Source: Thermococcus sp. 18S1 | GTDB taxonomy: Archaea; Methanobacteriota_B; Thermococci; Thermococcales; Thermococcaceae | Length of the DNA stretch: 64,000 nt | Reading direction: 5' to 3' | Assembly: GCF_012027645.1 (NCBI RefSeq) | Contig: NZ_SNUU01000001.1 | Span: 1,922,001 to 1,986,000, forward strand | In this document: positions 1-64,000 of the stretch, one piece after another | How positions within the stretch are numbered: position 1 is the first letter of the stretch | Layout of the letters: each line of letters starts with the position of its first letter | Notes under the pieces: model-generated | What the model was told of the DNA's origin: nothing | Database searches by the model: none | What the model saw: only the letters and a program-made list of their open reading frames with translations | Position numbers and translations under genes: made by a program

Positions 1-1606
1 GGTTATATTCTTGAAAGCACCTGCTATTGGTGAATATCTGTCAATCTAACTGTTCTCTGGCCGATTTGAAATTTTAGGTTGCCCTAATTCATGGTCCCAT
101 TTATCTCTCAAAGTTTTCAGTGAATTTTTACTATAATAAAAAGTTAGAATATGAAGTTTGAATTTTTCATTGAAATTACTAAAATAAAAAGCCTAAAAAA
201 TCATAAAGACTAATTACCAATAAATGACACTAAAGAAAGATTTTAAAAATAGATTTAATAGTAGTAAAAAATCCAAAAAATTTACGATGTCTATTCGGAA
301 AAATTGGCAAAATGAATATATCTGGGCATGAGAAGTGCAGTGAACCCATTAAAAACGAATGGAAAATCTATAATAAGCGCCATGATGGGAAGTCCCGCTG
401 CAGCCAGAACACGAAAACCTGCAAGGATGGCTATTTTCTCGTCAGCTTCAAGCGTTATTGCTGTTATTGAACAAGCTCGGAGCGACAGTCTGAGAGTAGC
501 CATCATTCTCCACTAGGGCCCCAGAATCTCTTGCTGTCATGTCATTGCAGCTGTATTTTCTCTTGGCCTCTCCTAGTTTAAGGTAATTATCTACTTTATT
601 AGAGGGCGGGTACTTCTTTCTTTAAGGCTCTTAACGTCCGCAGCGGATCATCTAACGGATCTTTGTTTGAGCAGGTACCGAAGTGTGAGATTAGAGCAAA
701 CGCAACCCTATCAGATACAAGCGAGCGAGTTGAATATCGCAAGGTCCAGCAGAAAACACAACTATTATACAGCGAGGCATCGCCTGTAAATCGAAGCTCG
801 CACGCACTTTATAATGTATGTTAATGTACCCTAATTTTGGATATAATGTGCCTTATATCCAAAACTTGTGGACATATAAGAACATTAAGAAGGGCAGAAA
901 CAGAGGGGCCGAGGGACAAAACTGCAGAGGGGCATCATTACATACCCCAAGTTTTATGAGTTGTAGGTTCTGCTACCCATCACCAGCCCGTCCGTAGATT
1001 CCACGGCAAATTAAGTGATCCACCTATGAGATGTCGTGTGAGCGTCAGGATCATCAACTTGTACCGACTCATCGGGGAGGTTTCACTGGCATAACTACAA
1101 ATGCAACTACCAGCGCATGGGGCATGATTGAACAACACAAACTAAACGGCACAATAGCAGCAACTAATTACCCCAGCCAACTGATGGTGGGGGCACAACT
1201 ATGGACACCTTCTCCGAATTGAGGATTTTATCGGTAAGGTCAGCTTCTAAAGACCAAAAATTGGTTACAATTAAAGGTAGTGTCAATCCAGCCGTGAGGG
1301 CTACTGCCACTGTCTCCGAGTCCACGGGCAGGGACAAACTCAACCGTCGGTATATGGCAGCCACACATTTATCCTACACAAAATAATTGAATAAATTACA
1401 ATAGAAAAGAGTCAAAAATCTAAATTTTTTAACATTTTGATAAGTAATTTTGAACCAAATAATCAACGAATTAACTACACAATACACCATAAATGCAAAT
1501 AGCAATCTAAATTAAGAACACAAAAATTACTATAGCTAAACGTGATAATTCGCCCAAAAATTTGAGAGACAAATTCGATGATAATGACAGAGCAACAAAA
1601 AAGATG
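1..1606. other. A/T-rich stretch with no convincing gene
   Basis: About 1.6 kb in which I see no recognisable gene. Short open frames exist on both strands (291-506 minus, 1031-1222 plus, 1164-1364 minus, 1201-1386 plus). None has a ribosome-binding site, a family motif or the GC-rich codon use of the rest of the window. Base composition is clearly richer in A/T than the downstream genes, notably at 100-300 and 1380-1600. The only strong structure is the palindrome at 835-864. This could be decayed genes, the edge of an integrated element or an unusually long intergenic region; I cannot tell which. Confidence 0.5.
835..864. repeat. Perfect inverted repeat, 12-bp arms, 6-bp spacer
   Basis: TTTTGGATATAA (835-846) and TTATATCCAAAA (853-864) are exact reverse complements separated by TGTGCC. 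It could be a binding site for a dimeric regulator or form a hairpin in RNA. No gene starts nearby that would explain it. It sits in the gene-poor A/T-rich stretch and does not match the operator motifs I know from Thermococcales, such as the glycolytic motif or the SurR site. Confidence 0.75.
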
Positions 1607-1631
1607 CAGAGAACAAAAAGCAAAAAATTAA
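1607..1631 (-). terminator. Oligo-T terminator downstream of purB
   Basis: Read on the minus strand, the DNA just after the purB stop codon contains several T runs (T6, T5 and further downstream T6) with no stable hairpin. Oligo-T tracts on the non-template strand are the usual intrinsic termination signal for archaeal RNA polymerase, so this is the likely 3' end of the purB transcript. Confidence 0.6.
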
Positions 1632-1635
1632 AGCC

Positions 1636-2991
1636 TCACAGCACCTCTTTTCGCTCTTTCTCCTCTATCCAAGCTATTACGTTTTCGACTATCCGGGGTG
1701 CCATGCCTATGTAGTTCTCCGGCTTCAGGCTCTCGAAGTCGTCCTCAGTTAAGAACTTTCTCACCTCTTCGTTTTCCCTGACGACATCTATCAGGTCCCT
1801 GTTCTCTCTGAACGCCTTCATGGCTAGCCCTCTGACGAGTTCATGTGCCTCCTGCCTTCCCATACCTTTCTCCGTCAGCTTCAGCATCAGCGGCTCGGCC
1901 ATTATGAGGTTGTTGGTCATGTAGAGGTTCCGTTCAATATTCTCCGGGAAGAACTCCAGTCCCGAGAGGACCTTCTTCATGCTCTTGAGCATCTCGTCAA
2001 GCAGGACAAAGCTCTCCGGAAGGATGACACGCTCAACGGAGGAGTTTGTGAGGTCTCTCTCGTGCCAGAGGGGATTGTTGAGCAGAGCCGGGAAGACGTT
2101 CGAGTACAAGACCCTCGCCAGGCCACTTACCTTTTCACTCCTTATGGGATTCCTCTTGTGCGGCATTGTAGAGGAGCCAACCTGTTTCTTCCCGAAGGGC
2201 TCGCTGATCTCTAGTATCTCGGTCCTCTGGAGGTTCCTTATCTCCAGGGCAATCTTATCAAGGGTCGAGGCGATGAGAGCGAGAACCGCCATAAGCTCCG
2301 CATAGACGTCGCGCTGGATTATCTGGTTGCTTATCATGACAGGTTTCAGGCCGAGATCCTCCATGACGAGGCGCTGTATCTCGAGTCCCTCGTCCCCAAA
2401 GCTTGCCATCGTCCCAACGGCGCCGCTCATCTGGCCGACCAGAATTCTTTCCTTCAGCTCTTCTATTCTGTCCAAGTGCCTCTGTATCTCATCCAGCCAT
2501 ATCGCAAACTTCATGCCGTAGGTGGTTGGCACCGCGTGCTGACCGTGGGTTCTTCCTATGCAGGCGGTGTACTTGTGCTCTCTGGCGAGGTTCTTGAGAA
2601 TCGAGCGTATCTCCCTGAGGTCGTTCTCCACTATGACAAGGCTCTCCTTTATGAGGAGGGCGTTGGCAGTGTCTATTATATCATTGGAGGTAGCACCGAG
2701 GTGGACGTACTTGCCGTGCTCGCCGCAGACCTCGCTCAGGGCCTTAACGACGGCCATTATGTCGTGGTGTATCTCGGCCTCTATCTCCTTAACACGCTCC
2801 ACCTTGACCCACTTCGTGTTGGCCCTCTCGGAGATAACACGGGCGCTCTCCTCGGGTATATTGCCGACCTTCGCGTGGGCCCTTGCCAGAGCGGCCTCCA
2901 CATCGAGGAGTTTTTGGAGTTTGTTCTCCTCGTCCCAGATGCGCCTCATTTCCTCGCTCCCATAGCGGTAATCAATCGGGTGAACGGCCAT
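1636..2991 (-). CDS. purB: Adenylosuccinate lyase
   Basis: Adenylosuccinate lyase acts twice in purine synthesis, releasing fumarate from SAICAR and from adenylosuccinate. The 451-aa product has the fumarase/aspartase superfamily layout: an N-terminal helical domain, the catalytic-base region GRTHGQHAVPTT near residue 149, and the signature SSTMPHKRNP at about 273-282 on the flexible catalytic loop. The start at 2991 (MAVHPIDYRYG) is preceded by GGTGAT four bases upstream; the open frame extends 23 codons further but without a ribosome site. Length and motifs fit an intact enzyme. It is followed by an oligo-T terminator and is probably monocistronic. Confidence 0.95.
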   Translation of the reverse strand: MAVHPIDYRYGSEEMRRIWDEENKLQKLLDVEAALARAHAKVGNIPEESARVISERANTKWVKVERVKEIEAEIHHDIMAVVKALSEVCGEHGKYVHLGATSNDIIDTANALLIKESLVIVENDLREIRSILKNLAREHKYTACIGRTHGQHAVPTTYGMKFAIWLDEIQRHLDRIEELKERILVGQMSGAVGTMASFGDEGLEIQRLVMEDLGLKPVMISNQIIQRDVYAELMAVLALIASTLDKIALEIRNLQRTEILEISEPFGKKQVGSSTMPHKRNPIRSEKVSGLARVLYSNVFPALLNNPLWHERDLTNSSVERVILPESFVLLDEMLKSMKKVLSGLEFFPENIERNLYMTNNLIMAEPLMLKLTEKGMGRQEAHELVRGLAMKAFRENRDLIDVVRENEEVRKFLTEDDFESLKPENYIGMAPRIVENVIAWIEEKERKEVL

Positions 2992-3183
2992 TTTATCACC
3001 AACCATATGGCAATTTCCGGACCTTAAAACCTTTCGCTTAACATGAATTTGCAGGAACATGGTTGGTCATTTGATTCGCTCATCGGAGCCACAGGAGTGT
3101 TCAATAACGCTATTAAACGACCGAAAAGTATTTAACCGGAACCCGACGATAGCCTAACGACAAAACTTCCGGAGGTGCCAGAA

Positions 3184-3459
3184 ATGGCTGAGGAGCACGT
3201 CGTCTACATTGGAAAGAAGCCGGTTATGAACTACGTCCTCGCTGTGATAACCCAGTTCAACGAGGGCGCCAAGGAGGTCAGCGTCAAGGCTCGCGGTAGG
3301 GCCATCAGCAGGGCCGTTGATGTCGCCGAGATCGTCAGGAACAGGTTCCTCCCAGAGGTCAGGGTCAAGGAGATCAGGATCGGCACCGAGGAGCTCCCGA
3401 CCGCCGACGGCAGGACCGCCAACACCTCGACCATCGAGATCGTTATGGAGAAGCCGTGA
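3184..3459 (+). CDS. albA: DNA/RNA-binding protein Alba
   Basis: This 91-aa protein matches Alba, the abundant dimeric chromatin protein of most archaea, which coats DNA and also binds RNA. The diagnostic N-terminal segment [13 protein letters not shown] carries the paired lysines (K11, K12) whose acetylation state modulates DNA affinity in Sulfolobus. The rest follows the IF3-C-like fold through the conserved strand ending TIEIVMEKP. Translation starts at 3184 after GGAGGTG. A T-rich stretch with a CCCC/GGGG pairing follows the stop at 3466-3490 and may end the transcript. It stands alone between purB (divergent) and the HTH gene. Confidence 0.95.
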
Positions 3460-3568
3460 ATTTGACCCCCTTTCCTTTTCCTTCGGGGCTCTTCTGACGC
3501 TTCAAACTGGCTTGAAGCTGTGAAAAGCTTTAATACGTCCCCACCGTATTCTCCCCAGGTGGCGCCGT

Positions 3569-4234
3569 TTGGACTATGAGACGATAGACATACACGACGA
3601 AAGGGCCAAGGAGCTCGCTCAGATTCTGATGAACGACAAAGCGATAGCCATCCTGCATCTTGTGGAAGACCGGGCGCTGTCAATAAGCGAGATATCCCGC
3701 GAGCTGAACCTCCCCATCTCCACGGTCTCATACCACGTAGACAAAATGCTCAAGGTCGGCCTCATCGAGGTAGCGGGGAAGAAGTACGGGAAGAGGCTCC
3801 AGGAGGTCAAGCTCTACCGCGCCTCCAACAGGCCCATACTTCTCGTACCCCGCAGGAACGTTGCAAAGGTGAGGAAGAAAGCCGTCATGAGCTTTGAGAA
3901 GCTGCACGTTATAAGCCTGGGCCTCGCCGGGCTGGTGGCGGCCGGGGTGTACGCCGCGGCGCGGAACGTACTCGCCCCCGTGAATTCCGGCGGCACAACC
4001 GAGTCAATCACGAAGTCCGCGGTAGACAACGTCTCGATGATGGTGGCTTCCGAAAGGGCCATCGTTCCCTCAGCAACGAACACGAGTACCGAATCCATGC
4101 TCCATGCGATTCACTCCACGGTGCCTAGTTCCGGCCTTGAAACCCATGCAACGGCCGTTTCTGTGGGCTTGGCCATTGCTGCGTTCATCTTAACGTTTCT
4201 CCTGATTTCGTACATTATGAAACGCAGGAGTTGA
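3569..4234 (+). CDS. Membrane-anchored winged-helix regulator
   Basis: The 221-aa product has an ArsR/MarR-like winged helix at about residues 20-90 (recognition helix around LPISTVSYHVDKM), followed by a hydrophobic segment at 113-132, a Ser/Thr-rich loop of about 60 residues and a second hydrophobic segment at 196-216 ending in KRRS. With the N-terminal HTH and basic C-terminus both cytosolic, the loop would face outside. This suggests a one-component membrane sensor that controls transcription directly. The start is TTG at 3569, chosen because GGTGG lies six bases upstream; there is no ATG upstream in frame. Its target genes are unknown; nothing in the promoter shows autoregulation. Confidence 0.8.
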   Translation: MDYETIDIHDERAKELAQILMNDKAIAILHLVEDRALSISEISRELNLPISTVSYHVDKMLKVGLIEVAGKKYGKRLQEVKLYRASNRPILLVPRRNVAKVRKKAVMSFEKLHVISLGLAGLVAAGVYAAARNVLAPVNSGGTTESITKSAVDNVSMMVASERAIVPSATNTSTESMLHAIHSTVPSSGLETHATAVSVGLAIAAFILTFLLISYIMKRRS

Positions 4235-4284
4235 AGAAAAGGTTTTTAAGTTTCTTCTCCAACCCCCGTTGGCGAGGTGATAAA

Positions 4285-4818
4285 ATGGCACCTAGGATAG
4301 CCGTGGGACAAGTGGTTAAAAGGAAGGCAGTTATCGTCAAGCCGGACGATACCGTCCACAGGATCGCCAAGATTCTCTCAAAGAACAAGGTAGGAAGCGC
4401 GGTTGTCGTTAGAGGCGACGAGATCGTTGGAATAATCACCGACCGCGATATACTCGACAAGGTCGTTGCGAAGGGACGCGATCCGAAGACCGTCAAGGTC
4501 GAGGAGGTCATGACGAAGAACCCGATAACCATCGAGGATGACTACGAGGTTCAGGACGCGATCGACAAGATGATGGATAAGGGCATCAGGAGGCTTCTTG
4601 TCACCAGGCTCGGAAGGCCGATAGGCTTCGTCACCGCCGCTGATCTCCTCGCTGCGCTCAACGCGTACAGCAGTGAGAGTGAGGAGGAAACCAGCGAGGA
4701 GACCGAGGTCTACGGTATCTGCGAGCTCTGCGGACAGTACGGCCCGCTCTACAAGGTCTACATCGAGGGCGGCGAGAAGTGGATATGTGAGAGCTGCAAG
4801 GACAGCCTCAACCTCTGA
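4285..4818 (+). CDS. CBS-domain pair protein with C-terminal zinc ribbon
   Basis: The 177-aa protein has two CBS motifs (about residues 8-62 and 72-127), which as a Bateman pair bind adenine nucleotides or related ligands. An acidic linker follows, then a treble-clef or rubredoxin-like zinc site formed by C146, C149, C168 and C171 (CELC and CESC). This is a known archaeal arrangement thought to couple nucleotide sensing to a zinc-bound module; the partner is not evident here. The start at 4285 follows GAGGTGAT; an upstream in-frame ATG at 4231 lacks such a site. The 3' end overlaps the convergent THEP1 gene by 11 nt. Confidence 0.88.
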   Translation: MAPRIAVGQVVKRKAVIVKPDDTVHRIAKILSKNKVGSAVVVRGDEIVGIITDRDILDKVVAKGRDPKTVKVEEVMTKNPITIEDDYEVQDAIDKMMDKGIRRLLVTRLGRPIGFVTAADLLAALNAYSSESEEETSEETEVYGICELCGQYGPLYKVYIEGGEKWICESCKDSLNL

Positions 4819-5350
4819 CTCCCTTCAGTTCTTTCATAACTTCATCGAGCACCTCAGTGAAGGCTCTGTTTCTGTTCTCGACGCTCAGTGTGTAGAGTTT
4901 CCCAAGGGGACGGAACTTATCGGCCATCTTTCTATGGACAACCGCCAGAATGGGCTTTTCTGAGTTCAGGACTTCTCCTATAGCCCTCACGAACTCGTCG
5001 CTCTTGTACTCCATCGGGCCGATTTCGTCTATGACTATCAAGTCAGCCTCAACAAGGGCACGTTTTATCGCCGAAACGCCAATGCGGTTGATCTCATCGA
5101 CGTGGACAACGTACTTCCCAAAGGGAACGCCCGGGAGGTACGAGGTTCCGCGGAGGCTCGCGAGTGTTCCTTCCTCTCCGGTATCGAGGGCAGTAATTCT
5201 GAATCCCACGCGCCTTCCTCCCCTCCGCACTTCTCTCGTGATCATTCCACCAACGAGGTAGCCCCAGCGGTCGGCTTCTTTGGCAATCCTCTCCACGAGC
5301 GTTGTCTTTCCGACTCCCGCCGGACCGGTAACGAATATTCTCAGCGTCAT
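4808..5350 (-). CDS. THEP1-type nucleoside-triphosphatase
   Basis: A 180-aa P-loop NTPase of the THEP1 family, which hydrolyses nucleoside triphosphates in vitro; the cellular role is unresolved. The Walker A loop GPAGVGKTT lies at residues 9-17 and Walker B VIDEIGPME near 106-114 (D108, E109). The basic segment TREVRRGGRRVGF and the D(T)GE motif are typical of the family. Start at 5350 is supported by GGTGG on the minus strand; a 29-codon N-terminal extension in the open frame has no such site. It converges on the CBS gene and is divergent from mtnA, with only 55 bp between the two start codons. Confidence 0.88.
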   Translation of the reverse strand: MTLRIFVTGPAGVGKTTLVERIAKEADRWGYLVGGMITREVRRGGRRVGFRITALDTGEEGTLASLRGTSYLPGVPFGKYVVHVDEINRIGVSAIKRALVEADLIVIDEIGPMEYKSDEFVRAIGEVLNSEKPILAVVHRKMADKFRPLGKLYTLSVENRNRAFTEVLDEVMKELKGVRG

Positions 5351-5405
5351 TTCAACCACCGAAGGAGATTTAAGTTCCTTCCTTAAACCCTTTGGGGTGG
5401 TGGTT

Positions 5406-6476
5406 ATGGAGATAAGGTACAGACCGGAGGAACTCACGAGGCTTCCGAGAAGCGTGACCTACGAAACCGGAAAGGTCATCATGATCGACCAGAGACTCCT
5501 GCCTGGGGAGTTCAAGACGATAGAGCTGAAAACCGTTGATGAAGTGGCGGAAGCTATAGTCACAATGAAGGTTCGCGGTGCTCCGGCGATAGGTGCCGCC
5601 GCCGCGTTCGGCCTGGCCCTCTACGCGGACACGACGAAGGCCAAAACCAGGGACGAGTTCATGGACGGATTTTATCGTGCCTGTGACAGACTGAAGAACA
5701 CGAGGCCCACAGCCGTAAACCTCTTCTGGGCCCTCAACAGGATTAAGAGGCTCGTTGAGGAGAACCTTGAGAGCCCTCTGGAGGAGATTAAAAAGCTCAT
5801 CGTCGCTGAGGCGCAGAAGATAGCGGACGAAGACGTCGAGGCCAACCTCAGGATGGGACACTACGGAGCAGAGGCTTTGCCGGAGGGTAACGTTCTCACC
5901 CACTGCAACGCGGGGAGCTTGGCAACCGTCCAGCTCGGAACCGTTGGGGCGGTTCTGAGGGTCATGCACCGTGACGGCAGCCTTAAGCTCCTCTGGGTGG
6001 ACGAGACGAGACCGGTTCTTCAGGGTGCCCGCCTTAGCGCCTGGGAGTATCACTACGACGGCATTCCGCTTAAGCTGATAACCGACAACATGGCCGGCTT
6101 TGTGATGCAGCAGGGGAAGGTTGACGCGATAATCGTTGGTGCCGACAGGATAGTGGCCAACGGCGACTTCGCCAACAAGATAGGCACCTATACCCTGGCT
6201 GTCCTCGCCAAGGAGCACGGGATACCGTTCTTCACCGTCGCGCCGCTCTCAACGATAGATATGAGCCTGAAGAGCGGAAAGGAGATACCCATAGAGGAGA
6301 GAAAGCCGGAGGAAGTCCTCACCTGTGGCGGTTGCAGAATCGCCCCCGATGTGGACGTTTACAACCCGGCCTTCGACGTCACCCCGCACAGGTACCTGAC
6401 GGGCATAATAACCGACAGGGGCGTCGTTTACCCGCCCTTCGAGAGGAATTTGAAGAGACTATTCAAAATGGAGTGA
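5406..6476 (+). CDS. mtnA: Methylthioribose-1-phosphate isomerase
   Basis: MtnA converts 5-methylthioribose 1-phosphate to methylthioribulose 1-phosphate in methionine salvage, and in archaea may also serve 5-deoxyadenosine recycling. The 356-aa product carries the eIF2B-like fold with RGAPAIG at 57-63, the catalytic cysteine C167 in THCNAG and the catalytic aspartate D247 in GADRI, plus GDFANKIGTY. The length and this motif set favour MtnA over the shorter ribose-1,5-bisphosphate isomerase of the AMP pathway, a close homologue also found in this order. Start at 5406 follows GGGTGGTGG. The stop is followed by a T-rich tract (6479-6497) that lies within the small convergent gene. Confidence 0.92.
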   Translation: MEIRYRPEELTRLPRSVTYETGKVIMIDQRLLPGEFKTIELKTVDEVAEAIVTMKVRGAPAIGAAAAFGLALYADTTKAKTRDEFMDGFYRACDRLKNTRPTAVNLFWALNRIKRLVEENLESPLEEIKKLIVAEAQKIADEDVEANLRMGHYGAEALPEGNVLTHCNAGSLATVQLGTVGAVLRVMHRDGSLKLLWVDETRPVLQGARLSAWEYHYDGIPLKLITDNMAGFVMQQGKVDAIIVGADRIVANGDFANKIGTYTLAVLAKEHGIPFFTVAPLSTIDMSLKSGKEIPIEERKPEEVLTCGGCRIAPDVDVYNPAFDVTPHRYLTGIITDRGVVYPPFERNLKRLFKME

Positions 6477-6718
6477 GCTTTTCCTTTCTTTTCCTCAACC
6501 GCCTCTTCCACGAAGACTCCCTTTATCTCTCCGATTTCCTCCTCTATGGCCGGCAGGAGGAGGCCGAGGAGCTCAAGGGGTTCCAGGCAGGAGCAGTCCG
6601 TCGAGTACTCGAAGGGTTCGCCCGGGAGTTCGACCCTGAGGGAGATGCCGTCCCCGGTTTTTAGAATCTCAAAGGGTGCGGTAAGGTTCTCACCGATAAC
6701 CTTGCCTCTCACGAGCAT
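6428..6718 (-). CDS. Hypothetical 96-aa acidic protein
   Basis: I do not recognise this family. The predicted protein is soluble: a beta-rich N-terminal half (MLVRGKVIGENLTAPFEI...) and a helical acidic segment (LLPAIEEEIGEIKG), with two neighbouring cysteines in TDCSCLEP. It converges on mtnA and shares 49 bp with its 3' end. No clear ribosome-binding site precedes the ATG; a CTTTAA element about 30 bp upstream could allow a leaderless message. The amino-acid pattern looks like a real protein and codon use fits the neighbours, but the overlap and weak start lower confidence. Confidence 0.55.
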   Translation of the reverse strand: MLVRGKVIGENLTAPFEILKTGDGISLRVELPGEPFEYSTDCSCLEPLELLGLLLPAIEEEIGEIKGVFVEEAVEEKKGKAHSILNSLFKFLSKGG

Positions 6719-6837
6719 CGAATATAGGCTGAAAAGGCAAGGATTAAAGAGTTTCTCTACCGAAAGGTTTCGAACTTGAAGTTAATCCGGCCGAGAACGT
6801 TAAAAGCCCACCCACCCAATCTTCTCCGGTGGTGGAG

Positions 6838-7974
6838 ATGTTCTGGCTGAAGACGAGACTCATCGAGGGAGAGGGCTCCCTTAGAAGGCTCTCCAAGGAA
6901 GTAAGGGGGCACGAACGCGTTCTTATCTTGGCTTCCCGTTCAATGAAGAGACACGGCTTCCTGAGCGAGGCCGAAGACTACGTGAAGGAGGCCGGTGCGG
7001 AGGTCTTCTCGATAGCGGGTCTTCCAGTGGAGCCGAGCGTCGAGGTCATAGAGGAGTTCCTGCCCAAGGTGAGGGAGTTCGAGCCCGACCTTCTCGTGGC
7101 CATGGGAGGGGGCAGTGTCATCGACACGACCAAGGCGTTGAAGGTCTTCTACGATGCCCCCGAGCTGAACTTTGAGGAGATAGCATTCATAGACAGGTTT
7201 TCGAAGCCGAAGCCGGTTCCTAAGCTGAGGACGAGGTTAATAGCAATACCCTCGACGAGCGGAGCGGGAAGCGAGGTTTCGGGAGCGAGCGTGCTGAAAA
7301 AGGGCGGCGTCAAATACAACATAGTCACCCCCGAGATAGCGCCCGACGTGGCCATCCTCGACCCCCGGCTGCCGAGAACAATGCCCGCCGAGGTGGCCCG
7401 GAACTCTGGCCTTGACGTCCTCGTCCACGGGATAGAAGCCTACACAACCAAGGTCGCCAACCCCTTCAGCGACGCCATGGCGATTAAGGCGATAAAGACT
7501 GTCTACAAGTGGCTTCCGCTCTCGGTTAGGGGCGACGAGGAGGCAAGGGCGAGGGTTCACTACGCGGCAACGATGGCGGGGATAGCCTTCCTCAACGCGC
7601 GCCTCGGCCTATGCCACGCGATGAGCCACAAAGCGGCATGGATTGGCCCGCATGGGCTCCTCAACGCGATATTCCTGCCCTACGTGATGGAGTTCAACGC
7701 CGAGAGGAGCGACTACGCGAGGAAGCGCTACGCTGAGATAGCGAGGGAACTTGGCTTCCAAACGGCGAAGGACCTCATTGAGGTCGTGAGAGAGCTTAAC
7801 GAGATGCTCGGTGTTCCAAAACTGGGCGAGCTGGTTGATGAGGAGACTTTCACCGAGAGGGTCGAGGAGATGGCCGAAAAAGCCTACTGCGATGGATTAG
7901 TGTTCTTCAACCCCGTCGAGCCGAAGCCCGAGGAGATAAGGGAGCTGTATCTGAGGGCATTTAGGGGAGAATAA
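6838..7974 (+). CDS. Iron-containing (type III) alcohol dehydrogenase
   Basis: This 378-aa oxidoreductase belongs to the group III metal-dependent alcohol dehydrogenases, which in Thermococcus are cytosolic NADP-dependent enzymes reducing aldehydes formed in peptide fermentation. The nucleotide-binding motif MGGGSVIDTTKA is at 88-100. Metal ligands are D193 and H197 in GLDVLVHGIE, with H260, H264 and H272 in GLCHAMSHKAAWIGPHG. The loop between H264 and the PHG histidine looks about two residues shorter than in the best-known family members. Start at 6838 (ATG) follows GGTGGTGG; two in-frame GTG codons at 6829 and 6832 overlap that site. A TTAAAA box near 6800 is the likely promoter. Confidence 0.9.
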   Translation: MFWLKTRLIEGEGSLRRLSKEVRGHERVLILASRSMKRHGFLSEAEDYVKEAGAEVFSIAGLPVEPSVEVIEEFLPKVREFEPDLLVAMGGGSVIDTTKALKVFYDAPELNFEEIAFIDRFSKPKPVPKLRTRLIAIPSTSGAGSEVSGASVLKKGGVKYNIVTPEIAPDVAILDPRLPRTMPAEVARNSGLDVLVHGIEAYTTKVANPFSDAMAIKAIKTVYKWLPLSVRGDEEARARVHYAATMAGIAFLNARLGLCHAMSHKAAWIGPHGLLNAIFLPYVMEFNAERSDYARKRYAEIARELGFQTAKDLIEVVRELNEMLGVPKLGELVDEETFTERVEEMAEKAYCDGLVFFNPVEPKPEEIRELYLRAFRGE

Positions 7975-7991
7975 AAGGAATAAAAGAGAAA

Positions 7992-9470
7992 TCAGCCGAC
8001 TGTTATTTCCTTTTCTCCCTCGTTCTCGACCTCGTGTATCTTTCCGCCCTTCATGACCTCCACGATGGCCAAGCTGAGCAGGGCGAGGAATAGATAGACG
8101 AGCGCCGAAGTGCCGAAGAGCACCTCGTAGGCCTTCTCCGTCGGTATCTTGATGGGCACTGGAATCTGTGGGATGTGCACGAGTATGTAGTAGGTGCTCA
8201 TGACTGTTCCAGCTATGGCCGGTCCCCACGTCGAGCCGAAGTTTCTGAACAGGCTGTTCGCTCCTGTGGCAACTCCCATGACCCTCGGCGGAACCGAGAA
8301 CACCAGCACGTTGATGAATGAGACGTTCATGAGGGTTATCCCGGCCCCGACGACCGCTATGAGGGCCACGAACTGGGTGAGGGAGAGCTGGGTGGCGTAC
8401 TGGGAGAGCAGGGCCAGGCCGGCACTCGCCGTTAGGGCACCGGTTATGGCTAAAGGCTTCGCACCTATCCTGGGCATCAGCTTGCCGGCCAGGGGAGCCA
8501 CGACCAGCATGACGCCGGCCATCGGAGTCATGAGCAGACCGCTTTCAAGTATCGTCTTACCGAAGCCGTAGGGCGGCTTCATCTGGAAGATGTAGGTGTT
8601 CGCCTGGCTCATCATGGATATTCCGAAGGCCGCGAACATTATGCCGAGGTTCACTATGGCGGGGTTTCTGGAGGATATTATGTCGAGCGGGATCAGCGGG
8701 TTGTCGGCTCTCTTCTCCCAGAGGTAGAGCGCGATGATTCCAATGATGGACACCCCAAAGAGTACGAGCGTCTGCTCCGCCCTCCAGCCGACGGTGGGTG
8801 CCCTGGTCACCGCTACCAGGGCCGGCACGACGGCCCAGACCAGGAAGAGCGCCCCGGGCCAGTCGAGCTTTCCGGGGTTCACGTAGCGGCTCTCGCGGAG
8901 AACCCTCCATGCGAGAATGAACATCAGAACCGCAAAAGGTGCCGCCGAGTGGTACGTCCATCTCCATCCATAATTCTGGGTTACGTAAGCTCCGAGGGGA
9001 AGCGCGATGACCATACCGACGCCAAACATGGCGCTTATCATGCCCTGAACCTGCGGCACCATCTCGGGCGGGAACTCCTCACGGACGAGGCTGAACGCTA
9101 ACGGGAATATGGCCATCCCAAGGCCCTGGATTCCGCGGGAAACGAGAAGCCAGTGAAAACTCGGTGCAAAGCCGTTGAGTATGACACCGAGCGTGTAGAA
9201 GCCAAGGGCGACCAGAAACATCCTCTTCTTGCCGTACATGTCCCCGAGCTTGCCGAGTATGGCGGCACTCACCGTCCCGACGAGGAGGTAGATTGTGAGA
9301 ACCCAGCTGACGTCGTTAGGGTTTATCCCGAACTCCTTCTGTATCGTCGGAAGTGCCGGAGTGAGCATCGCCTCGGTGTACATGACGAGCAGTGGGAGAA
9401 TGACCACCACCAGCATTGCCCTCTTGGCGTAGGCCATGTCGTAGGTTCCGTTATTCCTAGCGACGTTCAT
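7992..9470 (-). CDS. MFS drug exporter, DHA2-like (14 TM)
   Basis: The 492-aa membrane protein is a major facilitator of the DHA2 type, which exports drugs or other toxic compounds using the proton or sodium gradient. The family motif A loop GKLGDMYGKKRMF between TM2 and TM3 is present, and the length accommodates 14 hydrophobic segments. TM1 is MLVVVILPLLVMYTEAMLTPALP and the C-terminus is charged and cytosolic. Start at 9470 follows GGTGATA. The promoter region contains two adjacent CGATRTATCG half-palindromes (9481-9502), so it is probably repressed by a dimeric regulator encoded elsewhere. It is divergent from the helicase gene. Confidence 0.88.
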   Translation of the reverse strand: MNVARNNGTYDMAYAKRAMLVVVILPLLVMYTEAMLTPALPTIQKEFGINPNDVSWVLTIYLLVGTVSAAILGKLGDMYGKKRMFLVALGFYTLGVILNGFAPSFHWLLVSRGIQGLGMAIFPLAFSLVREEFPPEMVPQVQGMISAMFGVGMVIALPLGAYVTQNYGWRWTYHSAAPFAVLMFILAWRVLRESRYVNPGKLDWPGALFLVWAVVPALVAVTRAPTVGWRAEQTLVLFGVSIIGIIALYLWEKRADNPLIPLDIISSRNPAIVNLGIMFAAFGISMMSQANTYIFQMKPPYGFGKTILESGLLMTPMAGVMLVVAPLAGKLMPRIGAKPLAITGALTASAGLALLSQYATQLSLTQFVALIAVVGAGITLMNVSFINVLVFSVPPRVMGVATGANSLFRNFGSTWGPAIAGTVMSTYYILVHIPQIPVPIKIPTEKAYEVLFGTSALVYLFLALLSLAIVEVMKGGKIHEVENEGEKEITVG

Positions 9471-9480
9471 ATTCTATCAC

Positions 9481-9504
9481 CGATGTATCGAACGATATAT
9501 CGTT
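9481..9504. promoter_or_regulatory. Tandem palindromic operator of the MFS exporter
   Basis: Two 10-bp elements, CGATGTATCG (9481-9490) and CGATATATCG (9493-9502), lie 12 bp apart centre to centre. The second extends to the perfect 14-bp palindrome AACGATATATCGTT (9491-9504). On the minus strand they fall between the TATA-like TTTATAAACG region and the exporter start at 9470, where a bound repressor would block RNA polymerase. Drug exporters in archaea and bacteria are commonly controlled by TetR-, MarR- or PadR-type repressors through such sites; which one acts here cannot be seen. Confidence 0.65.
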
Positions 9505-9516
9505 TATAAACCTAAC

Positions 9517-9539
9517 GGTGGTTGGGCTTATAAACCACC
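9517..9539 (+). promoter_or_regulatory. Leaderless helicase promoter with inverted repeat over TATA
   Basis: A TATA box (CTTATAAA, about 9528-9535) is centred 25 bp before the helicase ATG at 9556, the spacing of a leaderless archaeal message, and no ribosome-binding site is present. The box is partly inside an inverted repeat, GGTGGTT (9517-9523) and AACCACC (9533-9539). The repeat may be an operator or chance symmetry. Confidence 0.6.
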
Positions 9540-9555
9540 CCGCTCATTTTTCATC

Positions 9556-12336
9556 ATGCATCCCCTCCTGAGAAAGGCCATCAAGGAACGCTTCGGAAGG
9601 CTCAACGAGGTTCAGATGGGGGCATTCCGTGAGGTTAGTTCGGGGAAGAGCGTTCTGATCATAGCCCCCACCGGCTCGGGGAAAACCGAGGCGGCCGTTC
9701 TCCCCGTCTTCAACGAAATCCTTGAGGAAAGGCTTAAACCTATTTCCGCACTCTACATCGCACCTCTCAAGGCCCTCAACAGGGACCTGCTTGAGAGACT
9801 CGAATGGTGGGGTCAGAAGCTCGGAATAACCGTTGAGGTCAGGCACGGCGACACCTCGGCATACAGGAAGGCGAAGCAGACGAAGAATCCTCCTCAAATG
9901 CTCATCATAACCCCCGAAACCCTCGGCGTGATTCTGACGGTTAAGTCTCTTAGAAAGCACCTTGAGAACGTGAGGTTCGTCATCGTCGATGAGATAGCCG
10001 AGCTAGTGGACAACAAGCGCGGTGCGCAGCTCCTCCTCGGCCTTGAGCGCCTGGCCGAGATAGTGGACTTCAGGAGAATAGGTATGACGGCGACGGTGGG
10101 CAACGAGGAGGAGGTGAGGGAGTGGCTGAAGGCGGACGTCATAGTGAAGCCTAGCTGGAGGAAAAACTACCGCTTCCACGTCCTCTATCCGAAGCCCGGC
10201 GAGAGGGACATGGAACTCGCCAGGAAGCTGAGCCTCTCACCCGAAATAGCGGCTAGGCTTAGGCTCCTCTGGGAGATAGTTGAGGAGCACGGAAAGGCCC
10301 TCATATTCACCAACACGCGCCAGTTCGCGGAGATTCTGGCGCACCGCCTCAAGGCCTGGGGGAAGCCTGTCGAGGTTCACCACGGCTCGCTTTCGAGGGA
10401 GGCGCGCGTTAAGGCGGAGAGGGCTCTGAAGGAGGGCAAAATCAAGGCACTAATCTGTACCTCCTCGATGGAGCTGGGCATAGACATAGGCGACGTTGAT
10501 GTTGTGATCCAGTACATGAGCCCGAGGCAGGTGAACCGCTTAGTTCAGCGCGTTGGAAGGGCAAAGCACAGGATAGGCGAGGTGAGCGAGGGCTACGTCA
10601 TAACCTCCAACGTCGAGGACTACCTTCAGAGCCTCGTCATAGCGAAGCACGCCCTCGAAGGCCGCTTCGAGGCGGTCGAGCCGATGGGAGGGCTGGACGT
10701 TTTGGCTCATTTCGTCGTCGGCCTGCTCATTGAGTACAAAAGACTGCCCCGTGAGAGGCCCTACGAGATAGCAAAAAGGGCCTACGTTTACAGGGATTTG
10801 AGCTGGAGCGATTACCTCGACGTTCTCCGCGTTTTGGAGGATGCCAGGCTGATAGGCTACGACGAGGAGAGCGGCCTGCTCTACCTGAGGCGCGGGGCAT
10901 TCCAGTACTACTACGAGAACCTCTCAACGATTCCGGACGAGGTTTCGTGGAGGGTATTCGACGCGGGGAGCGGGCACGTTATAGGCAGGCTCGACGAGAG
11001 CTTCGTCATGGATCTGGAGGAAGGCATGGACTTCGTAATGAACGGACGGAGCTGGATAGTGCTCAAGATAGACGACGAGGCGAGGCTTTTGAAGGTACGC
11101 GAGAGCAAAAGCCTTGAGAGTGCAATACCGAGCTGGGAGGGTGAGATGATCCCCGTTCCGTTCAGCGTTGCCCTCGACGTCGGCAGGCTGAAGAGGGAGC
11201 TGGCTTTTAACTTCGAGAAGGCGAAGGAGCTTTTGGAGGGGGTTGAGTTCAGCGAGGAGGAACTGAGGAGGGCCTTCGAGGAAATCAAAGACGAACCCTT
11301 CTCGACCGACCGCGATATCGTCGTCGAGAGCATACCCAAGGCGCTCGTCATACACGCCGATTTCGGGAACAGGGCCAACGAGGCCCTCGGACGGCTGGTT
11401 CACTCGCTTCTGATTCTGCGCTATGGAAGGGTTTTCTCCGTCCGCTCACAGGCCCACGCGATAGTATTCAAAACGCCGTTCCAGCTGAACCCGGAGGAGG
11501 TAAAGGGCTACCTCTACCAGGAACCGGAGAGCCTGGAGTTCATTGTTTCCCGCGCCATGAGGGATTCCCACGCCTACCGCTGGAGAATGCTGAACGTGGC
11601 GAAGCGGTTCGGGGCTTTGAGGAGGGACGCCAGGATAAGGAGAATCGAGAGGCTCTTCGAGGGCACCGTGGTGGAGAGGGAAACCCTGAGCGAGCTGTAC
11701 CACGACAAGGTGGACGTTAGGAAGGGGGAGCTGGTCCTTGAGATGCTCAAGAGGGGCACGATGAGGGTGAAGACCGAGCTTAGGAGGGAGCCCTCAACTC
11801 TGGCCAGGCTCAACATGACCGTTGGCGGTGAGTTCCTGCTCTCCGGCGTCCTGGAGAGGGACGAGATACTGGAGCTGTTCAGGAAGAGACTGCTCGACCA
11901 CGAGGTCGTCTTGGTCTGCACCAACTGCGGCTGGCACTCGAAGACGAAGGTTGTGAGGCTCCAGAATATAAAGCTGAGGCAGTGCCCGCGCTGCGGCTCG
12001 AAGATGCTCGCCGTTGCCCACCCGATTGACGCGGAAGAGTTTCTCCCTGTCCTGGAGAAGGTTCGCCACGGGAAGCCGCTGGAGCGGAAGGAGGAGAGAA
12101 CCTACAGGAAGCTGCTGAAAGCCGCTGACCTCGTGGATTCCTACGGGTTCGAGGCGGTCCTGGCTTTGGCCAGCTACGGCACCGGTCCCGACACCGCGGC
12201 GAGGATTCTGGCCCAGTACAAAGGAGACGCCCTGCTCGTCGCCCTCATGGAGAGGGAGCGGCAGTTCATAAGGACGAGGCGCTTCTGGGTGGATAAGAAA
12301 GAGAATGAAACCGAGAACAGCCAGAAGGAAGTTTGA
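9556..12336 (+). CDS. Lhr-type superfamily 2 helicase
   Basis: A 926-aa ATP-dependent helicase of the large helicase-related (Lhr) family; archaeal members unwind RNA/DNA hybrids and are linked to DNA repair or RNA processing. Visible parts: Walker A APTGSGKT (37-44), Walker B VDEIAEL near 143, the SAT-like motif MTATVG, motif VI QRVGRAKHR, a winged-helix/Lhr-core region, and near the C-terminus a zinc site CTNC (about 788) and CPRC (about 809). Which archaeal subgroup (aLhr1 or aLhr2) it belongs to I cannot decide from sequence alone. The start at 9556 is the first ATG, placed 25 bp after the TATA box, so the message is likely leaderless. Confidence 0.9.
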   Translation: MHPLLRKAIKERFGRLNEVQMGAFREVSSGKSVLIIAPTGSGKTEAAVLPVFNEILEERLKPISALYIAPLKALNRDLLERLEWWGQKLGITVEVRHGDTSAYRKAKQTKNPPQMLIITPETLGVILTVKSLRKHLENVRFVIVDEIAELVDNKRGAQLLLGLERLAEIVDFRRIGMTATVGNEEEVREWLKADVIVKPSWRKNYRFHVLYPKPGERDMELARKLSLSPEIAARLRLLWEIVEEHGKALIFTNTRQFAEILAHRLKAWGKPVEVHHGSLSREARVKAERALKEGKIKALICTSSMELGIDIGDVDVVIQYMSPRQVNRLVQRVGRAKHRIGEVSEGYVITSNVEDYLQSLVIAKHALEGRFEAVEPMGGLDVLAHFVVGLLIEYKRLPRERPYEIAKRAYVYRDLSWSDYLDVLRVLEDARLIGYDEESGLLYLRRGAFQYYYENLSTIPDEVSWRVFDAGSGHVIGRLDESFVMDLEEGMDFVMNGRSWIVLKIDDEARLLKVRESKSLESAIPSWEGEMIPVPFSVALDVGRLKRELAFNFEKAKELLEGVEFSEEELRRAFEEIKDEPFSTDRDIVVESIPKALVIHADFGNRANEALGRLVHSLLILRYGRVFSVRSQAHAIVFKTPFQLNPEEVKGYLYQEPESLEFIVSRAMRDSHAYRWRMLNVAKRFGALRRDARIRRIERLFEGTVVERETLSELYHDKVDVRKGELVLEMLKRGTMRVKTELRREPSTLARLNMTVGGEFLLSGVLERDEILELFRKRLLDHEVVLVCTNCGWHSKTKVVRLQNIKLRQCPRCGSKMLAVAHPIDAEEFLPVLEKVRHGKPLERKEERTYRKLLKAADLVDSYGFEAVLALASYGTGPDTAARILAQYKGDALLVALMERERQFIRTRRFWVDKKENETENSQKEV

Positions 12337-12365
12337 CCTGTCCTCTGTTGGCGGTTTTTGAAGGA

Positions 12366-13691
12366 CTAATAGAAATCACCCAAGTCCCACGCAAGATAGC
12401 CCTCGTCCCTCAGCTCCTCCTTCCCCTCGATGTTCCTTGCAATGATTCCGAAGCGGAAAGTGCCCTCGAACCTGACGAGCGTTGATTTGCCTTCCAGTTC
12501 CTTCAAAACCCTCCTCGCGTCCCTCTCGCTCAAGTCCTTCCACTTGACCTCAATCAAGCTGGCCGTATCTTTGCCCAAGGCCACGATGTCGATCTCCTCC
12601 CCCCTAAACCACCACCTGCCGAGGGTTTCGAACTCAATCGGCCTTTTGAGGAGAAGGAACTCCCTCGCGAGGTCCTCAAAGCGGACTGAAAAAACCTTGT
12701 AGAGGTCATCGAGCCTCGCAGTTCCGGAGGCGATGTCAGTCATCTGCGGGTACGTCAGGACGAACCAGCCCAGCAGAACCGGGTCGCTTATCCTGTAGAG
12801 GCTCACCTTCCTGCTCCCGAGGATTGGAGTCTCTTTCTCAACGAAGCCGAGCCTCATGAGGGTCTCGATGTAGGGATAAACGCTCCTCGCGAGAAGACCG
12901 AGGTAGTTCGCAATCCGCTCAAGCCTCCTGTTTCCTTCTGCAATCGCCCTGAGGATTGAGAAGTAGGTTTTAAGCTCCCTCAGCTCTTCTCCAAGGATTA
13001 CATACGGCTCATCGTAGAAGAGGCCGTAATCGCTCAGGAACTCCTCCTTCACGAACTCCTCAATTGAGCTGTACCTATAGGCAAGCCTCAGGTAGGGCGG
13101 AATTCCCCCAACGAGCATGTAGGCCATTATCCCGTATTCCCTGTCCTGGAAAAACTTCAGGGCGTTGCGATAGTCTAGGGGCTTTAGGTGAATGCTCCTC
13201 GTCCTCCTGCCGTAGAGGGGCGAGGCATGGCTCAGGACGTCGTCCCACATCATGCCGAGCAGAGAGCCAGAGATGACGAGCATGACGTTTTTCTCACTCA
13301 GAATCCCGTCCCAGACCCTCTGAAGGTCGCTCAGAACCTTCCGGTCGGACTTTATGGCGTACGTGAACTCATCGAGGACTATAAGGCAGTTCTCGGCCCT
13401 TTCGGCGAGGTAGCCCAGCAGGTCGAACCAGTTATCAGTCTCAACTTTCAGTATCAGCTCGTCCCCAAGGAATGATGCAAGGGCGCGTTTGAACTCCCTC
13501 ATCTGGACTTCTTTTATCGCCTCGGGGAACGTGAAGAAGAACGTCCGCTTATCCTGGGAGAACTCGCGCATTAGCCTCGTCTTCCCAACCCTTCTCCTGC
13601 CGTAGAGAACGACAAAGGACGGCCGGTTTCTCCACTCGCGTGAGAGAACTTCAATCTCCCTCTCGCGGTCTATGAACTCCACGGTTTTCAC
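12366..13691 (-). CDS. Archaeal AAA ATPase with C-terminal nuclease-like domain (DUF234 type)
   Basis: The 441-aa protein belongs to the expanded archaeal ATPase_2 family: Walker A YGRRRVGKTRLMREF near residues 30-44, Walker B LIVLDEFTYA, and a sensor region ISGSLLGMM. A winged-helix segment follows, and the C-terminal DUF234 part carries a PD-(D/E)xK-like core (EIDIVALG... ASLIEVKWKD). These proteins are common in Thermococcales and Sulfolobales; roles are mostly unknown, with defence or element association proposed. The start is GTG at 13691, chosen because the TATA box TTATATATAAATA is centred 26 bp upstream, implying a leaderless message; TTG at 13694 is the alternative. Confidence 0.85.
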   Translation of the reverse strand: MKTVEFIDREREIEVLSREWRNRPSFVVLYGRRRVGKTRLMREFSQDKRTFFFTFPEAIKEVQMREFKRALASFLGDELILKVETDNWFDLLGYLAERAENCLIVLDEFTYAIKSDRKVLSDLQRVWDGILSEKNVMLVISGSLLGMMWDDVLSHASPLYGRRTRSIHLKPLDYRNALKFFQDREYGIMAYMLVGGIPPYLRLAYRYSSIEEFVKEEFLSDYGLFYDEPYVILGEELRELKTYFSILRAIAEGNRRLERIANYLGLLARSVYPYIETLMRLGFVEKETPILGSRKVSLYRISDPVLLGWFVLTYPQMTDIASGTARLDDLYKVFSVRFEDLAREFLLLKRPIEFETLGRWWFRGEEIDIVALGKDTASLIEVKWKDLSERDARRVLKELEGKSTLVRFEGTFRFGIIARNIEGKEELRDEGYLAWDLGDFY

Positions 13692-13710
13692 CAAGATAAT
13701 ATAAGCACGA

Positions 13711-13723
13711 TTATATATAAATA
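13711..13723 (-). promoter_or_regulatory. TATA box of the AAA ATPase gene
   Basis: The A/T-only stretch TTATATATAAATA is centred near 13717, about 26 bp upstream of the GTG at 13691 on the minus strand. No Shine-Dalgarno sequence lies before that GTG, which fits a leaderless transcript starting at or next to the start codon. Confidence 0.65.
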
Positions 13724-13736
13724 CGTTTCGATGTAA

Positions 13737-13801
13737 CCCCCCACCAGTAACTGGTGGGGGGTCCTGCTTAAAAAGGTTGGGTCAAAAGGGAAAAGAAAAA
13801 C
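13737..13801 (-). terminator. T-runs and strong hairpin after the M20 hydrolase gene
   Basis: On the minus strand the hydrolase stop is followed by T runs (13770-13801) and then a near-perfect 25-nt palindrome: CCCCCCACCAGT (13737-13748), one A, ACTGGTGGGGGG (13750-13761). The T runs are the usual archaeal termination signal. The very GC-rich hairpin is unusual and may protect the RNA 3' end or separate this unit from the ATPase promoter that begins only 14 bp further on. Confidence 0.55.
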
Positions 13802-14857
13802 TCATCCGCCTTTCCCGTAAATCTCGTTGAGAGCCTTCAAAAATTCGCTGGCAGTTACCACGTCCCTGACGTCGATGTGCTCGTTCTTGGTGTGCGATAT
13901 GTCGAGGTTGCCGGGGCCAAACACTATGGTTCTGGTACCGTTGTACATGAAGTTTATGGCGTCTGTCCAGCTTCTCATTCCGCCGAACTCGTCTATGTCC
14001 GTGACTTCCATGGCCTTTTTAGCGAGCTGGACAATCTCCTCATCCGGCTCAAGCTCGTAGCCGTCCCATATCTCGGTGTATTCGTACTTCAGGGTGTACT
14101 CGTCAAATATTGGGTCGAGCAGGTCGAGTATGTCCTCGACTTCCTGGTCGGGCAGGAGCCTCGCCTCAAGCCGGCCGCGGCAGAGGGCGGGGATGAGGTA
14201 AACCGGGTTCTCGCAGACGAGCTCCTGGATGCCTATGTGCGGGTCGAAGTACTTGCCCTTGGCCTTGAAGGGTTCGAGCTTCTTCATCTCCTCGAGCATC
14301 TTGTAGGTCTCCTCTATGGCGTTGATACCGCTCTCCGGACAGGCGCCGTGGGCTTCTTTGCCGTCAACTTCAAAGTAGGCCTCAATGTTTCCGGCGTGGG
14401 CAACGTGGACTTCCAAATCGGTCGGCTCTAAAACGACGGCCATTTTGGGCTTGTAGCGCTCCATGAAGAGTGCGCTTCCCCTGCCGCCGTGCTCCTCGTC
14501 GCTAACGAAAACGATGCCAGCGTTGAGTTCTTTCCCTTCCTTGCGGAGGTTCTCGAGCATGAGGAGTATGGCAGCGGCACCACCCTTTATGTCGCTCGCG
14601 CCGGTTCCGTAGACTATGTTGCCCCTCACGAAGGGCTCCGCGCGAATCGGTATCGTGTCGATGTGAACCTCGTAGAAGAGCTCGGCATCGGGGTTAACGA
14701 CCAGGTCTATTATCTGGCCGTCGCTCTCGATGTGAACGTCGTAGTTCAGCTTGTGGAGGAACTCCATGATGTGGAGCATTATCCTGTCTTCCTCTCCCGA
14801 TGGGGAGGGTATCTTCAAAAGCTGAAGGAGTATCTCCTTCGCGCGCTCGGTTTTCAT
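13802..14857 (-). CDS. M20-family metallo-hydrolase (ArgE/DapE/LysK-like)
   Basis: A 351-aa zinc-dependent hydrolase of peptidase family M20, cleaving the amide bond of an N-acylated amino acid or small peptide. The co-catalytic zinc ligands are visible: H in YEVHIDTIP, D in GTGASDIKGG, the catalytic and metal glutamates in SDEEHGGRGS, the acid in VLEPTDLEV and the last histidine in DISHTKNEH. The substrate cannot be assigned; it is not next to a LysW-type lysine/arginine operon, so a general acyl-amino-acid deacylase or carboxypeptidase is as likely as LysK. The start at 14857 has GGTGA five bases upstream; the GTG inside that site (14866) is less likely. Confidence 0.85.
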   Translation of the reverse strand: MKTERAKEILLQLLKIPSPSGEEDRIMLHIMEFLHKLNYDVHIESDGQIIDLVVNPDAELFYEVHIDTIPIRAEPFVRGNIVYGTGASDIKGGAAAILLMLENLRKEGKELNAGIVFVSDEEHGGRGSALFMERYKPKMAVVLEPTDLEVHVAHAGNIEAYFEVDGKEAHGACPESGINAIEETYKMLEEMKKLEPFKAKGKYFDPHIGIQELVCENPVYLIPALCRGRLEARLLPDQEVEDILDLLDPIFDEYTLKYEYTEIWDGYELEPDEEIVQLAKKAMEVTDIDEFGGMRSWTDAINFMYNGTRTIVFGPGNLDISHTKNEHIDVRDVVTASEFLKALNEIYGKGG

Positions 14858-14888
14858 TTGGGTCACCTAATTCAACTCCGCGGTTGAG

Positions 14889-14896
14889 TTTATAAA
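14889..14896. promoter_or_regulatory. Shared symmetric TATA box (M20 hydrolase / MBL hydrolase)
   Basis: TTTATAAA reads the same on both strands. On the minus strand it is 35 bp upstream of the M20 start, allowing a short leader with the GGTGA site. On the plus strand it would start transcription near 14919, giving the MBL gene a leader of about 85 nt. One element may therefore serve both divergent genes; a second, unseen box for one of them is possible. Confidence 0.5.
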
Positions 14897-14918
14897 CCTC
14901 CCCCGCGTAAGTCGATAG

Positions 14919-15003
14919 GGCGATGAAGAGTTTGACCCCTCCCGACGGGGTTTGCTCCGTATGAGGAGGCGGTCCTCCTCGAGCCCCTTTTGGAGGTGAA
15001 AGC
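14919..15003 (+). promoter_or_regulatory. Structured leader with possible anti-Shine-Dalgarno hairpin
   Basis: The predicted leader contains a 7-bp hairpin, GAGGAGG (14963-14969), loop CGGT, CCTCCTC (14974-14980), extended after a five-base bulge by GCTC (14954-14957) with GAGC (14981-14984). The 3' arm contains CCTCC, which is also complementary to the ribosome-binding site GGAGG at 14992-14996. The two pairings exclude each other, as in a translational switch. I do not recognise a known riboswitch class here. Confidence 0.45.
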
Positions 15004-15723
15004 GTGAGGATAAGCTCCATCGAGGAGTTCCCGCGGGAGCTGGTGCCCATCGAGATTCCTCCCCACACCATGATGCTGAGGGGCATAGGCTGGGACTCGA
15101 ACGTCTACTTTGTGAGGGACGGGGGAGAGGCCCTCGTAGTGGACACCGGCACCGGTGTTAACTGGCACGTCTACGCCGAGATCTGGGAGAGGGAAGGCCT
15201 CCTCAACGGCGTTGAGAGGATCACGATATTCAACACCCACGAGCACTTTGACCACGTGGGCGGAAACATGGCCCTGGCGGACTGGCTGAGGGGGAAGGGC
15301 ATAGCGGTTCTCTTCGCCGCCCACGAAACCACGGCGAAAACGCTGGAGAAGGGAGACGACTACGTGATTCTGGCTTATTCCTACGGAAGGAGGTTCGAAC
15401 CGCAGAGGGTTGACCTCCACCTGGGGGAGGGCGATGCGCTCAAAGTCGGCTCCCTGGAACTTGAGCTGATTCACACCCCCGGCCACACGGCGGGAAGTTC
15501 GTGCCTCTACCTGGATGATGGGGAGACGAGAATAATGTTTACGGGGGATACGGTCTTCAACGGCACGGTTGGCAGGACGGATTTACCGACCGGAGACGGC
15601 TGGGCTCTGAGGGAGAGCCTAGAGAGGCTCAGGGATTACGACGTTGACTTCGGCCTTCCGGGGCACGGCTGGGTCATAAAGAACTGGAGAGGAAACATCG
15701 ACGAAATCCTGGGGTGGCTCTGA
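15004..15723 (+). CDS. Metallo-beta-lactamase-fold hydrolase
   Basis: The 239-aa protein has the MBL fold metal site THEHFDHVGG (H79, H81, D83, H84), a third histidine in HTPGHTAGS near 161, the bridging aspartate in FTGDTVF near 182 and the last histidine in LPGHGW. The pattern fits glyoxalase II-like thioester or lactone hydrolases; the substrate is unknown. Start is GTG at 15004 with GGAGGTG upstream. It is translationally coupled to the DUF504 gene: its TGA overlaps the next ATG by one base. The unusual structured leader suggests controlled translation of both genes. Confidence 0.88.
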   Translation: MRISSIEEFPRELVPIEIPPHTMMLRGIGWDSNVYFVRDGGEALVVDTGTGVNWHVYAEIWEREGLLNGVERITIFNTHEHFDHVGGNMALADWLRGKGIAVLFAAHETTAKTLEKGDDYVILAYSYGRRFEPQRVDLHLGEGDALKVGSLELELIHTPGHTAGSSCLYLDDGETRIMFTGDTVFNGTVGRTDLPTGDGWALRESLERLRDYDVDFGLPGHGWVIKNWRGNIDEILGWL

Positions 15724-15968
15724 TGCGGAAGGGCTCCGTGAAGGAGGTTCTGGCGAAGCTCAAGTACGATCCCAGGGAGGACGAGGGTGAGTACTACGTC
15801 ATCATAGAGCACCGCGGTGCCTACGGCGATGTCAAGAAAATCCCCGTCGAGATGATAGAGCTCGGGCACGGCTACTTCTTCGTAGGGGACGCCCAGATAC
15901 CATACCACCGCATCCTGAAGGTCGTTAGAAAAGATGGGAGGGTAATATGGGAGACCAGAAAGCTCTGA
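15723..15968 (+). CDS. DUF504 family protein
   Basis: An 81-aa protein matching the small archaeal DUF504 family, whose members are basic, single-domain and often sit near RNA-related genes. Recognisable parts are the N-terminal RKGSVKEVLAKLKYDP and the central IPYHRILKV motif. Start ATG at 15723 shares its A with the TGA of the MBL gene, so translation is coupled. The biochemical role is unknown; a nucleic-acid-binding function is only an inference from charge and family context. Confidence 0.82.
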   Translation: MRKGSVKEVLAKLKYDPREDEGEYYVIIEHRGAYGDVKKIPVEMIELGHGYFFVGDAQIPYHRILKVVRKDGRVIWETRKL

Positions 15969-16943
15969 TCAGGAGACCTCCCTGAGCTCCGAGGTGAGGA
16001 GCGCCCACTCGCGGGATTCAAAGGCATCCCTGACTGCCGTTACAAGGAGATGGCCGTTGTAGAGGAGGGCGCAGTCCTTCAGGTAAAAAACCACGTCCAC
16101 CATGCTTTTGAACCCCAGTTCAAGGGCGATGTACCCTAGGTTCTGAATGAAGACGGTTCCATGTTTACTGTTCTCGGATGCCCTCTTGAAAAACTGGCAC
16201 AGCCGGTTCTTAAGGGCAGGCAGGGCCTCGGGACGAATGGAACGGTCGACATCCGTCTTTGTCATCCAAATGACATCAACCTTCCTTCCATTGAACATCT
16301 CAAGGAACTTCTCAGGCTTTTCTCGAATGACCACGATGAGAACAGTATCTCCCTCCATGAGGTCCAGGAGAAAGTACTTGGCCTTGAGGTCATCCGTGAA
16401 GAGGTACCCTCCTGGATCGAGTTCGGTGGGGACGATGTTCTTTTCCTCCAGCGAGATTATGAGTTCGTACATCTTGCGTATTGCCCAGTAGTGCTCATCC
16501 TCCATCGCGGCAAGGTTGAGGGCAAAAGTCCGGGTGTCCTCATCTTCGGCCACTTTGGCGAGGAGTTCGTAAGTCTTCCTCGCGAAAAGCTCACTCTCCA
16601 TGCAGTACTCGAGGGCGGATACGTAATCCTCAACGCTTTCGAACTTTGGATAGAACGGAGCAACCTCAACCGGGGGAGCGTCTACTTTTACAGGCTCCTC
16701 ATTCGGGTACAGCTTCTTGAAGAGCCCATAAAGCCAGTCGTGGTGTCCAATACTCTCCTCACTCATCCTCAGGAACAGCGCCCTGATACTGGCTCTGTCA
16801 ACATTCTCGGCGAGTCTGGAGTAGTACTTCGACTCCTCCTTCTCGTTGAATATTGCATAGCTTAAAAGTTCCTTCGGCGATTTATCCCGAAGGGCTCTCA
16901 CAATGTCCTTCATGAGCTCCGTGGCACCGTTGTTGTTTTCCAT
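15969..16943 (-). CDS. Ferritin-like domain fused to DUF835
   Basis: The 324-aa protein combines two modules. Residues about 20-165 look like a rubrerythrin/ferritin-like four-helix bundle, with NEKEESKYYSRLAE, SEESIGHHDWL, ESELFARKTYELL and MEDEHYWAIRKM supplying the Glu/His residues of a di-iron site. Residues about 180-315 match DUF835, an archaeal domain found in Thermococcales signalling-like proteins (GYLFTD... TVLIVVIREKPEKF). The first part suggests iron or peroxide sensing; how the DUF835 part responds is unknown. Start at 16943 is supported by GGGAGGT nine bases upstream. Convergent with DUF504 and divergent from TatD. Confidence 0.8.
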   Translation of the reverse strand: MENNNGATELMKDIVRALRDKSPKELLSYAIFNEKEESKYYSRLAENVDRASIRALFLRMSEESIGHHDWLYGLFKKLYPNEEPVKVDAPPVEVAPFYPKFESVEDYVSALEYCMESELFARKTYELLAKVAEDEDTRTFALNLAAMEDEHYWAIRKMYELIISLEEKNIVPTELDPGGYLFTDDLKAKYFLLDLMEGDTVLIVVIREKPEKFLEMFNGRKVDVIWMTKTDVDRSIRPEALPALKNRLCQFFKRASENSKHGTVFIQNLGYIALELGFKSMVDVVFYLKDCALLYNGHLLVTAVRDAFESREWALLTSELREVS

Positions 16944-17017
16944 ATTATCAAAACCTCCCGTAAATTAGTCGGTCAAACAACGGAAAAGCTTTTCTATGGT
17001 AAACCCAACGGCGGAAC

Positions 17018-17776
17018 ATGATAGATGCCCACGCCCACTTCGAGTTTTACAAAAAGGACGCACCGAGGATCATAGAGGAGTGTCGGAAGGATCTCGCCGT
17101 CGTGGTGGACTCAATCACCGAGTACAGGAAAGCCCACGTGTGGAAGAGCTGGGAGCTGCTGAAGCCGTACTTCGGTTTCATCATCCCGACTCTGGGGTAC
17201 CATCCGAACGAGGCGCGACGCGGCAACTGGGAGAAGGTGAAGCGGGTCGAGGAGTTCATACTGGAACACAGGGACGAGATAGCGGCGATAGGGGAGATAG
17301 GACTCGACTATCACTACGCGGAAAACGAAACTCAGAGGGAGAACCAGAGGGCGATATTCAAGCACTTCCTTGAGCTGGCCCTCGAACTGGGGCTCCCCGT
17401 GGTGATACACGCCCGCGAGGCCGAAAGGGAGGCCTTTGAGATGGTTCAGCGCGCGGGCGTTAGGGCGTACTTCCACTCCTTTGCGGGGAGCGTCGAGCTG
17501 GCCAGGGAGATAGCAGAAAACGGGCACCCCCTAGGGATAAACACGGGGATAGTTTTCATCCCGGAGGTAATGGCGGCCGCGGAAGCGATTGAAGTCGAAG
17601 ACATGCTGGTGGAGACGGACGCTCCCTACATGAGTCCAGTAAAGGGGCAGAGGAACACTCCATGCAACGTCCGCGTTGCCATTGAAGAGGTGGCAAAGCT
17701 TAAGGGGCTGGGGTTCGAGGAAGTCGAGAGAATCACCGAGAGGAACGCGGTGAGGTTCTTCAATTTGAAGCTGTGA
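17018..17776 (+). CDS. TatD-like metal-dependent hydrolase
   Basis: A 252-aa TIM-barrel hydrolase of the TatD family; bacterial members are 3'-5' DNA exonucleases and D-aminoacyl-tRNA deacylases. Metal-site motifs are DAHAHFE at 3-9, GEIGLDYH near 107-114, VVIHARE near 128-134, HSFAG and ETDAPY, with the C-terminal helix ERNAVRFFNL typical of the family. There is no strong ribosome-binding site before the ATG; a weak CTTTTCTAT box about 26 bp upstream suggests a leaderless message. The next gene begins 9 nt after its stop and is probably cotranscribed. Confidence 0.88.
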   Translation: MIDAHAHFEFYKKDAPRIIEECRKDLAVVVDSITEYRKAHVWKSWELLKPYFGFIIPTLGYHPNEARRGNWEKVKRVEEFILEHRDEIAAIGEIGLDYHYAENETQRENQRAIFKHFLELALELGLPVVIHAREAEREAFEMVQRAGVRAYFHSFAGSVELAREIAENGHPLGINTGIVFIPEVMAAAEAIEVEDMLVETDAPYMSPVKGQRNTPCNVRVAIEEVAKLKGLGFEEVERITERNAVRFFNLKL

Positions 17777-17785
17777 GGTGATGGC

Positions 17786-18088
17786 ATGGTGGTCGATATA
17801 CCTGAGGTGGCGGAGGTCAGGAGCCTGCTGGAAGAGCTTGGGGAGGGGGCGCTAATAGCGAGGCTCGATTCGTTCGTGGCCCTCAACGAGGGACTGGAGA
17901 GCAAGAAGGGCGAGGACTTCATAAAGGTCTCGATACTCGGCTTCCTGGAGGGCATAACCACGACCCTGATGATGAAATACCCCGGTGACGCGCGCGTGGC
18001 TGGGCTCCACGAGCGGATACGGGCCAGACGGGCGGAGCTGGATGAGCTCTTCAGGAAGCCCCGGATGAGAAACCTCGACGGAGTATAA
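17786..18088 (+). CDS. Hypothetical 100-aa helical protein
   Basis: I do not recognise this family. The protein is short, acidic at its start and predicted to be mostly helical (EVAEVRSLLEELGEGALIARLD, DFIKVSILGFLEGITTTLMMKY), ending in a charged helix. Start ATG at 17786 follows GAGGTGATG five to six bases upstream and lies 9 nt after the tatD stop, so it is likely the second gene of that operon. No membrane segment or metal site is visible. A role tied to TatD is only suggested by position. Confidence 0.75.
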   Translation: MVVDIPEVAEVRSLLEELGEGALIARLDSFVALNEGLESKKGEDFIKVSILGFLEGITTTLMMKYPGDARVAGLHERIRARRAELDELFRKPRMRNLDGV

Positions 18089-18219
18089 TCCGAAAGGTGC
18101 ACATCGGAGGGCGCATACGCCCCAAAATGTCTTGTTGTATATTTTCCAACATTTCGCAGCCCTACCAAAAGCCTATTATACCTTAAACTCGTTATATGAT
18201 GTATACGTATCCGTTACAG

Positions 18220-18256
18220 GAGGGGCCCTAACTGTTGCCTCCAATCAAGGCCCCTC
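18220..18256 (+). promoter_or_regulatory. Inverted repeat upstream of the giant surface gene
   Basis: GAGGGGCC (18220-18227) and GGCCCCTC (18249-18256) can form an 8-bp GC-rich stem with a 21-nt loop, 55 bp before the surface-protein start. The region before it (18089-18219) holds TATA-like sequences (CTATTATACC near 18173, GTTATATGATG near 18191) but no gene. If transcription starts at the second box, the hairpin lies inside the leader and could affect stability or translation. Confidence 0.45.
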
Positions 18257-18310
18257 TAATCATCCTTACACCCCTGACAGCTAGGGTCTCTTCTCCGAGA
18301 AGGTGAGAAG

Positions 18311-21300
18311 ATGAGAAAAAGAGTTGTATTCTTAATTTATCTCCTTCTAGCTTCCTATTTAAACGTGGGTTTCGTCGGCGTTTCTTCCGTGGCTCCCAGC
18401 AGGGGGGCACCATTTTCCTCGGGAGACTCGGACGTTATCGGTATGGGCCATCTACCAGCAGAACCGGTGGGCGGGGGACTTCAGATAGCTATTCTCTCCC
18501 CCGAGGAGAAGATATACAACACCGCAATGATATATCTGAACGTCACGGCCAACAAGCCGGTTGATGAGTGGAGATACTCCCTCAACGGAGGGGAGAACGT
18601 CACGTTCGAGCCGAACATCACGATAGCCGCTCAGGACGGAGATAATCTCCTCATGGTGTACGCCCTCGCCGGCGACGAACGGGCAGAGGCCAGGGCGAAC
18701 TTCTACGTGAACGCGAGCGAGGAAGATGAGACTCCGCCGGGAACCGTTAGGAACCTAACGCACGAAGTTGGGGCAGACTACATCCACTGGACGTGGGACA
18801 ACCCAGAGGATGAGGACTTCGAAACGGCGCTGATTTACTTGGACGGAAAATTCGAGGACGAGACAGACGGGGGCGAGTGGTGGCTCGATGAGCTTTTGCC
18901 CGGCGAGACACACACGATTGGAATCCTCACGAGGGACTACTCCGGGAACGTTAACACCACGTGGGTGAACGACACCGCAACGACGCTCACCCCTGCAGAA
19001 ACGGTTTACGTAAACGAGAGCGGCTGGTGGTACGAGGGAAGCAGCATTAATCCCAGCGAGACGCCGTTCCAGGACGGAATAGACGGTTCCGTCGATGGTG
19101 GAACGGTCATAGTCCTCGCAGGAACATATCCAGAGAGCGTGGAGATAGACAAACCCCTCACCGTGAAAACGAGCGAGAACGCTCGCGTTACCGGTGACGG
19201 CTCCGAGTGGGCGAACGGAAGGAAGCCCGTCTTCTACGTGAGCTCCGACAACGTCACGCTGAGGGGATTCGTCATAGCCTCGTCGGTCTCGAACATCGGC
19301 ATCTGGGTGGATGGCGTCGAGAACTGTACTGTTGAAAACAACACGATTACGATAACCGAAACCGAGGAGGACGAACGCTACGGAATCTATCTCAGCTACG
19401 GCGGGAGCAACGTTGTTAGTAACAACGACGTGAGCGTTTCGGGCTTCCAGGGTGTCGGAATTTACGTCTACGAGGAAGAGGGAGAAGCCAGCGACGTCCA
19501 CAACAACACCGTTGCGGTTATTGGAGACAGCGCCGACGGAATAGAGGTCTTCTACACCTCGGCGTGGGTTTACGACAACACGGTCTCGATAGACGGAGTA
19601 AGCGAGAACCCCGGCTACGCGCTCTACTTATACCTCGCGGGAGATTCGTTTATAGACAACAACAAACTGACGACCGACCTCTCCGAGACGAACGCCTGGG
19701 CAATAACAGTCATCGGGGAGTTCAGGGGCTCGCTGAGCGGGGACCTGATAAACGGAATCCAGACCGAGATAGTCTGCCCCGGAAACTGTCTCGTGAGGGG
19801 CGTTTCTCCGGAGAACCGGCCGGCACCGCCGGAGGGCTACGGCGACGTTGGGGAATACATTGAGATAGACGTGGACAGCTGGATTCATCTGGGGCTCTAT
19901 TACGACGATTCGGCCCTTGGGGGTCTCAGGGAGGACAGCCTCCAGATATGGCACTTCAGCGAGGGCTGGACGCTCGAGGAAACGAGCGGGCACCATTTGG
20001 ACACGAACAAGAACCTTGTCGAGGCCAACCTGACGGGGTTGGGCATCTTCGCGCCGCTCGCCCAGGAGGAGAACGACATCACCCCACCTGTCCTCACCTT
20101 CGTTGAGCCAACGCCAAAGGACGGCTCCCTGATCGGCGACTCAAGCGTGGTGATAAACGTCACCTCGAACGAGAACCTCGCCCTGGCGACCCTGGAGTTC
20201 GACGGGACAAACCATACGATGCTCGGCTCGGGAAAGGACTGGTACTACCCGATGAACGTTGCTGATGGTGCTCACACATTCAGGGTTTACGGCCAGGATT
20301 TGGCCGGGAACAACGGGACGAGCGAGGAGAGGAGCTTTGAGGTCGACACGAAGGCCCCGGAGTATTCAAACGTCGGCCAGGATGTGGAAGGGGTTCCACC
20401 GGGCGGAGAGGTTCACGTCCACGCCTTCTGGAGCGACCCCCACCTGAGCTCGGCGAGGTTCAGGACCAACGCCACAGAGGGTGCGGCCTGGGAGTGGATA
20501 GACGAGACCTTCTTTGAGGGAAGCGAGGGCTGGAGCAACTTCACGATTTCAACGGACGGCCTCGAGCCGGGCCTCTACTGCTGGGAAATAGCCGGAGCGG
20601 ACAGCCTCGACCGCGTGAACACGACCCCGATGGAGTGCTTCAGGGTTTATGCACCCCCGGAAATAGTCTCGTACTCGCCGGAGAGCCCCGCCGAGAGTTA
20701 CGTCGGCGATACCGTCGAGTTCTCGGTAACCGCGGACCAGACCGTAAACGTCACCTGGTACCTCGACGGGAGCGTCGTGAAGACGGAGGAGAACGTTGAG
20801 ACATCCACCTACACGAACTCTGATGTGGGAGAAGGAGAGCACAGCGTCAGGGCCGTCGTCGAGAACCCAAACGGCTCGGCGAGCCAGTTCTGGGCGTGGT
20901 ACGTCTACCCGAGACCGAGTCTCACCGTGAGCTTCGTGGAACCGACGCCCGAGAACGGGGCGATGCTCAACGTGAGGAGGGTCATCATCAACGTCAGCTC
21001 CTCACTCGACCTTGACAACGCCACCTTCGAGTGGAACGGCGTCAACGAGAGCATGAGCGGTTCGGAAAGGAGCTGGTGGGTTATCAAGGAAAACCTCGCG
21101 GACGGAACCTACACCTTCCGCGTTTACGGCTCGGCCGAAGGAATGACCAACGCCACGGAAGAGAGAACGGTGGAGATAGACGCAACGGCCCCAGGGTTCC
21201 TCGAGTACGGCCAGAGCAGGGACGCGGTGACCGCTGGCGGCGACGTTGAGGTCTTCGCGAGGTGGAGCGATGCCCATCTCGAGGGGGCGGTCCTGGTCAC

Positions 21301-24271
21301 GAACGCGACCTTCGTTGATGGGGCCTTCGTATGGAGCGAGGTGCCGCTCCAAATCGCCAACGGCTGGAGCAACGGGACGATAAGCACCGACGAAAACTTC
21401 GCCGGGAAGGTTTTCTGCTGGTACATAAGGGTGAACGACACCTTCGGGAACGAGAATGAGACGCCGAGGCTCTGCTTCAGGGTCGAGGAAGGGTTGAGAA
21501 TAGTCTCGTTTTCGCCCGAGGAGAACGAGGTGGAAGTGCAGGACAACGGGAGCGTGAACTTCTCGATAACCCTGAACCGCGAGGCGAACGTGACCTGGTT
21601 CGTGAACGAGAGCCCCGTGAAGAGAGAAAGGGGGGAGAGCTCAAGCTACTTCAACGATACCCTCGTCCCGGGAATCTGGAACGTGACCGCTGTCGCCCGC
21701 GAGGAAAGCGAAGAAGCGGCCCACTCCTGGAGGCTCGTCGTGAAAACGGACGCGACTCCCCCTGTTCTCACCTTCGTTCCCCCCACTCCCGAAAACGGCA
21801 GTCTGATCGGCACGGCAGGCGTTACATTCAGCCTAAGGGCGGATGAGACACTGAGAAACGCCACCCTCCACCTGGACGGGAGGAGCTATGCCATGGAGGG
21901 CTCCGGCAGGGACTGGACGGTAACAGTAGAGATCGGAGATGGGGAGCACAGTTTCATGGCAACCGGCAAGGATGCCCACGGCAACGTCGGAACGAGCGAG
22001 GAAAGAGAATTTGAGGTAGATACAAGGGCACCGCGCTGGGTCCGCTACGGGCAGGAAACGGACTCGATCACGCGGGGAGAAAGCCTGGGAGTTCACAGCC
22101 TCTGGGAGGAGGCGAACCCCTCCGAGGCGGTTCTCATAACGAACGCCACCGCCGACGGCGGCTGGGCCCCCGTTGAATCCATGGAATACTCGAGCTGGGC
22201 GAACTTCACCCTTCAGACGGGGGGCCTCAGCGCGGGCCTGTACTGCTGGCGCGTGGAGGCCAGCGACACGCTCGGACACGTGAACTCAACGCCCATGGGG
22301 TGCTTCAGGGTCATCGAGCCGCTGAGGATAGTTTCATTCTCGCCCGAGGCGGAGGAAATCACCCTCAGGAAAAACGAAACGGCGGCCTTCTCCATAGCGC
22401 TCAACCAGGTGGCGAACGTCACGTGGACAATCAACGGGACGGTTGTTCTGGAGGAAGAGGAGAACGGCTCGACCTACACCAACTCCAGCCTCGTCATCGG
22501 CCTATGGAACGTCAGCGTGAGGGCCGAGAACGGGAACGGCACTGCAAGGCACTGGTGGCTGATGCGGGTGGAGGAACGCGAAAGCCCGCTCGAAATAGCC
22601 GTTCTCGCGCCTGGGAACGGATCGAGGATAAAGGGAAGCTGGGTAAAGGTCGAGGCGGAGGCGAGCAGGGAGCTCTCACTGGCGGTTCTGGAGCTGGATG
22701 GGGCCAACCACACGATGCTTGGCTCGGGAAGGAGCTGGAACCTGAACGTCTCCTTAAAGGATGGACATCACGTCTTCAGGGTCTACGGCACGGACGCGGC
22801 GGGAATCTGGGCAAAAAGCGGGGAGCTGACCTTTGAATCGGATGGAAATCCCCCGGAGATAACGGTAAACTGCCCGGACACGGTGGACGAGGGAGCATCG
22901 GTGACTGTGGAGGTGAGCATACACGATGCCCACCCCGCGAGCTACGAAATCTACAGGGACGGCGTCCTTCAGGAGGAAGGCAGTTACTCCAGCAACACCA
23001 CGTTGCGCGTGGTCTTCCAGGCACAGGAGCCGGGGATGGTGGAGTACAGGGTGTGGGCCAACGATACATTCGGATGGGAAAGCGAGGGGACGGTGCAGAT
23101 ACGGGTGAGGGATACGACGCCCCCGAAGCTTACCCTCCTCCCGCCCACGCCGGAAAACGGCTCGGTCCTAAACAGGAACATCGTGGAGTTCAGACTGCTC
23201 TCAAATGAAAACCTCTCACGGGCGGTGCTGGACCTGAACGGGACCGCGCATGAAATGACCGGTTCCGGAAGGAACTGGAGTCTGTCATTGGCCCTCGAGG
23301 ACGGACGGTACGGCTTTTACATCGAGGCCTGGGATGTCGAGGGCAACGCCAACGAAACGGAACACAGAACGTTTACGGTTGATACGACACCGCCGGTTCT
23401 CGCGTTCATCCCGCCAACACCGGAGAACGGCTCCCTCGCAGGTTCGTGCACAATGACCATCGCTGTGAACGCGAGCGAGGAGCTGGGCAGAGCGGTTCTC
23501 GAGTTCGGCGGAACTAACTTCACGATGGAGGGCTCGGGCAGTGTCTGGAGCCTTACCGGCGAACTCTGCTCCTCCGACGGCCAGCACTCCTTCAGGGTTT
23601 ACGGAACCGACCTCGGGAACAACACCGGGGTGAGCGAGACCAGAACCGTCGAGGTGGACTCAACGCCACCAGTTATCAGGTGGGTTCACGCCAACAACAT
23701 GACCCCCTCCGAAATGGGAATCTTCACCGCGGAGAGGCTCTCCAACGCGTCCTTCGAGATAAACGTTACCGACGAGCACCCGCTGAGCTATCAGATCTAC
23801 CTCAATCCCGAGCCAGGCCACCTGGAGCTTCCGGCACGGGAAGGACGCTACTGGAGCGGCGTCCCGTTTGGATTCCCTGTCAGAACCGACGATGTGAGAA
23901 CCGACGTTTACCGGGTGGTCGTCTACGATGCCGCCTTCAACCACGCAGAGCTCACCCTCATTGTCCACGTCGTTGACACGAGGGCACCTGGTCCAGTTGG
24001 GGGCCTGAACGTCAGCACGAACAGCTCCGGGTTCACGGCGACCTGGAGGAATCCCGATAACGACGACTTCGAGAGGGTCGAGCTGTACCTCGACCCTAAG
24101 GAGGGGGAGAACGAAAAGGGGGAGAGGATAATCGACTGGAACTCCTCCCGCATCGCCAACCTGAGCGGCGAACCGGGGGAGGAGATGAGATTCTCGATGA
24201 ACTCGGCCACGGAAGGCACGTCCTGTACGCGAGAACCTTCGACAGGTACGGGAACGGCGGGGAGCCCGTGA
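18311..24271 (+). CDS. Giant surface protein, N-terminal part (frameshifted)
   Basis: The 1986-aa frame begins with a signal peptide (KRVVFLIYLLLASYLNVGF, residues about 3-25) and encodes an exported, heavily glycosylatable protein with many N-x-S/T sites. Order: Ig-like and fibronectin III-like domains; a right-handed beta-helix of the NosD/pectate-lyase type at about 235-420 (VENCTVENNTITI, GIYLSYGG); then three tandem units of about 280 residues made of Ig-like domains, each opening with FVxPTPxxG; then shorter repeats. The last fibronectin-like domain runs into out-of-frame residues after about position 1957. In the -1 frame the domain continues cleanly into the next open frame, so this is the front part of one protein. 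Start follows AAGGTGAG. Confidence 0.85.
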   Translation: MRKRVVFLIYLLLASYLNVGFVGVSSVAPSRGAPFSSGDSDVIGMGHLPAEPVGGGLQIAILSPEEKIYNTAMIYLNVTANKPVDEWRYSLNGGENVTFEPNITIAAQDGDNLLMVYALAGDERAEARANFYVNASEEDETPPGTVRNLTHEVGADYIHWTWDNPEDEDFETALIYLDGKFEDETDGGEWWLDELLPGETHTIGILTRDYSGNVNTTWVNDTATTLTPAETVYVNESGWWYEGSSINPSETPFQDGIDGSVDGGTVIVLAGTYPESVEIDKPLTVKTSENARVTGDGSEWANGRKPVFYVSSDNVTLRGFVIASSVSNIGIWVDGVENCTVENNTITITETEEDERYGIYLSYGGSNVVSNNDVSVSGFQGVGIYVYEEEGEASDVHNNTVAVIGDSADGIEVFYTSAWVYDNTVSIDGVSENPGYALYLYLAGDSFIDNNKLTTDLSETNAWAITVIGEFRGSLSGDLINGIQTEIVCPGNCLVRGVSPENRPAPPEGYGDVGEYIEIDVDSWIHLGLYYDDSALGGLREDSLQIWHFSEGWTLEETSGHHLDTNKNLVEANLTGLGIFAPLAQEENDITPPVLTFVEPTPKDGSLIGDSSVVINVTSNENLALATLEFDGTNHTMLGSGKDWYYPMNVADGAHTFRVYGQDLAGNNGTSEERSFEVDTKAPEYSNVGQDVEGVPPGGEVHVHAFWSDPHLSSARFRTNATEGAAWEWIDETFFEGSEGWSNFTISTDGLEPGLYCWEIAGADSLDRVNTTPMECFRVYAPPEIVSYSPESPAESYVGDTVEFSVTADQTVNVTWYLDGSVVKTEENVETSTYTNSDVGEGEHSVRAVVENPNGSASQFWAWYVYPRPSLTVSFVEPTPENGAMLNVRRVIINVSSSLDLDNATFEWNGVNESMSGSERSWWVIKENLADGTYTFRVYGSAEGMTNATEERTVEIDATAPGFLEYGQSRDAVTAGGDVEVFARWSDAHLEGAVLVTNATFVDGAFVWSEVPLQIANGWSNGTISTDENFAGKVFCWYIRVNDTFGNENETPRLCFRVEEGLRIVSFSPEENEVEVQDNGSVNFSITLNREANVTWFVNESPVKRERGESSSYFNDTLVPGIWNVTAVAREESEEAAHSWRLVVKTDATPPVLTFVPPTPENGSLIGTAGVTFSLRADETLRNATLHLDGRSYAMEGSGRDWTVTVEIGDGEHSFMATGKDAHGNVGTSEEREFEVDTRAPRWVRYGQETDSITRGESLGVHSLWEEANPSEAVLITNATADGGWAPVESMEYSSWANFTLQTGGLSAGLYCWRVEASDTLGHVNSTPMGCFRVIEPLRIVSFSPEAEEITLRKNETAAFSIALNQVANVTWTINGTVVLEEEENGSTYTNSSLVIGLWNVSVRAENGNGTARHWWLMRVEERESPLEIAVLAPGNGSRIKGSWVKVEAEASRELSLAVLELDGANHTMLGSGRSWNLNVSLKDGHHVFRVYGTDAAGIWAKSGELTFESDGNPPEITVNCPDTVDEGASVTVEVSIHDAHPASYEIYRDGVLQEEGSYSSNTTLRVVFQAQEPGMVEYRVWANDTFGWESEGTVQIRVRDTTPPKLTLLPPTPENGSVLNRNIVEFRLLSNENLSRAVLDLNGTAHEMTGSGRNWSLSLALEDGRYGFYIEAWDVEGNANETEHRTFTVDTTPPVLAFIPPTPENGSLAGSCTMTIAVNASEELGRAVLEFGGTNFTMEGSGSVWSLTGELCSSDGQHSFRVYGTDLGNNTGVSETRTVEVDSTPPVIRWVHANNMTPSEMGIFTAERLSNASFEINVTDEHPLSYQIYLNPEPGHLELPAREGRYWSGVPFGFPVRTDDVRTDVYRVVVYDAAFNHAELTLIVHVVDTRAPGPVGGLNVSTNSSGFTATWRNPDNDDFERVELYLDPKEGENEKGERIIDWNSSRIANLSGEPGEEMRFSMNSATEGTSCTREPSTGTGTAGSP
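20084..22590 (+). repeat. Three tandem ~840-bp protein-coding repeats
   Basis: Three consecutive units begin near 20084, 20926 and 21753. Each encodes three beta-sandwich domains in the same order: one opening FVxPTPxxG and closing ExxxFEVD or VEID, one with a NAT...CW.I/V..D pattern ending CFRV, and one beginning IVSFSPE or IVSYSPE and holding VTWxxxG or VTWFVN. Divergence between copies is considerable, so these are ancient protein repeats and not recent DNA duplications. Further single-domain copies with PTPENG occur near 23140, 23410 and 24320. Confidence 0.75.
24150..24215 (+). other. -1 frameshift window joining the two surface-protein frames
   Basis: The upstream frame is sensible to ...LSGEPGEE, then becomes low-quality before its stop at 24271. 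The -1 frame is open through the same interval and reads DEILDELGHGRHVLYARTFD then GNGGEPVSVRF, which matches the fibronectin-like domain near residue 190 of the same protein (WWLDELLPGETHTIGILTRD). The crossover lies near the G5 run at 24175-24179. One missing G there, real or a sequencing undercall, or ribosomal -1 slippage would restore a single protein of about 4400 residues. Confidence 0.75.
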
Positions 24272-27200
24272 GTGTCAGATTCACCGTCCCGCTGCCCGAG
24301 TTCATACTCTACTACGTCGAGCCCACTCCGGAGAACGGAACGGTCCTCCCGGGCGAAGTCCAAGAGGTTACCGTGACGGTGGTTTCCAGCGTGCCCCTGA
24401 TGGAGTGCTGGATCACGTGGAACGGCGTGCCGCTGGCGATGGGAGTAACCCAGAACACCTGCAGGGCGAGGCTCCACGTCATCCCCGGCGGGGAATACAG
24501 CTTCTCGGTCTCCGCGGTGGACATTTACCGGCGCAGAGTCGAGACGGAGAGCAGAACGTTCTCTGTGGAAGGGATGTGTTTCGTTGAAGGCGACAGTCTC
24601 GAACTGAACCTGCCGGACGAGGCGGGCTCCCTACGCTTCCCGGTGAACTTCACGTTCGTAACGAACAGCCTCGCAAAGGCATACACCTACCGCGCCTCGG
24701 TCATGGGAATGAGCGTCGAGAATGCCTTTAAGCCCGACATCGAGGTCGTGGGCTTTAAGGATGTTGAGAACGACATCGAAGGGCCCTTCGAAGGGAAGGT
24801 GAAAAGACTCTACGTTGTCAGGGGCCATTTCGTCGCGGACCTCTGGGAAATCCAGGACGCGGTTCTGAAGGGGACGGAAGAAGGAAAGCCGGTGAGCCTG
24901 GAGATAACGGCCACGGATGACTGCGGAAAGCAGATTAAAGCGGGGGGAGAGCTAACTGTCTGCAAAAACCCGGAGAAACCCGCCCTCGCGATAAACATGG
25001 AAGACTTCTATTACCGGGACGAGGACGTCGTAATGTCGGCAGAGGCAACCAACGGGGTGCAGATCAGGGAATTCCACTACTCCATCAACGGCGGTCCGTG
25101 GGTTGAGTTCAACGGAACCGCGAACCTGACGGGCCTGCTGAGGCCGGGCGAGAACTTCGTATCGGTCAGGGCGGTAAGCGAATGTGGACTGCGGACGGAA
25201 GAGACCGTAAAAGTCTTCCTTGGGCCGCCAAGCGATGGGGACTGGATTGTAAACGACACCGAGGCATGCCTCGGGCACGAGTTCAGCGTCAACGGCGGGC
25301 TCATCATACAGGAAACCGGGAACCTGACACTGCGGGGCTGCAAAGTCCATCTCAACGGCGGCGTTCAGCTGGACGGTGCGCTGGGAGTCCTCGACGGCTC
25401 GCTGATAGGGAACGCGAGTGAGTTCTCCGGGGAGTTCGGAAAGCTGGACGTGAGGGACTCGACCGTCGAGAACATTGGCGGGGGTATATTCACAGAGGGA
25501 ACCGCGGTCGTCAGAAACGCCGTGCTTTCCGGCGAGTTCACCTTCGAATTCACGGAGCTTGACGTCGATTCCAGCAATATCGACGGAGGCATCACGGTCC
25601 TCGGGACCGTTGGTATCACCAACACCATGGTGACGGGCGGGAGCGGAATCACCCTCACCGGCTCGAACGAGGGCACCATCGAGAACGTCACGGTTCGGGA
25701 CTGCGCCTACGGCATTCACCTCATAAACGACAACGGAAAGGACGTGACCTTCAGGAACATCCTCGTTGAGAACCCGCGCGAGGCTGGGATTTTCATGGAT
25801 CTCCTTCCAGGTTACTGGTTTGGAGAAGGGGTTTTCACAAACCTGACGGTGATAGAAGGGGCGGTGATAATAAACGGCGGGAGCGCGACCTTCGACCGCT
25901 CAAGGATAGAGCCGGGGGACGGCTACGCCGTGCTGGCGGATGCCGCTGGAAAGATACTGACGTTTAAGAACTCCAGCGTGAGCGGAAGGGGAATCCTGGC
26001 CAGGAAGCTCGCGACCCTCTCGCTCCAGGACAGCAACCTAACTGGGGACATCACGGGAGATGTCGGATGGGTTGAGGTTCTGGTGAGTCACGGAGGAAAG
26101 GCGTCCCTCAGAGGAGGCGCGGCGGAGAACGTACACGGCGACGTCAGAGGTGTCCTGTCCATTGTTGACTACAGGCTCAACGGGGGAGATGCGACGGTGT
26201 TCGGGGGCGGAACGCTCCGGGTGGAGGACATGAACGGAATCCCCGCGACAGACCCCTCGGACGGGGACGCAAGCGTTCTGAGAAACATGCGGATCCAGGA
26301 GATGTCCACGGGAGAGGAAGCCCACCTCGTCGTCCTCAACGCGAGGCTCGAGAACACAACCATCGTAACGGATTCCAAGTGGCTCCTGATACGTGGGAGC
26401 GTGGTCAACGGCAGGCTCAGCCTCAACACGGGCGATGAATCCCTGAGCGGGGGCCTCAGCGAGACGCTTGCCTTTGGCTCGATGACAAGCTGGTACTACA
26501 CCACCGGACCGCTTCCCGAAAACTGGTACTACTCCCAGGACACGACGGGCATGACCGAAAGCGATGCCCCGTTCTTCGTCCAGACCTCTACTGCACCAAG
26601 CGGGTGGGGCTCGGGAACGGCCCTCGGAGAGTTCGCCACTCTCTATCTGAAGAAAACCTTCACCGTGGAAGAGCTTCCGGCCGAGGCGGTTCTCAGCTAC
26701 TCCGCCGTGGGGAGGGTGGAGATATACGTGAACGGGCGGAAGGTCGTCGATGACCGGAGAATCGGCGGGATGTCGTTCAGCGGAATGAGGCTCCACGGGG
26801 TGCCGCACTCCGGGAGCGCTGACGTGGCCCCGTACCTCCTGCCCGGCAGGAACCTGATAACGGTTCGCGTGGAGCTTCCATCAGCCTACCCCTACCAGTC
26901 TCTCGGGGCCTTCAGGGTCTCCCTAACCCTAAAAAGCGGCCTCTCGACGATAACCGACAGCGTTCTGAGCGGAGAGGTCAGCGGGTACGGCACGAGGGCA
27001 GTCCTCGCCAGGGACGAGGTGCATTCGGGACTTAGCTTCAGTTATCTCTCGTGGGTAACAATCTCCGACTCGAATGTTCACGGCACGGTGGACGTGGTCG
27101 GCAGGATCGAGCTGGTCAACAGCGAGCTAATCGGCAACGGGAGCGGAACAGGGCTTAAGATGACCGACTACGGGAAGATATCGGTCGAGAACTCCAGAAT

Positions 27201-30200
27201 ACACGGCTTCGGGTACGGGATAATGGGAGCGAGCGAGGTAAACGTAACGGAAAGCGAAATCTACGACAACGACGTCGGAATCCACCTGCGGAGCGCGAAG
27301 ATTCTCGTCAAGGACTCGTACGTCAGGGACAACGGCGTTGGCATAGCGACCCGCAACGTCACCGGCAGGATAGAGAACAACGTGATTTACGGAAACGACG
27401 TCGGGATAGCCGTGAACACCGGCGGGAACACCTACACGAGGGGCAACAGGCTCTCAATAACTCACGATACTGTGGTTGGGAACTCGCTTGGAATTCGCTT
27501 CGATGGGAACTATAGCTCCGGCTACGTGAGCGTCACCGAGAGTCTGATACAGAACAACGACCTCGGCCTGCTCCTCAACTCCACGCTGACGCCAGAGGTG
27601 CGCTTCGACTCGCTGGTGAACTACAGGGACGTGCTGATAGAGAGTCGCTTCTCCCCGACACTCCGGGACATAGACTGGGGAGGGACGGAACCTGTAATGG
27701 TGCCCAGCTACCCCGAGGGGTTCATGTACACGTGCGACGGTGAAGTCAGGGACGACTACGACATCCTCGCCAGAAACTGGAAGCCCGTCATCCTCCTCAA
27801 CTCCACAGAAACCGGGGAGGACTGGGGCTCCAGCCTGCTCTCCGCGTTCCTGAGGGTGTACCCCCTCGAAAACGGCTCGGTCAAGGGCGTCGTAACCCTC
27901 GCCGGGAGGGCCGTATCGAGGGACGGCCTCTCGAAGGTCGTCTATTCCCTGGAGCGGAACGGAAGTGTGGAGACCCTCGCGGAGGTGAGCGTTGGCTCAG
28001 AGACCTACGACGACTACGTGCTCCTCGACACGCAGGGGATGAACCTAACGGGCCGGGGGGTGCTGAGGTTTACGGCGGTCGATTCCACCGGCAAAAACCT
28101 CACTGGCGCCGTGAGCGTGTACTTCGCCAACGCTGAGATAGTGATAGAAAACGTGAGCGTCGATAACGCCACCAACATCTACAGCCTCTACCGGGTTAGT
28201 TACGAATCCAGCGATATGAGTTCCTGGGATATGAGCCCAAACAGGGGCAGATACGCCAACGTCACCGTCGTGCTGAGGAACACAGGGCTGATAAACGGAA
28301 GTGCGAGGGTTGTGCTCGACCTGCCGGAGTACGTCGAGAGGCACACCGGGAGGGTTGAGGGCCTCGCCTACCTGCCGCCCAACGGCTCGCTGGCCCTGGA
28401 GTTCTCGGTGCCGATAGTGGAGTACGACATGGGGACACTGACGTGGGACGTTCTGCCAGATGAACTTCCGAACGTGGGTAAATTCACGGCGTGGGTCAAG
28501 CTCTATGACGCGGACAACGTGCTGAGGGAAGAGATACCGGTTAAGGTGGGCTTCACCCTCGGGCCGGTTTTCAAGATAACTGATTATACCATGTACCCGT
28601 ACTCTAGAGCATACTGTGAGAGCTACCCGGACTTCTGCCACAACAGCCCGCCCTACGACGGGGACGGCGACGATACGGTTGAGACGGCGGAGAGCCATCA
28701 CTTCGACCTGAGTTATGAGAACGTGGGGGACGAAGACGCAAACGTAACCGAGATAATGTTCAAAGAAAGCATCCCCGAGAAGGATAAGGGGACAAAGGCC
28801 CTCAAGAGCCACAACACGGAGATATACCCAGACCCGTTATACCTCACCCACCGCCGTTCTTACCCCCTCTGTACCGCCCTAGTCGATGTCAGCCAGAGCT
28901 CCTTCGATCTGCTCGGAAGCGCCCCGGTTGGGGTTGAGAAGATGGGAAGGGACCTCTTCACAGGATGGTGGCTGGATCTGCCGCCCGAAGTGATACCTCC
29001 CGTCAACTTCACCGGACAGTACCTCACCAACGCCTGGTTCTTCTACACCGGCGAGGACGGGATGAGCTACTACACCCCAAGCTTGAACTACAAAAAGCAG
29101 CCTGTGAAAGCTCTGAACAAGACATTCGTGCCCCAGACGGTGAAGATGAATCCGATAGACGTCAATGTGATGGCAGTCAAGGATGGAAGGACCTACGTCA
29201 CCCTTCACAACACCAACGGGAACGTGTACTACGACTACTTCGTCCAGGGCTCCTACGGGCCCGGCGAGGGCTTCCGGTGGTACCACTTCATGCCGCCGGA
29301 CTTCACCATGAAGGCGATAGCGGATAACAGCCTCCAGCCCAACAAGACGATACCCCACTACAGGATCATGGTCGGTTTCAGGCCCTCGATGACGGGGAAC
29401 CTGCTCAAGTGGTTCGCATCCACGCTGAACGCCGTTCTCGGAGTGCTCGGTATTGACGTTCCGGCGGAGACCCTCACGCTGGCGCTCGCGCACACGCTGA
29501 TTAAGGTCGTGAACCTGGCCGAGACCATAGACTTCCAGACGGAATCAGAGAGCTTCGAGTCGATAAACGCCAGCTCCCGCAGGAGCGAGGTAGACGCTGC
29601 CCTTATGGCCAGCAACGAGACGGTGATAGCGCCGGTGGGCATAGACACCTTCGCCAGGCTGGAAGAGAGCTATGGCATGGATCGGGAATACTACGCCAAC
29701 CTGGGGGGCCTGGACGAACTGCCCGTGGCACAGCAGGCCCAGGTGGCCGGAAAGTTCGCAAAGGCGATAGCGCTGGACGAAGACCTTCAGATACTCCTCC
29801 TGGAGACGATAATAGAGGTAAGCGACATGAACCTCTACTACAACCTGGCCAAGATAGCGAAGGGCGTGTACAGCGGGAACGCCGGGGAGGTCGTTGGGGC
29901 CGGCGGGGCAATAGGCACGGCCGCGCTGAAGAAGGCTCTGAAGGAGGCCGCCAAAGATGCCGTGCTTGAGGAAGTGAAGAAGACGAGCTACTACAAGAGC
30001 CTGACCCCCAAGGAGCGGAAGGCGTACACAAAGAAGGTCGGCAAGGGCGTCGGGGCGGTGGTAACTTACGCCTTTGATATGTCCCAGTTCGTGACCTATG
30101 TGGTTCTGGCCCCTGTTCCGGGAACCAAAACGATATACGTTCTAGACCCGCCGGGCAACTTCACCGTGCATCCCGAGGAATCCAACGTGACGGTGCTGGG

Positions 30201-31563
30201 TAGAGGGGCCGTTGGAGTTGGCAGAGGCAGCATCTCGCTCTCATTGGGAGATTTGGACGTTTACCGGGCCACCTACGTCGCCTCGACCGAGAGCCTGCCG
30301 ATATCTGCACTCTTCAACGGAACCCTGCTCTGGATGAGGACCAGCGTGGAGGGCAGGAGAAACGGCGAGATGCTCGGGAACGTGACGATAACCATGAGAC
30401 CTACGGCCGAAAGTGCAGGCCACCTCCTGGCGGCGTTCCGGGATGACAGCATGGTGGAGACACTCCTCGGGGGCTACTTCGCCGAGAAACCACTCTGGAA
30501 CATCTCCATGGACGGAGGCACGGTCATCATCACCGCCTCCGGAATCCTGAACGCCCAACCGTACGAGGAGGAAACGAGCATCGAGGTCTTCACGAACGCG
30601 AACGTAACCTTCGCCAACGTGACCCGCATCGGCCGCTACGGAAACGTCATCGAGATTATGCCCTCCTTCGTCCCTATGAACTCAACTGAGGTCAACGTAA
30701 CCGGAAACGCTTCAGTGGGAGTTTCGGAGGGTGTCATAACCGTCGTCAGGGGCAGGGTTGAGATTACAGAAATCGACGCGGCACCGCTGACCCTTCCACA
30801 GGGGGAGCGGATAACCCTAACCGCCCCCGCGGAATGCACCGTTGAATGGAGGTTCGACGGGGAAACCGGACGGGGCATCTTCGTCCCAACGGACGGGGCC
30901 GAACCCGGGAACCACACGCTCGAGGTCACCTGCCTCATCGGAAACCTCAGCGCGTCGAGGAACTTCACCGTTTCAATAGCCCAACCGCAGGTCGTCGTGA
31001 GAAAGACCTCCGGGGCCCTCGTGGAGGGCTCGGGATTCGTCGTGCTCGAGTTCGGAACCGACCTCCAGATGATCTCCCTCGTCGCTCCGGGGGAGCTGAA
31101 GGGCGTCGTGGCCGTGTCGCAGAACCCAGGCGGGACTGTGGATGGCTATCTCGTGTACTCGACCTTCAACGTCACCCATCCGAAGAAGTGGAGCGTGGAG
31201 AACGTCACCCTGTACTTCAGGGTGCCGAGGAAGTGGTTCGGGGAGAACAACGTCAGCCCTGAGGAACTGGTCCTCCTGCGCCGCGAGGGCGGCTGGGCAG
31301 AGTACCGGCCGGTTCTGGAGTACGGAGACGGCGAATACCTCCACTACCACGCCAGCGTCCCGGCCCTCTCGGTCTTCGCCGTTGCGGGGAAGGTCAAGGC
31401 GGAGGAGCAGGAAAACGAAGAGACGGAAACGACATCTGAAAAGCCCCATGAGACCCAAAGCACAACCCCCTCCGGAGGGGAAAGCGGAAGCAGCGCCGTT
31501 TATTACCTCGCCGGTGTCTTGCTGCTTCTGCTGGTGGCTATTTACCTCTACAGAAGGCGCTGA
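24268..31563 (+). CDS. Giant surface protein, C-terminal part
   Basis: The 2431-aa frame has no signal peptide of its own and starts in mid-domain (GTG at 24268 is only the first possible start). It holds Ig-like domains, a long beta-helix segment with short right-handed repeats (about residues 330-1130), CARDB-like domains, an acidic DGDGDDT calcium-site-like loop, an alpha-helical insert at about 1700-1940 with a glycine-rich stretch, a PGF-pre-PGF-like domain (YFRVPRKWF... VPALSVFAVAG), a Thr/Ser/Glu-rich stalk and a C-terminal membrane anchor (YYLAGVLLLLLVAIYLYRRR). It supplies exactly the anchor that the upstream frame lacks. Likely a cell-surface or S-layer-associated protein. Confidence 0.85.
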   Translation: MSVRFTVPLPEFILYYVEPTPENGTVLPGEVQEVTVTVVSSVPLMECWITWNGVPLAMGVTQNTCRARLHVIPGGEYSFSVSAVDIYRRRVETESRTFSVEGMCFVEGDSLELNLPDEAGSLRFPVNFTFVTNSLAKAYTYRASVMGMSVENAFKPDIEVVGFKDVENDIEGPFEGKVKRLYVVRGHFVADLWEIQDAVLKGTEEGKPVSLEITATDDCGKQIKAGGELTVCKNPEKPALAINMEDFYYRDEDVVMSAEATNGVQIREFHYSINGGPWVEFNGTANLTGLLRPGENFVSVRAVSECGLRTEETVKVFLGPPSDGDWIVNDTEACLGHEFSVNGGLIIQETGNLTLRGCKVHLNGGVQLDGALGVLDGSLIGNASEFSGEFGKLDVRDSTVENIGGGIFTEGTAVVRNAVLSGEFTFEFTELDVDSSNIDGGITVLGTVGITNTMVTGGSGITLTGSNEGTIENVTVRDCAYGIHLINDNGKDVTFRNILVENPREAGIFMDLLPGYWFGEGVFTNLTVIEGAVIINGGSATFDRSRIEPGDGYAVLADAAGKILTFKNSSVSGRGILARKLATLSLQDSNLTGDITGDVGWVEVLVSHGGKASLRGGAAENVHGDVRGVLSIVDYRLNGGDATVFGGGTLRVEDMNGIPATDPSDGDASVLRNMRIQEMSTGEEAHLVVLNARLENTTIVTDSKWLLIRGSVVNGRLSLNTGDESLSGGLSETLAFGSMTSWYYTTGPLPENWYYSQDTTGMTESDAPFFVQTSTAPSGWGSGTALGEFATLYLKKTFTVEELPAEAVLSYSAVGRVEIYVNGRKVVDDRRIGGMSFSGMRLHGVPHSGSADVAPYLLPGRNLITVRVELPSAYPYQSLGAFRVSLTLKSGLSTITDSVLSGEVSGYGTRAVLARDEVHSGLSFSYLSWVTISDSNVHGTVDVVGRIELVNSELIGNGSGTGLKMTDYGKISVENSRIHGFGYGIMGASEVNVTESEIYDNDVGIHLRSAKILVKDSYVRDNGVGIATRNVTGRIENNVIYGNDVGIAVNTGGNTYTRGNRLSITHDTVVGNSLGIRFDGNYSSGYVSVTESLIQNNDLGLLLNSTLTPEVRFDSLVNYRDVLIESRFSPTLRDIDWGGTEPVMVPSYPEGFMYTCDGEVRDDYDILARNWKPVILLNSTETGEDWGSSLLSAFLRVYPLENGSVKGVVTLAGRAVSRDGLSKVVYSLERNGSVETLAEVSVGSETYDDYVLLDTQGMNLTGRGVLRFTAVDSTGKNLTGAVSVYFANAEIVIENVSVDNATNIYSLYRVSYESSDMSSWDMSPNRGRYANVTVVLRNTGLINGSARVVLDLPEYVERHTGRVEGLAYLPPNGSLALEFSVPIVEYDMGTLTWDVLPDELPNVGKFTAWVKLYDADNVLREEIPVKVGFTLGPVFKITDYTMYPYSRAYCESYPDFCHNSPPYDGDGDDTVETAESHHFDLSYENVGDEDANVTEIMFKESIPEKDKGTKALKSHNTEIYPDPLYLTHRRSYPLCTALVDVSQSSFDLLGSAPVGVEKMGRDLFTGWWLDLPPEVIPPVNFTGQYLTNAWFFYTGEDGMSYYTPSLNYKKQPVKALNKTFVPQTVKMNPIDVNVMAVKDGRTYVTLHNTNGNVYYDYFVQGSYGPGEGFRWYHFMPPDFTMKAIADNSLQPNKTIPHYRIMVGFRPSMTGNLLKWFASTLNAVLGVLGIDVPAETLTLALAHTLIKVVNLAETIDFQTESESFESINASSRRSEVDAALMASNETVIAPVGIDTFARLEESYGMDREYYANLGGLDELPVAQQAQVAGKFAKAIALDEDLQILLLETIIEVSDMNLYYNLAKIAKGVYSGNAGEVVGAGGAIGTAALKKALKEAAKDAVLEEVKKTSYYKSLTPKERKAYTKKVGKGVGAVVTYAFDMSQFVTYVVLAPVPGTKTIYVLDPPGNFTVHPEESNVTVLGRGAVGVGRGSISLSLGDLDVYRATYVASTESLPISALFNGTLLWMRTSVEGRRNGEMLGNVTITMRPTAESAGHLLAAFRDDSMVETLLGGYFAEKPLWNISMDGGTVIITASGILNAQPYEEETSIEVFTNANVTFANVTRIGRYGNVIEIMPSFVPMNSTEVNVTGNASVGVSEGVITVVRGRVEITEIDAAPLTLPQGERITLTAPAECTVEWRFDGETGRGIFVPTDGAEPGNHTLEVTCLIGNLSASRNFTVSIAQPQVVVRKTSGALVEGSGFVVLEFGTDLQMISLVAPGELKGVVAVSQNPGGTVDGYLVYSTFNVTHPKKWSVENVTLYFRVPRKWFGENNVSPEELVLLRREGGWAEYRPVLEYGDGEYLHYHASVPALSVFAVAGKVKAEEQENEETETTSEKPHETQSTTPSGGESGSSAVYYLAGVLLLLLVAIYLYRRR

Positions 31564-31569
31564 GGGCGC

Positions 31570-33129
31570 CTATTTTTCTTTCTGGTTTTGGGAGTAGAAA
31601 TCCGGAAAAAGCTCGACCTCCTGAGCGTAGCTCCTCCTCAGCTTCAACGCAGTATAGGCCCTCTCAAGCTCCCTGCCGAGGTAGAAGGCGTGCCTCGGGC
31701 TTATCTCAAAGCGCTCGAGGATTGTGTCGATTATCGCGTTCGGTTCGTCGCCAACGATTGTTAGAACCGCCTCGGTCCCGCGGTGGGCGTTGACCCAGAT
31801 TTTTTCTCCCTCGACCCAGATGCGGAAGTAGACCGGTTCAAGCTCGACCGGCTTTTCTTCGGCCGCGATTATCTCTTCCACCGGTTCAAACCGCCAGTCC
31901 GCGGCCCTTTTTTCCTTTAATAGAAGCAGGTCGAAGCCCAGATCCTTTGGCATCTCGAAGAGGTTCATGTCTATTCCTCTTCTCAGCTCCCGAAGGGAGC
32001 CCCTCGCCTTCGCGCTCGTCTCGGTCGTGAGGAGGAGGTTTATTGAAAGCTCCTTTGCTATTCCAGCCAGGAGGGCGTTCATCCCAACGCTGTCCGCGTC
32101 GTAGAGCTCGACCACGTTACCGACTCCAGCCAGAAGAACGTCGTCCGGATTCCTCTCGCGGTAGAGCTGGAAGGCAGTAAGGGAGCGCGCCAGATGGGGA
32201 ACGTGCTCGAGGATTAGGTCGGGAATCACGGTTCTATAGCCCAGATCGAGGGCCTTCTCCTCAAGGTTTTCAAGGAACTCGACCCTCTCCAGCGGTTTGA
32301 CCGGGAAGAAGCCCCTCTTTTGATTTGTCGGAATTAAAACGACGGGCTTTTCCGTCACGAGCTCCTCAAGGTTGCCCTCGTCGACGCTCAGGAAGAGGTC
32401 CGCGTAGTCGAGGGCCCTCTCAATTTCCACAGTGTTGAGGGAATCAAAGCTTATCGGGACGTCGAAGCCCTCTCCCCCGAGCCTCTCACGGATTTCGGGA
32501 ATCAGTTCGATGAAATTGAGGTTAGTCTCGCCGGCGACCATGCCGACGTCGATTATATCAGCCCCCTCACGGAGGTAGTAGAGGGCCTTCTCGATGGTCT
32601 TTTCAACCCCGAGCCTTGGGGCATCAACCACTTCCCCCAGAATCCTCGCCGGGAAGTCCCTTCCCGCAGGAAGGTTTCCGATGAGGACGTTCCACGGCTT
32701 CTTGAGGGCCTCCTCGATGTAGCGCCTGTTTCTGGTCTTATTTCTGATGTCATCGACCCTTTTGAGGGCATCAAAGGAGAAGAGCTCGTCAGCCGGGAGT
32801 TCTTTGCTGAGCTTGAAGCCCTCGCTTAGGGCTTTAAGTGTCTGGGGGATGTCCATCGCGTTCCTCGGTCCCTTGAAGGCGGGGATTCCGAGTTCGTCTT
32901 CGATGAGCCCGGCCGAACCGCGGACGAGACCGGGGATGAGGATTAAGTCGTAATCCTCACTCTTTATGCCTGCCCTTTTCAGGTAGCGGACTATCATCTC
33001 GGGAGTCAGGAAAGCGGCAACGCTGACCGGCGTAACGAAGACGTCGCAACCTTCGCCGTACTTCCTCACGAGGGGCTCCGCGAGCCTGCTCGTAACCAGG
33101 AGAATCTTTCCACCGGGGATTTCGCTCAT
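31570..33129 (-). CDS. Dihydropteroate synthase-related protein
   Basis: The 519-aa product matches the archaeal DHPS-related family. Its N-terminal third is archaeal-specific (GGKILLVTSRLAEPLVRKYG, DLILIPGLVRG). The central TIM-barrel carries pterin-binding motifs (GADIIDVGMVAGETN, VPISFDSLNT). A C-terminal extension follows. In methanogens relatives act in pterin metabolism; in Thermococcales the substrate is not established. The start at 33129 (MSEIPGG) was chosen by alignment to the usual N-terminus; no good ribosome site precedes it and the frame stays open for 23 more codons, so the true start may differ. Divergent from herA with 87 bp between starts. Confidence 0.85.
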   Translation of the reverse strand: MSEIPGGKILLVTSRLAEPLVRKYGEGCDVFVTPVSVAAFLTPEMIVRYLKRAGIKSEDYDLILIPGLVRGSAGLIEDELGIPAFKGPRNAMDIPQTLKALSEGFKLSKELPADELFSFDALKRVDDIRNKTRNRRYIEEALKKPWNVLIGNLPAGRDFPARILGEVVDAPRLGVEKTIEKALYYLREGADIIDVGMVAGETNLNFIELIPEIRERLGGEGFDVPISFDSLNTVEIERALDYADLFLSVDEGNLEELVTEKPVVLIPTNQKRGFFPVKPLERVEFLENLEEKALDLGYRTVIPDLILEHVPHLARSLTAFQLYRERNPDDVLLAGVGNVVELYDADSVGMNALLAGIAKELSINLLLTTETSAKARGSLRELRRGIDMNLFEMPKDLGFDLLLLKEKRAADWRFEPVEEIIAAEEKPVELEPVYFRIWVEGEKIWVNAHRGTEAVLTIVGDEPNAIIDTILERFEISPRHAFYLGRELERAYTALKLRRSYAQEVELFPDFYSQNQKEK

Positions 33130-33216
33130 GTTACAGGATAGCACCCGGGGCCTTTTAGGGTTTTGGCCGGCGAAAGGTTTTTGTTCATCCCCATCCAATC
33201 AACTCAGGGTGGTAAT

Positions 33217-34887
33217 ATGGTCGGAAACGGTGCCGTTGGAATAGTTTTTGGCGAATCAAGCACGGATCACTTCACGTTCATAGTGAACCCGAGGAACGAG
33301 CTGCCCCGCTTCGGGGAGTTTCTGGTCGTTAAAAACCGGGACGGTGATGAGGTTTTAGCTCTTCTTAAGTCAATTAGGAACATAAACTGGCTGATGGACG
33401 CCGGTAGGGGGAGCTACGACTACGTTGAGAAGACAGTGAACGTATTCTCAAAGGGCGTCCTGGACAAGAGCGAGGCGATTCTGGCGACGGCGAAGGTTCT
33501 CGGCGTGCTGAGGAGGCACGACGGCGAGTTCCTGACGAAGCCCGCCCCGAACCGCGTCCCGATAAAGCCGGGCGAGAAGGTCTACCTCGCGAGGGACGAG
33601 GACCTCCAGAAAATCTTCTCGGAGGGGCACATACGCCTCGGCAGGCTCATCGCGAGGGAGAACATAGAGGTTGGGCTGGACGCCAACAAGCTCGTCTCGA
33701 GGCACTTCGCGGTCCTGGCCGTCACGGGTGCAGGAAAGTCCAACACGATAGCGGTTCTCACGAAGGAGCTGGTGAGCAGCGTCAACGCCACGGTTGTTAT
33801 TCTCGACCCCCACGGGGAATACCAGAGGCTCAGCTGGCCCGGCGCGCGCGTGAACCCGATAAAGGCCACGATAGACCCTGGAAGGATAAGGCTCAGCGAG
33901 TTCGCCACGCTGCTCGGGATAGCTGAAAACGCCAGTCTTCAGAGGCGCTTCCTAGGGCTGGTTTACAGGACGGTCAGGGAGGAGATGCGGAGGAAGGGGC
34001 AGGTCGTCGGCGGAATTGCCTTCATCCACGAGATGGAGGACAAGATAGAGGAGTGGATAAGGGTTTACGAGAACACCGACGACAAGATCATCCACTACTA
34101 CGACGAGAAGGGCATAGAGACGCCGAGGAAAATACAGTCAAGGGACATAGAGGCCCTCATAAGGCTGAAGGACTACCTCAGCGAACTCAGGGCCAACTTC
34201 GGCGAGTTCATCAGTCCGGTTAATGTGCTCAGCGAGATAAGGCCGGGGATGGTGAACGTTATAGACCTCAGCGGAATGGAAGAGGAGCAGATGATAACGC
34301 TGGCAAGCTTCGTCCTCCGCGGAATCCTCAAGAACAGGATAGACTACGTTAAGGGCGTCAGAACCAACGACAGGGCCCTCGTTAGGGAGGTTTCCGAGAG
34401 GTATCCGGCTTTAACGAGGCCCGTGCTGATCATAGTGGAGGAGGCACACATATTCGCGCCAAGGGGAGAGAAGAACCCCGCAACTCTGTGGCTCGGCAAG
34501 ATAGCGCGCGAGGGCAGGAAGTTTGGAGTCGGCCTCGGAATAGTGTCGCAGAGGCCGAAGAAGCTGGACGACGACATACTCAGCCAGACGAACACCAAGA
34601 TAATCCTCAAGCTCGTCGAGCCGAACGACCAGCGCTACGTCCAGCAGGCGAGCGAGCAGATAAGCGAGGATCTGCTGAGCGACATTGCCTCCCTCGGCGT
34701 TGGTGAGGCCGTCCTAGTGGGCTACGCGATAACGATCCCGGCGATGGTAAAGATATACAGCTTCGAGAGGGACATGAACGGCCACTACGGCGGCGGGGAC
34801 ATAGACATCGTCGGCGAGTGGCTCGCGGGGAAGGACGAGGAAGAGGAGATAACCGAGGAGGAGGCCATAGAGGCCCTCCCGCTGTGA
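33217..34887 (+). CDS. herA: HerA hexameric DNA translocase
   Basis: HerA is a FtsK/VirB4-like hexameric ATPase that pumps DNA to the NurA nuclease during 5'-end resection of double-strand breaks. The 556-aa product has an N-terminal HAS-barrel (about 1-100), Walker A VTGAGKSNT at 169-177, Walker B VLIIVEEAHIFAP near 405 and the arginine-finger region VSQRPKKLDDDILSQTNTK. Start at 33217 follows GGGTGGT. It is the first gene of the herA-mre11-rad50-nurA operon; mre11 begins 15 nt after its stop. Confidence 0.95.
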   Translation: MVGNGAVGIVFGESSTDHFTFIVNPRNELPRFGEFLVVKNRDGDEVLALLKSIRNINWLMDAGRGSYDYVEKTVNVFSKGVLDKSEAILATAKVLGVLRRHDGEFLTKPAPNRVPIKPGEKVYLARDEDLQKIFSEGHIRLGRLIARENIEVGLDANKLVSRHFAVLAVTGAGKSNTIAVLTKELVSSVNATVVILDPHGEYQRLSWPGARVNPIKATIDPGRIRLSEFATLLGIAENASLQRRFLGLVYRTVREEMRRKGQVVGGIAFIHEMEDKIEEWIRVYENTDDKIIHYYDEKGIETPRKIQSRDIEALIRLKDYLSELRANFGEFISPVNVLSEIRPGMVNVIDLSGMEEEQMITLASFVLRGILKNRIDYVKGVRTNDRALVREVSERYPALTRPVLIIVEEAHIFAPRGEKNPATLWLGKIAREGRKFGVGLGIVSQRPKKLDDDILSQTNTKIILKLVEPNDQRYVQQASEQISEDLLSDIASLGVGEAVLVGYAITIPAMVKIYSFERDMNGHYGGGDIDIVGEWLAGKDEEEEITEEEAIEALPL

Positions 34888-34902
34888 AGCCGGTGATGAA
34901 CC

Positions 34903-36315
34903 ATGAGGTTCGCGCACATCGCCGACGTCCACCTCGGCAGGGAGCAGTTCAACCAGCCCTTCCGCTACGACGACTACCTCGAGGTCTTCAGGGAGTCCAT
35001 CGAGAGGGCTGTAAAAGCCAGGGTGGACTTCATACTCATCGCCGGTGACCTCTTCCATGTAAGCCGGCCGTCCCCGAGGACGATACGCGACGCGGTTGAG
35101 GTCCTTGAGCTCCCGAGGCGGAAGGGAATCCCGGTCTTCGCGATAGAGGGCAACCACGACAAGACCATAAGGGAAACCTCGGTCTTCGACCTTCTTGAGC
35201 ATCTCGGGCTGATATACACCGTCGGGCTGAAGAGGGAGCCAAGGGAGGGCGAGTTCCAGAGGAGCAGGAAAATAAGTGAGAACCGCTACCTCGTCTGGGG
35301 GCAGATCGGGGACATTGAAATCCACGGCCTCAGGCACCACACCCGCTGGCAGCTCATAAGGCAGGACGGCGCCGTAAACGTTCTCAAGGCACTCTTCAAG
35401 GGAAAGAAGGGCATCCTGATGCTCCACCAAGCGGTCGATTACCTCGCCAAGGACACGCCCTACCAGGACGCCTTTGACCTGAAGCTCAACGAGCTTCCCG
35501 ATGGCTTTTCCTACTACGCCCTCGGCCACATCCACGTGAGGAGGATAGCCGAGACGGCCCAGACGGGCCTGAGCGGGCCTTTGGTCTATCCGGGCTCGCT
35601 GGAGAGGACGGAGGTAAGGGAGGCGAGCCATATAATCCGCTATTCCCTGAGGGACAAAAAACCGAAGGTAATGGAGAGCAGAGAGGGGCCGAAGGGGTTC
35701 TACATCGTCGAGGACTTTCAGCCGGAGTTCGTAGAAGTCGATGCGAGGCCGTTCTACTCGATCAGGGTGGAGGGGGACGGCAAGTCCCAGCTCAGGAAGA
35801 GGGTTGAGGAGGCAGCCTCGCTCGTCCCGAAGGACGCGATAGCGGTTATAACGCTCGAAGGGACGATTAAGGGCGGGGTGAGCCTGGCCGAGTTCAACGA
35901 CCTCCTTAAAGATTCGGGGATAAGGTACTACACATTCAGGAGCAGGGTCGTTGGGGAGACGGTGCTTTCCAAGGAGAGGCTGAGCGAGGAGGAGCTGTTC
36001 ACCGAATGGGAGCGGGAGCTCCTCCTGAACCTGAGGGTCTCCCCGAAGGAGTTCTCCGAGGGGCTCACCGAGTTCGTCTCCTGGCTGATTGGCAGGTACG
36101 AGAAGGGAATCCCGGAAAAAGCCCGGAAAGTTCCGGAAACTGAAAGGAAGGAAGAACCCGAGAGGAAGGAGAAGGTGTCCGAGAGCACCGCCAAGCCGGA
36201 GAAGCCCAAACCGGAAAAAGGCCCGAGGAAAGAGCCCCCCAAAAAACCCAAGCCCATTTCCAAGCCCAAAAACCCATCGAGCCTCGACGCGTGGCTCAGG
36301 AGGGGTGGGCAATGA
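34903..36315 (+). CDS. mre11: Mre11 nuclease
   Basis: Mre11 is the Mn-dependent endo/exonuclease that with Rad50 opens and trims DNA ends. The 470-aa protein has the phosphoesterase motifs D8-x-H10, GDLF (D49), GNHD (N84, H85) and GHIH, then a capping domain (about 255-400). The last ~65 residues are a Pro/Lys/Glu-rich linker with near-repeats of KPEK and KPK, ending in SSLDAWLRRGGQ, which resembles a PCNA-interacting peptide (see findings). Start at 34903 follows CGGTGAT. Its TGA overlaps the rad50 ATG (ATGA), so the two subunits are translationally coupled. Confidence 0.95.
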   Translation: MRFAHIADVHLGREQFNQPFRYDDYLEVFRESIERAVKARVDFILIAGDLFHVSRPSPRTIRDAVEVLELPRRKGIPVFAIEGNHDKTIRETSVFDLLEHLGLIYTVGLKREPREGEFQRSRKISENRYLVWGQIGDIEIHGLRHHTRWQLIRQDGAVNVLKALFKGKKGILMLHQAVDYLAKDTPYQDAFDLKLNELPDGFSYYALGHIHVRRIAETAQTGLSGPLVYPGSLERTEVREASHIIRYSLRDKKPKVMESREGPKGFYIVEDFQPEFVEVDARPFYSIRVEGDGKSQLRKRVEEAASLVPKDAIAVITLEGTIKGGVSLAEFNDLLKDSGIRYYTFRSRVVGETVLSKERLSEEELFTEWERELLLNLRVSPKEFSEGLTEFVSWLIGRYEKGIPEKARKVPETERKEEPERKEKVSESTAKPEKPKPEKGPRKEPPKKPKPISKPKNPSSLDAWLRRGGQ

Positions 36316-38975
36316 GGATAAGGAGGATAAAGATCAGGAACTTCAGGGCACACGAGAGGAGCGAGATTGAGTTCAGCGACGGCATAAACCTGCTGATAGG
36401 CCAGAACGGCGCCGGCAAAAGCTCGATACTCGAGGCGATTTTCGCGGCCCTCTACATGGGGCACCCGAGCTTCCCGAGGGGCTACATTCAGGCAAACACC
36501 CGCGTCAACTCGACCGGTGGACTGGGATTAACGCTGGAGTTCGAGCACAACGGGAAGAGCTACAGAATCGTCAGGGACTCCAAGAAGAGCGAGCTCCTTG
36601 AGGACAGGGAGATGATAGCGGAGAAGAGCTCCAACGTGGCGCGCTGGGTCGAGAGGAACGTCTACCCGATCCAGGTATTCACCAACGCGCTCTACATAAG
36701 GCAGGGTGAGATAGAGGGTATAATCACGAACCGCGAGGTAATGGAAAAGGTCCTGCGCAAGGTTCTGGGCATAGAGGACTACGAGAACGCCGAGAGGAAC
36801 GCGGCGGATGTGATAAGGGAACTCAAGCGGAGGAGGGAGTACCTCAGGAAGCTCATCGAGAGGAAGGCCGAGGTGGAGGAGAACCTCCGCGATGCCGAGA
36901 AGCGCTTCTCCGAGACGCTGAGGAGGATAAGCGAGCTCCGGAAGAGAGTTGGAGAACTCGAAGGTGCCTTCAGGAAAGCGGAGGAGGATTACTCACGCCT
37001 CAAGGCCCTGAAGAGCGAGCTTGAGGGGCTGGAGAAGAGGAGGGCAGTCCTGGAGCAGAGGATAAAGGCCGAGAAGGGTAGAATAGAGGATTATGAAGTC
37101 CAGATCGAGGAAGTGAAGAAGGAGATAGGAGAGCTCGAGGATAAGCTCGCACGCCTCAAGGAGCTCGAACCCCTCGAAAAGGAGTACATGAAGCTGAAGT
37201 CGCTCCTCTCCCTAAAGAACGAGCTGGCAAAGCTTGAAACCGCCGAAGCAAGACTGACGGAGAAGAGAAAGGCGCTTGAGGAGAGAGCCGCCAGGATCGA
37301 TGATGTCTCCGCAAAGATGGCGGAGCTCGAAGGGGAGGAAAAGTCCCTCCGCGAGACCTACGAGGAGCTGAAGAGGAAGAACGGCCTCTACCAGCGCGCT
37401 CTCCAGAGGAAGGCCGAGGCGGAGAGGTATCTGAGGGAACTCGAGCGGGCGGGGGTTACCCCCGAGAGCCTGGAGGAGGAGCTAAAAGCGGTCGAAAACG
37501 CCAAGAAGGAGCTCGAGAACCTCCGCGAGGAAGTGACCGGGATAAGGGAGGAGATTGCGACTCTCAAAGGACTGAAGGAGAGTCTCATCGAGAACCTCTC
37601 GAAGCTGGAAGGCGCCAGGGTCTGCCCGCTGTGCAAGAGGCCCATCGAGGAACACGACGAGGAGGAGATACGGGCAGAGTACGACGCCGAGATAACCTCC
37701 ATCGAGAAGAAGCTGAACAAGCTATCAAAGAAGCTCAAAAAGCTCAACGAACGGGAAATCGAGCTCAAAGGAATCATCAAGAGGGAGTCAAAGCTCATAA
37801 GGCTGAAGAAGACGGCGGACCTCCTGCGGGAGGTCAAGGAGAAGCTGGCCAAGTACGACCTGGAGGAGCTCGAGAAGGCCGCCGAGGAGTTTGAAAAGGC
37901 CAAAGCAAGGCTCATCGAGATAAAGAAGGAGCTGAGACACCTCAGAGAGGAGCTTGAGGAGCTTGAGAAAGCAAAAGACGAGCTGGGGAGGATAGAGAAA
38001 AAGCTCCAGGAGATGGGCAGGGAAAAGAGGAGGATACTGGAAAGGCTGGAGAACGAGGGCTTCGGCTCGTTCGAGGCCGTTGAGGAAAGGATGAAGGAGC
38101 TCGAGCCAGCCTACCGCGAGTACCTCTCGCTAAAGAACGTCCCGGCCCATCTTGAGAGGACGAAGAAGAAGCTCTCCCTCCTGGAGAAGAGGCGCGATGA
38201 GAGCATCAAGGCCCTTAGAAAACTGGAGGGGGAGTTCAAGGAGCTGGGGGCGAAGATGGAAAAACTCTCGCGGGAGTTCTCGGAGGAAGCCTACGCCGAG
38301 GCAGAGAAGAGGTACATGACGACCGCGAGGGAGCTTGAGAAGGCCAGAACGGAGCTCAAGGGCGCTGAAGAGCTGAGGGACGAGGTAATGAAGCTCCTCG
38401 ACGAGCTGAAGGCAAAGAGGAAGGAGATAGAAGGGGCCGAAAAGGAGCTGGAGACCGTCGAAAAGGCCATGGCGGACATGACCGCGTTCAAGGAGAAGGT
38501 GGCGAGGCTCAAGGCCGAGGAGGAGCTGAGAGGCCTTGAGGAGGTACAGAAGCTCGCCGGCGAGACATTCTCGGAGATGACGGAGGGCAAGTACCAGGGG
38601 ATAAAGCTCAAACGCGAGAAGAAGTTCGGAAAGGAGCGGATAGAGCTGAAGGTGCTCTACGCCGGCAACGAGGTCGGTCTGGAGTTCCTGAGCGGTGGGG
38701 AGAGAATAGCGCTCGGCCTGGCCTTCCGCCTGGCGCTCTCGCTCTACAAGGTGGGGAACCTTGAGCTTCTGATCCTGGACGAGCCCACGCCCTTCCTGGA
38801 TGAGGAGCGCAGGAAGAAGCTCGTGGAGATAATATCGAGCCAGCTGAGGAAGATACCGCAGGTCATAATCGTTTCCCACGACGAGGAGCTGAAGGACGCG
38901 GCGGACTACGTTATAAGGGTCCTGAACGTCGGCGGCAAGAGCCGCGTGGAGGTGGAGAGCATTGGAGCGTATTAG
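36312..38975 (+). CDS. rad50: Rad50 ATPase
   Basis: Rad50 is the SMC-like ATPase partner of Mre11 that tethers DNA ends. The 887-aa protein has the split ABC head: Walker A GQNGAGKS at 30-37, Q-loop, signature FLSGGE near 793 and Walker B LLILDEPTPFLD near 818. The two halves are joined by a long antiparallel coiled coil folded at the zinc hook CPLC (about 438-441). Start ATG at 36312 overlaps the mre11 stop; the in-frame ATG seven codons earlier lies inside mre11 without a ribosome site. The 3' end overlaps nurA by 14 nt. Confidence 0.95.
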   Translation: MRIRRIKIRNFRAHERSEIEFSDGINLLIGQNGAGKSSILEAIFAALYMGHPSFPRGYIQANTRVNSTGGLGLTLEFEHNGKSYRIVRDSKKSELLEDREMIAEKSSNVARWVERNVYPIQVFTNALYIRQGEIEGIITNREVMEKVLRKVLGIEDYENAERNAADVIRELKRRREYLRKLIERKAEVEENLRDAEKRFSETLRRISELRKRVGELEGAFRKAEEDYSRLKALKSELEGLEKRRAVLEQRIKAEKGRIEDYEVQIEEVKKEIGELEDKLARLKELEPLEKEYMKLKSLLSLKNELAKLETAEARLTEKRKALEERAARIDDVSAKMAELEGEEKSLRETYEELKRKNGLYQRALQRKAEAERYLRELERAGVTPESLEEELKAVENAKKELENLREEVTGIREEIATLKGLKESLIENLSKLEGARVCPLCKRPIEEHDEEEIRAEYDAEITSIEKKLNKLSKKLKKLNEREIELKGIIKRESKLIRLKKTADLLREVKEKLAKYDLEELEKAAEEFEKAKARLIEIKKELRHLREELEELEKAKDELGRIEKKLQEMGREKRRILERLENEGFGSFEAVEERMKELEPAYREYLSLKNVPAHLERTKKKLSLLEKRRDESIKALRKLEGEFKELGAKMEKLSREFSEEAYAEAEKRYMTTARELEKARTELKGAEELRDEVMKLLDELKAKRKEIEGAEKELETVEKAMADMTAFKEKVARLKAEEELRGLEEVQKLAGETFSEMTEGKYQGIKLKREKKFGKERIELKVLYAGNEVGLEFLSGGERIALGLAFRLALSLYKVGNLELLILDEPTPFLDEERRKKLVEIISSQLRKIPQVIIVSHDEELKDAADYVIRVLNVGGKSRVEVESIGAY

Positions 38976-40188
38976 CGACGCCCACGTAAGGGCGATGAGG
39001 GACTACCTGAAGAACCAGCTGGGGCTCATGGAAGAACTCACCCGGGAGATATCGAAGAGCTATCAGTGGCTGCCCTTCCCCGAGCCCAAAAGGGCCAGCG
39101 TTTATGCCGTTGACGGCAGCAGAATGATGAAGCGCCTCAGCGGGGCGATAATCTACGGCGTCGCCTCGGTCGCCATCGGGGAGAACCTGTACCACTGGAG
39201 CGAAGTCGGCTTTGTGTCGCCGTACAAGCACGTTGACGAGAGGATAAGGATTCACATGGAGCTCCTTGAGAAGCGCATAGGTGCCATGGCGTCGGAGATG
39301 GGGGCCGAGCTGGTGCTGATGGACGGCACGATAAGCGGCTCGATAATTCGTCCCCCCAGTTATATCGGGAGCAACACGGATAAAATGTTTAAGAGGCACA
39401 GCGACGAGCTGGTTGCCCTGGCAGATGGCTTTCTAAAGCTCCTGGATGAGAAATGGGAGGCCTGGTTGGAGACGCTTGAGAGGGACGGCATCATAAACGC
39501 CCCGACTCTCGTTGCGAGGGGAGAGGGCAGGAAGGGAATATTCACGCTGCTCAAGGAGAGGGGGGTCGAGGAGGCCAAGATAACCCGCTGGCAGGACGAT
39601 TATGAGGACGTGATAATCCTCCTGGAGTACCTCGAGTTCCTCCACGCCCTCGACAGGCTCCTCGCCGCCAGAACTGCCGCGATAGCCAAAACCTTCTACC
39701 GCGACGACATAGTGAGGCAGGTAAGGCCGGGCACCCCGATGCTCGACGTCCCTGTTCTGGACATGATTTCAAAGGAGGCAGGCTACGTACCGTTCAGGTA
39801 CTCGAGGGAGGAGAAGAGGAAGTTCCCGGATGTCGTTGAGAAACTTATGGACATGGGGCACTTCGGGAACCTCATGAGGCTCCTCGACAAGACCAAAGAC
39901 GGCTACAGAGTGAAGGTGCAGCCCTTCTACGTCCGCTTCGTGGACGGCGGCGTCATATACCTTCTGGAGGTACCCGGTGAGAGCGAGCGGGATGCGCTTG
40001 AAACACTCTCGATGATGCTCTCCGTCGCCGAGGACGAGTACGTGATTCCTCTCGAGTACGCCCACCATTCCGTTGTCATCAAAAAGCAGGAGTTCGACGC
40101 ATACGTGAGCGCAGTGCTGAGCGCGCTGGTGGGGGAAGATGAGAGGTTCCTGAGCTTCCTGCGCTACGGGAGGGAGCCGCTGGAGTGA
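38962..40188 (+). CDS. nurA: NurA 5'-3' nuclease
   Basis: NurA is the RNase H-fold nuclease that, threaded by HerA, resects 5' strands to produce the 3' overhang for RadA. The 408-aa product keeps the family motif VDGSR with catalytic D51, a second acidic site LMDGT (D121) and the C-terminal VPLEYAHHSVVIKKQEF segment. Start is TTG at 38962, supported by GGAGGTGG upstream inside the end of rad50; there is no better codon. This start makes the protein somewhat shorter than the Pyrococcus furiosus protein as I remember it; the missing part would be N-terminal. Last intact gene of the operon. Confidence 0.92.
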   Translation: MERISDAHVRAMRDYLKNQLGLMEELTREISKSYQWLPFPEPKRASVYAVDGSRMMKRLSGAIIYGVASVAIGENLYHWSEVGFVSPYKHVDERIRIHMELLEKRIGAMASEMGAELVLMDGTISGSIIRPPSYIGSNTDKMFKRHSDELVALADGFLKLLDEKWEAWLETLERDGIINAPTLVARGEGRKGIFTLLKERGVEEAKITRWQDDYEDVIILLEYLEFLHALDRLLAARTAAIAKTFYRDDIVRQVRPGTPMLDVPVLDMISKEAGYVPFRYSREEKRKFPDVVEKLMDMGHFGNLMRLLDKTKDGYRVKVQPFYVRFVDGGVIYLLEVPGESERDALETLSMMLSVAEDEYVIPLEYAHHSVVIKKQEFDAYVSAVLSALVGEDERFLSFLRYGREPLE

Positions 40189-40192
40189 GGGG

Positions 40193-40524
40193 ATGATACG
40201 GGCCGGAACCTGCGGCTTCTGCAAGGGCCACGCGAAGTACTACCAAGACTTCGACGCGATGGAGGTGCAGCAAACATTCTATCGAATTTTAAGGGAACAA
40301 ACCCTCGAACGCTGGCGGAAGGAATCTCCAGGGGCTACTATCGCCTGCATGGGCGCTACGAGAACGGGAGGATAATCTACAGGCACTCCTACAGCGACGA
40401 AGAGCTGAAAAAGATAAGGGAAAGGGTCCTCGGCTGGAACTGCGGGGAGGGCTTCGTCTTCTTCAACAACTCTGACATGTGCAGGGACGCGAGAAGGTTC
40501 GGGGCGATGATGAAAGAGGTGTGA
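40193..40524 (+). pseudogene. DUF72 gene remnant with internal deletion and frameshift
   Basis: The N-terminal 40-odd codons (start 40193) read MIRAGTCGFCKGHAKYYQDF then VQQTFYRILREQTLERW, the conserved opening of archaeal DUF72 TIM-barrel proteins of about 240 residues. From about 40325 the frame changes and the last third of the family follows (SRGYYRLHGRYENG, EGFVFFNNSDMCRDARRF), ending at 40524. About 130-160 codons from the middle are missing, so no functional barrel can form. It starts 5 nt after nurA and was probably once the operon's tail gene. Confidence 0.85.
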
Positions 40525-40575
40525 AGCTTCGATAATGCTTTATACAACCTCATTGAATTCCCTTTAGGTGGGAGC

Positions 40576-40752
40576 ATGGGAGAGATAATGATAAAGGTTC
40601 CGGCGGGAGTTGACCTCGAAAGACTGAAAAAACTCCTCGAAGCTGATGCAGAGTTCCTTGCAAAGGCTATGAAAAAGAAGGTTCACCCAGGAATACTCGG
40701 AAAGGCGAGCGTTGAAGAACTCGAAGAATACGCCGAGGAGGTCGGCCGGTGA
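40576..40752 (+). CDS. vapB: VapB-type antitoxin (first module)
   Basis: A 58-aa charged helical protein, too short to stand out as an open frame. It reads MGEIMIKVPAGVDLERLKKL at the start and ends in SVEELEEYAEEVGR. The amphipathic N-terminus resembles the DNA-binding half of VapB antitoxins and the acidic C-terminal helix would wrap the toxin. The ATG at 40576 follows AGGTGGGAG, and a CTTTATACA box near 40536 is the likely promoter. The stop overlaps the toxin start by four bases (GTGA), the usual coupled arrangement, which also supports the assignment. Confidence 0.82.
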   Translation: MGEIMIKVPAGVDLERLKKLLEADAEFLAKAMKKKVHPGILGKASVEELEEYAEEVGR

Positions 40753-41201
40753 TATACATCGACTCAAACGTAATCTACAACTATCTTTTTGAGACACCCC
40801 TGACCAAAACTGCTTCTTCAATCTTAGATGAAAACCACGGGGAACTTGTAACCTCCTTCTCCACCATCGAGGAGAGTGTGTATGTAGTGCTGAGAAAACT
40901 GCTCTCGGAAAAAGCCGGAATACGAAATAGATACGACGCAAAAAGATATTTGAAGACTCCAGAAGGCAAAGTTCTTATTGATGAGGCGTTTACTTCCGTT
41001 CTGACACTGATTTTCCAGTATGATGTTGAGTTGATTGAAGACGCCACGAGTCCTGGAATCGTTCAAAGCTATGCGGTCAGGTATGGTTTAATGCCAAGAG
41101 ACGCCCAGATTGTTGCTACATGCGTCATGAACGGAATAAAAAAGATAGCAACTTTTGATGAGGATTTTGACGACGTTGCGGAAGTCTTCATCATCAGGTA
41201 G
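40749..41201 (+). CDS. vapC: VapC-type PIN-domain toxin (first module)
   Basis: A 150-aa PIN-domain ribonuclease; VapC toxins cleave tRNA or rRNA when not held by VapB. Acidic active-site residues are D5 in IYIDSN, the glutamate in FSTIEESVY, and aspartates in LMPRDAQIVAT and IATFDEDF. Start is GTG at 40749 within the VapB stop. The sequence is related to the second toxin at 48177 (both open (I/M)Y(I/L)D(S/T)N(V/I)IYNY). Composition is a little more A/T-rich than the repair operon upstream, as is common for mobile toxin-antitoxin modules. Confidence 0.9.
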   Translation: MIYIDSNVIYNYLFETPLTKTASSILDENHGELVTSFSTIEESVYVVLRKLLSEKAGIRNRYDAKRYLKTPEGKVLIDEAFTSVLTLIFQYDVELIEDATSPGIVQSYAVRYGLMPRDAQIVATCVMNGIKKIATFDEDFDDVAEVFIIR

Positions 41202-41217
41202 GCTCAGCCACGGGTCC

Positions 41218-41266
41218 AGCTCATCACGGGTCAGACGAGGGTGTCGTCATCATCGCCGGATGAGCT
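41218..41266. terminator. Nested inverted repeat between convergent genes
   Basis: AGCTCATC (41218-41225) pairs with GATGAGCT (41259-41266), and inside them GACGA (41233 region) pairs with TCGTC. The structure fills the 64-bp gap between the convergent vapC and glyoxylate reductase genes and may act as a two-way transcript end. There is no long T run, so termination here is uncertain. Confidence 0.35.
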
Positions 41267-42270
41267 CACTCAAACCCCGGCTTCCTGACCTTTACCACTT
41301 CCCTGTTCACCAGCGTCGGCGGAACCTGACCGTTTTTGAAGGTTATGAGGTTCCTGGCCACGAGTTCGGCCATGCCCTCCCTCGCGCCGTGGGTGGCGCT
41401 GCCTATGTGGGGGGCCAGAACCACGTTGTCGAGGCTGAAGAGCTCCTCGTGGTAGTACGGCTCCTCCTCGTAGACGTCCAGGCCGGCACCGGCTATCCAG
41501 CCTTCCTTGAGTGCCCTGACGAGCGCCTCCGTATCGACGACCTTGCCCCTCGCTATGTTTACAAGTATCGCCGTTTTCTTCATTAGCTTAAGCTCCCGTT
41601 CGCCTATCATGCGGTGGGTCTCCTTCGTCAGCGGGACTGCCAGAACCACGAAGTCGCTCTCGCGCAGGAGCTCGTCCAACGGCTTGAACTCGGCGCCGAG
41701 CTCTTTCTCGACCTCGGGCTTCCTCGTGCGCGAGTTGTAGAGTATCCTCATCCCGAAGCCCCCTGCGCGCCTCGCTATAGCCTGGCCGATTCTTCCGAAG
41801 CCGACCACACCGATGGTCTTTCCGTAAACGTCGTGGCCCAGCAGCATCCTCGGGTGCCAGGCTATACCGCGCTTTTTCCATTCGCCCGAGCGAATGAACC
41901 CGTCCGCCTCAATTAAGCGCCGCGCGGCGGCAAGGAGGAGGGTCCAGGCGAAGTCGGCGGTGGCGTTGGTGAGGACGTCGGGGGTGTTGGTGACGTAGAT
42001 TCCCCTCCTCGTTGCCTCCTCAACGTCTATGTTGTCGTAGCCGACCGCGTAGTTCGCCACCATCCTCAGCCTGGGGGCGCTGTCAAAGACCTCGGCGTCT
42101 ATCTTCTCGCTCAGCATGGTGACGAGGGCATCAACGTCGCGAACCTTCTCGAGCAGGACTTCCCTCGGAATCTCGTGTTCGTCCTCCCAGACCTCGACCT
42201 CAAAGTGCTCCCTCAGGAGTTCGATGCCGTTTTCGGGAATCGCACGGGTGATGAAGACCTTCGGCCTCAC
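41266..42270 (-). CDS. gyaR: Glyoxylate/hydroxypyruvate reductase
   Basis: The 334-aa protein is a D-2-hydroxyacid dehydrogenase closely resembling the NADH-dependent glyoxylate reductase characterised in Thermococcus litoralis. The Rossmann motif [14 protein letters not shown] is at about 154-167, the catalytic arginine is in VNIARGK, the glutamate in DVYEEEP and the histidine in LAPHIGSAT. Start is GTG at 42270, with GAGGTGAG five bases upstream. It converges on vapC and is divergent from the methyltransferase gene. Confidence 0.92.
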
Positions 42271-42302
42271 AATCTCACCTCCGCCTGAAACTCAGCGAGG
42301 GG

Positions 42303-42309
42303 TATAAAA
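42303..42309 (+). promoter_or_regulatory. TATA box of the m5U methyltransferase gene
   Basis: TATAAAA is centred 26 bp before the ATG at 42332 and no ribosome-binding site lies between them, indicating a leaderless transcript. Confidence 0.65.
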
Positions 42310-42331
42310 ACCCTGATGGCGAGTCCCGAAC

Positions 42332-43594
42332 ATGCGCATCAGGGGAGAGATAAAGGAACTCAGCGCCGATGGCCTTGGTGTGCTGGAGAGGAATAATAGG
42401 GCCGTTTACGTGCCCTTCACGTATCCTGGCGACGTGGTGAGTGTGAATAAAACCCGGAGGCGCTTCGGCAGGAGGATCGCCACGGATTTTGAGCTTCTGG
42501 AATCCTCACCGCTCAGACAGACCTCGAGATGCCCTCACTTCGGAACCTGCGGGGGCTGCCTCTGGCAGGGTCTGAGATACGGGGAACAGTTGAGATTCAA
42601 AGCCGAACTCTTCGAGCGGATAACCGGGATAAGCGCGCCGGTTAAGGGGTCGCCCAATATCTGGAACTTCAGGAACGTGAGCAACTTCATCGTGACTACC
42701 TGGGGGATAGGACTCAAGGAGTACGGGGATCCTCTCGGCGTGGTGGAGCTTTCCGAGTGTCCGGTTTTCTCAAAGAGGACATCCGAATACCTGCGCGCCC
42801 TTCGGGCTTTTTTGAGCGAGACTGGTCTCAAACCGTGGAATCTGAAGAAAAAAGCTGGCGACGTTCACTACCTCCGGGTTAGGGAGGGCAAGTTCACGGG
42901 GGAAGTCATGGTGAACCTCATAGCCCATACGAAACCATCGGAAGACGTTGCCGAGGCATTCAAGGACTACTTCTCCTTTGCGGATTCCCTTTACTGGAGC
43001 CTTAAGACGGACGAGAGGGACGACCCCCGGGGAGAGCCCGAGATTATTGGAGGTGAACCTTTCATACGCGAGAGGATCGGGGACGTGACTTACCTCATTC
43101 ACCCCAACAGCTTCTTCCAGACCAACAGCTACGCCTTAGGGTCACTCCTCAAGGCCGTTGAAGGCTTTACAGATGGCGAGAGAGTTCTCGACCTCTACTC
43201 CGGCGTCGGAACCTTCGGCGTCTGGCTGGCGAAGAGGGGTTTCGAGGTTGAGGGAGTGGAGTTGAACCCCTTCGCTGTGGAGATGGCGAGGAAAAATGTC
43301 GAACTAAATGGGGTGAATGCCAGGTTCCGCGTTGGTCGGGCAGAGGAAACTCCCATTGGGGACTACGACACAGTCATAGTTGACCCGCCGAGGAAGGGGT
43401 TGAGGGAGGCGGCCGAGTTACTGGTGAAAAGCGGCGTTGAGAGGATCCTTTACGTCTCCTGCAACCCAAAGGCGTTCCGGCTCGACTACGAGAATCACCT
43501 GAGGAAGGCTTACAGGATTGAGGACACTATTCTAATCGACATGTTCCCGCACACGCCGCACGTTGAGGCGGTGATATGGCTTGAAAGAACTTGA
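42332..43594 (+). CDS. RNA (uracil-5-)-methyltransferase, TrmA/RlmD family
   Basis: A 420-aa S-adenosylmethionine-dependent enzyme that makes 5-methyluridine in RNA. It has an N-terminal TRAM domain (1-55), a 4Fe-4S site formed by C67, C73, C76 and C143, a SAM-binding motif VLDLYSGVGTFG, VDPPRKG, and the catalytic cysteine in VSCNPKA near 377. Thermococcales have two such enzymes, one acting on tRNA U54 and one on 23S rRNA; I cannot tell which this is. The message is probably leaderless from the ATG at 42332. Confidence 0.88.
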   Translation: MRIRGEIKELSADGLGVLERNNRAVYVPFTYPGDVVSVNKTRRRFGRRIATDFELLESSPLRQTSRCPHFGTCGGCLWQGLRYGEQLRFKAELFERITGISAPVKGSPNIWNFRNVSNFIVTTWGIGLKEYGDPLGVVELSECPVFSKRTSEYLRALRAFLSETGLKPWNLKKKAGDVHYLRVREGKFTGEVMVNLIAHTKPSEDVAEAFKDYFSFADSLYWSLKTDERDDPRGEPEIIGGEPFIRERIGDVTYLIHPNSFFQTNSYALGSLLKAVEGFTDGERVLDLYSGVGTFGVWLAKRGFEVEGVELNPFAVEMARKNVELNGVNARFRVGRAEETPIGDYDTVIVDPPRKGLREAAELLVKSGVERILYVSCNPKAFRLDYENHLRKAYRIEDTILIDMFPHTPHVEAVIWLERT

Positions 43595-43614
43595 AAGAAA
43601 AGAGGTAACGGGAC

Positions 43615-45408
43615 TCAAACCGCCTTCCAGAACGGGTCCTGCTGGGCCTTCACCTTCGCCGTCATCTTGAGGGCCCTTATGTCGGTCTCGTCCATCTCGT
43701 TCTTGAGCTGCTTGGCGAGGATTATGACGTCGTTCTTGCTCAGGTCAACGTAGAGCGTCTCTCCCGGGTGGATGTGCCTGCCGACCATCGCGCCCTCGAT
43801 GGCTATAGCAACGGCGTCGCCCTTCTTGGCCTCCTGGACGAAGTCGTTCTTGTTCTTGATGGACTTGATGACGCCGATCTTCTGGCCGTTCTGCTTGATG
43901 AGTGCCACTCCGGGCCTTATGCGGCCCTCCACGACCTCAACGCCCACTATCGCTGGGTGGCTCCTCCTGAAGACGTAGCGCTCGTCCGGATAGAGCCTTA
44001 TAACGCCCGGGAAGGTGACCTTGCTGAGTAGCTCACGCTTCTTCTTCTCCTCCTCCGCCCGGATCCACTCCTCGTAGTCCTCGATGAGCTTGTATATAAT
44101 GCTTCCAACGAAAATCGGGATGCCCTTTGCCTTGGCGACCTCTTCGGCGTCCTCGTTCACCCTGACGTTGAAGCCCAGAACGACGCCGTACTTCTCTTCC
44201 TCCTCGCGGACGCTCAGGGCCTCCATCACGTCAGTCTTGCTTATGTTCCCCACATCGGCCTTCCTGATGGGAATCCCCTTCTCCTGGAGCTCCTTGCTGA
44301 GGGCCTCAAGCGAGCCGAGGGTGTCGGCCTTTACTATGACGCCCACCTTGCCGGTGCTTATGACGACGCTCTGTATCTGGCTCAGAATCTCCTGCCTGGC
44401 CTTTTCAATCTCCTCCTCCGAGCGGGCCGCTATAACTGGCGAGCCGGCTAAGGCCTCCTCAAGTCCCGGGGCGGCTATCTTTATACCCGCCGCGGCGGCG
44501 ACCTCCTCAACCTGGTCGAAGCGGAACCTCGGGTCGCGTATCTCGTCGAGGGGCTTTGGCTTGAGGAGGGCGCGGATTTTCGTAACTATCGCCTTGTCTT
44601 TGCCTCCGACGACGATGGTGTCGTCCCTGCGGAGGGTTCCGTCGTATATGATGACGTCAAGCGTGGTTCCCAGGCCGACTTCCTCGCGTATCTCCAGTAT
44701 AGTGCCGCGCGCCGGCCCTTCAACCTCGATCTTGAGCTTCTCCTCAAGGTACTTCTGGCTGAGACCGGCGATGAGGACGAGAAGCTCCGGGACGCCTATG
44801 CCGTACTTGGCCGAAATCGGAACTATTGCCAGCTCGCGGGTGAAGTTCTGGACGCGGTCAAAGCGGTTGGCCTGGAAGCCCATCTCGTAGAACTTCCCAA
44901 TGAGCTCCCAGAGCTTGGTTTCAAGCTCTTGCTGGGCCCTCTGGTCCTGCTTCTTGATGTTCACGAGGAAAGGCTCATCCTCCTCCACCTTCCAGCCCTT
45001 TATCCTGTCTATCTTGTTGGCGGCCACGATGAAGGGGGTTCTGTTCTTCCTGAGTATCTCGATGCTCTCTATGGTCTGGGGCTGGAAGCCCTCGTTGATG
45101 TCCACGATGAGAACCGCCAAATCGGCCAGGCTCCCTCCCCTCGCGCGCAGGCTCGTGAAGGCCTCGTGACCGGGAGTGTCGATGAAGAGCAGCCCGGGAA
45201 GCTTTATCTCGCCTTTCCAGAGCTGGATAAGCGGGCCTGCGAGTCCTTTGACTGTCTCGATAGGCACCTCCGTCGCGCCTATGTGCTGGGTTATTCCACC
45301 GGCCTCCTTGCCGGCGACGTTCGTACGCCTGATCCTGTCGAGCAGGGTTGTTTTTCCGTGGTCAACGTGACCGAGAACCGCTATGATGGGCTGTCTTATC
45401 CTCCTCAT
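43615..45408 (-). CDS. infB: Translation initiation factor aIF5B (IF-2)
   Basis: aIF5B is the GTPase that promotes subunit joining in archaeal initiation. The 597-aa protein has G1 GHVDHGKT (residues about 10-17), G3 DTPGHE, G4 NKID, then the domain II barrel, domain III and the C-terminal domain IV that contacts initiator tRNA. No intein interrupts the GTPase domain, although inteins occur in infB of several Thermococcales. Start at 45408 follows GAGGTGA; a GTG within that site (45417) is less likely. It has its own TATA box (TTTAAAAA near 45446) and is separated from ndk by an opposite-strand membrane protein gene. Confidence 0.95.
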
Positions 45409-45501
45409 TCTCCTCACCTCTGGGGTTAAATCCGGCGTGGGTTTTTAAAGGGTTCGGGGCAAGAATTAAAAAGGTCCGTAGTAAAGTCCAACGGTGGTCG
45501 C

Positions 45502-46374
45502 ATGATAGCGCTTGCACTCGGGTTGGTTGTCGGCGTTGGAACGGCCCTGCTGCTGGGAAAGTTAAAGGGCAGAGTTCACGAACTTACGATGGCACTATAC
45601 ACCCCAGTATTCACTTACCTCATCGCGGACGGCTTCTACGGAGGATGGAGGGGCAACGTTTTCATCTCCACTCCCCTCGGTGATTTCACACCGGAAGAGC
45701 TGATAGGAATTCAGACATTCCTGGCTCTCCTGGCGACCATTACCTACGTTCAGTTCAGGGGGAGAAAATCCCTGACCATAGACGAGTTTCCAAGCACCTC
45801 CGCCCTGTTCTGGGTGATGCTGGGTACTGGAATAGCGCTCTCCTCAAGTGCACTGCCTGCTTTGGTGCTGCCAGGTTTGATGCTTTACGCCATCATCGTC
45901 CTGCTTTCTGAGAGAGACCCCTTTGGCTGGTTGAAGGCGGAATCCTGCTCCGGGGAGCTTGGAGAACTCGCCAAAAGTCTCAGATTCGAATGTCTGACCG
46001 ATAGGGAGAGTTTATCCGTTTACAGGATTAAACGGCACTTCATACTTGGCGGAAAAGTTTTAAGCGACTTCCCGCGCTGGAGAGAGCTCGTGAAATGCCT
46101 CGCAGAGCTCCCCGAGGCGGGGAAGAAACTTCGGGCCTTTGGATATGCACTCAACCTCCTCCCAGTCCCGGTCGGAATCACCATGGGGGAGGGACTGCTC
46201 ACCGCGTTGGTGCTCACAATCCTCGTGCTCCCCCTGTACTTCGGCGGCCCCATAATCTCGGTCAAGAGAACCAAGACAAACATCCCCGAAGGATGCAAAG
46301 GTGTTATGGAAGAATACGCGGAGTTCTTCCGCAAGAATAAGAAGAGGGGAAAGCTGGATGTGGTGATAGACTGA
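45502..46374 (+). CDS. Hypothetical polytopic membrane protein
   Basis: I do not recognise the family. The 290-aa protein has about four to six hydrophobic segments: MIALALGLVVGVGTALLLG at the N-terminus, TPVFTYLIADGF, TFLALLATITYVQF, two adjacent segments around 105-135 and GLLTALVLTILVLPLYFG near 240. Between the last two lies a soluble loop of about 85 residues with scattered cysteines. Start at 45502 follows GGTGGT. It lies on the opposite strand between infB and ndk, two genes often adjacent in a ribosomal-protein operon, so it may be an insertion there. No transport motif is visible. Confidence 0.75.
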   Translation: MIALALGLVVGVGTALLLGKLKGRVHELTMALYTPVFTYLIADGFYGGWRGNVFISTPLGDFTPEELIGIQTFLALLATITYVQFRGRKSLTIDEFPSTSALFWVMLGTGIALSSSALPALVLPGLMLYAIIVLLSERDPFGWLKAESCSGELGELAKSLRFECLTDRESLSVYRIKRHFILGGKVLSDFPRWRELVKCLAELPEAGKKLRAFGYALNLLPVPVGITMGEGLLTALVLTILVLPLYFGGPIISVKRTKTNIPEGCKGVMEEYAEFFRKNKKRGKLDVVID

Positions 46375-46375
46375 C

Positions 46376-46900
46376 TCAGCGCTCAAGGCAGTCCATGCTG
46401 TCGAGGTACTCCCTCTTCGCCCTGGCGTGCGTGTGGTAGAACCAGTCCGCGGCTTTGCAGTATCTGTAGAGCTCATCCGGCTTGAAGTAGAGGTTTATCT
46501 CCCTCTCGGCACTCTCCGGGCTGTCTGAGGCGTGGATTATGTTGTATATCGAGTCGCCGATGTCGAGGCCGTAGTCGCCCCTTATGCTTCCGGGCTCGGC
46601 GTCCTTGGGGTCCGTGGCGCCGGACATCTTCCTGACGACGCTTATGGCGTAGCGCCCCTCAACGACCATCACAACACTCGGGGCCTTGGTGATGTAGTCG
46701 ATGAGCGGCTCAAAGAAGGGTTTTCCTTTGTGCTCCTCGTAGTGCTTCTCCGCCAGCTCGCGGTCGATCCATATCATCTTCATCCCGACGATTTTAAGCC
46801 CCCTCTTCTCGAAGCGGGAGATTATTTCGCCCATCAGCCCACGGACAACGGCGTCGGGCTTGAGTATAACGAGTGTTCTTTCTATCTTTTTCTCCGCCAT
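46376..46900 (-). CDS. ndk: Nucleoside diphosphate kinase
   Basis: Ndk equalises nucleoside triphosphate pools by a phosphohistidine mechanism. The 174-aa product carries the active-site motif NIIHASDS (catalytic histidine) and the conserved [14 protein letters not shown] start and GSIRGDYG. It is slightly longer at its C-terminus than the typical ~150-residue enzyme. Start at 46900 (MAEKKIERT) follows GGTG; the ATG three codons upstream overlaps that site. It follows rpl24e by about 95 bp on the same strand and is probably part of the rpl7ae-rps28e-rpl24e-ndk group. Confidence 0.93.
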
Positions 46901-46995
46901 CGGCAACACCGAAGTTAGTTGGCCGGGTGGTTAATAGGCTTTTTGGAAAGTCTCACCAGAAACGATGCCGGAAACATGGAAGGAAAAGAAAGAAA

Positions 46996-47202
46996 TCACT
47001 TCCTCCTCTTGGCCCTCTGAAGGCGGGCCTCCTCGAAGGCCTTGGTCCACTTGAGCTTCCTCGGGTTCCTGCCCATGAAGTAGTACTTCTCGCACTTGCT
47101 GGAGCAGAAGAACAGGACTCTGCCATCGTTCCTGACGTACATCTTGCCGGTTCCCGGCTCGAACTCCTTTCCGCAGTAGGAGCAGACGTTCCACCTGGCC
47201 AT
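46996..47202 (-). CDS. rpl24e: Ribosomal protein eL24 (L24e)
   Basis: A 68-aa zinc-binding large-subunit protein. The four zinc cysteines are C7, C10, C33 and C37 (CSYC and CSSKC), followed by the basic C-terminus RLQRAKRRK. Start at 47202 is preceded by GGAGGTAAT. Only 5 nt separate it from the rps28e stop, so the two are cotranscribed. A T-rich tract on the minus strand just after the stop (46975-46995) may end part of the transcripts before ndk. Confidence 0.95.
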
Positions 47203-47207
47203 CGTGA

Positions 47208-47420
47208 TTACCTCCTCGTCCTGATCTCCCTGGCTTCACGCTCGGTCTCCCTGAGGATGACTATGTCGCCGACGCGGACCGGGCCCTTGATGTTTCTCCT
47301 GATGACGCGGCCCTTGTCGCGGCCCTCAAGAACCCTAACCTTGACCTGAGTAACGCCACCGGTGACGCCGGCCCTGGCGACTATCTCAATAACCTCAGCC
47401 GGGTATCCTTCGTCGCTCAT
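47208..47420 (-). CDS. rps28e: Ribosomal protein eS28 (S28e)
   Basis: A 70-aa OB-fold small-subunit protein with the family signature [15 protein letters not shown] at the C-terminus and RGxT-like turn [16 protein letters not shown]. Start at 47420 follows GGGGTGTGAG. A TATA-like GGTTTAAG near 47465 on the minus strand could give it a promoter separate from rpl7ae, but readthrough from rpl7ae is also likely. Confidence 0.95.
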
Positions 47421-47490
47421 TTCTCACACCCCTTAACCTAAAAATCCCTCGCACGGATGAACTTAAACCTTTCCGTGAATGAAGGGAAAA

Positions 47491-47511
47491 GGAGCTCACT
47501 TCATGAGCTCC
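47491..47511 (-). terminator. Hairpin across the rpl7ae stop codon
   Basis: GGAGCTC (47491-47497) and GAGCTCC (47505-47511) form a 7-bp stem with a 7-nt loop that spans the rpl7ae stop. T-rich sequence (CCTTTTCCCTT) follows on the minus strand. It may attenuate readthrough from rpl7ae into rps28e and so set the ratio between them. Confidence 0.4.
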
Positions 47512-47867
47512 CTGACCTTCATAGCGATGTCCTCAACGAGCTCGCGGCCCTTGCCGGGCTCAACGATGGCTATGCTGGCCGACGGGACCTCAAGCCCGGC
47601 AGCGGCGCCGAGCTCCTTCTTGCTCGGAACGTAAATGTACGGAATCTCCTTCTCCTCGCACAGCGGCGGGAGGTGGGCAACGATCTCCTCTGGGTCAACG
47701 TCCTCAGCGATGACAACGAGCTTGGCCTGGCCCCTCTCAACGGCCTTGGTCGTCTCGTTGGTACCCTTCCTTATCCTTCCGGTGTCGCGAGCGAGCTCGA
47801 CGGCCTCAAGAGCCTTCTCAGCAAGCTCAGCCGGAACCTCAAACTTGACGTAGCTTGGCTTAGCCAT
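47496..47867 (-). CDS. rpl7ae: Ribosomal protein eL8/L7Ae
   Basis: L7Ae binds kink-turn RNA and is shared by the large ribosomal subunit, C/D and H/ACA guide RNPs and RNase P. The 123-aa protein has the RNA-contacting motif [15 protein letters not shown] (about 33-47) and the LGxAAG-like loop [17 protein letters not shown]. Start at 47867 follows GGAGGGATG. A CTTTTAAAG box at 47929-47937 is the promoter, giving a leader of about 40 nt. L7Ae is known in other archaea to repress its own message through a kink-turn in the leader; the leader here has repeated GATGA elements, but I cannot show a kink-turn. Confidence 0.95.
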
Positions 47868-47982
47868 TTTTCATCCCTCCGGAATCCTCATCGTTCATCG
47901 AGTTGTGCATGCTCGATTCTGGGAGAGGCTTTAAAAGGATTTCGATAGGAAACGATTTAAGCCCTAAACCGAAACGAATACC

Positions 47983-48180
47983 ATGTCTGAGGCCATGAAG
48001 ATGTACGAGTTCCTTAAGACCCTTCCCCCGGAACTCCGGGAAAGGTTTGAGGTAGACCTTATGAAGGCAGAACTGGAGAAGGAGGTAAATCATCTCATTA
48101 AGACTTTAAAGCCCGGATTTGGCGGAAAATCCACCTCAAAGGAGCTTGATGAATACGCCGATGAGGTGTATGAGTCTTGA
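47983..48180 (+). CDS. vapB: VapB-type antitoxin (second module)
   Basis: A 65-aa charged helical protein (MSEAMKMYEFLKTLPPELRE... ending ELDEYADEVYES). Its C-terminal EYADEV resembles EYAEEV of the first antitoxin, although the N-termini differ, suggesting that the toxin-contact helix is conserved while the DNA-binding end is not. There is no ribosome site; a GATTTAAG box centred 26 bp upstream of the ATG predicts a leaderless message. It is divergent from rpl7ae and its stop overlaps the toxin start by four bases. Confidence 0.8.
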   Translation: MSEAMKMYEFLKTLPPELRERFEVDLMKAELEKEVNHLIKTLKPGFGGKSTSKELDEYADEVYES

Positions 48181-48647
48181 TGTATCTGGACACCAACATA
48201 ATCTACAATTATATCTTTGAAACGGAACTAACAACGTACGCCACCGAGGCCCTTTCCGCTCCGGAGCCAAAAATAATCTCTGACACTGCCATAAGTGAGG
48301 CCATTTTCGTGACTCTCAGAAAACTTGCCAAAGACGAGTACGGGATAAACTCAACAAAAAGCCTGAGAGAAGCTTTAAAATCCAACAAGGTCCCTCCGGA
48401 GATTCTTTCAAAGGCATACAGCTACGTGAAGGCAACATTGGCATTCCATAACGTTGTGACAATACCGGAAAACGTCAGTTGGGAGGACACCATCATACTC
48501 GCCCAAAAGTACCATCTACTGCCGAACGATGCCCGCATCCTTGCAACGCTACTGACCAACGGCGCGGACAAACTGGCAACTCTGGATAAGGATTTCCAGA
48601 ACGTGTCCGGTGTTGTAGAATTGTGCCCAAAAAGTTTCTGGAAGTAA
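48177..48647 (+). CDS. vapC: VapC-type PIN-domain toxin (second module)
   Basis: A 156-aa PIN-domain ribonuclease homologous to the toxin at 40749. Active-site acids: D5 in MYLDTN, the glutamate in TAISEAIFVTLRKL, and aspartates in LLPNDARILAT and LATLDKDF. The start is placed at TTG 48177, because this aligns residue for residue with the GTG-initiated first toxin and reproduces the same four-base overlap with the antitoxin; ATG at 48180 is an alternative. A/T content is above that of the surrounding ribosomal genes. Confidence 0.9.
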   Translation: MMYLDTNIIYNYIFETELTTYATEALSAPEPKIISDTAISEAIFVTLRKLAKDEYGINSTKSLREALKSNKVPPEILSKAYSYVKATLAFHNVVTIPENVSWEDTIILAQKYHLLPNDARILATLLTNGADKLATLDKDFQNVSGVVELCPKSFWK

Positions 48648-48723
48648 GGGTCAGCAGCGGCCAAGCTCTTCATTCCCCGAAGGGGTCAGAAAAGGAAAGA
48701 AAACCTCATCATCTCCGGCGTTC

Positions 48724-49338
48724 TCACCGGGATTCCCTGCCGTAGCCCCTGTATATCTCCAGGCTCCTCCTTGCGCGGGCGCGGGGAATCGAGTGGCCCA
48801 TAATGGAGATGATTTTGTCGGCCCTCGCGCCACCGTGGCGGAGCATCTTGGTCTCCGTCTTTATCTTCTCGATCCGGAAGGTGTAGCCACCGACCTCAAG
48901 GACCTCGCCGACGACGAACTCCTCGTCCCTGCCGACTTTGACCCTGAAGGCCTGGGTTACGCCCTTCGGCAGATAGATGGAGACCTTGATGACCTTCGGA
49001 TAGGTTAAGCTCTCGCCCCAGAGGGTTCTTATCTCGCCTATCTCGGCCCTTTCCACGCGTTTGTTCTCATCAAGCTCTATGCCGGTTATCCTGACCTCGT
49101 CGTCTTCGGTCTCAACTATGTCGCCCACCCGTATTTCCTCGCCCTCCGGCAACTCAGCGAAGGTTCTGAAACTCCTCTCGTGCTTGCTGACTATCAGCGG
49201 GACCTTGATGAGCTTTGGAAGCGTGACGTGCCACACGTTGCCGCACTCGTTGCAGCGAAGGGTGAGCTCCCTTCCCCTCTCCTTGATGACCTCAACGTCA
49301 TCGCTACTGCACTCTGGACAGATGAAATACTCCTCCAT
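48724..49338 (-). CDS. HVO_0476-type zinc finger protein
   Basis: The 204-aa archaeal protein begins with a zinc ribbon (C7, C10, C29, C32: CPEC and CNEC) followed by beta-rich domains, with VGDIVETEDDEVRITGIELD and EVLEVGGYTFRIEKIKT suggesting small barrel folds, and a basic C-terminus rich in arginine (GHSIPRARARRSLEIYRGYGR). This matches the widely conserved archaeal HVO_0476 family of unknown role, probably nucleic-acid binding. Start at 49338 follows GGTGAGAG; the GTG in that site (49347) is the alternative. Confidence 0.85.
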   Translation of the reverse strand: MEEYFICPECSSDDVEVIKERGRELTLRCNECGNVWHVTLPKLIKVPLIVSKHERSFRTFAELPEGEEIRVGDIVETEDDEVRITGIELDENKRVERAEIGEIRTLWGESLTYPKVIKVSIYLPKGVTQAFRVKVGRDEEFVVGEVLEVGGYTFRIEKIKTETKMLRHGGARADKIISIMGHSIPRARARRSLEIYRGYGRESR

Positions 49339-49383
49339 GTCTCTCACCAGTGGGAAGAAGAGGGGAGGCGTTTATAAAGGTAC

Positions 49384-50340
49384 TCACTCCTTCAGAAAAA
49401 CCCGGTATGTCCTGCCCTCCTTCACGCGCGTGATGAGGCCCTTCTCCTCCATCTCGCGGAGGATTATGCTGACCTTCGCCTTCGAAACGCCGAGCTTATC
49501 GGCGAGTTCGCTCTGGAGAACCGGGCCCTCCCTCAGCAGGGCGAGTATCTTCTCCTCATCGCTCCGCAGGTGGGTCTTCTCCTCCTCGCGCTTCCTCTCG
49601 CGGTAGAGGATGTAGCCGTAAACGGAGCCGCCGCCGATGAGGAGGCCCGCCAGGAAGGTTCCCACATAGAAGAGCGGGGATGGCTGGGAGGGAGCCGTTA
49701 TCTCGCCTGAAAATCCCACTATGAAGTAAAACTCATCGCCAGCGCGGAGGTCGCGGCGCGTCCACTCAAGCAGGAGCCGGCTTGTGGAGCTCTCGACCCT
49801 GTCCGGCGATGGGATTATTGGAGAGAGCACCGCGTAGCCTTTGGGGACGACCAGCTGCATGTGGAAGAGACCCACCGGCTGGCTGAAGCGTATGTAATAG
49901 GTGAACTGCTTCTTCCCTTCGTCCTCGGTTATCATGCCCCTGGTCGTGAAAGTCAGCCGTATCCTCGCGCTCTCGCCCGGACCAAGGGTTGGGAAGTACA
50001 TGTAGATTGCGTTCGTTCCCCCCAGGACCTCCCTGACCGTCACGTTTACCGGTTTCACACCGCTCGGAAGGTCCAGAACGGCCCGCGGATCCTCCACGGG
50101 GTAGTCTGTGTAGATAACGTACTGGCTGAGGTTTGTGTGGGAAGTTAAATCGATCTCAATCGTCTCTTCCACCTGGCTGGGGGTAACCACGTCGAAATAG
50201 ACCGCGTAGGCGTTTATCTCGTAGTCGTATTCCTGTGCGCCCACACCGTGGAGCGCGAAGGAGAGGAAGAGAAGAATGGAGACTAACCCAATTAAAGCTG
50301 GCTTCCTTCCTCGGGGTTTTTGATTTTCAGCAGAGGGCAT
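49384..50340 (-). CDS. Membrane sensor protein with C-terminal winged helix
   Basis: The 318-aa protein has an N-terminal hydrophobic signal (ALIGLVSILLFLSFALHGVG), an extracellular beta-rich region of about 170 residues, a membrane segment (FYVGTFLAGLLIGGGSVYGYI, about 215-235), a charged linker and a MarR-like winged helix in the cytosol (LLREGPVLQSELADKLGVS, KVSIILREMEEKGLI). It looks like a one-component membrane transcription regulator that senses something outside. I chose ATG 50340 (MPSAEN) over GTG 50352; both overlap the end of the upstream reductase gene, so the two are probably cotranscribed. Confidence 0.82.
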   Translation of the reverse strand: MPSAENQKPRGRKPALIGLVSILLFLSFALHGVGAQEYDYEINAYAVYFDVVTPSQVEETIEIDLTSHTNLSQYVIYTDYPVEDPRAVLDLPSGVKPVNVTVREVLGGTNAIYMYFPTLGPGESARIRLTFTTRGMITEDEGKKQFTYYIRFSQPVGLFHMQLVVPKGYAVLSPIIPSPDRVESSTSRLLLEWTRRDLRAGDEFYFIVGFSGEITAPSQPSPLFYVGTFLAGLLIGGGSVYGYILYRERKREEEKTHLRSDEEKILALLREGPVLQSELADKLGVSKAKVSIILREMEEKGLITRVKEGRTYRVFLKE

Positions 50341-52187
50341 ACGTCCATACACTCCCTGCAGTGGGTGCAGAGCTCACCGTTCACGACGATCTTCTTGCTC
50401 CTCGGGTCGATACTGAGCGCCCCTTCCGGACACTTACCGACGCAGACGCCGCAGCCGACGCACTCGTAGGCCCTCTTTATGAGGTAGTACGCCTGGACTC
50501 CCTCACCGAAGTCTCCGGTGTATGCGCCGTCCTCCCTAAAGATAACCTCCCCCGCTCTTATGTAGTTTTCGCCCTCCTCGACCTCTCCAAGGATCGGGGC
50601 AACCTCTCCAATCCTCTTCAGGTTCACGACGGTGTTGAAGCGAACCGTGAAGGTGCCGTCGTCGTTCTCCACCATCGAATACTTCACGGGCTCCCAGGAG
50701 CGCTCCTCCGGAACATCTACACCCAGCTCCCTTGCTATCGCCTTCTCGCCCCTGCTGAGCTTCTTCCACCGCCAGAACCCGTAGGTTATCCACTCGTCAG
50801 GCATTCCAAAGCGCTTCCCCCAGCGCTTGAGCTCGTTCTCCCACCTGGCCCACAGCTCGGGCTTCTCCTCCTTGAGGGTGTAGATTTCCGCCAGGGAGGC
50901 GCTCGGGCAGAGGAAACAGCCTATCCTGTCGAGCCTGTCCTCATAGAGCGGGTTGTACTTGAGGTTCCTGCTGAAGATGTAGAGCCAGACCTCCAGCGCG
51001 CGCCAGTGGAATATCGGCGATGCCCCGGTCTCATTCGGCACCCAGGGGTTCTTCCAAACGCGGGGTTGCTTGAAGCGCTTTATGCTCTCGTACTTCCTCT
51101 GGCCGACGAACATGAGAACTCCTTCGGGGTAGTTCTCCTTTATCGCCATCGTTATGGGGCCGAGCTTCGTTACCTTACAGCACCAGCGGTAGTCGCGGCC
51201 CGGCGGGGAGAAGACGTGAAGGGCGCGCCAGAATGCGTCGCCGGCATCGGCAACGATGAACTTTATGCCCTTCGGCTCAAGCTCCTTCCTAAGCTCCTCG
51301 ACGTATTCGAGAGTTTCCGGGAACTCTATGCCGGTGTTGTTGAAGAAGACGGTGAAGCCCTCGTCGCCGAACTCCTCCAGCGCTAGACCAAGAACGGCTA
51401 GGCTGTCCTTCCCGCCAGAGAAGGCAACGGCTATCGGGAGGTCGGAGTACCTGGTGGCGATTTTCCTCATGAAGCGCCTCGCTTCCATCACCTTCCTCTC
51501 AAGCTCGATGAAGTTTGCCCTGAGAACGTCCTCCATCGTGGCTTTTCTCCCCTCGCGGTAGTTTATGCCCTTCTGCCTCCTGACCTTGACTCCGGTTCCG
51601 CGCTCCTTGTTGGCAAGTCCCTCGTAGTCCTTCTTCGCTATGCCGGTCGCGATGACCTCGCCGCTCTCAGAGATGAGGATTACGTCGTCGTTCCGCCGTA
51701 TGCTTTGCTCCGCCTCGATTATACCAACCGGCAGAAGGTTGGAGCCGTTGAGGATGGGCTCTATTGCACCATCATCGACGATTATCCACTTCCTCATGGA
51801 CTTTTCGAAGCGCTTCCAGAGGGCGATGGCACCCTCGACCTTCAGGCCGGGCTTCCACTTCAGCTCCAGCGGGTCGAAGCGTATCCAACCAAAGACGTAG
51901 CCGTCGAGGATTATCTCGTAGGCGTCGTCCTCTCCAGGCGTTTTGTTGAGGAGAACGATTTTACCGTCAAAGATCTCGCCGATATCGACGCCGTAGTGCT
52001 CCTTGAAGACCGAGCGTATGAACTCGATGTCCTTCTCAAAGGCGAATCTCAAATCGCCGGGAGGAGTGATGTTGAGGCGGAAAACGCTCTCCTTTCCATG
52101 AACGGCACAGCTATCACCGATGAGCGGGACGTTGCACTTCTCGCACCAGTTTATGTAAGCCTTACCGAGGTAGACTGGCCTTCCCAT
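50292..52187 (-). CDS. PAPS-reductase-family protein with PUA and ferredoxin domains
   Basis: A 631-aa multidomain protein. N-terminus: Cys-rich zinc-like site (CEKCNVPLIGDSC, C15, C18, C27). About 150-230: a PUA domain (GSNLLPVGIIEAEQSIRRND, GEVIATGIA). About 255-262: the PP-loop VAFSGGKDS of ATP pyrophosphatases related to PAPS reductase, followed by paired cysteines in YRWCCKVTKLGP and CFLCPSA. C-terminus: a two-cluster 4Fe-4S ferredoxin (CVGCGVCVGKCPEG and CTHCRECMDVCP). A PUA domain implies an RNA substrate, so RNA sulfuration is as plausible as sulfate reduction; the family is known in archaea but its reaction is unsettled. Start follows AGGTGAGAG. Confidence 0.85.
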   Translation of the reverse strand: MGRPVYLGKAYINWCEKCNVPLIGDSCAVHGKESVFRLNITPPGDLRFAFEKDIEFIRSVFKEHYGVDIGEIFDGKIVLLNKTPGEDDAYEIILDGYVFGWIRFDPLELKWKPGLKVEGAIALWKRFEKSMRKWIIVDDGAIEPILNGSNLLPVGIIEAEQSIRRNDDVILISESGEVIATGIAKKDYEGLANKERGTGVKVRRQKGINYREGRKATMEDVLRANFIELERKVMEARRFMRKIATRYSDLPIAVAFSGGKDSLAVLGLALEEFGDEGFTVFFNNTGIEFPETLEYVEELRKELEPKGIKFIVADAGDAFWRALHVFSPPGRDYRWCCKVTKLGPITMAIKENYPEGVLMFVGQRKYESIKRFKQPRVWKNPWVPNETGASPIFHWRALEVWLYIFSRNLKYNPLYEDRLDRIGCFLCPSASLAEIYTLKEEKPELWARWENELKRWGKRFGMPDEWITYGFWRWKKLSRGEKAIARELGVDVPEERSWEPVKYSMVENDDGTFTVRFNTVVNLKRIGEVAPILGEVEEGENYIRAGEVIFREDGAYTGDFGEGVQAYYLIKRAYECVGCGVCVGKCPEGALSIDPRSKKIVVNGELCTHCRECMDVCPLLKIKNPEEGSQL

Positions 52188-52228
52188 TTTCTCTCACCTG
52201 AGGCGAAAAGGGAGCGGGGGTTTATAAA

Positions 52229-52297
52229 GGCGATTGGTCGGCCTTGCGGAACGCCGTTCGGCAAGGGTTTATAAAGTCTTGCCGAATGGCAATCGCC
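52229..52297. repeat. Nested inverted repeat around a TATA-like core
   Basis: Outer arms GGCGATTG (52229-52236) and CAATCGCC (52290-52297) enclose inner arms GCCGTTCGGCAAG (52253-52265) and CTTGCCGAATGGC (52278-52290), which match at 12 of 13 positions. The inner spacer is GGTTTATAAAGT. A further CCTTGC/GCAAGG pairing is possible on the left side. It could be a composite operator, a foldback element or the scar of a mobile element. Confidence 0.7.
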
Positions 52298-52342
52298 ATC
52301 TATTTATAAAGGCTGGCCAGTTACCGGTCGACAATTTGGGAT

Positions 52343-52525
52343 TTTCAATTTAGTGTTTGACAGGTACTTGCGGAGTATAAAACTCCAAGGACACCGCAAG
52401 TCACCGGCAAACTTGCCGAGCAGGTCAAGTTCAGGCTGGAGGAGGGCTTGGATATACCGCAGGAGCTGATAGAAAAGGCGGAGATAGTAGTGCACAAGAT
52501 AAGGGTGGGGTTTGAAAAGGTTTGA
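52343..52525 (+). pseudogene. Possible 3' fragment of a lost gene
   Basis: An open stretch without its own start reads ...VFDRYLRSIKTPRT, then TGKLAEQVKFRLEEGLDIPQ and ELIEKAEIVVHKIRVGFEKV, ending at TGA 52525. The amphipathic, charged pattern looks like real protein and codon use is typical of the genome, but I do not recognise the family and there is no ribosome site or start codon. I read it as the tail of a gene whose front has been deleted, perhaps when the inverted repeat region formed. Confidence 0.4.
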
Positions 52526-52531
52526 CTTCTT

Positions 52532-53662
52532 TTACTTTATCACCTTCCTGCTCAGCACGACGACAAAGAAGGCCATCATGAACGCTCCAAGAAAAGCTTC
52601 ACTCACCGCCAAAAGGTGGTAGCCGGGCTTCGGAACGTAGTCGCCGTAGCCGACTGTGGTAAAGGTGACCACGCTGAAGTAGAGGTTCTCCCAAAATCCC
52701 GCAGCTCCGCTGACGGCTCCGAGGAGGGTGTAAACAAAGGCATAAAGGAGAATGACAGCCACGGTTGTCAGAAAGACTCTACCCGGACTCTCGCCGTAGC
52801 TGGAGGTGTACCAGAGGAAGCGGTTGGCGAGCCAGCGGAGGTGACCTTCAAGGAATGTGAGCCATCTTTTTCCGAACCTCGCCGTGAGAGGAACGAAGGC
52901 TTCAACATACCTTCCGGGAACCCGGTGGGCCAGTCTCTGGATCTTTCCACGCACCCTCCATTCACCCACGGAGTACATGCTTGCCATGTCGTATATCCCC
53001 TGCTCAGTGAAGAGCTTCTTTAACAGGAGGTAAACATCTATCGCCCGGTTGTAGCTCTCAGCGGCCTCGGCGTACCTTCCCTCCCTGACGAGCCTGTCTC
53101 CCATAACCTCCTCAACGACTACCCGATCAAACTTCGCGTAGCGAAGGTTCTTGGCCCCAGCCAGGGAGACCCCATAGAGCTTTGCGCCCCTGAAGTCGGT
53201 GTTGAAGAGGTTGGCACCGTTCAGGTTTGCACCGTAGAGCTCAGCTCCCCTGAGATCTGCATTGGCCAGTGTGGCGTTCTCAAGACTCGCCAGTGAGAGG
53301 TCGGCGCTTATGAGCCTTGCCCCCGTCAGGTCGCTGCCATCGAGACGGGAGTTGCTCAGACTGGCATGGGATAGACTGGCACCGCTGAGGTCAGCGGAAT
53401 TGAGTAAAGCCCAACTCAGATTGGCGTGGGTTAAGTCCGCATCGCTCAGATCGGCATAGCGCAGGTTGCTGCCCTCCAGGTTGGCCTTTCTAAGGTTGGC
53501 GCCCGAGAGATAAGCCTCCTCAAGATCCTCGCTGGAGAGGTCAGCCCTTTCAAAATCCTTCCCACCAATCGGTTCATGGAAGGGGCAGAATGCTGAATCC
53601 TCCTCCGCCTCTCTGGGGCACTCCTTGATGGGGTTGTGACGGTAGCTGTGGACGCACTTCAT
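52532..53662 (-). CDS. Pentapeptide-repeat protein fused to a K+-channel pore
   Basis: The 376-aa protein starts with a Cys/His cluster (CVHSYRH... CPREAEEDSAFCPFHEP) that could bind zinc, then about 25 pentapeptide repeats of the A(D/N)Lxx type (about 40-165), which form a right-handed quadrilateral beta-helix. A helical spacer follows (YAEAAESYNRAIDVYLLLKKLF). The C-terminus is a two-TM pore domain: TM1 VFLTTVAVILLYAFVYTLLG, pore helix and selectivity filter TTVGYGD near 337, TM2 LLAVSEAFLGAFMMAFFVVV. The filter predicts potassium selectivity; the beta-helix may gate it or bind a partner. Start at 53662 follows GGGGTGG. Confidence 0.88.
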   Translation of the reverse strand: MKCVHSYRHNPIKECPREAEEDSAFCPFHEPIGGKDFERADLSSEDLEEAYLSGANLRKANLEGSNLRYADLSDADLTHANLSWALLNSADLSGASLSHASLSNSRLDGSDLTGARLISADLSLASLENATLANADLRGAELYGANLNGANLFNTDFRGAKLYGVSLAGAKNLRYAKFDRVVVEEVMGDRLVREGRYAEAAESYNRAIDVYLLLKKLFTEQGIYDMASMYSVGEWRVRGKIQRLAHRVPGRYVEAFVPLTARFGKRWLTFLEGHLRWLANRFLWYTSSYGESPGRVFLTTVAVILLYAFVYTLLGAVSGAAGFWENLYFSVVTFTTVGYGDYVPKPGYHLLAVSEAFLGAFMMAFFVVVLSRKVIK

Positions 53663-53980
53663 GGACCACCCCAACCAGGGAAAATCCGTCAGTGGGATCC
53701 GGGTATGTAGGTTATATCTCGCAAAACGTATTTATTTGTTTTGGAGACTCGATAACTATGGAACTTTCCAAAGAGCGAAAACCATTTATTCTATAACGCC
53801 CTAACGTCTGGGAAACGCAACGTCACCACAGGAGGTTCCAGTAGTTCGCCAAACACCGCAAAACCTCGTTATGAACGAGCCAGCCAAATCCTGTTAGGGG
53901 CATTACAGAGGCACATAATATCCTCCAAATCGGAGAAAACTTTAAATAAGATGAACGACTAATTCAAAGCAGTGGTGCGT
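53663..53980. other. 318-bp intergenic region with a short palindrome
   Basis: No gene is visible. It contains the promoter regions of the two divergent genes; a TTTAAATA box at 53941-53948 is positioned to start transcription near 53971 for the 171-aa gene. At 53865-53879 the sequence CTCGTT-ATG-AACGAG is a perfect 6-bp-arm palindrome that could be an operator or a small hairpin. I see no C/D-box or other known small RNA. Confidence 0.5.
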
Positions 53981-54496
53981 ATGGGCTACATAGTCTTCGT
54001 CACGTACGATAATGATGCCGAGAGAAAGCGCATAGACTACCTTCTTGACAAATGGTCTTCACGAGCCACCGTGAAAAAGCCCCGGGGAGCGGTGTTCTAC
54101 ATCGAAACGGACGATACCCAGGAGTTTCTGGAGGAACTTTTCTCGAGGCTTGAGGGCAACGCCGAGGAGAAGGTAGAGGTGTACAGCGCGAGAAGGGTCG
54201 AGAAGGGGGTCGAGGCAAAGCGGAGAACCCTTGAGTACACCATAGCAGAGGAGAAGAAGGTCGTCGAGAGGTTCATCGACTACCTGCTCTCCAAGATTAA
54301 CGCCGGCTACTCCCACTCGGAGAACGAGGCAAAGGTTTACGGCGTGTACACCAGGAAGGGGAGGGCCACCATAAGGGCCACCATCGATGGGAACGGCAGG
54401 ACGAGGGTGACCCTGGAGATTGAAGGCTACGGCGATGCCGTTGATTTTCTCGCCGAAAGGATAGATGAAGAGCTTAAGCTCTTCGCGGGTGGTTGA
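53981..54496 (+). CDS. Hypothetical 171-aa protein, first gene of the coiled-coil/kinase cluster
   Basis: I do not recognise the family. The protein is soluble with an alpha/beta N-terminal half (GYIVFVTYDNDAERKRIDYLL, GAVFYIETDDTQEFLEELFSRL) and a C-terminal half with strands KVYGVYTRKGRATIRATI and RTRVTLEIEGYG before a helix, suggesting two small alpha/beta domains. The ATG at 53981 has GGTG four bases upstream; in-frame GTG codons at 53972 and 53975 are alternatives and lie at the expected transcription start. It is separated from the next gene by a single base (TGAgATG), so translation is coupled and the two products probably act together. Confidence 0.75.
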   Translation: MGYIVFVTYDNDAERKRIDYLLDKWSSRATVKKPRGAVFYIETDDTQEFLEELFSRLEGNAEEKVEVYSARRVEKGVEAKRRTLEYTIAEEKKVVERFIDYLLSKINAGYSHSENEAKVYGVYTRKGRATIRATIDGNGRTRVTLEIEGYGDAVDFLAERIDEELKLFAGG

Positions 54497-54497
54497 G

Positions 54498-56345
54498 ATG
54501 GGGATATTTGAGGAAGGAAAGACGGACTGTGTTAAAGAGCTCCTGAAGCCCGCCGAGCGCGTCCTGAAGGAGGGCCTCGACATCGGGGTGGAGAGCTTCT
54601 CCAGGAGGGAAAAGCTCTGGCTCCAGATAGAGGAAAACTACGACCGCTACCTCGACGGCGAGTGTGGGGAGTTCCTGAGGGACCTCGACATGCACTTTAG
54701 GGGCAAGTTCGAGGGGGCTTTGGCCATACTCGCATGGAGTTTCCAGCAGAACGGGGAAACGTACCTCCCGGCCAGCAGGAGGTACAGGGACAGGGAGCTG
54801 GAGGCCCTCGAGAGGGTTCTCCGCTACAACGTCTTCGAGATATACTCCAAGGAGGACATAATGAAGAAGATAATGCACAGGGATAACAACGTTCTTGGCC
54901 TTCTCAGGGAGTACTATCACGGCGTGGACAGGTGGATCGACGATGCCCTCAACGACCCCTCGATAAAGCTCCCCCTGCGGCAGTTCCTCAAGACCAAGTG
55001 GGACTCCTACAGGGGCAAGATAAACGCGGCCATAGCAGAGGCAACGGTGCGCTTTGACTGGTTCAGGGACTTCCTCACGATGGCAGGGGAAGAGACGCAG
55101 GCTGTGGAGAGGACGTACCAGAGAAGACTGGAGGCCAAGGACAGGGAAATAGAAGAGCTCAGGCGCCAGATGGAAGAGATGCACATGAACTTCGAGAGGG
55201 AGAAGGAGGAACTCAGGAGAAGGCTTGAAACCGCAAAGGAAGCCGAGATATCAAGGCTCATCCAGGAGAAGGAGGAAATGAAAAGGCAGTTCGAGGAGGA
55301 GAGGCAGAGGCTCATCGAGGAGATAAGCAGAATGAAGGACGAAGAGGCAAGGAGGATGCTCGAGGCAGAGCTCGACAGAATGCAGAGGGAAATGCTGGCC
55401 AGTATTGAAGTCATGGAGGCGGAGATAAGGAGGAGGGAACTTGAGCTCAAGGAGAAGGAGATGGAGCTGAGGAAAAGAGAACTCGAACTCAAAGAAAAGG
55501 AGGACGAAGTCTCGAAGAGGATAAAGGAGGTAATGAGCCTGGCCGGCAAGGTCGAGAAGGGCTCGCGCTTCGTCAGGCTCGACGAGGCAAGAATGCTCGA
55601 GATGAACTTCGTTGGAAGGATAAGGAGCAAGTTCAGGGACGAGGTAAAGCTCCTGGGAAGGACCTTCAAGGTGGAGTCCGTTGAGGAGAGGAAGACCTTT
55701 GACAAGAGCAGCTACACAGGAAAGCTGAGCGAGAGAGACCTCAAGAACGTTCCGGACAACAGACTGGTGGAGGTCAAGCTCAGGGAGAAGAAGCTCCTCG
55801 GAAAGAAGGAGGAGATAACCGTAAGGGCGCTCTTCTATGGAAGGCCCGAGCGCTACGCCGAGGTCGGCTTTGACACTGACCCCCTGGAGCTGGCAGATAT
55901 CAACGCGCTCCTGGTTGATGCCCGTGATGAGGCCAAGAACGGCCGCATCGTCCTCCTCGTTGCCTCCCCAACGGGCTTCGAGAAGAGGATAGCGAACTAC
56001 GTCAATTCGGGCGACTTCCACAGGAACTTCATATCCGAGAACGTCTCTTTAGCTCTGCTCGACCTTGAGAGCGGCGAGCTGATATACAACCCCCACGACG
56101 AGTACGCAAAGGCGTTCGAGCCGATGCTTCGCCTTGAGAGGGACGAGGAGCTTCTCGCCAAGGTCAAGGACTTCCTTGAGGAGAAGATACTCAAGAGAGG
56201 CTACGTCAGGCTGGAAGAGGCCCTGGAGCACTTCGCTGAGGAGACTGTAAAGAGGGCCTTCCGCGAGCTCTCGAAGGAGAAGGGCTACATAACCAAGTTC
56301 GTCGAGGGCGTGGGCTACGTCCTCGTCAAGGAGGGCTTCCTCTGA
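54498..56345 (+). CDS. Large coiled-coil protein with C-terminal winged helix
   Basis: Unknown family. The 615-aa protein has a helical N-terminal domain (about 1-205, YRDRELEALERVLRYN, YHGVDRWIDDALNDP), a long highly charged coiled coil (about 210-365, heptads such as REIEELRRQMEEM and RRELELKEKEMELRKREL), a beta-rich domain (about 375-470), an alpha/beta domain (ALLVDARDEAKNGRIVLLVA, about 480-560) and a terminal winged-helix-like segment (YVRLEEALEHFAEETVKRAF then GYVLVKEGF). No P-loop is present, so it is not an SMC-type ATPase. Start at 54498 follows GGTGGTTGAG. Cotranscribed with its neighbours. Confidence 0.82.
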   Translation: MGIFEEGKTDCVKELLKPAERVLKEGLDIGVESFSRREKLWLQIEENYDRYLDGECGEFLRDLDMHFRGKFEGALAILAWSFQQNGETYLPASRRYRDRELEALERVLRYNVFEIYSKEDIMKKIMHRDNNVLGLLREYYHGVDRWIDDALNDPSIKLPLRQFLKTKWDSYRGKINAAIAEATVRFDWFRDFLTMAGEETQAVERTYQRRLEAKDREIEELRRQMEEMHMNFEREKEELRRRLETAKEAEISRLIQEKEEMKRQFEEERQRLIEEISRMKDEEARRMLEAELDRMQREMLASIEVMEAEIRRRELELKEKEMELRKRELELKEKEDEVSKRIKEVMSLAGKVEKGSRFVRLDEARMLEMNFVGRIRSKFRDEVKLLGRTFKVESVEERKTFDKSSYTGKLSERDLKNVPDNRLVEVKLREKKLLGKKEEITVRALFYGRPERYAEVGFDTDPLELADINALLVDARDEAKNGRIVLLVASPTGFEKRIANYVNSGDFHRNFISENVSLALLDLESGELIYNPHDEYAKAFEPMLRLERDEELLAKVKDFLEEKILKRGYVRLEEALEHFAEETVKRAFRELSKEKGYITKFVEGVGYVLVKEGFL

Positions 56346-56381
56346 TTCAGTTTCACTTTTTACGTGTTGGAGGTGTGTAGG

Positions 56382-56981
56382 ATGAAGATACGCAACATGT
56401 TTGGGAGGAAAAACACCATTGAAAAGCTCTCCCTGAGGGAGCTTCAGGGGGAGGAGATCAGGCTGAGAAACCGGCTCGAGAGGCTCAAGAAGGACATCAA
56501 CCAGATTGAAAAGAAGAAGAAGCAGCTCTTCCAGGAGGGAATCGGGGCCGACAAGCTCAAGAAGAAGATGCTCGCCCAGGAGATAAAGAGCCTCGACATG
56601 GAGCAGAAGCTCAAGCTCAAGGACTTCACCACCGCCCAGAAGCAGTACACCCTCATAAAGAACCTGATAATCGTGAAGAAGTACGAGAAGGAGCTGAGGA
56701 AGACCGGTGTCTGGGAGAAGCTCAACAGCGTCGAGCCGGAGGAGCTGGAGCAGGCGCTGATAAAGATAAACCTCGACGGCAAGGAGTTCGACGAGATGGT
56801 GGACAGCCTCAACAGGGTCTTCGAGATGGAGGTCGCGGAGTTCGAGGAGACCGAGGACCAGACCGAGCGGGAGCTGATGAAGGCCTGGAGCCAGGTTGAG
56901 GCAGGAGAAGCCGACGTCGAGGACGTCACCGAGAAGGTCGTCTCCATAGACCGCAGGCTCGAGGAGGACGAGGAACTATGA
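56382..56981 (+). CDS. Coiled-coil protein A (ESCRT-III/PspA-like layout)
   Basis: Unknown family. The 199-aa protein is almost entirely helical. A strongly basic first half (IRLRNRLERLKKDINQIEKK, then KKKMLAQEIKSLDMEQ) forms long helices; a conserved middle motif is SVEPEELEQALIKINLDGKEF; the end is very acidic (EVAEFEETEDQTERELMKAW to RRLEEDEEL). Size, helix content and the basic-to-acidic charge switch recall ESCRT-III (Snf7) and PspA/Vipp1 proteins that polymerise on membranes, but I see no diagnostic motif. Start at 56382 follows GGAGGTG. It overlaps its paralogue by four bases. Confidence 0.8.
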   Translation: MKIRNMFGRKNTIEKLSLRELQGEEIRLRNRLERLKKDINQIEKKKKQLFQEGIGADKLKKKMLAQEIKSLDMEQKLKLKDFTTAQKQYTLIKNLIIVKKYEKELRKTGVWEKLNSVEPEELEQALIKINLDGKEFDEMVDSLNRVFEMEVAEFEETEDQTERELMKAWSQVEAGEADVEDVTEKVVSIDRRLEEDEEL

Positions 56982-57592
56982 GCGTCCTCTCCCGCTTTTT
57001 TGGAAAGAAGAACCCCCTCGACATACCCCTTCCGAAGCTCAGGGAGAGCCAGATCAAGCTGGAGTACCAGATAGAGAAGGTGGAGAAGGAGATAGCCTCG
57101 ATAGACCAGGAGATAGCGAGGCTCTTCGAGAGGGCCAAGATGGCCAGAACCAAGAGCGAAGAACTTACGATAGCCACCAAGATAAAGACCCTCAACCAGC
57201 GCAAGAAGAACCTCCAGAAGACCCACATGCAGCTCAACAAGCAGCTGATGCTCATCAGCAACCTCGTGATAATCAAGGAGAACGAGAGCATACTCAAGGG
57301 CACCCCCACCTGGAACCTGCTGAAGAGAATGTCGCCCGAGGAGCTTGAGGAGCACCTCACCGAGATGCAGCTCGACGCCCAGAACTTCAACGAGAACCTC
57401 AACAGAATGCTTGGAATGACCGACCAGACCATCGGGGCCGGCGTCGAGTTCGAGGAGGACGAGGAGCTGGCGGAGATAATGAGGACGATACACGCGGTAA
57501 AGGAGGGCGAGCTGGAGCCCGATGCCGCCGCCGAGAAGGTGACCGGCGAAGAGAAGGCGAAGAAGAAGGAGGACTGGCTGGAGGAGCTTTGA
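56978..57592 (+). CDS. Coiled-coil protein B, paralogue of protein A
   Basis: A 204-aa paralogue of the preceding protein. Shared features are the N-terminal helices with matching heptads (ESQIKLEYQIEKVEKEIASI), the segment LMLISNLVIIKENESIL aligning with YTLIKNLIIVKKYEKEL, and MSPEELEEHLTEMQLDAQNF aligning with the EPEELEQAL region of A. The tail is again acidic (EFEEDEELAEIM) but ends in a basic patch and EDWLEEL. The ATGA overlap with gene A implies coupled synthesis, as expected for two subunits of one polymer or heterodimer. Function unknown. Confidence 0.8.
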   Translation: MSVLSRFFGKKNPLDIPLPKLRESQIKLEYQIEKVEKEIASIDQEIARLFERAKMARTKSEELTIATKIKTLNQRKKNLQKTHMQLNKQLMLISNLVIIKENESILKGTPTWNLLKRMSPEELEEHLTEMQLDAQNFNENLNRMLGMTDQTIGAGVEFEEDEELAEIMRTIHAVKEGELEPDAAAEKVTGEEKAKKKEDWLEEL

Positions 57593-57669
57593 TTTTTGTT
57601 TTCTCTTGGGTTTAATCAGTACTGTTCTCGAATCAGGCTAGTGAGTATTGGGCTTTAGGTGGTGGGAGA

Positions 57670-60600
57670 ATGAAGAAGGTCGTTGCACTGGTTTGGATCA
57701 TAATCTTGATATCCTTTTTAGTGGGAATCCCTAAATCAGTAGCCTCCCCAGGAACACCAAGCCACAAGTATGTTTTTCCAATGGTGTATCTGAAGTCCTA
57801 TTGGGGCTCAAGTGCCTACGAGAGTGCAGTATATGTTATTGCAGTAGAGGACACAACTATCTGGATAGACAAAAATTTCAACGGGCCTGATTCTTCAGAT
57901 CTAATTTACCACCTATCAAAGGGAGACAGACTCAGGATAGGCAAAGCAAGTGGAGCATATTCCAGCCCGGAGGGCGTTAAAAACGTTGATTGGGACATAA
58001 ATCCCCTCGTGGTGTATTCTAGCCATCCTATCATAACTTTTGCATCCCACGCTGACGCAGATTACGGCGATTATGAAGATGGCAACCTCAAATATTCTGC
58101 CCCGGAACCGGGGACTAAACTCTTGGGAACTAACGTCAGGTGGCTCTACATAACCCCATATTCAGGAGATGCTAAAGTATACATAAATGGTGACTATGCA
58201 GGCCAGGTAGAGTTTGGAGAAGTTCTTGTCAAAAAGTTCTCAAGCCCGCAGACCGTTGTAGTTACATCAGATAACCCGGTGGTTGCGGTTGCACTCTACC
58301 TTGACGAGAATTACAGAAGCAAAACATACGCATTTCCGCTAATGCCCCCAATGAGCGGAAAATTCCTCATTCCAGATTCAGTTGAAAGCTACGCAAAGGA
58401 AAAAAATGCCATAACTGTGAATGAATACTATATGATAATGGACTCCAATGGGGATATAGTTAAAAAATCAGATTTACCTTCAGAACCAAAAGTACTATCT
58501 TTAACAGACTCCGCGGTCTTTGTTTTCAGGACATTTTACTACAAAGATCCTTGGGGCGATGATGCACCGAGATATGCAATGAGTGCTCAGGCGTTAAAGC
58601 CACTTCAGGATTCGACAATATTTGGAATTATTAGCCCCAAAAGCAGACATTTAGTAACGAGCGAGTTAGTGTTCTACGCAGATGATAGCGTAAAAGTTTA
58701 CAAAGATTACAACTATGATGGTATAATTGATTCAGTTGAAACTCTCACAGGGGGTAAAGTGTACAAATTCTCAGATCACGAGATCAATCCTGACTCAAAC
58801 ACAGGGATATACATTATCGGCAAAGTCACAGGATATTACTTACTAGTTGGGGGATGGTCATATCAGATAGAATATGCTTATGAGATAGGCGCGACACCTA
58901 CTCTTAAGATCTCGACCCAAATATCTTCAGAATCTTCTCAGCAAACAGGATCAGAGCATACTATCTTTTTCGATGACTTCGAGGACTATCCCCTATGGAG
59001 TTATCCCTCTTCAAACTGGGTATTAGACTACGATGGGGCAGGAAAAGAATACCAGAAAATAGTTTCAAATCCCATTAAGTCCGGCTCTAAGGCTTTCCAA
59101 ATGCTCTCCGATTCTGGCTGCTGGGCGGCGGTTTCGGAACACAAGTTCAACTCTAACGCGGAGATAATCGGCTTTGAAGCCGATGTGTGGGCCGAGAGTT
59201 ATGGAACCAAAGGCTGTGGAGAAGATAAGACCAGCGTCATTAGACTTGCCTTCTGGAATGGTGGTTTGGATTCCTGGGGCAGATACTATGCTGACTTGAT
59301 ATTCAGGCACAATGGAATCGCCTACGCATACTCAGAGGGTGAAGAGCATCAACTAACGTCCTGGAAACCCGGAACATGGTATCATGTAAAAGTCATTTTG
59401 AACAGAAAAACGAATACATACGACGTTTACATAGATGGAAAGCTCGTTGCCGATGATATACTAGTGGAACACAGTGATACCGAAAATATTAACGCAATAG
59501 TTCTGACGGCAGGACATGCGAATACCAAGGTTGTCTTTGACAACGTGAGGGTCTTTGAAGTTACTTCAAGCCCTTCTTCAGGTGGCATTGACCTCTCCCG
59601 CGGCTTAGTCGCTTACTATTCTTTCGACCACGGCGACGCCAGAGACGAGAGCGGCAATGGACATGATGGCGAGATTTACGGGAACTCAAAGTGTGTCGAT
59701 GGAGTTATTGGGAAGGCGTTTGAGTTTGATGGGGATTCTTATATCAAGGTTCCTCACAGTAATAATCTTGCTCCTCCGTGCTATACTGTCAATGTGTGGT
59801 TCAATCCAACAGAAACTGCAATCTCAGGAGAGAGTGGAGACGAAATAATTTCTAAAGGGTACGATAAGCTCTACTACCAGATACAATGGGGTGGAGGGTA
59901 TTCAACGGATGACAACGAGGTTGAATTTTGGCTAGAGAATGAATACGATGAGGATGTATATATCTACTCCAATCCCATTGAATTGAATAAATGGCACATG
60001 GCCACCATGAGTTACTGCAATGGAGTACTAAGCGCATACATTGATGGGAACCTTATAGAGAGCAAACACATCGATATTATCCCATACAACAGCGGAGAAA
60101 ACTTGTATATCGCTACCGGTGATTCTGGATACTTCAAAGGTCTCATCGATGAAGTCCGCATCTACAACCGCGCCCTGAGCGAGAAGGAGATTAGGGCACT
60201 GTATGAACAGGGTATTGGCGGCTCTAGAGGAACACCCACCACGCCAACGAACACTCAGACATCAACACCTACACAAACCCAGACGGCAACCACCACACAA
60301 ACGCCAACACCCACATCAACCCTCGCCCCAATCGCCAGGAGCCAGATTGAAACCGCCGAGGACATTCTCTCGAAAATCCCGAGCTCAATAGACGTTGGCG
60401 ATGCAAAAACAATGCTCGAAGAGGCCCGGAAGGCCTACCTTAACCAGGATTACGAGCTGGCCAAAAAGTTTGCCGAAACGGCCCAGGCTCTGGCAGTTAA
60501 GGCGTACTACGATAAACTCAGGGCCAACCTTCAGGTAAAGGAAAGCCAGGGGCAGGATGTAGGCAAAGCCAAAGACCTTCTCCAGCAGGCGTATGAAGCT

Positions 60601-63042
60601 TACCAACGTAAAGACTACACCAAGGCCCTCGACATACTCTCCCAAGCTGATCTCGTCCTTCAGGGCGTTCAGTCGGGCGAAACCAGCCCGCTGAAGTATT
60701 TAGCAATTCTCGTCGTTATTGGAGGAATGGCCGTTATCGGTTTCACCTATTCCAGGAGGAAGAAAGCCGAGGGGGAAAGACTTAAGGCGGATTTCGACGC
60801 CAGCCTGAAGTCCGGCGACAACATAGTGGAAAAGGACCCGTTCGGTGCCCTTGAGTACTACTCAAGAGCATTCAGGATAGCAAAGAAGCTCGGAGATCCA
60901 AACCTCAGGGCAAAGGCACAGGAGAAGCTCAACACGGTTAGGGGAACGGTAATAGCGGAGATAAACTCGCTCATCTCAAGGGGCAACGAAGCTTTGGCCA
61001 AGAGCGACTACGACAAGGCGCTGGCCTATTACAGGCAGGCTCTCAGTTTAGCCCAGAAGCTGAATGATGAGGAGAAAATCAGAGAAGCGAAGTCCAAGAT
61101 GGAGGGCGTGAACAAGGTCAGGAAAATCAGAGAGCTCCTCTCAGAGGGCGACGTCCTGATGGAGGGCGAGAAATACTCGGAGGCCTTAGACAAATACGAA
61201 GAAGCGTTGACAATCGCTAGGGAAATTGGTGACGGCTACCTCATCGAACTCCTGAAGGGCAGGGTGTCCAGGGCAAGTGAGGTGGTTGAGAAAACCAACG
61301 CGGCCGTTTCGTCCCTCATCGGGCAAGCCAGCAGGGACATGATGGAGGAGGACTACGAAAGCGCGATAGAAAAGCTCTCGCAGGCTCTCGTTCTCGCGGA
61401 GAAGGTAGGAACCGTGAGCGTCGAGGACATAAAGGCCAAGCTTGAGGAGGCAAAGAAGAGGAAAGAACTCAGAGACAAGCTCAGGGAAGCAAAATCTGCC
61501 AAGGACTATTCCCAGGCGCTGGGGCTCCTCGGGGAGGCCCTCACCCTCGCTGAGGAGCTGGGCGACGAGCGGACGGTTGCCCAGATAAGGAACGAGATTG
61601 AAGACGTCAGGAAAGCCCAGATACTCGAGACCCTGAAGGACGGGGTAAGCCTCATCCTCCCCAAGGAGATACCCTACGGACGAGAAACTACCCTCAGCAT
61701 AAACATCGAGAACAGACTGAACGAGACCATAGAAAACCTGACGGTAGACCTCTCGGAGCTTTCACCGTACTTCACGCTTGGGGAAGAAAAGATAACCTTC
61801 CCACCCATAAGGCCCAGAAGAAAGCTCGGCAGGGACGTCAAGCTGAAACCCCAGTTTAAGGGGGACTTTGACTTTAACGTCAGAATCTCCTCAAGCCTTG
61901 GTGAAACCGTGAAGACGCTGAGCGTTAAGGTTGGCGACTACTACGCTCCAGCTCAATTCACACCCAAGCCTCTAACGCCAAAAGCCGCACCTGAGGAGCT
62001 TGAGGCATTCTACGAGAACTTCCAGTACATCGGCGAGGGCGGCTTTGCCCGTGTCTTCAAGGCCAGAAGGAAAAAGGACGGCAAGATAGTCGCCGTGAAG
62101 ATTCCGAAGACTCTCGACCCCGCCACGGGCAAGGCCTTCGTCAGGGAAATAAGCAACTGGCTCCACCTCAAGCACTCAAACATTGTGGAGCTCTACGACG
62201 TCAACGTTATTCCAATACCGTACCTTGAGATGGAGTACTGCGAGGGCTCGCTGGCAAAGCTTGGAAAGCCGATGGACGTGGAGCAGGCCGCACACATCGT
62301 CTTCAACATTGCAGAGGGATTAAAGTACGCCCATTCGAAGGGCATAATCCACCGCGACCTGAAGCCTAGCAACGTTCTCCTAAAGGCAGGAATTCCAAAG
62401 ATAAGCGACTGGGGACTAAGCAAAGTCATGAGTGAAAGCAGGAGCTCAACACTCTCGAGCTTCACCCCCTACTATGCTTCACCAGAACAGCTCTCGCCGA
62501 GGCGCTTCGGCCACACCGATGCCAGAACCGACATCTGGCAGTTAGGCGTTCTCTTCTACGAGCTGGTTACCGGAAAGCTGCCCTTTGAGGGAAGCGATTT
62601 GGGGGAGGTTACCTTCGCGATAATAAACGAGGATCCGGTTAAGCCCAGCAAGCTCAATCCAGAGGCAAAGCTCGTCGAGCCCATAATCATGAAGATGCTG
62701 GCGAAGAAAAAGGAAGAGCGCTATCAGTCGGTCGAAGAGCTACAGAGAGATCTGGCAAAGGTTCTCAATATGACCTACGTCGAGGGGCTGAAGAAGAGCA
62801 GGGATTTGAAGAGAACGGTCTTCTACATCGGCGATCTGGCGTTGATAAACCTCAAAGCAGGCGACCTCAAGGAAGCCCTGAAGTACCTGTTGGAGCTGAG
62901 AGAGTACGCAGGGGAGTACGAAAAGGACCTGGACTGGCTAGTCGACCAAGTGAAGCTCGCGATGGAGGAAGGAGTTAAGCTCGGAGAAGATGCAGTGATG
63001 AAGGCCGACGTGATAGTGCACCAAATAAAGATGGGGAGGTAA
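57670..63042 (+). CDS. Transmembrane receptor-like Ser/Thr protein kinase
   Basis: A 1790-aa single-pass protein. Residues 1-27 are a signal peptide; about 30-410 a beta-rich secreted region resembling IgGFc-binding-type domains; about 432-633 and 640-848 two LamG/concanavalin-like domains; 854-887 a Thr-rich stalk; 890-1005 helical repeats; about 1011-1032 the membrane segment (YLAILVVIGGMAVIGFTY). Inside: TPR-like helical repeats (about 1040-1315), an Ig-like domain and a Hanks kinase (about 1450-1700) with GEGGFARV, the AVKI lysine, HRDLKPSN, DWG in place of DFG, and ASPEQ. A helical tail follows. The catalytic residues look intact, so it probably phosphorylates Ser/Thr in response to an outside cue. 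Start follows GGTGGTGGG. Confidence 0.88.
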   Translation: MKKVVALVWIIILISFLVGIPKSVASPGTPSHKYVFPMVYLKSYWGSSAYESAVYVIAVEDTTIWIDKNFNGPDSSDLIYHLSKGDRLRIGKASGAYSSPEGVKNVDWDINPLVVYSSHPIITFASHADADYGDYEDGNLKYSAPEPGTKLLGTNVRWLYITPYSGDAKVYINGDYAGQVEFGEVLVKKFSSPQTVVVTSDNPVVAVALYLDENYRSKTYAFPLMPPMSGKFLIPDSVESYAKEKNAITVNEYYMIMDSNGDIVKKSDLPSEPKVLSLTDSAVFVFRTFYYKDPWGDDAPRYAMSAQALKPLQDSTIFGIISPKSRHLVTSELVFYADDSVKVYKDYNYDGIIDSVETLTGGKVYKFSDHEINPDSNTGIYIIGKVTGYYLLVGGWSYQIEYAYEIGATPTLKISTQISSESSQQTGSEHTIFFDDFEDYPLWSYPSSNWVLDYDGAGKEYQKIVSNPIKSGSKAFQMLSDSGCWAAVSEHKFNSNAEIIGFEADVWAESYGTKGCGEDKTSVIRLAFWNGGLDSWGRYYADLIFRHNGIAYAYSEGEEHQLTSWKPGTWYHVKVILNRKTNTYDVYIDGKLVADDILVEHSDTENINAIVLTAGHANTKVVFDNVRVFEVTSSPSSGGIDLSRGLVAYYSFDHGDARDESGNGHDGEIYGNSKCVDGVIGKAFEFDGDSYIKVPHSNNLAPPCYTVNVWFNPTETAISGESGDEIISKGYDKLYYQIQWGGGYSTDDNEVEFWLENEYDEDVYIYSNPIELNKWHMATMSYCNGVLSAYIDGNLIESKHIDIIPYNSGENLYIATGDSGYFKGLIDEVRIYNRALSEKEIRALYEQGIGGSRGTPTTPTNTQTSTPTQTQTATTTQTPTPTSTLAPIARSQIETAEDILSKIPSSIDVGDAKTMLEEARKAYLNQDYELAKKFAETAQALAVKAYYDKLRANLQVKESQGQDVGKAKDLLQQAYEAYQRKDYTKALDILSQADLVLQGVQSGETSPLKYLAILVVIGGMAVIGFTYSRRKKAEGERLKADFDASLKSGDNIVEKDPFGALEYYSRAFRIAKKLGDPNLRAKAQEKLNTVRGTVIAEINSLISRGNEALAKSDYDKALAYYRQALSLAQKLNDEEKIREAKSKMEGVNKVRKIRELLSEGDVLMEGEKYSEALDKYEEALTIAREIGDGYLIELLKGRVSRASEVVEKTNAAVSSLIGQASRDMMEEDYESAIEKLSQALVLAEKVGTVSVEDIKAKLEEAKKRKELRDKLREAKSAKDYSQALGLLGEALTLAEELGDERTVAQIRNEIEDVRKAQILETLKDGVSLILPKEIPYGRETTLSINIENRLNETIENLTVDLSELSPYFTLGEEKITFPPIRPRRKLGRDVKLKPQFKGDFDFNVRISSSLGETVKTLSVKVGDYYAPAQFTPKPLTPKAAPEELEAFYENFQYIGEGGFARVFKARRKKDGKIVAVKIPKTLDPATGKAFVREISNWLHLKHSNIVELYDVNVIPIPYLEMEYCEGSLAKLGKPMDVEQAAHIVFNIAEGLKYAHSKGIIHRDLKPSNVLLKAGIPKISDWGLSKVMSESRSSTLSSFTPYYASPEQLSPRRFGHTDARTDIWQLGVLFYELVTGKLPFEGSDLGEVTFAIINEDPVKPSKLNPEAKLVEPIIMKMLAKKKEERYQSVEELQRDLAKVLNMTYVEGLKKSRDLKRTVFYIGDLALINLKAGDLKEALKYLLELREYAGEYEKDLDWLVDQVKLAMEEGVKLGEDAVMKADVIVHQIKMGR

Positions 63043-63044
63043 AA

Positions 63045-63476
63045 ATGCCTAAAAAAGCCAGAAATCCGATGGAAGATGTACTTCGTCGTCTTTTCGTTTC
63101 CATCCTCTTAATTTACTTCCTGAAAGAGCTTGGGTTACTCCTCTCACTGTTCATATTCCTATCAGTAATCCCCGCAATCCTCCAGCGTCTTGAGACAGCG
63201 TCCCCCAGCGTCCCAAAACCTCCTACCCTCCAAATCCCGGAGATTCTCCGCGAGGGATTCATCTTCGAAGCACCTCCGGAACTGAACGAAGGCGTTGAAG
63301 CCCTCCTGAGGGTTGGGATGAGGAATGTTTCTAGCCGCCCTTTGGCAGTCACAATACGACTGGACGAGCTTGAGGAGTACGGAAAGGTATCCCCCGGAAG
63401 AATAAACCTCTCCCTGGCTCCCGGCGAGGTCAAATCAACCTTCGTGAGGTTCATCCCGCAGAAAACAGGGAAATAA
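63045..63476 (+). CDS. Membrane-anchored Ig-like protein, apparently truncated by a frameshift
   Basis: The 143-aa frame has a basic N-terminus, one long hydrophobic hairpin (LFVSILLIYFLKELGLLLSL then FIFLSVIPAI, about 15-45) and an Ig-like beta domain resembling the one inside the kinase (VTIRLDELEEYGKVSPGRIN). It stops within a strand at TGK. In the -1 frame the domain goes on as EIKANVGLESRKEN and ends at 63568, overlapping the next gene. One missing G in the run before 63470 would explain this. It starts 2 nt after the kinase stop, with GGGGAGGT upstream, so the two are cotranscribed and may interact at the membrane. Confidence 0.72.
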   Translation: MPKKARNPMEDVLRRLFVSILLIYFLKELGLLLSLFIFLSVIPAILQRLETASPSVPKPPTLQIPEILREGFIFEAPPELNEGVEALLRVGMRNVSSRPLAVTIRLDELEEYGKVSPGRINLSLAPGEVKSTFVRFIPQKTGK

Positions 63477-63568
63477 AGGCTAACGTAGGATTAGAATCAA
63501 GAAAGGAAAATCATCATTGTGCACAGGATTGGTGGATCGTGAAAACGGGAGGTGAACCTGTTGGATAA
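63462..63568 (+). other. -1 frame continuation of the Ig-like protein
   Basis: After codons for QKTG the -1 frame reads EIKANVGLESRKENHHCAQ then DWWIVKTGGEPVG before TAA at 63566-63568. The first part completes the beta strand expected for the Ig-like domain. The polarity (-1, or one base missing next to a G run) is the same as in the giant surface protein. Confidence 0.55.
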
Positions 63569-64000
63569 ACTGGTGGCAAAGATAAACTGGTCCTTCAACC
63601 GCTGGAAGGGGTTTGACTGGGAAGCATTCAGGAGAAGGTACGAATCCGGCTTCGAGTTCGTCAGGCAAACGGGATATGCTCACGAATGGTGGAACTTCTA
63701 CGAGGGATTTTCCCCAGACAAGTACTACGGTACCATTCTCAACAGGCCAAAAAGATTCCGCAGGGGGATAGTGCTGTTCGTTAGTATGAATCCCCTCGAC
63801 GGCAGGTGGTACTTTGTTGGCTTTTATGGGGATGCCGTGAGACCTCCAACCGATGCTCCCACTGGAACACCTCTAAGGGACCTTCTTCCAGAGGAAGTCA
63901 TACGCAACCTGACCCAGCTCGTTGGGACCGGTGACTGGGAGGACAGGCATCTATCTTATATATCCCAAGTCCTGGATGGAAGGGAGTACAAAGGAACACT
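63561..64000 (+). CDS. Partial gene running off the window, function unknown
   Basis: An open frame starts with TTG at 63561, supported by GGAGGTG six bases upstream, and is still open at the window edge (146 codons). It reads LDKLVAKINWSFNRWKGFDW, then ESGFEFVRQTGYAHEWWNF, IVLFVSMNPLDGRWYFVGFY and later RDLLPEEVIRNL. The aromatic-rich GRWYFVGFYGDA is faintly like EVE/PUA-type or restriction-endonuclease-associated domains, but I would not assign it. It overlaps the restored end of the Ig-like gene and probably belongs to the same operon. Confidence 0.65.
   Translation, partial: MDKLVAKINWSFNRWKGFDWEAFRRRYESGFEFVRQTGYAHEWWNFYEGFSPDKYYGTILNRPKRFRRGIVLFVSMNPLDGRWYFVGFYGDAVRPPTDAPTGTPLRDLLPEEVIRNLTQLVGTGDWEDRHLSYISQVLDGREYKGT

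Follow-up and report, generated by a model that had tools for sequence, protein, structure and literature searches.

A tandem operator predicted to link an MFS exporter gene to an unlinked padR-drrA-drrB operon in Thermococcus

The LmrR-LmrCD system of Lactococcus lactis is induced by drugs. Its regulator belongs to PadR subfamily 2 and, according to the available parts of two papers, has operators at its own promoter and at the promoter of an ABC exporter (PMC3506622, PMC5050560). As far as those parts go, the system described here is similar: it has a PadR-family regulator, operators at the regulator's own promoter and at an exporter promoter, and an ABC exporter as target. It differs in its archaeal host, in an operator without ATGT and ACAT half-sites in that order, and in its gene arrangement: padR shares an operon with a DrrAB-like pump, and a further pump, of the MFS type, is encoded at an unlinked locus. 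By analogy, the mechanistic model that comes closest is LmrR of Lactococcus. The subfamily 2 proteins bcPadR1 and cdPadR1 are likewise PadR winged-helix regulators; they are bacterial and have other targets, cdPadR1 binds its own promoter, and a tandem operator with a 12-bp period is not mentioned in the available part of the source (PMC5050560). In Archaea, a distant winged-helix relative of the PadR protein considered here (P0002) is hsRosR of Halobacterium salinarum, for which structures have been solved (sequence match, E 3.5e-6). hsRosR has a role in oxidative stress. The motif of TrmBL1, a regulator of Thermococcales, is TATCAC-N5-GTGATA. The TrmBL1 operator, which in the available part of PMC6316755 is placed downstream of the TATA box and overlapping the start, has the same position as the operator described here, with a different motif and sugar-related targets. 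Both the archaeal PadR family and the Pyrococcus furiosus PadR protein PF1476 are described as being of unknown function in the available part of PMC4706686. Compared by description only, PF1476 and padR belong to the same family and archaeal group; PF1476 is a singleton under TrmBL1 control, whereas padR heads an operon (PMC4706686, available part). PadR-controlled efflux is an already known kind of regulation. The regulon and operator reported here are not described in the available parts of PMC4706686, PMC6316755, PMC4463584, PMC10746257, PMC5050560 and PMC3506622, and no published description was found in a search that left out RegPrecise and most subscription journals, where an earlier prediction may exist.

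The window analysed was a stretch of 64,000 nucleotides of the Thermococcus sp. 18S1 genome (G000, 1.99 Mb). The following features were read at the exporter promoter:

9481-9502, minus strand: 22-bp operator; plus-strand sequence CGATGTATCG-AA-CGATATATCG, or CGATATATCG-TT-CGATACATCG when read along the MFS gene
9491-9504, no strand: perfect 14-bp palindrome AACGATATATCGTT, which includes the TATA-proximal 10-mer
9503-9510, minus strand: TATA box of the MFS promoter, TTTATAAA, adjoining the operator (sequence reading)
9476-9481, minus strand: Shine-Dalgarno-like GGTGAT, sharing the last base of the operator (sequence reading)
7992-9470, minus strand: gene for a DHA2-like MFS exporter of 492 aa (PF07690, E 1.6e-52), the predicted target of the operator

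By direct reading, the plus strand carries CGATGTATCG at 9481-9490, AA at 9491-9492 and CGATATATCG at 9493-9502, with a period of 12 bp from start to start. An earlier note on this DNA had described two 10-bp palindromes 12 bp apart, one of them extending to a perfect 14-bp palindrome. The spacing and the 14-bp palindrome were confirmed; the first 10-mer taken by itself falls short of a perfect palindrome, as its reverse complement reads CGATACATCG. The same note had placed the element just upstream of the exporter start with no regulator gene beside it. Both points held: the operator-like element ends 10 bp upstream of the MFS start codon (9470-9468, minus strand), and no regulator gene is adjacent. 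Archaeal transcripts usually begin some 25 bp past the TATA box; with a start at that distance, the operator would span the whole interval between the two. A divergent gene for an Lhr-type helicase begins at 9556 on the plus strand, and no reason was seen to include it with the operator.

Fourteen hydrophobic segments, the number that characterizes the DHA2/EmrB transporters, were counted in the MFS protein by a crude and approximate Kyte-Doolittle procedure. TIGR00711 was the best of its 74 matches (E 1.1e-48); as the score of 166.2 bits is below the curated cut-off of 230.2, the protein is named DHA2-like only. Orthologs (at least 68% identity) were found in 58 of the 94 genomes of the family set, which comprises six genera and 74 near-complete genomes. 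Homologs with 42-45% identity in G068, G098 and G113 were excluded from this count.

CGATRTATCG has three strand-matches in the window against 0.09 expected from shuffles. In the whole genome it is not enriched, with 4 + 3 matches (forward + reverse) against 4 + 6 for the reversed control. The single 10-mer, being at chance-level frequency genome-wide, was ruled out as the functional unit. The other single 10-mers of this genome, at L007:3954 and L008:3563, have no tandem partner. The first of them (L007:3954-3963, G000:C1:1009953) is a lone CGATGTATCG between a TATA-like TTTTTAA and a small open reading frame (MKIVLEVTFRMGG...); with neither tandem partner nor profile match, it probably arose by chance.

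The tandem pattern was searched with up to 3 mismatches permitted. Across 61 genomes of the genus it matched 109 times forward and 106 times in reverse, compared with 12 and 28 times for the reversed control; in the Thermococcus sp. 18S1 genome alone this loose pattern was hardly above control (2 + 2 against 1 + 2). A sequence-only profile (R1) was built from an alignment (A1) of 79 of the 98 distinct site strings, the other 19 being omitted from both. R1 retrieved exactly two tandem sites from the 18S1 genome, each on both strands and with none further up to E 10, one at the MFS promoter and one at the padR promoter. Both were already among the strings of the profile, so the telling point is the absence of other sites. 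Matches in G028:C51 and G081:C144 fall within an open reading frame and were dismissed as noise. Same-class genomes outside the family gave marginal matches in 2 of 21 (E about 0.014). The earlier note would have abandoned its proposal if the motif were scattered at random: this is so for the single 10-mer and not for the tandem.

The second site (G000:C1:81614-81635) precedes the gene of a 153-aa protein, P0002, and its end is 9 bp from the start codon. This gene, padR (G000:C1:81146-81604), is on the same contig as the MFS gene and far from it. P0002 has a PadR winged-helix domain (PF03551, 61 bits against a cut-off of 27) and matches PadR structures in sequence, 4ejo among them. Used as a query against genome contigs, it retrieved one distant bacterial locus. 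padR is followed by an ABC ATPase gene (TIGR01188, DrrA; 404.8 bits against a cut-off of 312.45) and an ABC-2 permease gene (TIGR01247, DrrB; 393.9 bits against 223.05). The order padR-drrA-drrB, with the site before padR, links the regulator to an ABC exporter and to an operator at its own promoter. The PadR domain has nine matches in this genome, seven of them above cut-off, and by R1 only padR bears the operator. The six other above-cut-off PadR-domain genes of this 2-Mb genome have no match to it.

A genome-wide motif search had been recommended as the way to an autoregulated regulator gene, and such a search led, at the sequence level, to the padR promoter with its second tandem. As far as sequence goes, padR, a PadR-family gene with the same tandem before its start, answers to the autoregulated regulator that was predicted to lie elsewhere. 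That this regulator is a repressor, as had also been claimed, is inferred from the position of the operator only. Autoregulation of padR would hold by an argument from gene position only. The site is, probably, the operator of an autoregulated PadR repressor that is encoded elsewhere and controls its own operon and, in trans, MFS. PadR as the binder, repression as its action and a drug or metabolite as inducer are all putative.

A single padR ortholog was found in 57 of the 61 genus genomes. In the family it occurs in 88 of 94 genomes and in all 74 near-complete ones; the six genomes without it are at most 82% complete. All 88 padR promoters that were read (88 of 88) carry the operator; its core, TRTC-N4-GAYA, is unaltered in 86 and changed at one base in each of the other two (G071 and G093). 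It was present before MFS in 51 of 51 promoters read, and R1 matches just upstream of MFS in G085 and G104 bring this to 53 of 53 orthologous MFS promoters. The five of 58 MFS promoters that were not read belong to G065, G071, G074 and G080 (fragments or contig edges) and G087 (not fetched).

Genomes were scored as having two sites when they gave at least 3 strand-matches at E<=0.02, a number that implies at least two sites. Two or more sites were found in 43 of the 46 near-complete genomes with MFS and in 0 of the 28 without it; the genomes are related by descent, and these counts are not independent trials. In the three exceptions, either the sites have diverged (G015 and G022) or MFS begins at a contig edge (G080). 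Genomes of the genus without MFS (G034, G062, G063 and G084; G073, 86% complete) have the padR site only, as does G068, which has just a 44% MFS homolog. Operator copy number tracks the presence of MFS. Poor conservation in relatives with the same exporter had been named as evidence against the proposal, and the conservation found was very strong.

Another unlinked transcription factor could bind the site and control both padR and MFS, PadR having other targets. This is unlikely. In all 88 genomes read, from six genera, padR is the sole gene that constantly follows the site, even where MFS is missing, and a site kept in this way at the gene of the regulator itself usually signals autoregulation; the 18S1 genome, moreover, has two sites only. 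In favour of such a factor, padR genes of Thermococcales can have other regulators, as PF1476 does in TrmBL1 (PMC4706686, available part), and the half-sites are not those of canonical PadR operators. Among 139 aligned sites, ATGT-N8-ACAT occurred once and ATGT-N10-ACAT not at all (1/139 and 0/139); the form AYAT-N10-ATRT was found in 104 of the 139. Membership of the protein in the PadR family, which was found, and a PadR type of operator, which was not, are separate questions.

In the sense of the genes, the operator consensus is about RAYATATC-N4-GATATRTY. The strongest columns of the 139 aligned sites include the TC and GA that flank the variable 4-base centre. The inner halves of the 10-mers carry 8.0 and 8.3 bits of information at padR and 9.5 and 9.1 at MFS, and the outer halves 5.8 and 6.9 bits at padR and 7.1 and 6.8 at MFS. 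The better conservation of the inner halves points to a common dyad between the two 10-mers. The model of two perfect palindromes is weakened by this pattern. Two dimers side by side, as suggested from the spacing, are not established: a central dyad would fit a single dimer that makes extended contacts as well as two dimers that cooperate. Covariation between dyad partners was mostly uninformative. Within genomes, co-variation of the MFS and padR sites was found for a T at position 10 only (p 0.002, uncorrected and confounded by phylogeny).

Pairwise identity over the 22 bp was 74% at padR and 82% at MFS, values inflated because the sites were chosen by similarity, against 29% and 40% over 22 bp on the far side of the TATA box, upstream of it. 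An AT-rich palindrome that arose by chance, or a core-promoter feature that no specific regulator recognizes, is conceivable for a motif whose single 10-mer has a chance frequency, and can still hardly be the explanation: the site is conserved where its flanks diverge, its copy number follows MFS, both genomic copies of the tandem stand ahead of exporter operons, and a core-promoter element would be expected at many genes. Judged on its sequence, the tandem is a real, non-random, operator-like element found across the family.

All 139 promoters have a TATA-like heptamer (loose pattern) ahead of the site, at a distance of 0-4 bp. In the proposed mechanism, PadR would occupy the 22-bp site, which fills the gap from the TATA box to where transcription is expected to begin. 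Bound there, it would block recruitment of polymerase at two promoters, that of the padR-drrA-drrB operon and, in trans, that of MFS. By analogy with LmrR, a toxic ligand may bind PadR and free it from the DNA, and padR, drrAB and MFS would then be switched on together. Activation by PadR bound to the same site, or action in either direction depending on the ligand, is very unlikely: in all 139 promoters the site follows the TATA box and extends as far as the expected start, and archaeal factors bound downstream of the TATA box normally block polymerase.

The padR regulon is accompanied, at L250:3118-3552, L246:1653-2123 and L255:2438-2884, by a small gene of the Fer4 ferredoxin-like type that has a CGGGEEC motif. 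G033, G035 and G070 have an additional site some 500 bp ahead of that of padR. In G033 it precedes a Fer4 ferredoxin-like gene (full reading), and the stretches of G035 and G070 share the CGGGEEC motif. At an unlinked locus of G015, a gene of this type (identified by a protein scan) has a tandem site before it; the corresponding stretch of G005 contains both the site and the CGGGEEC motif. In G110 the operon itself includes the ferredoxin-like gene, placed after padR and before the ATPase gene. The gene thus has its own copy of the operator where it stands alone; the operator follows it, which supports a real regulon. Tentatively, and with considerable doubt, two unrelated exporters, a DrrAB-type ABC pump and a DHA2-like MFS pump, and, in some species, a small 4Fe-4S ferredoxin-like protein might be coupled throughout the family by a single 22-bp operator, its central dyad unlike known PadR operators, for redox-linked efflux of an ancient, perhaps self-made toxin, not of antibiotics. 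That all 74 near-complete genomes keep padR speaks for a substrate met every day more than for a drug met now and then.

An archaeal PadR regulator would gain from this prediction a concrete operator and a set of targets, with one switch for two unlinked pumps in hyperthermophiles that are genetically tractable. The MFS promoter could act as a reporter for finding the substrate. The MFS gene at G019:C1:1330859-1332321 looks broken, in two overlapping pieces, and that of G067:C6 near 26213 is only partly matched; in both cases the operator is still intact or nearly so.

Follow-up and report, generated by a model that had tools for sequence, protein, structure and literature searches.

A giant surface-protein gene of Thermococcus is split between two open reading frames (ORFs) in the window, the whole 64,000-nucleotide stretch analyzed here (C1:1922001-1986000 of a 1.99-Mb Thermococcus genome). 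The two ORFs lie on the same (+) strand in adjacent frames and constitute one gene rather than two, together encoding ~4,417 native residues. Comparison with intact relatives suggests that they may well have been parted by an ordinary single-base lesion, this strain or species having very recently lost one base at ~24202; we slightly favor such a deletion over a base-calling or assembly error.

One surface-protein gene in two reading frames

The features of the locus are as follows:

18311-24271, + strand: ORF1, 1986 aa
18311-24202, + strand: native-frame part of ORF1, 1964 residues, with signal peptide, NosD/right-handed β-helix, Ig-like (Big_13) repeats and FN3-like strands 1-5
24100-24271, + strand: stretch open in both frames; the final upstream stop in the ORF2 frame is TAA 24097-24099
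24175-24179, + strand: G5 run, of equal length in the intact relative G013 and not the lesion
24200-24204, + strand: frameshift site, short of the relatives by one base (seen in translations and in DNA aligned with five intact relatives)
24203-24271, + strand: out-of-frame tail of ORF1, 22 non-homologous residues ending at TGA 24269-24271
24268-31563, + strand: ORF2, 2431 aa, with β-helix domain, PGF-pre-PGF domain, Thr-rich linker, transmembrane anchor and RRR

An earlier note had described this gene as one surface protein split by a single −1 shift, with an upstream frame that carries the signal peptide and no anchor and a downstream frame of the opposite character. Our analysis agrees on each count. 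A single −1 move joins the two ORFs; ORF1 has one hydrophobic segment, at its N-terminus (the signal peptide), and no transmembrane segment besides it, and ORF2 has a transmembrane segment and then RRR at its C-terminus, with no signal peptide found. Pfam and NCBIfam assign ORF1 a NosD/β-helix domain and Ig-like repeats, and ORF2 a second β-helix and a PGF-pre-PGF domain, the latter (TIGR04213) passing its curated cut-off (37.9 bits vs 28). The whole protein is predicted to run from signal peptide and β-helix through an Ig/FN3 stalk to a second β-helix, the PGF-pre-PGF domain and the membrane anchor.

Relatives carry this gene unsplit. When 121 genomes were searched with ORF2, the match in 13 of them lay within one continuous frame of 4,057-4,712 residues, enough to span both ORFs, so the split is established beyond chance; five more genomes match at or near contig ends, where the gene is not judgeable as a whole, and seven loci were fetched for comparison. 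In one further genome of the 121, G034, the same gene is split at a different place. An arrangement in which the split itself is conserved was therefore rejected, as the relatives are unsplit and G034 is split elsewhere. These proteins delimit a family of giant PGF-pre-PGF Thermococcus surface proteins that have the C-terminal half and anchor in common (37-89% identity across ORF2), with one uninterrupted frame in 13 species, a break elsewhere in G034, and the break described here. A first protein scan of genome contigs returned no matches; an alignment scan of them found matches in two Thermococcus MAGs and a distant Micrarchaeota locus. The literature searched yielded no paper on this family.

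The break falls within a domain that is complete only in the relatives, bearing out the earlier suggestion that a fibronectin-like domain is whole only across the frame change. In relative L079, AlphaFold predicts that the corresponding domain forms a sandwich of seven strands (five models, the best with pLDDT 89.9, from a two-sequence alignment), and the prediction matches FN3 modules in the PDB (E about 6e-4); the domain across the break thus has a fibronectin-III fold in that relative, as modeled. By sequence, the junction domain had no Pfam fn3 match, and a PDB profile search turned up a single weak match (0.01). Alignment places the break between the fifth and sixth strands, with the last strands encoded just upstream of ORF2 and at its start. 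The junction domain has matches in 18 of 61 genomes of the genus, and tblastn recovers it in two pieces (residues 1-86 and 83-135) in this genome only.

Position and age of the frameshift

DNA alignment with five intact relatives (G013, G040, G049, G005, and G004) shows a single one-base gap at 24202, where the surrounding sequence otherwise hardly differs from that of G013. The ORF1 translation matches the relatives through EEMRFSMN (SGEPGEEMRFSMN), to base 24202, and the ORF2 frame matches them from LGHGRHVLYARTFDRYGNGG onward. Because the ORF1 frame agrees with the relatives up to this base, the shift lies at 24200-24204, in a two-base run rather than a long homopolymer, and not at the G5 run 24175-24179, near which it had previously been placed. 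That run, 23-27 bases upstream of the lesion, was rejected as the slip site: G013 has an identical run and an intact frame. The junction had likewise been drawn at 24150-24271; both frames are indeed open there, but the open region is wider, extending over 172 bases from 24100. At its end, the GTG of ORF2 overlaps the ORF1 stop by four bases (GTGA). This overlap arose by chance, since these bases are also present, in frame, in the intact genes of G013 and G049.

Both halves of the gene are under purifying selection, with dN/dS of 0.20-0.24 against G040, G049, and (N-terminal half) G013, and pairs of intact genes give similar values. Relative to its intact orthologues, the gene contains this single indel, and no second lesion was found in its 13.25 kb. 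With both halves near 0.2 and no other lesion, either the base loss is very recent or it is a sequencing error.

One-base breaks are rare in this genome at large. Comparison of 575 kb of coding DNA with G049 left only two that were convincing, the present one included, and the reverse comparison gave about two for G049 in 571 kb; the background lesion rate is therefore about 1 per 0.3 Mb in both genomes, where convincing breaks were chosen by inspection, most automatic candidates being antisense or non-coding ORFs. The other break in this genome (C1:1826051, L054) affects a small secreted protein and shortens a G run, and the apparent frameshifts of G049 lie at C1:612933 and 636486 (loci L092, L093). 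In G034, the giant gene itself carries an independent one-base frameshift at a C5 run (L032:5164-5239), just under 600 codons upstream of the break in the window. For about 15 complete copies, 0.3-0.65 broken ones are expected against the two observed (P of two or more, 0.04-0.14), an estimate that involves small numbers and assumes equal lesion rates across genomes. The two broken copies are compatible with background and are not a clear excess.

Explanations for the break

In the assembled sequence, the frame shifts inside the FN3-like domain at ~24202. Were the base lost from the chromosome, translation would end at TGA 24269-24271. The N-terminal product would be secreted and lack an anchor, with 1964 native and 22 foreign residues, and the anchored half, devoid of a signal peptide, would be cytoplasmic, provided that translation restarts at the overlapping GTG in the first place. 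With the anchor missing from one half and the signal from the other, the anchored full-length protein would be lost. The contending account, nearly as probable in our judgment, is that the consensus dropped one base and the gene is intact in the cell. A very recent lesion looks identical to a sequencing error in an assembly, and a lone lesion in a 13.25-kb gene kept under purifying selection, where every other full-length copy but one is intact, is what an error would leave; moreover, the second one-base loss in this genome shortens a G run, an error type of some sequencing methods. However, the present lesion lies in a two-base run, and frameshifts are few, at about 1 per 0.3 Mb compared and no more than in G049. 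Poor quality of the genome was rejected as the whole explanation, given only two convincing frameshifts in 575 kb. In addition, no N or ambiguous base occurs in the 1.26 Mb of assembly sampled, and this, together with the two-base run, mildly favors a real change over a base-calling error. A one-base split has precedent in the Pyrococcus furiosus chitinase PF1234/PF1233, which a one-base insertion divides, whereas the Thermococcus kodakarensis gene is intact; both parts are highly conserved, the split has a growth phenotype, and resequencing confirmed it (PMC3575233). The window's gene comes from the same taxonomic order, and in it, too, one base splits a protein into two ORFs whose parts are both still conserved; the differences are that it has lost a base rather than gained one, and that the loss is read from the assembly.

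Both the undercall and the recent inactivating mutation proposed earlier thus stand, but the programmed slippage and phase variation listed beside them find no support. Programmed −1 ribosomal frameshifting, which would yield the full-length protein at a controlled rate, has one well-studied case of −1 recoding in Archaea, the Saccharolobus solfataricus α-L-fucosidase fucA1, where an A AAA AAT heptamer, rare codons and a stem-loop accompany a full-length product that has been found (PMC8211752). The window's gene, like fucA1, consists of two ORFs that overlap and that a −1 shift would join. Its frames overlap over 172 bases, and there is a slippery-type heptamer, A AAG GGG, at 24115; G GGG GAG at 24175 could permit P-site slippage only. 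Unlike fucA1, it has no such heptamer or stable structure at the break: between 24175 and 24204 there is no full X XXY YYZ heptamer, the sole full one (24115) lying ~85 bases upstream, and the RNA just downstream is no stabler than shuffled sequence (z −0.25, −0.11, −0.57). The frame change is not conserved either, as the coding sequence is continuous in 13 relatives. Intact genes share the candidate runs (G040 has A AAG GGG; G013 has A AAG GGA and the G5), and slipping in those genes would leave the frame. The ORF1 frame is also conserved for 8 residues past the G5 run, and further past 24115; being conserved beyond both candidate sites to 24202, it was translated as such until recently. We therefore regard programmed frameshifting as highly improbable. 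Fortuitous −1 slippage at A AAG GGG (24115) or the G5 (24175) could also make some anchored full-length protein, which we consider very unlikely; if true, it would be a further archaeal case of frameshift rescue.

The four-base stop/start overlap (GTGA), with a G-rich stretch just upstream, might instead be read as a stable functional pair in which the ORF1 product is released and ORF2 is made by coupled reinitiation. This, too, is highly doubtful, as the break falls inside the FN3-like domain, ORF2 lacks a signal peptide, GTGAGTG is ordinary coding sequence in intact relatives, and the split is absent from other species in the junction-domain search of 61 genomes of the genus. Phase variation, with switching by slipped-strand mutation, would suit a surface protein with a one-base break in 2 of about 15 complete copies, yet it is scarcely credible here: the breaks of the window and G034 are at different sites, the former is in a two-base run with no repeat tract, no compared copy has a run longer than 7, and, with 0.3-0.65 lesions expected in about 14 copies of this 13-kb gene, the 2 observed are no clear excess.

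The recent one-base deletion thus keeps its slight preference over a dropped base in the consensus. For annotation, the locus calls for caution, as it holds one gene and not two, and it is a further example of a very long gene presenting a big target for one-base lesions or errors.

Mosaicism, repeats and a neighboring gene

The gene (18311-31563) is a mosaic. Many of its 250-base steps have ~94% DNA identity to G013 until ~25.27 kb; beyond a change near 25100-25400 it is barely alignable to G013, and dS rises from 0.28 in the N-terminal half to 1.02 in the C-terminal half. G040 and G049 remain near 90% DNA identity over most of the C-terminal half. This pattern, drawn from sequence comparison, suggests intragenic recombination. 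Within the Ig-like repeat region (21561-23310), stretches totaling ~360 residues are present in G013 and absent from G040 and G049; the repeat number therefore differs between species.

Elsewhere in the window, 57670-63042 encodes a 1790-residue protein in which a signal peptide, a LamG-like part, a membrane segment and repeats were read by eye. Its C-terminal region, also by eye only, reads like a serine/threonine protein kinase, with the motif IIHRDLKPSNVLL.
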